A stretch of 32,670 nucleotides of DNA, taken from the NCBI RefSeq assembly GCF_000350145.1, contig NZ_BAOL01000026.1, positions 1 through 32,670 of the forward strand. Reading direction: 5' to 3'. The stretch comes from Ilumatobacter nonamiensis YM16-303. Its GTDB lineage: Bacteria; Actinomycetota; Acidimicrobiia; Acidimicrobiales; Ilumatobacteraceae. The position numbers and the translations under genes were made by a program. The notes under the pieces were generated by a model. That model saw only the letters and a list, made by a program, of their open reading frames with translations. It was not told the DNA's origin and searched no databases. Position 1 is the first letter of the stretch. Each line of letters begins with the position of its first letter. Below are positions 1 to 32,670 of the stretch, piece by piece.

Positions 1-344
1 GCGTTGATCGATGAGTCGGTGAGCTGCGGTGCGGCCGGGGTGGTCGCCTCGGCGTCGGCGGCTGCCTGGAGTCGTGCGGTCTCGGCCGCCTGAGCGCTGG
101 ACGCCGTCTCGGACCCCGAGCCGGAATCGTTCGTCGTCGCGAACAGGACGAGCGCCACCGCGCCGGCGATCACGGCACCGGCGATGCCGACCCGCCGCCA
201 CTTGTTCGGCGGGTGGCCGCCTGCGTCGGTGGGTTCCCGCCGGTCGACCGCTGGGTCGTCCGGCGGTCGCACGGGGGCGGTGGTCCCCCGGAGCAGAGCG
301 CCGAAGTCGTTCGTGAGACTCGGTGAATCGGAGTAGATGGTCAT
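1..344 (-). CDS. Partial hypothetical single-pass membrane protein (N-terminal part)
   Basis: This leftward reading frame starts at ATG 344-342 and runs open off the window's left edge, so only about 114 residues are visible. It begins MTIYSDSPSLTNDFG, followed by a Pro/Asp/Arg-rich, presumably cytoplasmic stretch to about residue 50. A basic KWRR precedes one hydrophobic segment (about residues 53-70, VGIAGAVIAGAVALVLF). An Ala/Ser/Glu-rich linker follows, presumably extracellular. An AGGGAG ribosome-binding site lies about 10 bases upstream of the ATG, one of the few clear Shine-Dalgarno signals in the window. The gene diverges from the large regulator at 557. The architecture (short cytoplasmic tail, one membrane segment, outside domain off-window) is common in actinobacterial sensors and anti-sigma-like proteins, but no family is recognisable and no function is assigned. 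Confidence 0.7.
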   Translation of the reverse strand, partial: MTIYSDSPSLTNDFGALLRGTTAPVRPPDDPAVDRREPTDAGGHPPNKWRRVGIAGAVIAGAVALVLFATTNDSGSGSETASSAQAAETARLQAAADAEATTPAAPQLTDSSIN

Positions 345-556
345 GGTGAAGGTTCTCCCTGTGCGGTCCGCATCCCGATGGATGAGGTCGTTGGGACCAT
401 CGTCGGGTTCCTCGGTGTGCATTGGGTGAGCGAACGATGTGCTCCGGTGAGCGCACGGCGTGTCCTGGATCACGTGGACGACGTGGGCCAACGCTGTCAA
501 CATGACCATGAGACTGCCTGTCGCGGCGGGGGCCCCACGGGTGGACAGGGGGCGAC

Positions 557-3500
557 GTGTGGGCCGAGACGGCAGAATCGTTACAGGACCCGGGCGACGT
601 TCTCACGTCCGTTCGCCTGCTGGGCCCCACGAGGGTGCGGGTCGACGGCGCCGAGGTCGTCGTCAGCGCGCCGCGTCAGCGAGCCGTTCTGGCGTACCTC
701 GCGACGGCCGAAGGTGAGGCGGTGCCCGCCGACCGCATCCTGGAAGCTGTCTGGGGTGACGACCTCCCGACGACCGGCGTGCGCGCCGTCGCATTTCACA
801 TCTCGCGGCTCCGATCGCTCCTCGATCCACGGGGGGACCGAACGACGACGCTGATCGAGACCTCTGCGGCCGGGTACCGCCTCGCGTTCGACCGCCACGC
901 GATCGACGTGCACCGATTCCACGACTCTGTCGATCGAGCGCGCCATCAACTCCCGCACGACCCAGGTGGTTGCGAACGTCGTCTCGTCGACGCGCTGTCG
1001 TGGTGGCGTGGGAGACCGTTCGCCGACCTGGGCGACGAGCCCTTCGTCGACGACGAAGCACGCCGACTCGAGCGGGCACGATCGTCGGCTCGGCGGATGC
1101 TGGCCGAGGCACGAATGGCGCTCGGCCGCCACCAGGACGTCATCGTCGACCTGTTCGAACTGGTCGAGGCGGAACCGCTCGACGAAGGGCACGTGCGGCT
1201 GCTGATGATCGCGCTCCAGCGATCGAATCGGCCCGCGGACGGTCTGCGGGCGTACGGTGAGCTCCGGATTCGACTCGGCGACGAGTTGGGGATCGAGCCC
1301 TCACCCGACCTGCAGCAACTTCAACAGCAACTGCTCGTCGGTGAGGCCGTGCCCGGAGAACGCCACGCGGTGCGGCAATCGCCACGCTCGAGCCTTCCGG
1401 TCGCGATGACCTCATTCGTCGGACGCGTCGAGGAGGTCGAGGCATTGGGCGCGCTGATCGGTGCGAATCGCGTCGTCACCCTGTGCGGGTTCGGCGGGCT
1501 CGGGAAGACCCGGCTGGCGCAGGAGGCAGCGCGGTTCGTCGAGGGCGGCGACGCGGGTGGCGTCCACTTCGTCGATCTGACACTCGCCACCACGCCGGAG
1601 GATCTGGCCGACACGGTGCTGACGGCCATCGGTGGGTCGGCAACGGACGAGCATGATTCGGTCTCCGACCTGTTGCGCACGCTGACCGGTCTCGACCTGC
1701 TGCTCGTGCTCGACAACTGTGAGCATCTGATCGACGGGGTGGCCGACCTGGTCGCTCGGATGTGTCGGGCGATTCCGGGTGTGCGCGTCCTCGCGACGAG
1801 TCGTGAGCCCCTCGGACTCGACGGCGAGACGGTGTGGTCGATGCGCCCGCTCGTCGAGTCCGACGCGGTGCAACTCTTCAGAGCTCGCGCGGGCACGGCC
1901 GCTCCCGACCCGGCGGTGGAGGGCGCCGACGAGGAGATTCACCGCCTGTGTGGACGGTTGGACGGAATCCCGCTCGCGATCGAACTGGCGGCTTCACAGC
2001 TCGCGGTGATGACCGTCGGGCAGATCGAGCAGCACATGGATCAGCAACTCGACGCTCTGACCGCACACCGTGGGGATGCTCGCCGTCGGTCGCTGCACGC
2101 AGTGATCGCATCGAGCTGCGGCTTGCGCGCGGATGGTGACCAGATGTTGCTCGCCCGGCTCTCGGTCTGCCCCTCGGGGTTCGACCTCGACGCCGCGTTC
2201 GCGCTCGCCGGGAGCGATGCCGGGCACCACAACGAGGTCGTCGACGGGTTGCGTCGACTGGCGGATTGCTCGCTGGTGGTCGTCACCGACGACGCCGACA
2301 CACGTCGGTTCCGCATCCTGGCCGCCGTGCGCGGGGTCGCTCAGGAGCGCATCGACCCCGCCGAGCTCGATGCGGCGCGTCAACGGCACGCCGAGCACTA
2401 TGCGGCGGTCGCCGGCACCGTCTTCGACTTGTGGATCCAGGATCAGGAAGCGATGTTGCGCCTCGGCGATCTGGAGGTCGGCAACCTGCGCGCGGCGATG
2501 GCGTGGGCCTTCGAGCACGACCGCGTGCAACTCGGGCTCGCGATCACCCGCGGGGCGCGCATGTACTTCTGGTCGCGACGCATGCACCGTGAGAACATCC
2601 GGTGGATGCTCACGGGGATCGAGCTCGGCATCGCCGACGGTCCGGATGGGAGATCGAATGGTGCAGGGGACGCCGTCGAGGTCCTCGACGCCGCAGCGAT
2701 CGTGCTGATCGAAGCCCACAACGTGGGTGATGTGCGGGCGATCGAGGCCGCGCTCCCATTGGTCGAGCGAGGGCTCGACCGCATCGAGGAACCGATGCTG
2801 CGCGGAAATCTGCTGTCGGCCATGGGTGCGCATCTCCAAGCGAGCGATCCGGTCGGGGCGGAACGGTTGCACGCGGACGCGTTCACGCTTCGTCGCCCGT
2901 CGGGTGTTCGTGCACTGCCATCGCTCGCCAATCGCATCGAAGCGTCGTGGAGGTCGGGCATTCTCGACGGGTCCGACGTGCTGGCATCCCTTCGACAGAT
3001 CACCGAAGCGCTCGACGTGGTTCCCGCTCTCGCCACCAAGATCGAGGCCGGCGTGGCGGCGCGTCGGGGAGACTGGGACGAGGTTCTCCGGGTCGCTCAG
3101 CTGATGCCTCCTCCCGACGCAGCGACGGAGGTGTCGGTGCAACTGCTGGTCGCCGAGGCGCTCATCGGACTCGGTCGACACGGGGAGGCTGCGGCGTGTC
3201 TGGAGGCCTTGGAGGCCGACACGGACGGCAGTCAGCGCGTCCTGTCGGATCTGTTGTGGGCGTCGCTGGAGATCGGTCGAGATCGGGACCTCGGGCGTGT
3301 GGTCGATCGACTCGGCGACCTCGTCCCGGTCGTCCACGACGACGAGCCGGTCCCGGCGGTCGCGATGCCGGTCGCGGCTCTGCTCGGTACGGCCGCCGTC
3401 GGACTCGGCGACGTCGAGTCGGCAGCCGCGCTGTTCGGGTTCGCCGACTCGGAGCAGCATCGTCTCGGCACCCGACTGCGCCCGGGTGATCGAGTGGCCG

Positions 3501-3616
3501 TCGACGACGCGGTCGAGCGATGCCGAACGGCGCTGGGCGCCGAGCAGTTCGATCGTCTGCGCGCCCACGGTGCGGCGACGCCGTGGAGTGCGCTGCCGTC
3601 ACCGACGGTCAGGTGA
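557..3616 (+). CDS. AfsR/SARP-type transcriptional regulator with BTAD and NB-ARC-like ATPase domains
   Basis: The 1019-residue protein has the AfsR-type order. An OmpR/PhoB-like winged-helix DNA-binding domain spans about residues 15-110 (VRLLGPTRVRVDG, then a recognition region near AVAFHISRLRSLL). A bacterial transcriptional activation domain spans about 115-265 and ends GDELGIEPSPDLQQLQQQLL. A STAND/NB-ARC ATPase follows, with P-loop GFGGLGKT at 311-318, Walker B LLLVLDNCEHL, and GIPLAIELAA matching the GLPL motif. The rest is helical and TPR-like. Family knowledge: such proteins are ATP-dependent activators, often of secondary metabolism or stress genes, but no target cluster is next to this one. 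The GTG start at 557 follows a purine-rich AGGGGGC. The last 8 bases overlap the end of the convergent MFS gene. Length is normal for an AfsR-like protein; the effector is unknown. Confidence 0.9.
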   Translation: MWAETAESLQDPGDVLTSVRLLGPTRVRVDGAEVVVSAPRQRAVLAYLATAEGEAVPADRILEAVWGDDLPTTGVRAVAFHISRLRSLLDPRGDRTTTLIETSAAGYRLAFDRHAIDVHRFHDSVDRARHQLPHDPGGCERRLVDALSWWRGRPFADLGDEPFVDDEARRLERARSSARRMLAEARMALGRHQDVIVDLFELVEAEPLDEGHVRLLMIALQRSNRPADGLRAYGELRIRLGDELGIEPSPDLQQLQQQLLVGEAVPGERHAVRQSPRSSLPVAMTSFVGRVEEVEALGALIGANRVVTLCGFGGLGKTRLAQEAARFVEGGDAGGVHFVDLTLATTPEDLADTVLTAIGGSATDEHDSVSDLLRTLTGLDLLLVLDNCEHLIDGVADLVARMCRAIPGVRVLATSREPLGLDGETVWSMRPLVESDAVQLFRARAGTAAPDPAVEGADEEIHRLCGRLDGIPLAIELAASQLAVMTVGQIEQHMDQQLDALTAHRGDARRRSLHAVIASSCGLRADGDQMLLARLSVCPSGFDLDAAFALAGSDAGHHNEVVDGLRRLADCSLVVVTDDADTRRFRILAAVRGVAQERIDPAELDAARQRHAEHYAAVAGTVFDLWIQDQEAMLRLGDLEVGNLRAAMAWAFEHDRVQLGLAITRGARMYFWSRRMHRENIRWMLTGIELGIADGPDGRSNGAGDAVEVLDAAAIVLIEAHNVGDVRAIEAALPLVERGLDRIEEPMLRGNLLSAMGAHLQASDPVGAERLHADAFTLRRPSGVRALPSLANRIEASWRSGILDGSDVLASLRQITEALDVVPALATKIEAGVAARRGDWDEVLRVAQLMPPPDAATEVSVQLLVAEALIGLGRHGEAAACLEALEADTDGSQRVLSDLLWASLEIGRDRDLGRVVDRLGDLVPVVHDDEPVPAVAMPVAALLGTAAVGLGDVESAAALFGFADSEQHRLGTRLRPGDRVAVDDAVERCRTALGAEQFDRLRAHGAATPWSALPSPTVR

Positions 3617-4898
3617 CGACGGCGACTCTCGTCGGTGCGTCGTGGTCGTGATGATCGGTCGCGAGTTCGGGCGAGCGGCGGCGCACGACCGTCACCGTGA
3701 TCCATGACCCGAAGCACAGCAGCGCCACGCCGACCGAGAACCCCGTCGTCGAATCGGTCACCCGACTGCTGACGAGGGTGCCGAGCACGGCTCCGCCGGC
3801 CATGCGTGCGGCACCCGAGAGCGCCGATGCCGTTCCGGCGAGGTGACCGACGGGAGTCAGTGCAGCGGTGTTGAGGTTCGGCATCAGAAACAGGAACGAA
3901 CCCAACGTCAAGCCGAGCAGCGGCATGTACAGCCAGAAATTCGGGTGCCCGTTGCTGACGACCGACAGCAGAACCGACAGCGCGGTGAGCGGCAGCAGCA
4001 CCATGAACACGCCGTTCACCAGGCGGTGGATACCGACCCGTTCGACGACTCGACCGTTGACGATGGCGCCCGCAGCGAACAGGGTCGCGACCAGGCCGAA
4101 GATGATCGGGAACTGGGCCTCACGATCGAACACGTCAGCGATCAGCAACTCGCTGCTCGCGAGATACGCCGTGAAGACGCCCTGCAGGAAGATCGTCGCG
4201 ATCGTGTAGCCGGCGGTCACCCGAGTGCGCGCCACCTCGGTGTAGCCGCGCACCGTCGACCCGACGCTGAGCGGCCGGCGGTTCGCCGGATCGAGCGTCT
4301 CGCGCAGGCGCAGGCTCCAGAGGGTGATCAACACGGCGCACACCGCGCAGAACCAGAACACCGAGCGCCACGGCAACACGGCGATGATCCCGGTCCCGAC
4401 GGTCGGTGCCAGGACGGGTACGAGCATGAACACGGCCATCACCTGCGACATCGCAGCGGCCATCGCGGCGCCCTCGAAACGGTCGCGCACGATCGCCGTG
4501 GCCACGACGCGGGATCCGGCGGCCCCGATGCCCCAGACGAACCGGCTGAGCAGGAGCAGTTCGAAGGTCGGTGCGAGGGCGGAGCCGATCGCTCCGACCA
4601 GGTAGATCGCGCCACCGAGGTACAGAACCGGCTTGCGACCGAAGCGGTCGGCGAGCGGCCCGTAGACGAGTTGGGCCACGGCGAGTCCGAGGAAGAAGAC
4701 CGTGATCACCTTGCCGGTCTCGGGTGAGCCGGCACCGAGGTCGTAGGCCTCGCGGATGTCGTCGAACGCCGGCAGCATCAGGTCGATGCCGAGCGCCATC
4801 AGCGCCATGATCGCCGACACGAGCGTCAGCAGTTCCCGCTGGCTCATCCGATACTGCGTCGGCGACCCCGGCGGGACGACAGGCGCGGAAGAGGTCAC
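3609..4898 (-). CDS. MFS drug/metabolite exporter, Bcr/CflA-like
   Basis: This 429-residue protein is very hydrophobic, with about 12 predicted membrane segments. It carries the major facilitator motif A between segments 2 and 3 (GPLADRFGRKP). The early sequence (ALGIDLMLPAFDDIREAYDL, then GKVITVFFLGLAVAQLVYG) resembles the Bcr/CflA subgroup of proton-driven 14-spanner/12-spanner drug exporters. Family knowledge: these transporters expel bicyclomycin, chloramphenicol or small metabolites; the substrate here is unknown. The GTG start at 4898 is favoured because a TAGGTT -10 hexamer ends 6 bases upstream, indicating a leaderless mRNA. The gene converges on, and overlaps by 8 bases, the AfsR-like regulator; co-regulation cannot be inferred from that arrangement. 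Confidence 0.88.
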   Translation of the reverse strand: MTSSAPVVPPGSPTQYRMSQRELLTLVSAIMALMALGIDLMLPAFDDIREAYDLGAGSPETGKVITVFFLGLAVAQLVYGPLADRFGRKPVLYLGGAIYLVGAIGSALAPTFELLLLSRFVWGIGAAGSRVVATAIVRDRFEGAAMAAAMSQVMAVFMLVPVLAPTVGTGIIAVLPWRSVFWFCAVCAVLITLWSLRLRETLDPANRRPLSVGSTVRGYTEVARTRVTAGYTIATIFLQGVFTAYLASSELLIADVFDREAQFPIIFGLVATLFAAGAIVNGRVVERVGIHRLVNGVFMVLLPLTALSVLLSVVSNGHPNFWLYMPLLGLTLGSFLFLMPNLNTAALTPVGHLAGTASALSGAARMAGGAVLGTLVSSRVTDSTTGFSVGVALLCFGSWITVTVVRRRSPELATDHHDHDAPTRVAVVT

Positions 4899-4904
4899 TC
4901 GACG

Positions 4905-4910
4905 AACCTA
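4905..4910 (-). promoter_or_regulatory. -10 element of leaderless promoter for the MFS exporter
   Basis: TAGGTT on the minus strand ends 6 bases before the GTG start. No Shine-Dalgarno is present, so transcription probably begins at or next to the start codon. Confidence 0.55.
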
Positions 4911-5002
4911 TCGGTCGGCACCTCGCCGCTCTTCAGCGGTTGTTCAGACGGACGTCACAGTCCGTTCACCCCGACGGGCCGACGTCGAGGGCTTGGATTC
5001 GG

Positions 5003-5722
5003 TCAGCTCACCGCGACGCGGCAGCCGATCTCCATCATCTGGTCGACGCCGCGCTTGAGTTCGTCGTCGCTGATCCGAACGGCGTCACCGTCGGCTTCAC
5101 CGATCATGTCGCTCACGGTCATCAGCGCAAGCGCCTCCATGTTCTTGAGCCCGGCAACCGTGTACATCATGGCCGCTTCCATCTCGACGGCGAGCAGACC
5201 GAGCCCCTTCCAGAGCGTGAACTTCTCCCAGTCCGGTTCGTAGAAGAGACCCGACGTGACGATCGAGCCGACATGGACCTGGCCCATCGACCCTTCCCGC
5301 GTCAGTCGGACCGCGGTCTCTGCGAGGTGGAACGTCGCGGTCGGCGCGATGCAGTCCATTTTCGAGAGTTGGCGCGGTGCGTGATCCTCGGCCGCAGCGC
5401 TGAGCGCGATGACCGTGTCACCCATCCCCATGCCGTCGGCCAGCCCGCCGCACGTGCCGACACGGATCAGGCGCTGGACGCCGAGTTGCGCGAGTTCCTC
5501 GAACACGATTCCCGCCGACGGGGCTCCCATCCCGGTGGTCTGGACGCTGATCGGTTTGCCTTCGAAGGTTCCGGTGAAGCCGAGCATTCCGCGAACGTCG
5601 TTGACCTTGCGGTATCCCTCGTCGAAGAACGTGTCCGCGATGTACTGGGCACGCACCGGGTCGCCGGGACACAGGACGTTGGGTGCGTAGTCGCCGGGCT
5701 CGGCACGAAGGTGAATCGCCAT
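5003..5722 (-). CDS. deoD: Purine-nucleoside phosphorylase, DeoD type (NP-I family)
   Basis: The protein is 239 residues, the same length as E. coli DeoD, and follows its plan. It has the phosphate/nucleoside-binding LCPGDPVRAQYIAD near residue 20 and the VRGMLGFTGTFEGK segment. It also has MGAPSAGI and VGTCGG (phosphate-binding loop), LAVEMEAAMMY (the ribose-binding Glu region) and TVSDMI, with Asp205 matching the catalytic Asp204. Family knowledge: hexameric NP-I enzymes convert purine (deoxy)nucleosides plus phosphate to base plus (deoxy)ribose-1-phosphate, serving salvage in the cytosol. The active-site stretch after VSD (GEADGDAVR) differs from the E. coli RTHEQ version, so substrate preference may differ. 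The ATG start has a TAGTCT -10 seven bases upstream and looks leaderless. Confidence 0.9.
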   Translation of the reverse strand: MAIHLRAEPGDYAPNVLCPGDPVRAQYIADTFFDEGYRKVNDVRGMLGFTGTFEGKPISVQTTGMGAPSAGIVFEELAQLGVQRLIRVGTCGGLADGMGMGDTVIALSAAAEDHAPRQLSKMDCIAPTATFHLAETAVRLTREGSMGQVHVGSIVTSGLFYEPDWEKFTLWKGLGLLAVEMEAAMMYTVAGLKNMEALALMTVSDMIGEADGDAVRISDDELKRGVDQMMEIGCRVAVS

Positions 5723-5729
5723 TGGCTGG

Positions 5730-5735
5730 AGACTA
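5730..5735 (-). promoter_or_regulatory. -10 element of leaderless promoter for deoD
   Basis: TAGTCT on the minus strand, 7 bases before the ATG; no ribosome-binding site is visible. Confidence 0.55.
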
Positions 5736-5765
5736 CGCGGTACGGATCGTCGGCCCGCAGTGCGT

Positions 5766-6245
5766 CTACCGGGCCCGACGCACCATCGTCGTCGAGCCGT
5801 TCGTGCTGTCGTGGACCACGAAGCCGAGGGATCGGTACAGGTGCGCTGCCGAGACGTTCTCGTCGTCGACGCTCAGGCTCATCGTGGGATTTCGGTCGAG
5901 GAGGTCGCCGAGCAGACGACGTCCGACGCCGCGGCGCCGCCATTCGGACCGAACGGCCATCCCGAGTTCGGGGATGTCGTCGGAGACGTACCCGTAGCCG
6001 GGGTCGAGTGAGTCGAGCCGACGGCACCAGGCCGCTCCCACCGGCACGCCTCCCGACTCTGCGAGCTGAGCATCGTCGCCGTCTCGCTGCCCGAAATCGG
6101 TGAGGTAGTGGGCGATCTCGGGGCGGTCGAGCACGTTTCGTGCGAACGGTTGGCCCCCGTCTCGGACGTGGAGCGACTCGAAGAGCATGTCCCACAGGAA
6201 CGGCACGTCGGCGGTGCGCCACGGTCGGCAGGTCGCCCCGTTCAC
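5766..6245 (-). CDS. GNAT-family N-acetyltransferase
   Basis: From GTG 6245 this gives a 159-residue protein of normal GNAT length. The frame stays open upstream into the glycosylase gene, but residues before VNGATCRPWRTADVPFLW do not look like GNAT sequence, so the longer start is rejected. Motif A is clear: LGMAVRSEWRRRGVGRRLLGDLL, with the acetyl-CoA pyrophosphate-binding RRRGVG loop. The C-terminal NVSAAHLYRSLGFVVH is the motif B region. Family knowledge: the enzyme would transfer an acetyl group from acetyl-CoA to an amine; the acceptor cannot be read from sequence. The start lies 8 bases after the stop of the upstream DNA glycosylase on the same strand, so the two are probably co-transcribed. 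A functional link to DNA repair is only a guess. Confidence 0.82.
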   Translation of the reverse strand: MNGATCRPWRTADVPFLWDMLFESLHVRDGGQPFARNVLDRPEIAHYLTDFGQRDGDDAQLAESGGVPVGAAWCRRLDSLDPGYGYVSDDIPELGMAVRSEWRRRGVGRRLLGDLLDRNPTMSLSVDDENVSAAHLYRSLGFVVHDSTNGSTTMVRRAR

Positions 6246-6253
6246 TGCCGTCT

Positions 6254-7132
6254 CTACTTCAGGAACTTGCTGGTCGTGTTGTCGGCGAGGATCTTCCCGC
6301 CGGTCTGGCAGGTCGGGCAGTAATTGACGGTGTAGCCCGAGTACTCGACCGCGCGGATGGTGTCGGGACCGTGTTCGTCGGATCGTGGGCACTCGTCGTC
6401 GGTTCGGTTGTGGACCGCGCTGGTGCGTTGCTTCGACGAACTCATCTCGTCGCGCTCGCGTTCCTCGGCCAATCCGTCCTCGACGCAGGTGGCGATCGCC
6501 GCGGCGACGACCTCGGCACCGTCGGCACCCAGTGACTTCGTGGTGGCGAACGGCGACACCCGTGCCGTCCAGCAGATCTCGTTCGCCAGTCGTCGTCCGA
6601 TGCCTGCGATCATCCGCTGGTCGCGCAGGAAGCCGTGCACGCGCATCGACTTCTCGGCGAACCGGGCCGCGAGTTCGTCGGCGGTGATTCCGGCGGCCTC
6701 CGGTCCGAGTTTGTCGACCGGGGGAGTGGCGTCGACCTCACCCGCAGCGACACACCACACGCCCGCTCGTCGTTCCTTGCCCTGTTCGGTGAGGAGCAGT
6801 GCGGTCTCGTCGCCCGAACCGTCGTCGCCTTCGATGGGTTCGAACACGAAGCGAGCCTGTCCGCCACGCGGTTTCGCGGACAGCTTCGTGTCGGCGAGCA
6901 ACCGTCCGCCCTGCATCAGGTGGATGACGAACGTGATCGGCTCGAAGCGGAGAAGCAGATATTTGCCCCGGCGACCGACCGACTGGAGCGCGAAGCCGTA
7001 CGCCGCGTCCGGTGCCGGGACGGCCGTCTTGAGGGCCGTGAAGTTGAACGGTACGAACTTCGTGAGGACCCGACCGCCGAACTGTGCCTCCAGACGTTCC
7101 GCGTGCGCCTCGATCTCGGGCATCTCGGGCAT
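6254..7132 (-). CDS. Fpg/Nei-family DNA glycosylase with atypical zinc finger
   Basis: This 292-residue protein has the Fpg/Nei fold. The N-terminus MPEMPEIEAHAERL supplies the catalytic Pro2 and Glu3 (counting Met), and GRRGKYLLL supplies the conserved Lys57. GIGRRLANEICWTARVSP is the helix-two-turns-helix DNA-binding motif. Family knowledge: these bifunctional glycosylases/AP lyases excise oxidised bases. The C-terminal zinc finger is unusual. The second CxxC is intact (C272, C275) but the first reads CPRS (C248, S251), with His254 as a possible substitute ligand. The Arg that normally precedes the second CxxC and contacts DNA is also absent (YSGYTVNYC). The ending TGGKILADNTTSKFLK resembles an actinobacterial subgroup from memory. 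Neither fpg nor nei is assigned because substrate preference is open. The -10 TAGGTT lies 6 bases upstream; the GNAT gene follows 8 bases after the stop. Confidence 0.88.
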   Translation of the reverse strand: MPEMPEIEAHAERLEAQFGGRVLTKFVPFNFTALKTAVPAPDAAYGFALQSVGRRGKYLLLRFEPITFVIHLMQGGRLLADTKLSAKPRGGQARFVFEPIEGDDGSGDETALLLTEQGKERRAGVWCVAAGEVDATPPVDKLGPEAAGITADELAARFAEKSMRVHGFLRDQRMIAGIGRRLANEICWTARVSPFATTKSLGADGAEVVAAAIATCVEDGLAEERERDEMSSSKQRTSAVHNRTDDECPRSDEHGPDTIRAVEYSGYTVNYCPTCQTGGKILADNTTSKFLK

Positions 7133-7138
7133 GGGCGA

Positions 7139-7144
7139 AACCTA
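7139..7144 (-). promoter_or_regulatory. -10 element of leaderless promoter for the DNA glycosylase-GNAT pair
   Basis: TAGGTT on the minus strand, 6 bases before the ATG of the glycosylase. Confidence 0.55.
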
Positions 7145-7202
7145 GTCGCGCGCTGCAGGGATGGCTTCGCCGTTGTTGCCTGGTCGGACGCGTTCGGTGA
7201 CG

Positions 7203-7631
7203 CTAGACGTAGTCGGTGCGCTGGCTGACCGTTGTGAAGACCGCGTCGAGCGCGCCGAAGACGGGTTGCGAGTCGAGCAGCTTCTGCTGATCGCCGAACA
7301 GTCGAATCCGACCGCTGACGAACGCCTCTTGGCCGTTCAGGTCGCCGGTCGCCACCGCGACCGCGGTGTCCCAGTCCTGTTCCATCTTCACGTCCTCGGG
7401 GTCAGCAGGCCCGGGGCCGACCGAAGCGTCGCCGTCGCGCAACTGGACGTGATAGGTCACGTCGCCCTCGGGTCCGGAACTCACGACCTGGGTCGCGCCG
7501 ATGGTGTACTGCTTCGCGACGTCACGCATGTGGTCGCTCGCTTCCACGGCGGCACGCATCGCGTTGATCCAGTCGAGGCTGAGATAGCGCACTCGATCTC
7601 CGCCGCCGCCGGATTCGGTCGGTGATGACAT
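7203..7631 (-). CDS. Small SCP2-like (sterol carrier protein fold) protein
   Basis: The 142-residue protein starts at ATG 7631 (MSSPTESGGGGDRVRYLSLDWINAM). The frame extends further upstream but that part lies over the divergent gene and has no protein-like features. The pattern resembles the SCP2 fold: an early helix (LDWINAMRAAVEAS), paired strands (DVTYHVQLRDGDASVGPG), then MEQDWDTAVAVATGDLNGQEAFVSGRIRLFGDQQKLLD. The 'dw..a..i..G..n...a...G.i...Gd...l' run is the part usually diagnostic of SCP2. Family knowledge: SCP2 proteins bind fatty acyl-CoA or other lipids. No catalytic domain is attached. The start codon is 29 bases from the divergent gene at 7661, so the promoters must overlap. Confidence 0.72.
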   Translation of the reverse strand: MSSPTESGGGGDRVRYLSLDWINAMRAAVEASDHMRDVAKQYTIGATQVVSSGPEGDVTYHVQLRDGDASVGPGPADPEDVKMEQDWDTAVAVATGDLNGQEAFVSGRIRLFGDQQKLLDSQPVFGALDAVFTTVSQRTDYV

Positions 7632-7646
7632 GTTCGACACGTTCCG

Positions 7647-7652
7647 TAGTCT
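7647..7652 (+). promoter_or_regulatory. -10 element of leaderless promoter for the 7661 gene
   Basis: TAGTCT lies 8 bases before GTG 7661. This hexamer is the main reason for choosing that start over the longer in-frame ATG at 7622, which would overlap the divergent SCP2-like gene. Confidence 0.5.
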
Positions 7653-7660
7653 GCCTGATC

Positions 7661-8371
7661 GTGCGTCCGAACGATGGAGATGGACCGACCTCACCGTCCG
7701 ATCCGATCGCGGAGCGTTGGAGCGACACCCGCCATCCCGGAGCGGTCGAGGAATGGGTCTTCGCCGCGTGGACCCCCGATGCCGACCTCGGTGTCCTGTC
7801 GGGTCACCGCATCGTCGGGACGACCGCGTGGTACTGGGCGGCACTCGCGCGTGCGGGTCGTCCGCTCCTGCACATCACCGATTTCGAGGTGCCGGTTCGT
7901 GCCGATCCGTTCATCGTCAAAGGCGAAGCCATGTGGGCCGAGCACTTCCGCGACGCTCCGATGGAGCAATGGTCGGTCGGCAACGAGACCTACGCGTCGG
8001 CCCTCGACGATCCCGATGACGCACTCGGGCGCGCGTACGGGATTCCGACTCCGATCGCGTTCGACCTGGAGTGGTACGCCGTGGCGCAACCGACGGCGAT
8101 CGAGCACGGCTACGACCAGGCCGGGGTCGTCCACGGCGCGATCGAGATCCTCGGTGAGTCGACCACGGAGCTCGCGGAGATCCCGGCTCGTCGTTGGCAT
8201 CGCTGGATCGACGCCGGCGCCGGACGACGCCTCGGGCCGATCGCGCTGCCGCGTGCGGTCGCGCACACCGGGCTTCGCGCTCCGTTCGTCTTTCCCGACC
8301 GGACCGTGCTCGATCCGGTCCTCACCCCGTCCGGTTGGCGCTCCCTCCCACACCACTCCGGTGAGATGTGA
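7661..8371 (+). CDS. Conserved-looking hypothetical protein (236 aa)
   Basis: I do not recognise the family. The protein starts at GTG 7661 (VRPNDGDGPTSPSDP) and has no signal peptide or membrane segment. It is Trp/His/Asp-rich with a beta-strand-like rhythm: EEWVFAAWTPDADLGVLSGHR, TTAWYWAALARAG, LLHITDFEVPVR, FDLEWYAVAQP, GYDQAGVVHGAIEILG and TELAEIPARRWHRWI. The middle 'FDLEWYA ... GYDQAGVVHGxIxxxG' and 'ArRwHRW' blocks suggest a two-lobed beta-barrel, lipocalin/CrtC-like fold, but that is a guess. Codon use matches its neighbours, so the gene looks real. It is divergent from the SCP2-like gene. Its stop codon lies inside the first copy of the 8358-8462 repeat. Confidence 0.7.
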   Translation: MRPNDGDGPTSPSDPIAERWSDTRHPGAVEEWVFAAWTPDADLGVLSGHRIVGTTAWYWAALARAGRPLLHITDFEVPVRADPFIVKGEAMWAEHFRDAPMEQWSVGNETYASALDDPDDALGRAYGIPTPIAFDLEWYAVAQPTAIEHGYDQAGVVHGAIEILGESTTELAEIPARRWHRWIDAGAGRRLGPIALPRAVAHTGLRAPFVFPDRTVLDPVLTPSGWRSLPHHSGEM

Positions 8372-8462
8372 GACCGACGTTCCCACCCAACTCTCACCGG
8401 AACGACCGGGAGGCTCCGTGCGGTGAGATGTGAGATCGACGGGTGGTCTCACATCTCACCGG
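8358..8462. repeat. Three-copy 18-base repeat with perfect hairpin
   Basis: CCGGTGAGATGTGAGACC occurs at 8358-8375 and as an exact inverted copy at 8445-8462. A near-copy lies at 8421-8440 (AGATC instead of AGACC). Copies two and three face each other and form a perfect 15-bp stem (8421-8435 with 8447-8461) around an 11-base loop. A half copy (CTCTCACCGG) lies at 8391-8400. Copy one spans the stop codon of the upstream gene. There is no T-run, so a role as a classical terminator is not certain; a REP-like dispersed element or a protein-binding site fits as well. Confidence 0.8.
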
Positions 8463-8585
8463 AGGCCGGGGGACGGGTCCGGATGGCGGGGATGGGGGAT
8501 GCGGTCGTCACTGGTGCCGCGGTGGGGGCGACGTGTCGTGGCAGACTTCGTGGCTGGTTCCGACTCCAGCGACCACCCCTGACCG

Positions 8586-9386
8586 ATGCGTGACATCCTC
8601 GACGAATACGAACAGCAGCGACGCGGCCCGGCGTATCCCGACGTGGTCGTCGAGATGGGAATGCTGGTCGAGGACCGATCGAGTCACTTCACCGGCGACG
8701 TCGTCCGCTGGAACGCGGAGGGGGTCACGCTGCAGGATCGTCACGACTACGTGCGTCATTTCGGATGGAAGCCCGGCGGGTTCCTGCTCGAGGGTCGCCC
8801 GGTCACGCTCGTTCGTCCCCCGAAGGTGGCAACGGCGTCGCAGCGGATCACCGCGTCGGGTTCGATCGCGGGCGACGGCCGGGCGCAGGTGGCGCGGGCG
8901 AGTCGGATCTGGGTCGAGGGCAAGCACGACGCCGAACTGCTCGAACACGTCTGGGGCGACGACCTCCGCGAGTTGGGGATCGTCGTCGAACCGCTCCACG
9001 GTGCCGACGATCTCGCTGCAGCGGTGTCGAGTTTCGGCCCATCGCATCAGCGTCGCCTCGGCGTGCTCCTCGATCACCTGGTCGCCGGCTCGAAGGAGAC
9101 GCGGATCGCCGCGACGGTGAGCGACCCGAACGTGCTGATCACGGGCCATCCGTTCGTCGACGTGTGGGCGGGCATCCGACCGAAGGTGGTCGGCCTCGAT
9201 GAATGGCCCGAGATCCCGTACGACCCGGAGGTCCCGTGGAAGGAAGGCATGTGCGCGGCCCTCGGTGTGCCGTTCGACGGCTTCTGGCCGAAGCTCCGCA
9301 ACCGCGTGAACACCTTCGCCGAACTCCGCCCCGAACTCGTCGGAGCGGTCGAGCAGTTGATCGACTTCGTCGCCGAGGCGGACTGA
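8586..9386 (+). CDS. DUF3097 family protein
   Basis: The 266-residue protein resembles the actinobacterial DUF3097 family throughout. The N-terminal part has PDVVVEMGMLVED and VRHFGWKPGGFLLEGRPVTLVRP. A Toprim-like core follows: ARASRIWVEGKHDAELLEHVWGDDLR, then GIVVEPLHGADDL, LGVLLDHLVAGSKE and NVLITGHPFVDVWAGIRP. The conserved Glu (EGKHD) and the Asp/His pairs (LLDHL) are at positions expected for Toprim metal binding, so nucleic-acid binding or processing is plausible, but the family has no established function that I know. The ATG at 8586 is the first possible start, because an in-frame TGA lies at 8580-8582. I see neither a Shine-Dalgarno nor a clear -10 nearby. It converges on the pyrophosphatase gene, with a strong hairpin between. 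Confidence 0.88.
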   Translation: MRDILDEYEQQRRGPAYPDVVVEMGMLVEDRSSHFTGDVVRWNAEGVTLQDRHDYVRHFGWKPGGFLLEGRPVTLVRPPKVATASQRITASGSIAGDGRAQVARASRIWVEGKHDAELLEHVWGDDLRELGIVVEPLHGADDLAAAVSSFGPSHQRRLGVLLDHLVAGSKETRIAATVSDPNVLITGHPFVDVWAGIRPKVVGLDEWPEIPYDPEVPWKEGMCAALGVPFDGFWPKLRNRVNTFAELRPELVGAVEQLIDFVAEAD

Positions 9387-9396
9387 TCGAACAGAA

Positions 9397-9427
9397 CGAC
9401 CCGCCTCGTCGATGACGAGACGGGTCG
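9397..9427. terminator. Bidirectional terminator-like hairpin
   Basis: CGACCCG-c-CTCGTC pairs with GACGAG-a-CGGGTCG around a 3-base loop, giving 13 pairs with one mismatch. It lies between two convergent genes (DUF3097 gene and hppA), with a short T-run shortly after on the plus strand. Confidence 0.65.
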
Positions 9428-9466
9428 GCTCAGTTTCCGAAGTGGCCCGGAGCGGACCGGGTGGGC

Positions 9467-11560
9467 TCAGACGAAGGCGCTGGCGAACACCAGGCTGACG
9501 ATGGTCATCACCTTCAGCAGGATGTTCATCGCGGGGCCGGAGGTGTCCTTGAACGGGTCGCCGACGGTGTCGCCGACGACGGCAGCCTTGTGGGGGTCGC
9601 CGCCCTTGCCGCCGTGGTGGCCGGCCTCGATGTACTTCTTCGCGTTGTCCCAGGCGCCACCCGAGTTCGCCATGAAGATGGCGAGCGCGAAGCCGGTCAC
9701 GAGCGCACCGGCGAGCAGGCCGCCGAGGGCGTCGACGCTGATGAATCCGACGACCAGGGGAACGACGACGGCGAGCGCACCGGGGATCACCATTTCCTTG
9801 AGCGACGCATCGGTCGAGATCGCGACGCAGCGAGCCGAGTCGGGGATCACGCCCGGTTCGCCTTCGCGAAGGCCCGGGATCTCACGGAACTGGCGGCGGA
9901 CTTCTTCGATCATCTTGTACGCAGCGCGACCGACGGCGTCGATCGTGAGTGCGGCGAAGAGGAACGGGAGTCCGGCACCGATGAACAGGCCGATGAACGT
10001 CTCGACCTGTCCGACGTTGAGGTCGAGCACTTCGCCCTCGGCGAGGAGTGCGAACTCGAAGCTCTTGAACAGTGCGAGCGCGGTGAGCGCTGCCGAACCG
10101 ACCGCGAAGCCCTTGGCGACGGCAGCAGTGGTGTTGCCGAGCGAGTCGAGTGCGTCGGTGACCTCACGGACCGACGGGTCGAGCTCGGCCATCTCGGCGA
10201 TGCCGCCGGCGTTGTCGGCGATCGGACCGTAGGCGTCGACCGAGACGACCACGCCCGTCGTGGCCAGCATGCCGATGGCTGCGACCGCGATGCCGTAGAT
10301 CCCGCCGAAGCCGTCGGCCTCGTCGAGGAACGCCAGCTGGCCGCCCCAGTACGCAACGCCGACCCCGATGAGGATCAGGACGACCGAGGCTGCGACCGAC
10401 ACCATGCCGGTGGAGATGCCCGACAGCACGGTGGTGGCCGGGCCGGTCTCGGTCTGCTCGGCGATCTTCTTGACCGGGCTGAAGTGATCCGACGTGTAGA
10501 ACTCGGCGCACTTGCCGAGCGCCCAACCGACGATGAGTCCACCGATCACCGAGATCGCGAGACCGATCGGCTGATCGAACAGATCGGAGTCGCTGAAGAG
10601 CCAGAACGCGGCACCGACGGTGCCGACGGCGGTGATCGCCATGGCGACGTTGGTGCCCATGTGCAGCGCCCGCGCGAGCGCGTGACCCTCGGTGGAGTCG
10701 CCGCCCTTGACGAAGAACGAACCGATGATCGAGGCGATCATGCCGATGAAGGCGATCAGCATCGGGAACACGAGCAGGTTGATGTTGCCGTCGAGACCTG
10801 CGTCGGAGGCGGCGAGGCCACCGGCGAACGCAACGAGCGAGATCGGTGCGATGATCGAGCCGGCGTACGACTCGAAGAGGTCGGCACCCATGCCGGCGAC
10901 GTCGCCGACGTTGTCGCCCACGTTGTCGGCGATCGTGGCGGGGTTGCGCGGGTCGTCCTCGGGGATCCCCGCCTCGACCTTGCCGACGAGGTCGGCACCG
11001 ACGTCAGCGGCCTTGGTGTAGATGCCGCCACCGACACGGGAGAACAGGGCGATCGTCGATGCACCCAGGCCGTAGGCGGTGACGATCTCGAACGCGTCGT
11101 CCACCTCGAGCCACGTGACGAACACGAGGTACGTGAGCATCAGGCCGCCGAGGGCGAGCCCGGCCACGGAGAAACCCATCACCGCGCCGCCGCGGAATGC
11201 GACCGGCAGCGCCTTGCCCGGACCGGACTTCGCGGCCTCGGTCGTGCGGGCGTTGGCCATGGTGGCCACGGTCATGCCGGCGTAGCCGGCGCCGGCCGAG
11301 AGGACCGCACCGAGCAGGTACGTGACCGCTGCGAGGGGAGCGATGACGACCGCGAGGATCACGGCGAGCACGGCGGCGAAGGCGCCGACCCACTTGTACT
11401 CGGCGTGCAGGAAGGCTTTCGCTCCCTTCTGGATCTCGGTCATCAGGAAGACCATGCGCTCGTCGCCGGGCGACTCCTTCTCGACGAGCTTGTAGTAGTA
11501 GCCGGCGAGACCGAGTGCCGCGAGAGCGGAAATCAGTGCGAGATAGGGAACAACGTCCAC
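9467..11560 (-). CDS. hppA: Membrane-bound ion-translocating pyrophosphatase, K+-dependent type
   Basis: The protein is 697 residues with about 16 membrane segments, as usual for the family. It hydrolyses pyrophosphate and pumps H+ and/or Na+ across the membrane. The signature DVGADLVGKVE, followed by GIPEDDPRNPA and DNVGDNVGD, forms the substrate and Mg2+ site. The C-terminal GGAWDNAKK and GDTVGDPFKDTSGPAMN complete it. GNTTAAVAKG (475-484) has Ala, not Lys, at the position that decides potassium dependence, which marks the K+-dependent class. The gate region GADLFESY has Glu in the position seen in Na+-pumping members, so Na+ transport is possible. GTG 11560 is chosen because AGGAGG sits 9 bases upstream; the open frame continues further but without coding signal. 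The gene is divergent from sdhC. It could recycle PPi energy alongside succinate dehydrogenase-driven respiration. Confidence 0.93.
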   Translation of the reverse strand: MDVVPYLALISALAALGLAGYYYKLVEKESPGDERMVFLMTEIQKGAKAFLHAEYKWVGAFAAVLAVILAVVIAPLAAVTYLLGAVLSAGAGYAGMTVATMANARTTEAAKSGPGKALPVAFRGGAVMGFSVAGLALGGLMLTYLVFVTWLEVDDAFEIVTAYGLGASTIALFSRVGGGIYTKAADVGADLVGKVEAGIPEDDPRNPATIADNVGDNVGDVAGMGADLFESYAGSIIAPISLVAFAGGLAASDAGLDGNINLLVFPMLIAFIGMIASIIGSFFVKGGDSTEGHALARALHMGTNVAMAITAVGTVGAAFWLFSDSDLFDQPIGLAISVIGGLIVGWALGKCAEFYTSDHFSPVKKIAEQTETGPATTVLSGISTGMVSVAASVVLILIGVGVAYWGGQLAFLDEADGFGGIYGIAVAAIGMLATTGVVVSVDAYGPIADNAGGIAEMAELDPSVREVTDALDSLGNTTAAVAKGFAVGSAALTALALFKSFEFALLAEGEVLDLNVGQVETFIGLFIGAGLPFLFAALTIDAVGRAAYKMIEEVRRQFREIPGLREGEPGVIPDSARCVAISTDASLKEMVIPGALAVVVPLVVGFISVDALGGLLAGALVTGFALAIFMANSGGAWDNAKKYIEAGHHGGKGGDPHKAAVVGDTVGDPFKDTSGPAMNILLKVMTIVSLVFASAFV

Positions 11561-11640
11561 GGGGTGGTGCCTCCTGGGCGTACTCGGTCGACGCGTGGTT
11601 CGCGGCGAGGTGTGTGGTCGACGGGCTTTCTCCCGGACGA

Positions 11641-11665
11641 CCCGGACCATGATGGCCGGTCCGGG
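11641..11665. promoter_or_regulatory. Inverted repeat in hppA-sdhC intergenic region
   Basis: CCCGGACC (11641-11648) and GGTCCGGG (11658-11665) form a perfect 8-bp dyad with a 9-base spacer. On the minus strand a TAGCAT -10 candidate for hppA (11671-11666) lies immediately upstream, so the dyad would sit at the transcription start: an operator or a 5'-leader hairpin. Confidence 0.4.
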
Positions 11666-11755
11666 ATGCTACGAAGAAATTGCAGCGATCGGGCAGGGTG
11701 AGCGTCACAACTTCGACGGTGCGTGTCGATTGGGCCCGCGGCGTCGGCCACCGGG

Positions 11756-11761
11756 TAGGTT
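11756..11761 (+). promoter_or_regulatory. -10 element for the sdhCAB operon
   Basis: TAGGTT lies 9 bases before the sdhC ATG, matching the leaderless pattern of other genes here. Confidence 0.5.
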
Positions 11762-11770
11762 CACAGTTCT

Positions 11771-12582
11771 ATGGCACAGACGTTGAGCCGCGGCCCGGTC
11801 TCGGGCACCGCCGTCAAGGCACCGGCGAAGAAGAAACCGTTCATCATCGATCTCTACGCCACGGCCGTTGGCAAGAAGTACGTGATGGCGATCACCGGCC
11901 TCATCGGGATCGGTTTCGTCATCACGCACATGATCGGCAACCTCAAGATGTACCTGGGTGTCGTCACCGAGAGCAACGGCGATCAGATCTACGACCTCGA
12001 CGTGTACGGCGAGTTCCTGCGCGAACTGCTCGTCCCGATCCTCCCGCGGACCTATTTCCTCTGGGGCCTGCGACTCGTCCTCATCGGTGCCGTTCTGCTG
12101 CACATCCATGCCGCGTACGGCCTGACCCGGATCAACCACGGCGCCCGCGCCGTGAAGTACCAGTCGGCCCGGGACTACCAGGTGGCGAACTTCGCGAGCC
12201 GGTCGATGCGGTACACCGGCATCGTCGTCGGACTGTTCATCATCTGGCACCTGGCCGACCTGACCTGGGGGTTCGCCAATCCCGACTTCGTCCGCGGTGC
12301 CGCGTACTACAACCTCGATCAGTCGCTGTCCCGCATCCCGGTCGCGATCCTCTACATCGTGGCCAACATCGCGCTCGGCATCCACCTGTTCCACGGCACC
12401 TGGTCGCTGTTCCAGTCGATGGGTTGGAACAATCCCCGATTCAACGCGTGGCGCCGCAACATCGCCATCGGAACCGCAGCGGTGATCGTCGCCGGGAACT
12501 GCTCGTTCCCGATCGCGGTCATGGCCGGAGTCGTCGAGTACGACCCGGATGCGGTGACCCATCCTGTCGAGGAGGCAGGCGA

Positions 12583-12586
<4 letters not shown>
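11771..12586 (+). CDS. sdhC: Succinate dehydrogenase cytochrome b subunit (b558-type)
   Basis: The 271-residue membrane subunit belongs to the fused, dihaem b558 family (one protein instead of separate SdhC and SdhD). Five membrane segments are visible, with His residues in typical haem-ligand positions: [29 protein letters not shown] and GIHLFHGTW. It anchors SdhA/SdhB and passes electrons to quinone. Length and gene order match the mycobacterial Sdh1 set (Rv0249c-Rv0247c, from memory). The ATG at 11771 follows a TAGGTT -10 by 9 bases. The stop overlaps the sdhA start in an ATGA, indicating translational coupling. It is divergent from hppA. Confidence 0.92.
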
Positions 12587-14505
<1,919 letters not shown>

Positions 14506-14518
14506 GGAAACAGGAATC

Positions 14519-15292
14519 GTGACCACTCTCACCAACATCACTCTGAAGATCTGGCGCCAGGACGGTCCGGAGGGCCAAGGTCGCTTCGAGACCCACCAGA
14601 TCCCGCAGATCAGCGACGAGGCGTCGTTCCTCGAGATGCTCGACATCTTGAACGAGCGTCTGATCGAGGAGAACAAGGAAGCGATCGTCTTCGACCACGA
14701 CTGCCGCGAGGGCATCTGCGGCACCTGCTCGCTGATGATCGACGGCCAGGCGCACGGCCCGCAGAAGGGCACCGCGACGTGCCAGCTGCACATGCGCACC
14801 TTCGAGTCCGGCGACGAGATCGTGATCGAGCCGTTCCGCGCGACCGCATTCCCGATCATCAAGGACCTGATGGTCGATCGGGCCCCGTTCGACCGGATCG
14901 TCGAGGCGGGTGGCTTCATCACCGCGCCGACCGGTGGTGCGCCCGACGCGAACCTCATCCCGATCCCGAAACCGGTGTCCGACTCGGCCATGGACAACGC
15001 CGCGTGCATCGGCTGCGGTGCGTGCGTCGCCGCGTGTCCGAACGGCGCCGCGTCCCTGTTCACCTCCGCGAAGTTGACGCACCTCAACCTGCTCCCGCAG
15101 GGTCAGGCCGAGCGCTTCAAGCGGGCCGAGACGATGGTCGAGACGATGGAGGAGTACTTCGGTTCGTGCACGAACCACGGCGAGTGTGAGTCCGCCTGCC
15201 CGAAGGAGATCTCGATCGACTCCATTGCGGTGATGAACACCGACTACCGCAAGTCGAAGATCAAGAACCGCAAGGCCCTCTCCCGCCGCTGA
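14519..15292 (+). CDS. sdhB: Succinate dehydrogenase iron-sulfur subunit
   Basis: The 257-residue protein carries the three cluster-binding regions. CREGICGTC plus the later Cys in GTATCQLHM bind [2Fe-2S]. CIGCGACVAACPNG and CTNHGECESACPKEI bind the [4Fe-4S] and [3Fe-4S] centres. It links the SdhA flavin to the quinone site in SdhC. The GTG start at 14519 lies 13 bases after the sdhA stop; GAGG and AGGA purine runs precede it. It is the last gene of the sdhCAB operon and ends just before a hairpin shared with the convergent GH2 gene. Confidence 0.95.
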   Translation: MTTLTNITLKIWRQDGPEGQGRFETHQIPQISDEASFLEMLDILNERLIEENKEAIVFDHDCREGICGTCSLMIDGQAHGPQKGTATCQLHMRTFESGDEIVIEPFRATAFPIIKDLMVDRAPFDRIVEAGGFITAPTGGAPDANLIPIPKPVSDSAMDNAACIGCGACVAACPNGAASLFTSAKLTHLNLLPQGQAERFKRAETMVETMEEYFGSCTNHGECESACPKEISIDSIAVMNTDYRKSKIKNRKALSRR

Positions 15293-15298
15293 CCGTGG

Positions 15299-15321
15299 CA
15301 TGACGGGTCCGACCCGTCGTG
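15299..15321. terminator. Bidirectional terminator-like hairpin between sdhB and the GH2 gene
   Basis: A 10-pair stem (CATGACGGGT with ACCCGTCGTG, one G-T pair) has a 3-base loop and sits between two convergent genes. Confidence 0.55.
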
Positions 15322-15328
15322 TCTCGCT

Positions 15329-17458
15329 TCAGTTCGGAGGGAGGGTCACTGCCGTGGCGACGCGGTTCGCCGCGATCGCCGCGCCGTCGATGCCGGTGGC
15401 CAATACCTCGATCGCCAGCTCGCCGAGTGTGTCGGGCACCGTGAGTTCGAGGGTCCCCACCCGCGCGACGTCGTCGGCCTCGACCGAACCCGTGAAGGTC
15501 CATCGCTTGGATCCGCCCGCCCACCGCGCGGTCGCGACGAGGTCGATCGCGTCGATCGGCGTCCGCTCGTCGTTGACGACGTGGACGGCGAGGCAGACGG
15601 CGTCGCCCGCGTTCACCCAGCCTGGCGGCGCGTCGACGACCACGATGATCGGTGCGCACGCCGCCCGCACCGCGGAGTAGGCCGGCTTCGGGATCCGCTC
15701 GGCGTCGAGCACGCTCGTCGACATCGCGGCGACCGGATCGGCGAGTGACGAGAAGCAGAAGCCCCCGGTCGGTCGATACTTGTGTCGTCGCAGCAGTTCG
15801 ATCTGGGAGCGCAACACGGTCGCCTGATGTTCCTGGAGCGCGGTACGCCACGCGTCCGGCGTGGCGAAGTCGGTCGGTGGGAATCGACTGTGGACGTCCG
15901 CGCGGTGGTAGCCGTCTGCGTCCTCGAGCGCGCCCCAGTCGAGGTCCGGCCAGACGTGGTCGACGAGCTGCTGATCGAGCGCCGGGACCGACGCGGACAG
16001 GCTCTCGGTCCCGAACTCGCTGATGTATCGCACGGCGCGGGGTGTCCGCCGAGCCAGCCGTTCGAGGTCGGTGCCCTCTCCCGGTCGCCAGTCGAACCAC
16101 AGGTGGCCGCCCTCACCGTCCACCCACGGCAGCCCGGCGAGCAGGCTGGAGCGGGCGATCGCCGGACGACTGGGGTCGCTCTGTTCGAAGGCGCGCTTGA
16201 CCCACCGGTCGAGCGCCGTTCGGTTCCACGCCGGAACGGGTTGTTTCGCTGCACGTCGGACACGCGACCGCCAGTCGCTGCGTTGATCGGGGTCGGGACT
16301 CGCCGGCTCGTTGTGGGCCGACCAGAGCACGATCGAGGGATGATGGCCGAGCTGATCGACCGCGGCACTCGCCTGGCTGACGGCGCGGGTGCGGACGCTT
16401 CGGGCGTGGGTTCCTTCGAGCGGAAAGTCCTGGAGAACCAGAATTCCGAGTTCGTCGGTGCGGTCGTAGAAGCCGCGTCGGTTGATGTGGCCGTGAACCC
16501 GGACCGTGTTGAGGCCGAGGTCGAGCACGTGCTGGAGGTCGCGCTCGATCGCCGCGTCGTCGGTGTCACCGAGACCGACGGTGATCGGCATCACGTTGAC
16601 GCCGCGGAGGAAGATGCGTTCGCCGTTGACCGAGAAGATCCAGTCGTTGTGTTGGATCTGACGGAGGCCGGTCCGCTGCAATCGCTGGTCGCTGATCTCG
16701 CCATCGACGAGGACCTCGACGACGAACTCGGTGAGCGGCTGGTCGCCCATCTCGTAGGGCCACCAGAGGTCGGGGTCGCGGATGTCGACCGACCACTCGA
16801 ACTCGTTCATCCCCTTCGCCACTGCGGAGCGCTGCTCGTGAACGATCTCGTCGTCACGCCGCGTCAGGATCGTCACGTCGTGGTGGCCGTCGCTGTCGAA
16901 CGTGGCGGACAGAACGACGTGCGCGCGCCGCTCGTCGGCGTCACGGCAGAGGACCCGGAGCCGGTCGATCCGAATCGGACCGGTGTCGAACATCTGCACC
17001 GACCGCCAGATGCCACCGGGATTCCACCCGGCCGGGAGCACGTCCCACTCCTGCAGAACCCCGGTGATGTTGGTGCGTGCCCCCGTTTGTCCGGGGCAGG
17101 TCACCTCGACGGCGAGCACGTGTTCGTCACCGATACGCGCCAGCTGCGTGATGTCGAAACTGTGGGGGACGAAGTAGCCCTCCGAGTCGCCGAGGTAGGC
17201 GCCGTCGAGCCACGCGTCGCCCTGGTAGAAGATCCCGTCGAACATCACCCAGCGACGTCGACCCTCGCCGGGGGGTGACGAGGTGAAGCGATGCCGGTAC
17301 ATCAACGGTCCGGCGCAGTTCTCGAACGCGGCGTCGTGTTGCCAGTGGCCCGGAACGGTGACCTCGGACCACGACGAGTCGTCGCTGTCGAGGCCGATGC
17401 CGAACCGGCGGATGTCGTCGGTTGCGCGCGTGGCGACCCAACGACCCTCCAGCTCCAT
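15329..17458 (-). CDS. Glycoside hydrolase family 2 protein (beta-mannosidase/glucosaminidase-like)
   Basis: The protein is 709 residues from ATG 17458 (MELEGRWVATRATDD). The order is an N-terminal sugar-binding jelly roll (VPGHWQHDAAFENCAGPLMYR, MFDGIFYQGDAWLDGAYLG), an immunoglobulin-like domain and a TIM barrel (NGERIFLRGVNVMP onward). LWSAHNEP gives the acid/base Glu384 and YISEFGTES gives the nucleophile Glu481; a short C-terminal beta domain follows. Family knowledge: GH2 enzymes remove beta-linked sugars with retention; the exact sugar cannot be read. VLQDFPLEG resembles the mannosidase/exo-glucosaminidase branch more than LacZ. There is no signal peptide, so it is presumably cytosolic. 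The TACGAT -10 lies 7 bases upstream, which supports this start over the longer open frame. No sugar transporter is adjacent. Confidence 0.87.
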   Translation of the reverse strand: MELEGRWVATRATDDIRRFGIGLDSDDSSWSEVTVPGHWQHDAAFENCAGPLMYRHRFTSSPPGEGRRRWVMFDGIFYQGDAWLDGAYLGDSEGYFVPHSFDITQLARIGDEHVLAVEVTCPGQTGARTNITGVLQEWDVLPAGWNPGGIWRSVQMFDTGPIRIDRLRVLCRDADERRAHVVLSATFDSDGHHDVTILTRRDDEIVHEQRSAVAKGMNEFEWSVDIRDPDLWWPYEMGDQPLTEFVVEVLVDGEISDQRLQRTGLRQIQHNDWIFSVNGERIFLRGVNVMPITVGLGDTDDAAIERDLQHVLDLGLNTVRVHGHINRRGFYDRTDELGILVLQDFPLEGTHARSVRTRAVSQASAAVDQLGHHPSIVLWSAHNEPASPDPDQRSDWRSRVRRAAKQPVPAWNRTALDRWVKRAFEQSDPSRPAIARSSLLAGLPWVDGEGGHLWFDWRPGEGTDLERLARRTPRAVRYISEFGTESLSASVPALDQQLVDHVWPDLDWGALEDADGYHRADVHSRFPPTDFATPDAWRTALQEHQATVLRSQIELLRRHKYRPTGGFCFSSLADPVAAMSTSVLDAERIPKPAYSAVRAACAPIIVVVDAPPGWVNAGDAVCLAVHVVNDERTPIDAIDLVATARWAGGSKRWTFTGSVEADDVARVGTLELTVPDTLGELAIEVLATGIDGAAIAANRVATAVTLPPN

Positions 17459-17465
17459 ACCGCCG

Positions 17466-17471
17466 ATCGTA
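17466..17471 (-). promoter_or_regulatory. -10 element of leaderless promoter for the GH2 gene
   Basis: TACGAT on the minus strand, 7 bases before the ATG. Confidence 0.5.
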
Positions 17472-17539
17472 ACGACGCGGGTGGTCCGACGAGCGCCGCG
17501 ACTCCAGGCGCCCGATGAGAGCGCCGGGAAACGGTGCGG

Positions 17540-17545
17540 TAGTTT
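17540..17545 (+). promoter_or_regulatory. -10 element of leaderless promoter for the AAA ATPase-selenoprotein operon
   Basis: TAGTTT, 7 bases before ATG 17553; no Shine-Dalgarno is present. Confidence 0.55.
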
Positions 17546-17552
17546 CGCCCAC

Positions 17553-18983
17553 ATGGCAGAGGTTTCACATGATCGTCCGGCGACTCTCGGAGAACTGCGC
17601 TCGTCGGGCTGGGTGTCGCGGCCGATCAAGCAGGAGATGCGTGAGCACGCGATCGAGAAGATCGCCGCGGGTGAGCCGCTGTTCGCCGGAGTGTCGGGCT
17701 ACGAGAACACCGTGATGCCGCAGCTCGAGAACGCGCTGCTCGCCGGTCACGATGTGATCTTCCTGGGCGAGCGCGGTCAGGCGAAGACGCGGATGATCCG
17801 CTCGCTCACCGGGTTGCTCGACGAGTGGATGCCGATCGTCTACGGCAGCGAGATCAACGACGACCCGTACCATCCGGTGTCGCGCCATGCGATCGACCTG
17901 ATCGAGGAGCACGGCGATGCCGCGCCGATCGACTGGGTCCACCGTGACCGCCGCTACGGCGAGAAGCTGGCCACACCCGACACCTCGATCGCCGACCTCA
18001 TCGGTGAGGTCGACCCGATCAAGGTCGCGGAAGGGCGCTACCTCTCCGACGAGCTGACCTTGCACTACGGCCTCGTCCCGCGCACCAACCGCGGCATCTT
18101 CGCGATGAACGAGCTGCCCGACCTCGCCGAACGGATCCAGGTCGGCCTGCTCAACGTGCTCGAGGAGCGCGACATCCAGGTCCGCGGTTACAAGATCCGG
18201 CTGCCGCTCGACGTCGTCCTGATGGCGTCGGCGAACCCGGAGGACTACACGAACCGCGGCCGAATGATCACGCCGTTGAAGGACCGCTTCGGTTCGCAGA
18301 TCCGCACGCACTACCCGCTCGATGTCGAGACCGAGGTCGCGATCATGAAACAGGAGGCCGTGCCGCTCGAAGCCTCCTCACCCGACGGTGAGGTGCACGT
18401 CTCGGTTCCGGAGTATCTCGGCGATGTCATCGCCACGTTCAGCCACCTCGCGCGTGCGAGCAACCAGGTCAACCAACGCAGCGGCGTCAGTGTCCGACTC
18501 AGCGTCAGCAACTTCGAGGCGCTGTCCGCGAACGCACTGCGTCGAGGACTGAAAGCGGGGGAGCGCAGTGTGGTCGCGCGCATCGACGACCTCGGGGCGC
18601 TCCCCGCGTCGTCGCAGGGCAAGATCGAGATCGAGTCGTTGGAGGAGGGTCGCGAGGGCATGATCCTCGACACCCTCATCAAGGGTGCGGTACTGACCGT
18701 GTTCAAGGACGCGGTCGACCCGGCGCAGACGCGTGCCGTTGTCGATGCGTTCGAGGAGGGGGTCGTCGCCCACACCGGTGAGGACGTCTCGAGCACCGAC
18801 CTGGCCGCGCTGGTCGAGCAGGTCGAGCCCCTCCGCGAGCCGGTGATGGCGTTGACCGGCGGCGATGAGTCGCCCGGCGCAATCGCCTCCGCCGTCGAGT
18901 TCGTGCTCGAGGGCCTGCATCTGTCGAAACGACTGAACAAGGACGCCTCCGGAGCCTCGGCCACGTATCGAGGTCGGGTCTGA
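17553..18983 (+). CDS. MoxR/Mg-chelatase-I-like AAA+ ATPase
   Basis: The 476-residue protein starts MAEVSHDRPATLGELRSSG at ATG 17553, just after a TAGTTT -10. The longer open frame upstream overlaps the GH2 gene and is rejected. Walker A is GERGQAKTR (72-80), Walker B plus sensor is GIFAMNELPDLAERIQVGLLNVLEE, and LPLDVVLMASANPEDYTNRGRMITPLKDRFGSQI follows as in ChlI/MoxR proteins. It resembles mycobacterial Rv0958 in size and sequence pattern (from memory), whose neighbour Rv0959 is a VWA protein; here the VWA partner lies at 20775. Family knowledge: such ATPase/VWA pairs act as chaperones or insertases that activate metalloenzymes or remodel complexes. The selenoprotein gene starts 4 bases after the stop, so the two are almost certainly co-transcribed. 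Confidence 0.9.
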   Translation: MAEVSHDRPATLGELRSSGWVSRPIKQEMREHAIEKIAAGEPLFAGVSGYENTVMPQLENALLAGHDVIFLGERGQAKTRMIRSLTGLLDEWMPIVYGSEINDDPYHPVSRHAIDLIEEHGDAAPIDWVHRDRRYGEKLATPDTSIADLIGEVDPIKVAEGRYLSDELTLHYGLVPRTNRGIFAMNELPDLAERIQVGLLNVLEERDIQVRGYKIRLPLDVVLMASANPEDYTNRGRMITPLKDRFGSQIRTHYPLDVETEVAIMKQEAVPLEASSPDGEVHVSVPEYLGDVIATFSHLARASNQVNQRSGVSVRLSVSNFEALSANALRRGLKAGERSVVARIDDLGALPASSQGKIEIESLEEGREGMILDTLIKGAVLTVFKDAVDPAQTRAVVDAFEEGVVAHTGEDVSSTDLAALVEQVEPLREPVMALTGGDESPGAIASAVEFVLEGLHLSKRLNKDASGASATYRGRV

Positions 18984-18987
18984 GCTG

Positions 18988-20106
18988 ATGATCGTCGACA
19001 CGCTGGAGCTCGAACCCGACGACTTCGCGGCCGCCACCGGCTGGGAGATCAAGCCCGAGGGCGCGTGCAAAGGCGAGGTCTGCGTCCCGCTCGGTGCCGG
19101 AGCGTTCGACGCCGTCGACGTCGCCGGTCGGTTGGGGATGGCGATCGTGCGCGACGATCCGAACGACCGCTGGGCGATCGGTCCCGAGTCGCTCGGTGAT
19201 CGGGCACTCGCCACCGCCGAGGCCCCGGAGCTGGTGCTCGACGATCTCGACGGCAACGAGTTCCGCTTGTCGTCGCTGCGCGGCCAGAAGGTCGTGATCG
19301 TGTCGTGGGCACCGTATTGAGGTTGCTCGTTCGACCTGCCCGGGTGGCAGGCGCTGCGCGCCGAACTCCACGACGACGGCCTCGAAGTCGTGACGGTGTC
19401 GCTCGAACTGAGTGGTCCTGAGGCGTCTCGCTCCTTGATCGAGGCGGCCTCGCCGGAACATCCGTCGCTGCTCGATCCGACGCACCGGATGGACGCGTTG
19501 TTCGGCGTCGTCAACATCCCGAACGTGATCTGGGTCGACGAGCAGGGGACGATCGTGCGCCCGCCCGAGCCGGGATGGCCGTCGGAGCGGATGGAGCTGC
19601 CGCGGGACATGATGGGTGCGATTCCCGAGCTCGGCTCGTCGCCGACGGCTCCGGCCCCACCCGAGGACGGACCCGGCCAGTGGGACGTGCTCGGATCGGG
19701 GCAGGTTCGCGCGGCATATCCCGACGCGATTCGGGACTGGGTCGCCAAGGGCGCCGAGAGTGAGTTCGCGCTGCGGCCGAGCGAGGTCGTGTTCCGGTCG
19801 CACCCGCGTTCGGCCGACGTGTCCGCGGCGGCCGCTCACTTCGAATTGGCGAACCGGCTCTGGACCGAGGGTGACCGTGAGCGGGCGATCGAGCACTTCA
19901 ACGACTGCCACCGACTGCAGCCGGACAACTGGACCTACAAGCGCCAGGCCTGGTCTCTGCTCGGCCGGGAGCGAGTGGGCGGCGAGTTCGGACAGTTCGT
20001 TCAAGCTCCCCTGAAGGGTGAGGAATCCGACTGGCCGTTCACCTCGGACTTCACGTCCGACGTGGTGAACACCCCGGTCGGCGGCTACTACCCCTCGACC
20101 CTCTGA
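18988..20106 (+). CDS. Selenocysteine-containing thioredoxin-fold redoxin (TGA at 19318-19320 read as Sec)
   Basis: Read through the in-frame TGA, this is a 372-residue protein with Sec at 111. The N-terminal domain (about 1-80) carries a Cys pair C27/C32 (GACKGEVCVPL). A thioredoxin/AhpC-like domain runs about 84-200: APELVLDDLDGNEFRLSSLRG, KVVIVSWAPY-U-GCSFDLPGWQALRAEL, then LEVVTVSLELSG and the cis-Pro-type segment VVNIPNVIWVDEQGTIV. U111 sits where thioredoxins have the attacking Cys, and Cys113 follows in a U-x-C motif. A TPR-like part (about 280-320) closes the protein. Reading stays in one frame, with the same codon style, for 261 codons after the TGA; a SECIS-like hairpin follows the TGA. 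Without Sec insertion the product would be a 110-residue fragment lacking its active site. A nonsense mutation or sequencing error is the alternative. It starts 4 bases after the AAA ATPase stop. Confidence 0.85.
19318..19351 (+). promoter_or_regulatory. Sec-encoding TGA with bacterial SECIS-like hairpin
   Basis: The TGA occupies 19318-19320. Fourteen bases later CCTGCC (19335-19340) pairs perfectly with GGCAGG (19346-19351) around the loop CGGGT (19341-19345). The apical loop starts 20 bases after the TGA and has G at position two and a GGGU run. This matches the loose bacterial SECIS rule (loop about 16-37 bases downstream, G near the loop start). A bulged A at 19334 and two more pairs could extend the stem. 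Confidence 0.7.
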
Positions 20107-20112
20107 CGCTCA

Positions 20113-20131
20113 CCGTCGGACGTTGCGACGG
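20113..20131. terminator. Weak hairpin between convergent redoxin and cyclase genes
   Basis: CCGTCG and CGACGG form a 6-bp stem with a 7-base loop in the 34-base gap between the two convergent stops. A termination role is inferred from position only. Confidence 0.35.
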
Positions 20132-20140
20132 CTTGCCGGA

Positions 20141-20686
20141 TCAGATGAAGGGGGTGCGGGTCCAGAGGTCGGCGGTGTCGGAACCGACGGGCTCGGGCGC
20201 ACCGCGGAGTTCGACGACGTTGATCGTCCCCGGGAACCCGCGCAGTTCGATCTCGCCGAACGGCTCGGCGGTGACGCCCTCGGGAAGCTGCTCGATCTGC
20301 ATCGTCGGCATCAGGACCTCGACGCCCCGCGCCCGGTCGCACAGGCGAGCGGCCATGTTCACGGCAGAGCCGATGTAGTCGTCGCCCTCGAACAGCAGGG
20401 CGTGGCCCGTGGCGATTCCGGCCCGCACCGTGAGCGGGTTGCACACCTCGGTGGCGCGCCGCTCGAGATCCTGGACGAACGCGATTCCGTCGACCTGCTG
20501 GACGGCGACACACATGCAGCCGTCACCCAGCCACTTCGCGATCCGCACGCCACGCTCGGACGCAACCGACCGCACGATCGTGCGGAATGCGCTGAGGATC
20601 CGCCCGGCCGCGTCGTCGCCGAACGCAGCCGTGTAGTTCGTGAACCCGGACAGGTCGACGAACACGAAGGTTCGAGGAACGCGCAT
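20141..20686 (-). CDS. Stand-alone class III adenylate/guanylate cyclase domain protein
   Basis: From ATG 20686 this is a 181-residue protein consisting essentially of one cyclase catalytic domain. FVFVDLSGFTNYTAAFGDD supplies metal-binding Asp11. IAKWLGDGCM supplies the second metal Asp55 and the base-selecting Lys51, which suggests ATP. VRAGIATGHALLFEGDDYIGSAVNMAARLCDRA holds the conserved Asn and Arg that stabilise the transition state. The enzyme would act as a homodimer, and no sensor domain is attached. ATG 20686 is preferred because TAACAT lies 7 bases upstream; ATG 20695 would add three residues. Two 11-base GTTCA-type repeats just upstream resemble PHO boxes, so phosphate-starvation control is possible. 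It is encoded opposite to, and between, the redoxin and VWA genes. Confidence 0.85.
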   Translation of the reverse strand: MRVPRTFVFVDLSGFTNYTAAFGDDAAGRILSAFRTIVRSVASERGVRIAKWLGDGCMCVAVQQVDGIAFVQDLERRATEVCNPLTVRAGIATGHALLFEGDDYIGSAVNMAARLCDRARGVEVLMPTMQIEQLPEGVTAEPFGEIELRGFPGTINVVELRGAPEPVGSDTADLWTRTPFI

Positions 20687-20693
20687 GTCATCC

Positions 20694-20727
20694 ATGTTAT
20701 TCGGTTCAAGGTGAACTGCGGTTGAAC
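20694..20727 (-). promoter_or_regulatory. Putative PHO box and -10 element of the cyclase gene
   Basis: On the minus strand GTTCAACCGCA (20727-20717) is followed directly by GTTCACCTTGA (20716-20706), an 11-base direct repeat like PhoP-binding PHO boxes. TAACAT (20699-20694) lies about 10 bases after the second GTTCACC core, nearly the same layout as at pstS in this window. Confidence 0.5.
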
Positions 20728-20762
20728 AGTTCCGCGCTGAGACGGGTGCTCCCAGCCTGTTG

Positions 20763-20768
20763 TAGGTT
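20763..20768 (+). promoter_or_regulatory. -10 element of leaderless promoter for the VWA protein gene
   Basis: TAGGTT, 6 bases before ATG 20775. Confidence 0.55.
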
Positions 20769-20774
20769 CGATCC

Positions 20775-22799
20775 ATGAGCGCGCGTTTCACCTATTCGGC
20801 CTGGGACGGGACGCAGACCGGCTTCGAATTCGATGCCGATGGTGCGTTCGACGAGTTGACCGACGAACTGCTGTACCACGGCGACGTCGACGCAGCGCTG
20901 CGACGGATGATGCAGGACGGGATGACCGACCGCGACGGCAACCAGCTCCAGGGCCTGCGTGAACTGCTCGAGCAGCTTCGCCAGGAACGTGAGGAGCGAC
21001 TCGCGAACAGCGACCTCGGAGGCGTCTACGACGAGATCAACGACGAGTTGAACGACATCGTCGACGAGGAACGCCACGCGATCGACAACGCGCTCCGCGA
21101 TGCGCAGAACTCCGGCGACCAGCGGCGCGCCGAGAACGCAGAGGCGGCCGCACAGGACCGCAACATGCACCTCGATCTGATGCCCGACGACCTCGCCGGA
21201 AAGATCCGCGAACTCGACTCCTACAACTTCGAGTCGGCCGACGCGAAGCAGCGCTACGAGCAGCTCGTCGACAAGCTCAAAGAGCAGTTGATGCAGCAGA
21301 TGGTCGACCAGATGTCGGGTGCGATGCAGAACATGACGCCCGAGGACATGGCGCGCATGAAGGACATGATGGCGGCGCTCAACGAGATGCTCGAGAAGCA
21401 CCAGCGGGGCGAGGATCCGGGCTTCGAGGAGTTCATGGAGGAGTACGGCGACTTCTTCCCCGAGAACCCCGAGAGCGTCGAGGAGCTGCTCGAACAGATG
21501 GCGCAGCGCATGGCAGCGATGCAGGCGATGATGAACTCGATGACGCCCGAGCAGCGCGCGCAGCTCCAGGAGCTGAGCGACCAGTTGATGGGCGACATGG
21601 ACCTGCAGTGGCAGATGCAGCAGCTGTCGGGGAACCTCCAGCAGATGTTCCCGCAGATGCAGTGGGAGCGCAGCTACGACTTCGAGGGTCAGGATCCGAT
21701 GGGGTTCGCCCAGGCGATGCAGGCAATGCAGGATCTCGGCGACATGGACCAGCTCGAGAACCTCCTGCGCAACGCGTCGAGCCCGAGCGCACTGGCCGAG
21801 GCCGACATGGACAAGGTCCGCAACCTGATGGGCGACGACGCGGCCAAATCACTCGAGCGACTCGCCGAGCTCACCAAGCAACTCGAGGCAGCGGGACTGG
21901 TGGAGCAGAAGGAAGGACGCCTCGAACTGACGCCGAAGGGACTTCGCAAGATCGGTGCGAACGCGTTGCGCGAGCTTTTCTCGAACCTCTCGAAGGAGAT
22001 GGCGGGCCAGCACGAACTGAGCCAGCACGGTGTCGGCCACGAGCGCACGTACGACAGCAAGGAGTACGAGTACGGCGACCCCTTCCAACTCGATCTGAAC
22101 CGGACGATCCGCAACGCACTCCGTCGCCAAGCCGGTGAGGGTGCGACGAGCACGCCGATCCAGCTGTCACCGGACGACTTCGAGATCGAGCGGACCGAAC
22201 ACCTCACTCGCTCTTCGACGGTGTTGATGCTCGACCTGTCGTTGTCGATGCCGATGCGGGACAACTTCCTGCCGGCGAAGAAGGTCGCGATGGCGCTGCA
22301 CCATCTGATCTCCACCCAGTTCCCTCGGGACTATCTCGGCATCGTCGGTTTCTCCGAGACCGCGCGCATCCTCACCGCCGACCAGTTGCCCGAGGTGTCG
22401 TGGGACTTCGTGTACGGCACGAACATGCATCACGGATTCACCCTCGCCCGACAGCTGCTCGCCCGCGAGTCGGGGAACAAGCAGATCATCATGATCACCG
22501 ACGGCGAACCCACCGCGCACATCACCCCCGACGGTTACCCGTTCTTCAACTATCCGCCCGCGCGAGAGACCGTGGAGGCGACGCTGCGCGAGGTCGTGCG
22601 GTGCACGAAGAGCCACATCCGGATCAACACGTTCGGCCTCGGCGCGGACGGATCGCTGCGGGCGTTCATCGAGCGGATGTCGCAGATGAACGGCGGTCGT
22701 GCCTTCTTCACGACACCGGAGAACCTCGGCGACTACGTGCTCGTCGACTTCCTCGACGGCAAGCGCCAGCAAGCTCGCGCCGGTCGTCGCTCCGCCTGA
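20775..22799 (+). CDS. VWA-domain protein, partner of the AAA+ ATPase (Rv0959-like)
   Basis: The protein is 674 residues. The N-terminal half is a long acidic helical region, rich in Met and Gln between about residues 165 and 325 (QQMVDQMSGAMQNMTPEDMARMKDMM and similar), likely coiled coil. A short winged-helix-like stretch follows near 375-400 (AGLVEQKEGRLELTPKGLRKIG). The C-terminal third is a von Willebrand factor A domain with MIDAS residues DLSLS (Asp487, Ser489, Ser491), a later Thr and IIMITDGEPTAHI. Size and layout resemble mycobacterial Rv0959 (from memory). Family knowledge: VWA proteins pair with MoxR/ChlI ATPases, present at 17553, to remodel or load metal into client proteins. 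There is no signal peptide, so it is cytosolic. It is transcribed from its own leaderless promoter, separated from the ATPase operon by the cyclase gene. Confidence 0.9.
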   Translation: MSARFTYSAWDGTQTGFEFDADGAFDELTDELLYHGDVDAALRRMMQDGMTDRDGNQLQGLRELLEQLRQEREERLANSDLGGVYDEINDELNDIVDEERHAIDNALRDAQNSGDQRRAENAEAAAQDRNMHLDLMPDDLAGKIRELDSYNFESADAKQRYEQLVDKLKEQLMQQMVDQMSGAMQNMTPEDMARMKDMMAALNEMLEKHQRGEDPGFEEFMEEYGDFFPENPESVEELLEQMAQRMAAMQAMMNSMTPEQRAQLQELSDQLMGDMDLQWQMQQLSGNLQQMFPQMQWERSYDFEGQDPMGFAQAMQAMQDLGDMDQLENLLRNASSPSALAEADMDKVRNLMGDDAAKSLERLAELTKQLEAAGLVEQKEGRLELTPKGLRKIGANALRELFSNLSKEMAGQHELSQHGVGHERTYDSKEYEYGDPFQLDLNRTIRNALRRQAGEGATSTPIQLSPDDFEIERTEHLTRSSTVLMLDLSLSMPMRDNFLPAKKVAMALHHLISTQFPRDYLGIVGFSETARILTADQLPEVSWDFVYGTNMHHGFTLARQLLARESGNKQIIMITDGEPTAHITPDGYPFFNYPPARETVEATLREVVRCTKSHIRINTFGLGADGSLRAFIERMSQMNGGRAFFTTPENLGDYVLVDFLDGKRQQARAGRRSA

Positions 22800-22890
22800 C
22801 GGAGCCCCGCCTTCAATCGCGCGGTGGGTTGACACGTACGCGCGGATCGCGCGAATTCTCCCGATCACCCCTTGCGGACGCGGTGGGCCT

Positions 22891-22919
22891 CTGGCAGAAT
22901 GACAGCACTGTAGTTACAA
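22891..22919 (+). promoter_or_regulatory. Candidate promoter of the whiB2-like gene
   Basis: CTGGCA (22891-22896), a 17-base spacer, then TTACAA (22914-22919). The same arrangement (TTGCCA, 17 bases, TTACAG) precedes the other whiB gene of this window. The predicted leader is about 125 bases. Confidence 0.4.
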
Positions 22920-23052
22920 CGTCGCAAGCCCCACGTCAAGCATCCCCCACTACCAGGGAGTTCGCGGAGATGTGGAGCGTCGGCCACACGACATTCGCAC
23001 CATTCATTCGCTTGTGCCGCTGGACCCGGCGCCTTGGCAGGAGGTCCACACC

Positions 23053-23352
23053 ATGCAATTCATCACCACATCGAGCATCACGATCAGCGCCACGCCGGTC
23101 GAGCCGGAAGTGGACTGGCACGACCGCGCCAACTGCCTGGGGGTCGACCCTGACCTGTTCTTCCCGGAACGCGGTGCGTCCACGCGCGAGGCCAAGGAAG
23201 TGTGTCGTGGTTGCGAGGTTCGCCACGACTGCCTCGAGTTCGCGCTGCAGAACGGCGAGAAGTTCGGCATCTGGGGCGGTCTCTCCGAACGCGAGCGGCG
23301 CCGGATTCGCCGCCAACGGGCGCAAGTGGCACGCAGCACGATCGGCGCCTGA
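23053..23352 (+). CDS. whiB2: WhiB-family regulator, WhiB2-like
   Basis: The 99-residue protein starts at ATG 23053, chosen because AGGAGG lies 8 bases upstream. The open frame could extend to GTG 22972 but has no ribosome-binding site there. The four iron-sulfur ligands are C28, C51, C54 and C60 (C-x22-C-x2-C-x5-C). FGIWGGLSERERRRIRRQR is the G[I/V]WGG turn plus basic DNA-binding tail. REAKEVCRGCEVRHDCLEFAL and GEKFGIWGGLSERERRR are most like WhiB2/WhmD, the division-associated branch; that assignment is from pattern memory. The [4Fe-4S] cluster would sense redox or NO and modulate sigma-factor activity. Upstream is a 253-base gene-free stretch holding the promoter. Confidence 0.9.
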   Translation: MQFITTSSITISATPVEPEVDWHDRANCLGVDPDLFFPERGASTREAKEVCRGCEVRHDCLEFALQNGEKFGIWGGLSERERRRIRRQRAQVARSTIGA

Positions 23353-23380
23353 TCGTCGGCGCCTGATCGTCGGCACCTGA
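23344..23380 (+). repeat. Short tandem repeat, 14 bases x 2.6
   Basis: GGCGCCTGATCGTC occurs at 23344-23357 and 23358-23371, followed by a partial copy (GGCACCTGA). The first unit contains the whiB2 stop codon, and each further copy carries another TGA. Confidence 0.75.
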
Positions 23381-23434
23381 CCGAGCCGCCGCACCCCTCG
23401 GCCAGTGCGATACCTGCCAGGCAGTCGAAGTGGG

Positions 23435-23440
23435 TAGGAT
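23435..23440 (+). promoter_or_regulatory. -10 element of leaderless promoter for tatA
   Basis: TAGGAT, 6 bases before ATG 23447. GAGG within the gap is too close to the start to act as a normal ribosome-binding site. Confidence 0.5.
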
Positions 23441-23446
23441 GAGGTC

Positions 23447-23635
23447 ATGCTCGGAGGAAACGAAGTCATCATCGTCGTCGCCGTGATCCTGTTGTTGTTC
23501 GGGAGTTCGCAGGTGCCGAAGTTGGCCCGGAACCTCGGCAAGGCCCAGAAGGAGTTCAAGGACGGACTCGATCAGGGCAAGGCCGAATCGGCAGAAGCCG
23601 GCGCCGACGACGAGAAGTCATCCGCGGGATCCTGA
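23447..23635 (+). CDS. tatA: Twin-arginine translocase subunit TatA/TatE
   Basis: The 62-residue protein has the TatA plan. A short N-terminus (MLGGNE) leads into a single membrane segment (VIIVVAVILLLFG). The FGSSQVPKLARNLGKAQKEFKDGL stretch follows (FG hinge plus amphipathic helix with the conserved K-x-P-x-L-A-R-x-L-G pattern), then a charged tail. It would oligomerise to form the pore element of the Tat system, which exports folded proteins. It is short but complete. TatB and TatC are not in the window; solitary tatA genes are usual in actinobacteria. A terminator-like hairpin follows at 23672. Confidence 0.93.
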   Translation: MLGGNEVIIVVAVILLLFGSSQVPKLARNLGKAQKEFKDGLDQGKAESAEAGADDEKSSAGS

Positions 23636-23671
23636 CGCTCGACGCGTTCGACAACCGAACGAAGTCGCTGT

Positions 23672-23700
23672 CGTGCCCTGACCCACGCGGTCGGGGCACG
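23672..23700 (+). terminator. Terminator-like hairpin after tatA
   Basis: CGTGCCCTGA pairs with TCGGGGCACG (10 pairs, one G-T) around a 9-base loop, 36 bases after the tatA stop. There is no T-run. Confidence 0.6.
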
Positions 23701-23731
23701 CTCGCGTCCGTGGCCTGACGCGGCGGCTGTG

Positions 23732-23737
23732 TACCGT
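23732..23737 (+). promoter_or_regulatory. -10 element of leaderless promoter for the amidohydrolase
   Basis: TACCGT, 6 bases before ATG 23744. It supports that start over GTG 23729, which would lie upstream of the hexamer. Confidence 0.45.
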
Positions 23738-23743
23738 CGGGCC

Positions 23744-24745
23744 ATGGAACCCGGAACGCAGGAATGGCTCGACCAGGTCGTCGAGACACCGCTCGACACG
23801 ACTCGCGAGATCATCGATCCGCACCACCACCTGTGGCCGCCGGACGGAGCGTTGCCGTACGGGGTGGATGCGCTCGTGGCCGACACCGGCGCCGGCCACA
23901 ACATCGTCGAAACAGTGTTCATCGAGTGCCACGCTGCCTATCGGACCGGAGGAGCGGATCACCTTCGCCCCGTCGGTGAAACCGAGTTCGTCGCGGCGGC
24001 AGCCGACGAGCTCGCGGAACGCTTCCCGGACGCGGCACCGATCAGCGGGATCGTCGCTCACGCGGACCTCGCGCACGATCAACTCGACGACATCCTCGAT
24101 GCCCACGAGTCAGCGGCCGGCGGTCGGTTCCGCGGCATTCGCGACGCTCTCGCCCGCGCACTCGAACCCGACGCCCACATGATTCCGGGGTTGTATGCGG
24201 AGGGAAAGTCCGCCGACCCTGCGTTCCGGAGCGGTGTGGCGCGCTTGGGCGAGCGCGGGCTCACCTACGACTGCTGGAACTTCCACCACCAGATCACCGA
24301 CTTCACGGACCTCGCCCGCGCGACTCCCGGAACGACGATGGTGCTCGATCACTTCGGCACTCCGGTCGGAGTCGGGCGGTTCGCGGGCCGCCACGATCAG
24401 ATCTTCGAACAGTGGAAGCTCGACATCGCCGAGGTCGCGGCCTGCCCGAACACCGTCGCCAAGCTCGGCGGGTTGGCCATGCCCGACAATGGTTTCGGGT
24501 TCCACACGGCGGCGGCACCACCGACGTCGGACGAACTGCTCCGTGCGCAGCGGCGCTGGTACGAGCACACGATCGAGTGCTTCGGCCCCGAACGCTGCAT
24601 GTTCGAGAGCAACTTCCCGGTCGACCGGTTCTCGTTGTCGTACACCGCGTACTGGAACGCGATGCAGAAACTGGCCGCGCAGTACAGCGACGCCGAGCAG
24701 GACGCGTTGTTCAGCGGAACCGCCCGCCGCGTCTACCGCCTCTGA
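23744..24745 (+). CDS. Amidohydrolase family 2 (TIM-barrel metal hydrolase)
   Basis: The protein is 333 residues. IIDPHHHLWPPDGALPYG (His27-His29) is the metal-binding H-x-H at the end of strand 1 of an amidohydrolase barrel. FIECHAAYR, NFHHQITDF, VLDHFGTPVG and the late MFESNFPVDRFSLSY (metal Asp) complete the set seen in the COG3618/amidohydrolase-2 group. Family knowledge: members hydrolyse lactones or decarboxylate and hydrate cyclic acids (for example L-fuconolactone or 2-pyrone-4,6-dicarboxylate); the substrate here is unknown. It is cytosolic with no signal peptide. It stands alone, convergent with the second whiB gene, with a stem-loop between them. Confidence 0.86.
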   Translation: MEPGTQEWLDQVVETPLDTTREIIDPHHHLWPPDGALPYGVDALVADTGAGHNIVETVFIECHAAYRTGGADHLRPVGETEFVAAAADELAERFPDAAPISGIVAHADLAHDQLDDILDAHESAAGGRFRGIRDALARALEPDAHMIPGLYAEGKSADPAFRSGVARLGERGLTYDCWNFHHQITDFTDLARATPGTTMVLDHFGTPVGVGRFAGRHDQIFEQWKLDIAEVAACPNTVAKLGGLAMPDNGFGFHTAAAPPTSDELLRAQRRWYEHTIECFGPERCMFESNFPVDRFSLSYTAYWNAMQKLAAQYSDAEQDALFSGTARRVYRL

Positions 24746-24746
24746 A

Positions 24747-24779
24747 AGTGTTCATCGGTGACCGGCACCGACGAACACT
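24747..24779. terminator. Bidirectional terminator-like hairpin between amidohydrolase and whiB
   Basis: AGTGTTC-a-TCGGTG pairs with CACCGA-c-GAACACT around a 5-base loop (13 pairs, one mismatch), filling the whole gap between two convergent stops. Confidence 0.65.
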
Positions 24780-25138
24780 CAGGCGCTGGCGGTGGCTTCC
24801 TGGCGGCGTGTCTTGAGGATGCGTCGGCGCTCGCGTTCGGAGCATCCGCCCCACACGCCGTGATCGATGCGCTCGGTGAGAGCGAACTCGAGACAGCGGC
24901 CCGTCACCGGGCAGTCACGGCAGATCTTGCGGGCCTTGTCGACGCCGACACCGTCGCTCGGGAAGAACGTGGCGGGGGGATGCAGGCGGCAGTTGCCGTC
25001 GGCCATCCAGGCGGTCTCGGAGTCGGGATCGGGCGCAGCCGTGCTGAGTTCGACGGGGCGACCGTTCAGTTCGGCGATGGCTTCTGCGCTCAACCCGGGG
25101 GAAGTGCGTCGGGGGGACCGCTTGCTTCGTTTGATCAT
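24779..25138 (-). CDS. WhiB-family regulator with basic N-terminal extension
   Basis: The 119-residue protein starts at ATG 25138, chosen because AAAGGA lies 6 bases upstream. The open frame continues another 68 codons into an AT-richer leader that does not look coding. Cluster ligands are C50, C73, C76 and C82. DHGVWGGCSERERRRILKTRR is the DNA-binding turn and tail, with an extra Cys (C99) inside the WGG-C-SERE motif. The first 12 residues are very basic (MIKRSKRSPRRT). I cannot place it in a numbered WhiB class with confidence. Its long gene-free upstream region (25139-25434) holds a candidate promoter resembling that of the other whiB. Confidence 0.88.
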   Translation of the reverse strand: MIKRSKRSPRRTSPGLSAEAIAELNGRPVELSTAAPDPDSETAWMADGNCRLHPPATFFPSDGVGVDKARKICRDCPVTGRCLEFALTERIDHGVWGGCSERERRRILKTRRQEATASA

Positions 25139-25309
25139 CGAGGATCCTTTGTGTGGAGAGAACCGGGTTCCATCTTCATCAACTCTTTCACCAGTGTTGA
25201 CGTTCGACAGTTCGTCGTGGTTCCCCGTTTCTTTTTCGTTTCGTTGGCGTTCTCGGTGTCGCGTCGATGTACTCCGGGAGTTCGAGTCCGTCGCGACAAC
25301 GAAGGCGAA

Positions 25310-25338
25310 CTGTAACACGTTCGTAATGTAAGTGGCAA
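25310..25338 (-). promoter_or_regulatory. Candidate promoter of the second whiB gene
   Basis: On the minus strand TTGCCA (25338-25333), a 17-base spacer, then TTACAG (25315-25310). It predicts a 5' leader of about 165 bases, AT-richer than its surroundings. Confidence 0.45.
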
Positions 25339-25421
25339 GCATTTCGACCAGCGGGGTGGATCCGAACTCGGCCGGGTCCGCGGCGTGGAACTCCTCGTGG
25401 CCCGACCGACGCCGGACTCGC

Positions 25422-25427
25422 TAGAGT
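25422..25427 (+). promoter_or_regulatory. -10 element of leaderless promoter for the 25435-ppk1 operon
   Basis: TAGAGT, 7 bases before ATG 25435. Confidence 0.55.
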
Positions 25428-25434
25428 GCGCGCC

Positions 25435-25854
25435 ATGTCAGACCTCGATACCAGCGCGGAATCCACCGAACCGAAGGCGCACGCGCGGATCGTCTACCTC
25501 GGCCCGGTGTCACCTCACTGGGAGGTCTACGGCGACTGGGGTGACCGTCAGACGCTCGATGAATTCCGCGCCCGCGTGCTCGCCCGACTGGTGCTGCTGC
25601 CCCGTGAGGACCCGCAGTTCCGACGGAACCGTGAGCGCATCGTGCGCGATGCCGAGCGCGAGATGATCTCGATCGAATGGGACCTCGGCGTGGTGATGCA
25701 GCAGTCGAACGCACCGAAAGCCGAGACCGAGGCGAGCAGCGCGAGCGACGAGAGTGCCTCGGAAGAGGACGCCCCGGCCGAGGATGCGAGCCCGAGCGAG
25801 GACCAGACGCCGGACGAACCGTCCGAGCCGTCCACCCCGTCCAGCGACGCCTGA
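25435..25854 (+). CDS. Hypothetical protein with acidic tail, upstream of ppk1
   Basis: The 139-residue protein has two parts. A folded-looking part (about residues 15-90) reads ARIVYLGPVSPHWEVYGDWG, then DEFRARVLARLVLLPREDPQF and RRNRERIVRDAEREMISIEWDLG. A disordered tail of Glu, Asp, Ser and Pro follows (EEDAPAEDASPSEDQTPDEP). I do not recognise the family, and there is no signal peptide or membrane segment. ATG 25435 is preferred over 25426 because a TAGAGT -10 ends 7 bases before it. The gene lies 14 bases upstream of ppk1 on the same strand, so co-transcription is likely; an accessory role in polyphosphate metabolism is only suggested by position. Confidence 0.75.
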   Translation: MSDLDTSAESTEPKAHARIVYLGPVSPHWEVYGDWGDRQTLDEFRARVLARLVLLPREDPQFRRNRERIVRDAEREMISIEWDLGVVMQQSNAPKAETEASSASDESASEEDAPAEDASPSEDQTPDEPSEPSTPSSDA

Positions 25855-25868
25855 CGAGACGGGGCGCG

Positions 25869-28073
25869 GTGGCAAACGTTCCATCCTGGCCGGCACCGCA
25901 CGACGAGCAGGCCGACGAATCGGTTCCCCCCGTCCAGCTCCCGCTCCGCGGTCCCGTCGGGTCGGGACGCCCCGGCGCGGACGAACGCTTCCTGAACCGC
26001 GAGTTGAGCTGGCTCGCGTTCAACGATCGGGTACTGGAACTGGCGTCCGAGCCCGGAATCCCTTTGCTCGAGCGGGCGAAGTTCTGCGCGATCGTGTCGA
26101 CCAATCTCGACGAGTTCTTCCAGGTCCGCGTCGGGGCGCTCAAGGACCAGATCGCGGCGGGCTTCGACCGTCCGACTCCGGACGGTCGGACGCCCGCTCA
26201 GCAGATCGAGGACATCATGGCGCACGTCCCCGACTTCGTCGAGCGCCTCGACGCCGCGTTCGTCGACGAGCTCATCCCGGCGCTTGCGGCCGAGGGCGTC
26301 GAGATCATCCACTACGCAGACCTCTCCGGCGAGGAGATCGACGCGCTCGACCGGTGGTACGAGGAGCGGGTGTACCCGGTGCTCACACCGCTCGCGGTCG
26401 ACCCGGGTCACCCGTTCCCGTACATCTCCGACCTCGCACTCTCGCTTGCGGTCAACGTGGCCGACCCCGACACCGGCGATCGGCGGTTCGCCCGGCTCAA
26501 GGTGCCGAACGTCTTCCCCCGCCTCGTCGAGGTCGCCACCGGACGATTCCTGCCCGTCGAGGAACTGATCGCCGCGAAGCTCGACACCTTGTTCGTCGGC
26601 ATGATCGTCGAGGAGTGGACGGTGTTCCGGGTGAGTCGCAACGCCGACATCAACCTCGAAGAGGACGAGGCCGACGACCTGCTCGAAGCGGTCGAGAGCG
26701 AGTTGCGCCGCCGTCGGTTCAACAAGGCCGTGCGACTCGAAGTGGCCCACGACGTCGGCCCGGAGCTGCTCGCGTTGCTCGTACGTGAGCTCGAACTGAC
26801 GCACGCCGACGTCACGTACCACCGCTCGCTGCTCGACCTCAGTTGCCTGTGGGCGATGATGTCGATCGACCGTCCCGACCTGAAGGACGAGCCGTGGCCC
26901 TCGGTCAACGCCGGGCGCCTCGCAGCAGCCGAGGACGCCGACCGTCCGATCTTCGACGTGATGCGGCATCGCTCCGTTCTCGTCCATCTGCCCTACGAGA
27001 GCTTCTCGACCAGCGTCGAGGAGTTCATCAAGCAGTCGGCCGACGACCCGAAGGTGAAGTCGATCAAGATGACGCTGTACCGCTCCGGCGGGGACAGCGC
27101 GGTCATCCGCAGCCTGATCCGTGCGGCCGAGAGCGGCAAGCAGGTGGCGGTCCTCGTCGAGCTCAAGGCGCGCTTCGACGAGGCGACCAACGTGCAGTGG
27201 GCGAAGCAGCTCGAGCGCGCGGGGGTTCACGTCGTCTACGGGATGGTCGGGCTGAAGACCCACTCCAAGGTCGTGCTCGTGGTCCGGGACGACGGCGACC
27301 GCCTGCGTCGCTACTGCCACATCGGGACCGGCAACTACAACGGCAAGACCGCCAAGATCTACGAGGACCTCGGCCTGCTGACGTGCGACGAGAACATCGG
27401 CGACGACGCGATGGAGCTGTTCAACCACCTCACCGGCTACAGCCGCACCGTCGACTACAGCACGCTGCTCGTCGCTCCCCGGGATCTGCGTCGGGCGTTG
27501 CTCGATCTGATCGAACACGAATCGTCGTTCGGTCCTGATGGACACATCACGCTGAAGTGCAATTCGCTCGCCGACAAGGAGATGGTCGAGGCGTTGTACG
27601 CCGCGAGCGCCACGGGAACACGCATCGATCTGATCGTCCGCGGCATCTGCTGCCTGCGCGCCGGCGTGCCGGGACTGTCGGAGAACATCCGCGCTCGCAG
27701 CGTGCTCGGCCGCTACCTCGAACACAGTCGGATCTACCGGTTCGCTCACGGGAACGTCATCCACGGCGAACGGGTCGCCGGAGCGACCGGAGATGCGGTG
27801 TACCTCATCGGCTCGGCGGACCTGATGCCGCGCAACCTCAACCGGCGCGTCGAGGTGATGGTGCCGATCGAGCATCCGCGACACACAGCATGGCTCGATC
27901 AGGCGATCGAGTTCGCGCTCGACGACGACGTCGTGGCGTGGGAGATGCAGCCGGACGCGTCGTGGGACCGGATCGGCCCGACGAACGCGTTCGAGCCGCA
28001 TCCTCAGGAACGGATGTACCGCTGGACGGTCGAACGCCAGACGGCCGCCACCTCCACCCGCGGTTCCGACTGA
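25869..28073 (+). CDS. ppk1: Polyphosphate kinase 1
   Basis: The 734-residue protein shows the PPK1 order. The N domain has FLNRELSWLAFNDRVLELA and FCAIVSTNLDEFFQVRVG, the head domain has YPVLTPLAVDPGHPFPYIS, and two phospholipase-D-like C domains follow. KSIKMTLYRSGGDS and GLKTHSKVVLVVR place the autophosphorylated His at 465. IGTGNYNGKTAKIYEDLGLLT, and IIRGICCLRAG-like IDLIVRGICCLRAGVPG, complete the active site. It reversibly polymerises the gamma-phosphate of ATP into polyphosphate. GTG 25869 is chosen because the upstream open frame lies over the neighbouring gene. It sits directly before the pst operon, a meaningful phosphate-storage and uptake cluster. Two tandem promoters could serve it (the 25422 leaderless promoter; no separate one is visible). 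Confidence 0.95.
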   Translation: MANVPSWPAPHDEQADESVPPVQLPLRGPVGSGRPGADERFLNRELSWLAFNDRVLELASEPGIPLLERAKFCAIVSTNLDEFFQVRVGALKDQIAAGFDRPTPDGRTPAQQIEDIMAHVPDFVERLDAAFVDELIPALAAEGVEIIHYADLSGEEIDALDRWYEERVYPVLTPLAVDPGHPFPYISDLALSLAVNVADPDTGDRRFARLKVPNVFPRLVEVATGRFLPVEELIAAKLDTLFVGMIVEEWTVFRVSRNADINLEEDEADDLLEAVESELRRRRFNKAVRLEVAHDVGPELLALLVRELELTHADVTYHRSLLDLSCLWAMMSIDRPDLKDEPWPSVNAGRLAAAEDADRPIFDVMRHRSVLVHLPYESFSTSVEEFIKQSADDPKVKSIKMTLYRSGGDSAVIRSLIRAAESGKQVAVLVELKARFDEATNVQWAKQLERAGVHVVYGMVGLKTHSKVVLVVRDDGDRLRRYCHIGTGNYNGKTAKIYEDLGLLTCDENIGDDAMELFNHLTGYSRTVDYSTLLVAPRDLRRALLDLIEHESSFGPDGHITLKCNSLADKEMVEALYAASATGTRIDLIVRGICCLRAGVPGLSENIRARSVLGRYLEHSRIYRFAHGNVIHGERVAGATGDAVYLIGSADLMPRNLNRRVEVMVPIEHPRHTAWLDQAIEFALDDDVVAWEMQPDASWDRIGPTNAFEPHPQERMYRWTVERQTAATSTRGSD

Positions 28074-28100
28074 ATTCCGACTGACCTGAAGTCCCCGGAG

Positions 28101-28119
28101 CGACCCGTCGGCCGGGTCG
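28101..28119 (+). terminator. Hairpin after ppk1
   Basis: CGACCCG and CGGGTCG form a 7-bp stem with a 5-base loop, 27 bases after the ppk1 stop and upstream of the PHO boxes of pstS. It probably separates the two transcription units. Confidence 0.45.
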
Positions 28120-28171
28120 GAACGGGTTCATCACCCGCCCCGCCGCGTTGTTGGCCTGGGGGTCGTCGGTC

Positions 28172-28225
28172 GTTCACCGTCCGTTCACCGAGTGAGCTGC
28201 TCGGTTCACCTTGGCTCCGTAGCTT
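28172..28225 (+). promoter_or_regulatory. PHO boxes and -10 element of the pst operon
   Basis: GTTCACC occurs at 28172, 28183 and 28204: the first two are exactly 11 bases apart, the third 21 further on. This is the direct-repeat pattern bound by actinobacterial PhoP. The -10 TAGCTT (28220-28225) follows the third box by 9 bases, so the boxes replace a normal -35. Transcription would start near 28232, giving a leader of about 67 bases. Confidence 0.75.
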
Positions 28226-28298
28226 TTTGTTCGTCGCCCGAGCACTGGGTTCGGCGCGACGTTCAACCCCCCAAACAACACCATTGGAGTTCGACAGC

Positions 28299-29480
28299 GT
28301 GAACAGCAAACGTCGTATTTTCGCCGGGGCAGTCGCCCTTTCATTCGTGGTCGCAGCATGCGGCAGCGATGACGATTCGAGCAGTGACGAAGCCGAGACC
28401 GAGGCCAGCGCGGCCGTCGAGGACGCAGAGTCCGCGGTGACCGAGGCCGAAGAAGCCGCCGAGACGGAAACGTCCGAGGCGATGGAAGAAGCAGAGACCG
28501 AGACATCCGAAGCGATGGAGGAAGCAGAGACCGAGACCTCCGAAGCGATGGAGGACGAGGGCTCCGAGGAGACCGCCGACCTGTCGAGCCTCTCGGGTGA
28601 CATCACCATCTCGGGTTCGTCCACCGTCGAACCGGTCTCGGTGCGCGTCCAGGAACTCTTCAACGAGCAGGCTCCCGACGTGAACATCACCGTGGACGGT
28701 CCCGGAACCGGTGACGGTTTCGTGCTGTTCTGCGAGGGTTCGACGGACATCTCCGACGCTTCCCGCGCGATCAAGGACGAAGAGGCCGCTGCCTGCGAAG
28801 AGGCCGGCATCGAGTTCACCGAGCTCCAGGTCGGGATCGACGGCCTCGCCGTGATCACGAACTCGGCCAACGACGCGGTCGAGTGCCTGTCGTTCGAGCA
28901 GATCTACGCCATGGTCGGTCCCGAGTCGACCGGCATCACCAATTGGAGCGATGCGAACGAACTCGCCGTCGAAGTCGGTGGCGAAGGCGACCTGCCCGAC
29001 GCCGAGCTCGAGATCTACGGCCCCGGTGAGGAATCGGGTACGTTCGACAGCTTCATCGAGATCGTCCTCGAGGGAATCGCCGAAGAGCGTGAGCAGGAGG
29101 CGATCACTCGTCCGGACTACAACCCGTCCGCCGACGACAACGTGATCCTGCAGGGCATTCAGGGAGCCGACACGAGCCTCGGTTGGGTCGGCTACGCGTT
29201 CGCCGACACTGCGGAGAACGTCAAGCTCCTCGAGGTCGACGGTGGCGAAGGCTGTGTCGCAGCCGACCCGGACACGATCGCATCGAACGAGTACCCGGTC
29301 AGCCGGCCGCTGTTCATCTACGTGAACAACGCGACGGCCGCCGAGAACCCGCAGCTCGAGGCGTTCGTCGACTTCTACATGGCGGAGGGTCTCGACACCG
29401 CCGTTGCCGAGGTCGACTACGTGGCGCTGAGCGACGATGCCAAGGCCGAGGTTCGGGCCGCCTGGGACAGCGCGCTCTGA
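28299..29480 (+). CDS. pstS: Phosphate-binding lipoprotein of the Pst ABC transporter
   Basis: The protein is 393 residues from GTG 28299, with GGAG 9 bases upstream. A lipoprotein signal peptide (MNSKRRIFAGAVALSFVVAAC) ends in the lipidated Cys21. Next comes an acidic Ser/Glu/Ala spacer (about 22-95) containing three 11-residue repeats. The binding domain then begins ITISGSSTVEPVSVRVQELF, with GPGTGDGF and YGPGEESGTFDSF as phosphate-contacting loops. It captures phosphate outside the membrane for PstC/PstA. The acidic spacer is longer than usual and could lift the domain above the cell wall. Two hairpins follow the stop, which would favour excess PstS over the membrane subunits. PHO boxes upstream imply induction by phosphate starvation. 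Confidence 0.94.
   Translation: MNSKRRIFAGAVALSFVVAACGSDDDSSSDEAETEASAAVEDAESAVTEAEEAAETETSEAMEEAETETSEAMEEAETETSEAMEDEGSEETADLSSLSGDITISGSSTVEPVSVRVQELFNEQAPDVNITVDGPGTGDGFVLFCEGSTDISDASRAIKDEEAAACEEAGIEFTELQVGIDGLAVITNSANDAVECLSFEQIYAMVGPESTGITNWSDANELAVEVGGEGDLPDAELEIYGPGEESGTFDSFIEIVLEGIAEEREQEAITRPDYNPSADDNVILQGIQGADTSLGWVGYAFADTAENVKLLEVDGGEGCVAADPDTIASNEYPVSRPLFIYVNNATAAENPQLEAFVDFYMAEGLDTAVAEVDYVALSDDAKAEVRAAWDSAL
28461..28559 (+). repeat. In-frame 33-base tandem repeat in pstS (three units)
   Basis: Three units (28461-28493, 28494-28526, 28527-28559) each encode ETETSEAMEEA or a close variant. They form part of the acidic linker after the lipidated Cys and differ mainly at third codon positions. 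Confidence 0.9.
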
Positions 29481-29492
29481 TCGGTCCCCCCG

Positions 29493-29554
29493 CCGGGTCC
29501 GTCATGACCCGGTGAACGGGTGTCCTCCGGTACCGCATGGTGCCGGAGGACACC
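29493..29554 (+). terminator. Tandem hairpins between pstS and pstC (partial terminator/mRNA stabiliser)
   Basis: The first hairpin is CCGGGTC/GACCCGG (29493-29512, 7 bp, 6-base loop). The second is a 16-pair stem (29519-29534 with 29539-29554, one G-T pair) closed by a GCAT tetraloop. There is no T-run. The position just after pstS suggests attenuation or 3'-end protection that raises PstS relative to PstCAB. Confidence 0.7.
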
Positions 29555-29645
29555 GGTGTTCGGCGCCGGAGCACCGACCGCTCCCGCTCCGATCGCCACT
29601 ACTCTCCCGCCAAACTCTCCACAGGAAGTCATCGAACGCATCGCC

Positions 29646-30572
29646 ATGAGCGACACCACTCTCACCGTGCAGGATTTGGCCGCCCCCGGCGGTCGGCGCG
29701 CACGAGAAGTCCTCGTCAGAGTCATCGTGACCCTTGCCGCGATGGTCTCGGTACTGATCTCCGTCCTCATCATCTGGTCGCTCCTCCGGGAGGCCTGGAC
29801 CTTCATGAGCGAGGTCGATTGGGCGACCACCTGGGGACAGATCGGTTGGTTCCCGCGACGCGGGATCTACGACGTTCCGACGTTGCTCGTGGCCACGATC
29901 ATCGTCACGGTCGTCGCCATGATCGTCGCCACACCGCTCGGTCTCGGCGCCGCGATCTACCTGTCCGAGTACGCACGGCCCAAGGCCCGCAAGTTCCTCA
30001 AGCCCGCGTTGGAGATCCTGGCGGGCATCCCCTCGGTGGTGCTCGGTGCCTTTGCGATCGCGTTCATCGCGCCGAACGTTGTGGCCAACATCGGAGGCGA
30101 CAGCGGAGGGTCGTTGCTCGCTGCCGGCATCGGCGTCGGGATCCTCACGATTCCGCTCGTCGCATCGATCTCCGAGGACGCGATGCGCTCGGTTCCTCGA
30201 GAGCTGCGCGAAGCCTCCTCCGGTCTCGGCGCACGAAAGTTCACGACCGTGACCCGCGTGGTGCTCCCCGCTGCGACGTCGGGGCTGGTCGCCGCATTCA
30301 TCGTCGCGACCAGTCGAGCGATCGGGGAGACGATGGTCGTCTTCCTCGCCGGTGGTGCCGCCGATGCGGCGCTCTTCAACGCCGACCCGTACGAAGGCGG
30401 CCTCACCATGACCGCCGCCATGGCGTCGCTGGCGAGCGGGACCGACCAGGTGGTCGGCGAAGGTCTGACGTTCCAGAGCCTGTTCTTCGTGGGCCTGGTG
30501 CTGTTCGTCATCACACTGCTGTTGAACCTGCTCGGGAACGCATTCGTTGCACGTGTCCGAGAGAAGTACTGA
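29646..30572 (+). CDS. pstC: Phosphate ABC transporter permease PstC
   Basis: The 308-residue protein starts MSDTTLTVQDLAAPGGRR at ATG 29646. The frame could begin at GTG 29520, but that part lies in the hairpin region and looks non-coding. Six membrane segments are visible. The ABC permease loop SEDAMRSVPRELREASSGLGARKFTTVTRVVLPAATSG matches the EAA motif that docks PstB. TSRAIGETMVVFLAGG is a conserved PstC/PstA segment. It forms the membrane channel with PstA. No good ribosome-binding site lies near the ATG. It is followed 10 bases later by pstA. Confidence 0.93.
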   Translation: MSDTTLTVQDLAAPGGRRAREVLVRVIVTLAAMVSVLISVLIIWSLLREAWTFMSEVDWATTWGQIGWFPRRGIYDVPTLLVATIIVTVVAMIVATPLGLGAAIYLSEYARPKARKFLKPALEILAGIPSVVLGAFAIAFIAPNVVANIGGDSGGSLLAAGIGVGILTIPLVASISEDAMRSVPRELREASSGLGARKFTTVTRVVLPAATSGLVAAFIVATSRAIGETMVVFLAGGAADAALFNADPYEGGLTMTAAMASLASGTDQVVGEGLTFQSLFFVGLVLFVITLLLNLLGNAFVARVREKY

Positions 30573-30582
30573 GAAAGCTCCC

Positions 30583-31551
30583 ATGATCTTCACCGAACCC
30601 CTCGTCGGCGACAAGACCCGCGAGTCCATCCGAGCGAGTATCACCGAACCCCGCGCCGACGTGGCGGGCCGTGTCTTCAAGGCACTGGTCGTCGGGTCGA
30701 TCGTGGTCACCCTGCTCATCGTCGGAATCCTGTTCTTCGACCAGATCAACGGCGGCTGGCCGCAGCTGAGCACGCGTCTCGGAGGGTTCCTCCAGGGGAC
30801 ACTCCGCTCTCGATCCGAGGACGAGCTGCTCGGGGTCCACCAAGCCCTGTATGGATCGCTGTGGATCGCCATCTTCGTCGCGGTCTTCGCGTTCCCGATC
30901 GGGATCGCCGCAGCGGTGTACCTGGAGGAGTATGCGTCGACGAACAGGTTCACCGGTTTCGTCGAGCTCACCATCCGCAACCTCGCCGGCGTCCCGTCGG
31001 TGGTGTACGGACTGCTCGGTCTCTACCTCTTCGTGAACGATGGTTGGATCAAGGAGAACATCACCAATGGTCCCACGGTCATCTCCGCAGGTCTGACCCT
31101 CGCGATCCTGGTTCTCCCGGTGGTGATCATCACCTCGCAGGAAGCCCTCCGATCGGTTCCGTCGGGACTGAAGGAAGGCGCATACGGAGTCGGGGCGACG
31201 AAGTGGGACGTGATCCGCACGCAGATGCTTCCGTACGCCGCCCCCGGCATCCTCACCGGAACTCTGCTCTCGATGTCGCGCGCGATCGGCGAAGCGGCCC
31301 CGCTGATCTTGATCGGTGCGATCACCGGTGGCCTCACGGCCAACCCGGGCTTCACCGACGTCGGCGCACTCGACGACCGATTCACCGCCATGCCGATCAT
31401 CATCACGACGTGGGTCCAGCAGTCCGGGCGTGATGCAGGATTCGCCGTTGCGGCCGCCGCAGCGATCGTCGTCCTGTTGTGCTTCGTCCTGCTGCTGAAC
31501 CTCGCGGCGATTCTGCTGCGGAACCGATACGAGAACAAGCGCACCGTCTGA
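30583..31551 (+). CDS. pstA: Phosphate ABC transporter permease PstA
   Basis: The 322-residue protein starts at ATG 30583 with GAGAAAG 6 bases upstream. The longer open frame overlaps pstC and is rejected. Six membrane segments are visible. Conserved parts are [33 protein letters not shown], the EAA loop [38 protein letters not shown], and [17 protein letters not shown]. There is a periplasmic-side insertion after the first segment (about residues 55-85). It pairs with PstC to move phosphate released by PstS. It lies 10 bases after pstC and 86 bases before pstB. Confidence 0.93.
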
Positions 31552-31637
31552 CGTCAGCGCATGAACATCGACGACCATCCCCCCACCCACCCCTTCGACA
31601 CAGCTCAGGTGCAACAATGAAACTGAGGACCACTGAA

Positions 31638-32501
31638 ATGACCGACACCGACAGCTCAGGCGTAGCCGCGGAGGCCGAGACGCAGGACGAGTACGGCGCA
31701 TCGGCGGCGTCCGCACGAAACGTGTTCGAGGCGCGCGCGCTCAACGTCTTCTACGGCGACTTCCGCGCTGTTCGAGACGTCGATCTCGACATCCGGGAGC
31801 ATGAGATCACGGCGTTCATCGGCCCCTCGGGCTGCGGCAAGACCACACTCCTGCGTTGCTTCAACCGGATGAACGATCTTATCCCGTCCGCGCGTGTCGA
31901 GGGATCGCTCCGCTATCACGACGTCGACCTGTACGACGAGGGCGTCGACTCGGTGGAGGTGCGCCGGCGGATCGGCATGGTGTTCCAGAAGCCGAATCCG
32001 TTCCCCAAGTCGATCTACGACAACGTGGCCTACGGCCCTCGGGTCGCCGGACGCGCGAAGAAGAAGAGCGACACCGATGACATCGTGGAGCGTTCGCTCC
32101 GTCGTGCCGCGCTGTGGGACGAGGTGAAGGACCGCCTCAACACCTCGGCGCTGGGAATGTCGGGTGGCCAGCAGCAGCGGCTGTGCATCGCTCGCGCCGT
32201 TGCCGTCGACCCCGACGTGTTGCTGATGGACGAGCCGTGCTCGGCGCTCGACCCGATCGCCACCGCGCGCATCGAGGAACTGATGCAGGAGATCAAGGAC
32301 GAGTACACGATCGTGATCGTGACCCACAACATGCAGCAGGCTGCGCGTACGAGCGATCGGACTGCGTTCTTCTCCGTCGAGGTGAGCGAGACGAGCGACA
32401 CGCGCACGGGGATCATGGTGGAGATGAATCCCACCGAGAAGGTGTTCTCCTCGCCCGACGACGAGCGGACGGAGCAATACGTCACGGGCCGGTTCGGCTG
32501 A
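31638..32501 (+). CDS. pstB: Phosphate ABC transporter ATP-binding protein PstB
   Basis: The protein is 287 residues from ATG 31638, which has GAGG 11 bases upstream. ATG 31617 in the same frame would add 7 residues and cannot be excluded. Walker A is GPSGCGKTT (62-70), Q-loop [23 protein letters not shown], signature MSGGQQQR (Met for the usual Leu), Walker [14 protein letters not shown], and switch His in [11 protein letters not shown]. The [11 protein letters not shown] segment is typical of PstB. An unusual acidic N-terminal extension of about 30 residues precedes the ATPase domain. The stop overlaps the phoU start (TGATG), indicating translational coupling. Confidence 0.95.
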
Positions 32502-32670
32502 TGACCGACGAGCTGCGAACGCACTTCCGCGAGCAACTCGACGAGATCCGGCGCGAGATCGCGCTGATGGGCGCCGGCGTGACCGAGCTCGTCCCGCGGG
32601 TGACCGAGATCCTGCTCGACGTCGATCTGGAAGCAGCCGAATACGTCATCCTGGGCGACGCCGAGTACGA
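32501..32670 (+). CDS. phoU: Phosphate-signalling protein PhoU (N-terminal part)
   Basis: Only 56 codons are inside the window; the frame runs open off the right edge. It begins [27 protein letters not shown] and continues TELVPRVTEILLDVDLEAAEYVILGD, the amphipathic helices that start a PhoU repeat. Family knowledge: PhoU senses Pst activity and restrains the phosphate two-component system. Its ATG overlaps the pstB stop. Downstream genes cannot be seen, so whether phoR/phoP follow is unknown. Confidence 0.88.
   Translation, partial: MTDELRTHFREQLDEIRREIALMGAGVTELVPRVTEILLDVDLEAAEYVILGDAEY

Follow-up and report, generated by a model that had tools for sequence, protein, structure and literature searches.

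The locus and its reading frame

The window, the whole stretch of 32,670 nucleotides analysed here, carries at 18988-20106 (+) a gene with an in-frame TGA at codon 111 (19318-19320, +). Read through this codon, the gene encodes 372 residues: 110 codons precede the TGA from the ATG at 18988, and 261 follow it up to the stop TGA at 20104-20106. A preliminary description of this DNA had proposed a single frame divided by a TGA, with 261 codons of coding sequence beyond it; translation confirms both, and the flanks that it quoted are exact (KVVIVSWAPY-U-GCSFDLPGWQ). The flanks contain the motif W-A-x-x-U-G-C, here W107-A-P-Y-U-G-C113; Cys113 (19324-19326, +) is the second Cys/Sec residue of the U-G-C active-site motif. 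Genetic code table 11 yields a 110-aa open reading frame (ORF) and a 238-aa ORF from GTG 19390, the split that had been foreseen for a routine gene caller.

The G+C-rich window holds 140 ORFs of at least 90 aa on its two strands together. Since long ORFs abound on both strands, the length of the open frame proves little, and we rejected it as evidence. Homology is more informative. A single match to the NCBIfam model NF041054, the "ResA-like WAxxUGC motif-containing protein" (WAxxUGC_long), spans residues 1-370 unbroken across the TGA (E 2.9e-130), with 434.7 bits against a curated equivalog cut-off of 300; the frame therefore stands above the level of chance.

Directly upstream, across a gap of 4 nt, lies a MoxR/ChlI-type AAA+ ATPase gene (17556-18983, +; the start at 17556 was chosen within an ORF of 17283-18983). 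Farther away are a frame at 9467-11650 (-), which we take to be a membrane pyrophosphatase, a frame at 25677-28073 (+), presumably a polyphosphate kinase, and a frame at 28227-32501 (+), which we assume to belong to a phosphate ABC transport cluster.

Selenocysteine machinery of the genome

The assembly comprises 4.28 Mb in 399 contigs and is 99.56% complete. It encodes selA (415.6 bits), selD (368.6 bits), and selB (275.3 bits), which shares 4 bases with the end of selA; a single tRNA-Sec, with a UCA anticodon, passes the cut-off at 63.2 bits. The preliminary description had supposed that this organism makes selenocysteine (Sec), and had named selA, selB, selD, and selC as the genes to look for; all 4 are present, and the supposition is supported. 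The SelD of this genome (L017:1501-2418) bears a TGA of its own in the motif GAGUGCK, and is therefore probably itself a selenoprotein.

The same genome has a second WAxxUGC gene (C398:9096-10208, -), 56% identical to the first and with TGA at the same position. The genome, whose closest relatives with names are Ilumatobacter and other Acidimicrobiales, combines the full Sec machinery with at least 2 WAxxUGC genes that ORF calling by table 11 breaks in two. A third, distant thioredoxin-like frame (C188:22702-23181) likewise reads TGA in frame at the position of the nucleophile, in the sequence Y-A-P-H-U-P-V-C; no NCBIfam model matches it above its own cut-off.

Codon 111 across relatives

We surveyed 395 genomes of the same class, drawn from a larger group. 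At E <= 1e-20, at least 117 of them match the family; at least 40 pass the curated cut-off. Among 72 class-set loci examined, 5 were dropped: L006, which has no match; L003, the distant frame on C188, a different UxxC redoxin in which TGA is aligned as well; and L072-L074, fragments that end short of codon 111. The remaining 67 members, among them the window gene and its paralogue, divide into 50 with TGA and 17 with TGC or TGT at codon 111. Two genomes of the same genus, G027 and G254, likewise have TGA here. The best 80 loci listed from database records add Actinomycetota, Chloroflexota, and metagenome-assembled genomes (MAGs) under several labels (Acidobacteria, Deltaproteobacteria, Gammaproteobacteria, Verrucomicrobiaceae, Burkholderiales, and others); here the codon is TGA in 69, a Cys codon in 8, and TAG in 3. 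Seven of these loci repeat stretches of the 67-member set, so that the 147 members examined amount to 140 distinct ones.

An alignment of homologues at this position had been proposed as a check, and its outcome is uniform: codon 111 encodes Cys or is TGA or TAG in all 147 members. Like the search for the sel genes, this check leaves the Sec reading unrefuted. The FastTree tree of the 140 distinct members requires at least 7 changes between Sec and Cys. C27, C32, U/C111, and C113 are invariant in 140 of 140; in every other column, Cys occurs in 20 rows at most. One stretch, present as both L045 and L169, has U-H-C in place of U-G-C.

A SECIS-type hairpin

A predicted bacterial SECIS hairpin lies at 19335-19351 (+). 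It has a stem of 6 bp and a 5-nt loop with G at loop position 2 followed by another G (CCUGCC, loop CGGGU, GGCAGG); the loop begins 20 nt after the UGA, and the predicted energy is -15.7 kcal/mol for a 43-nt stretch. The available text of a 2026 review (PMC13188914) gives bSECIS criteria of a 3-9 nt loop, a 4-16 bp stem, G in the first two loop positions, a spacing of 16-37 nt, and a minimum free energy (MFE) of at most -7.5 kcal/mol; the window hairpin agrees with every one of them.

The pairs are conserved according to the residue encoded at codon 111. Of the distinct Sec forms, 115 of 116 can form all 6 stem pairs, versus 7 of 24 Cys forms; once the loop rule is applied as well, the counts are 114 of 116 and 5 of 24. 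Codon choice follows the same pattern. Leu117 is CTG or TTG in all 116 Sec forms (background in the same genes 0.477), Gly119 is GGG or GGT in 63 of 63 (0.361), Val119 is GTG in 47 of 52 (0.411), and Pro118 is CCC or CCA in 109 of 114 (0.492); the binomial tests at these sites ignore relatedness. Two-sided changes from C-G to T-A occur in 6 members at pair 18-34 and in 3 at pair 19-33. A relatedness-aware pair test, with 4 supported pairs, has too few of them (median p 0.25). In 26 of the 116 Sec forms, the MFE structure of 45 nt contains at most 4 of the stem pairs. The region is no more stable than its dinucleotide shuffles (z 0.37); stability was accordingly rejected as evidence, and the argument was built on pair conservation and codon bias.

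Codon identity, tRNA-Sec, and selA

The 3 TAG members belong to Geodermatophilaceae: two to Blastococcus and one to Geodermatophilus. In all 3 genomes, the top match to the tRNA-Sec model (65-66 bits) has a CTA anticodon; two weaker matches over the cut-off are tRNA-Ser. ARAGORN labels these CUA tRNA-Sec genes (L176, L177, L178) as tRNA-Pyl. Pseudonocardia kunmingensis (L098), which has the TGA form, has a tRNA-Sec with the anticodon TCA. Six Cys-codon records (four Frankia, one Verrucomicrobiaceae, one Rhodoferax) give 21 weaker matches to the tRNA-Sec model, of at most 49.2 bits. ARAGORN, run on the 20 that have a locus, assigns them to tRNA-Ser, tRNA-Cys, or tRNA-Leu; two Frankia matches exceed the Rfam tRNA-Sec cut-off of 47 (48.1 and 49.2 bits), and ARAGORN calls them tRNA-Ser.

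Within the class, the Sec form travels with the machinery. Among the candidates scored, selA at 1e-50 is found in 94 of 98 TGA-form genomes, counted by a TGA inside the family match (its exact place was checked in 50 fetched members), versus 1 of 17 Cys-only genomes (Fisher p 5e-15, relatedness ignored). This table omits G031 and G238, which have only fragments. In 26 genomes searched for tRNA-Sec at 1e-9, there is a match in 5 of 5 TGA controls and, among the candidates scored, in 0 of 17 Cys-only class genomes. Of the 4 TGA genomes without selA at 1e-50, G292 and G188 do have a tRNA-Sec match, and the other two (75% and 70% complete) give none at 1e-9. The one Cys-form genome with selA, G162 (C418:1666-3024), has the highest selA score among the class matches listed, 602.9 bits. 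This selA stands alone, since the genome has no tRNA-Sec match at 1e-9, and may reflect contamination or be a relative of selA with a different function.

The family is a natural test of Sec identity at one aligned position: TGA is paired with a UCA tRNA, TAG with a CUA tRNA, and a Cys codon with the absence of tRNA-Sec.

Domains and fold

An AF2 model built on 24 sequences has a pLDDT of 91.9 and a pTM of 0.91. Residues 77-190 (19216-19557, +) form a thioredoxin-fold redoxin domain of ResA/TlpA type. It matches Pfam PF00578 (AhpC-TSA) with 48.9 bits against a gathering score of 26, and Redoxin is also above its cut-off. Over approximately residues 73-255, the PDB fold matches include the DsbE-like 3gl3 (Z 14.2, 139 aligned, rmsd 2.1) and ResA 2f9s (Z 13.4, 136 aligned, rmsd 2.2). 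The preliminary description had placed the TGA at the attacking position of a thioredoxin-fold active site. The redoxin fold and the nucleophile position stand; the motif is U-G-C, not CxxC or UxxC. The first 50 residues have no long hydrophobic run that would serve as a membrane anchor, as judged by eye, and the oxidoreductase is probably cytosolic.

The N-terminal domain (about residues 1-70; 18988-19197, +) contains the invariant C27-x4-C32; the Cys codons lie at 19066-19068 (+) and 19081-19083 (+). In 119 genomes, a profile of this domain has 42 matches among the candidates scored. Forty-one coincide with NF041054 matches, and the 42nd, in G006, is marginal (4.8e-4). Modelled alone, the domain has a pLDDT of 76.1; with this query, no PDB fold match exceeds Z 2.7, and a PDB profile search gives one chance-level pilin match (E 0.041). 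The missing PDB match is no proof of a new fold.

The C-terminal part is helical, with a TPR-like repeat at residues 281-314 (19828-19929, +). The Pfam TPR_2 match is weak (E 1.6e-4, 22 bits, below the gathering score of 27), and the part has profile matches to designed TPR proteins.

Gene neighbourhood

MoxR adjoins the gene in 4 close relatives (L095, L096, L212, L213). In a Baikal Dehalococcoidia MAG (L119:6382-11098), MoxR and VWA genes precede the WAxxUGC gene, and the VWA ORF ends 15 nt before it; this MoxR neighbour, in a distant phylum, echoes that of the window. At 1e-8, MoxR is not matched in 77 of the best 80 loci listed, some of which have little flank. By MoxR/VWA search and all-against-all ORF clustering of the best 80 loci, there is no generally conserved neighbour, and we rejected an operon partner. 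The largest cluster of neighbouring ORFs, with ORFs over or opposite the gene excluded, reaches 13 of the best 80 loci, at scattered places. Conserved neighbourhood points to no substrate. A mobile-element origin was also considered and rejected: no match was found in plasmids (1e-20), phages (1e-10), or PHROGs (0.001).

A proposed mechanism and its alternatives

The machinery, the pattern at codon 111, and the SECIS-type hairpin together support the earlier suggestion that this TGA stands for Sec in place of Cys. On sequence evidence, we put the probability that this redox enzyme carries selenocysteine, read from UGA111, in its active site at roughly 95%. SelB with Sec-tRNA(UCA) would bind the hairpin and insert Sec. 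The Sec selenolate would then attack a disulfide or peroxide substrate, and a selenenylsulfide would close between Sec111 and Cys113 within U-G-C. Thiols would re-reduce this bond, most likely the invariant Cys27 and Cys32 acting as an internal relay, and the TPR-like part at the C-terminus would serve to hold a substrate or partner. As a whole, a Sec oxidoreductase with U-G-C chemistry, re-reduction by thiols, and partner-holding by TPR is very probable. The enzyme is most likely a selenenylsulfide-based reductase, and a thiol-disulfide or peroxide reductase role is likely. That Cys27 and Cys32 specifically relay to the active site is put at somewhat less than even odds. More tentative still is the proposal that the N-terminal domain, as a small and hitherto undescribed fold, acts as a built-in redox partner of the UGC site, such that Sec111, Cys113, Cys27, and Cys32 form a relay in one cytosolic chain.

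The strongest competitor concerns the chemistry: the selenoprotein may be a peroxidase of peroxiredoxin type that reduces hydroperoxides directly. The AhpC-TSA and Redoxin matches are in keeping with it, as is the name "Prx-like" given to a UGC family in a table of PMC2398784 (2008), as far as the available text of that paper goes. Yet the nearest folds and redoxin profiles are those of ResA, TlpA, and DsbE, and Sec sits where many relatives read WASWC. Peroxiredoxins of the AhpC/TSA kind have the catalytic motif P-x3-T/S-x2-C, and the corresponding TxxC is absent from the active site WAPYUGCSFDLP. For this last reason a ResA-type reductase is favoured, without certainty, and a peroxidase is the rather unlikely option.

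It is improbable that U111, C113, C27, and C32 jointly bind a metal or cofactor in place of a redox relay. In favour of such a site, just 4 Cys/Sec columns are invariant. Some MoxR-VWA pairs have a role in cofactor handling, so the MoxR ATPase next door in the window and close relatives, and the MoxR-VWA pair of the Dehalococcoidia MAG, would fit. Against this, the great majority of the best loci listed have no MoxR match, some being short-flanked, and Sec at the nucleophile position of a redoxin fold speaks for thiol chemistry.

Two further alternatives deny the Sec codon itself. If TGA were a true stop, the locus would be a pseudogene or two genes with reinitiation at GTG 19390, the pair of ORFs that table 11 yields. 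We regard this as very improbable: TGA recurs in most members of both the class set and the best loci listed, with homology on either side; the genome has another copy with TGA; the TGA forms track selA and tRNA-Sec; and reinitiation at 19390 would drop residues 111-134, Cys113 among them. Least credible of all is a sequencing or assembly error for TGC or TGT, conceivable in a draft of 399 contigs and in a family that has Cys forms, but made very unlikely by the paralogue, G027, and G254, which share the TGA position, and opposed by the TAG in 3 genomes with a CUA tRNA-Sec and by the intact SECIS-type hairpin.

Comparison with known systems

The selenocysteine-containing reductase favoured here belongs to a family that is not new, since NCBIfam already models it and a Prx-like selenoprotein family with UGC appears in a table of 2008. 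The read-through protein is a member of NF041054, and none of the tested features differs. The 2008 survey of GOS data (PMC2398784) tabulates a "Prx-like (UGC-containing)" selenoprotein family, and the 2026 review (PMC13188914) lists a "UGC-containing TlpA disulfide reductase family protein". As far as the available text of these sources goes, their proteins share with ours the redoxin domain (pfam00578 and cd02966) and the UGC motif; an N-terminal CX4C or a TPR part is not mentioned there. Matched by description alone, they may be the WAxxUGC family or a shorter sibling. The available main text of the review does not name NF041054, and the literature searched, which covered few subscription papers, yielded neither the names NF041054, WAxxUGC, and WAxxUGxC nor a description of TAG members or the CX4C domain. 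What is unexplored in this family is its chemistry and its N-terminal two-cysteine domain.

The TAG members have a precedent. The available text of PMC5330540, citing an earlier report, describes UAG-Sec in Geodermatophilaceae in FDH, UGSC-motif, and AhpC genes. The CUA tRNA-Sec and the TAG Sec sites are common to those selenoproteins and to the members described here; TAG in the WAxxUGC family is added by this analysis.

A further parallel is with the thiol-disulfide oxidoreductases ResA, TlpA, and DsbE. The thioredoxin fold is common to both (PDB Z 12-14), although at 48.4 bits the protein misses the NCBIfam ResA cut-off of 170. ResA, TlpA, and DsbE have CxxC, whereas the protein here has U-G-C, with one residue between; it also adds an N-terminal CX4C domain and a C-terminal helical/TPR part. 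Since Sec and Cys forms require at least 7 changes on the tree, the family offers a clean system to ask what maintains a UxC motif together with a fused CX4C domain. If the internal relay is true, this would be a self-reducing selenoenzyme, in which a UxC selenenylsulfide loop, one residue shorter than usual, replaces the CxxC loop.
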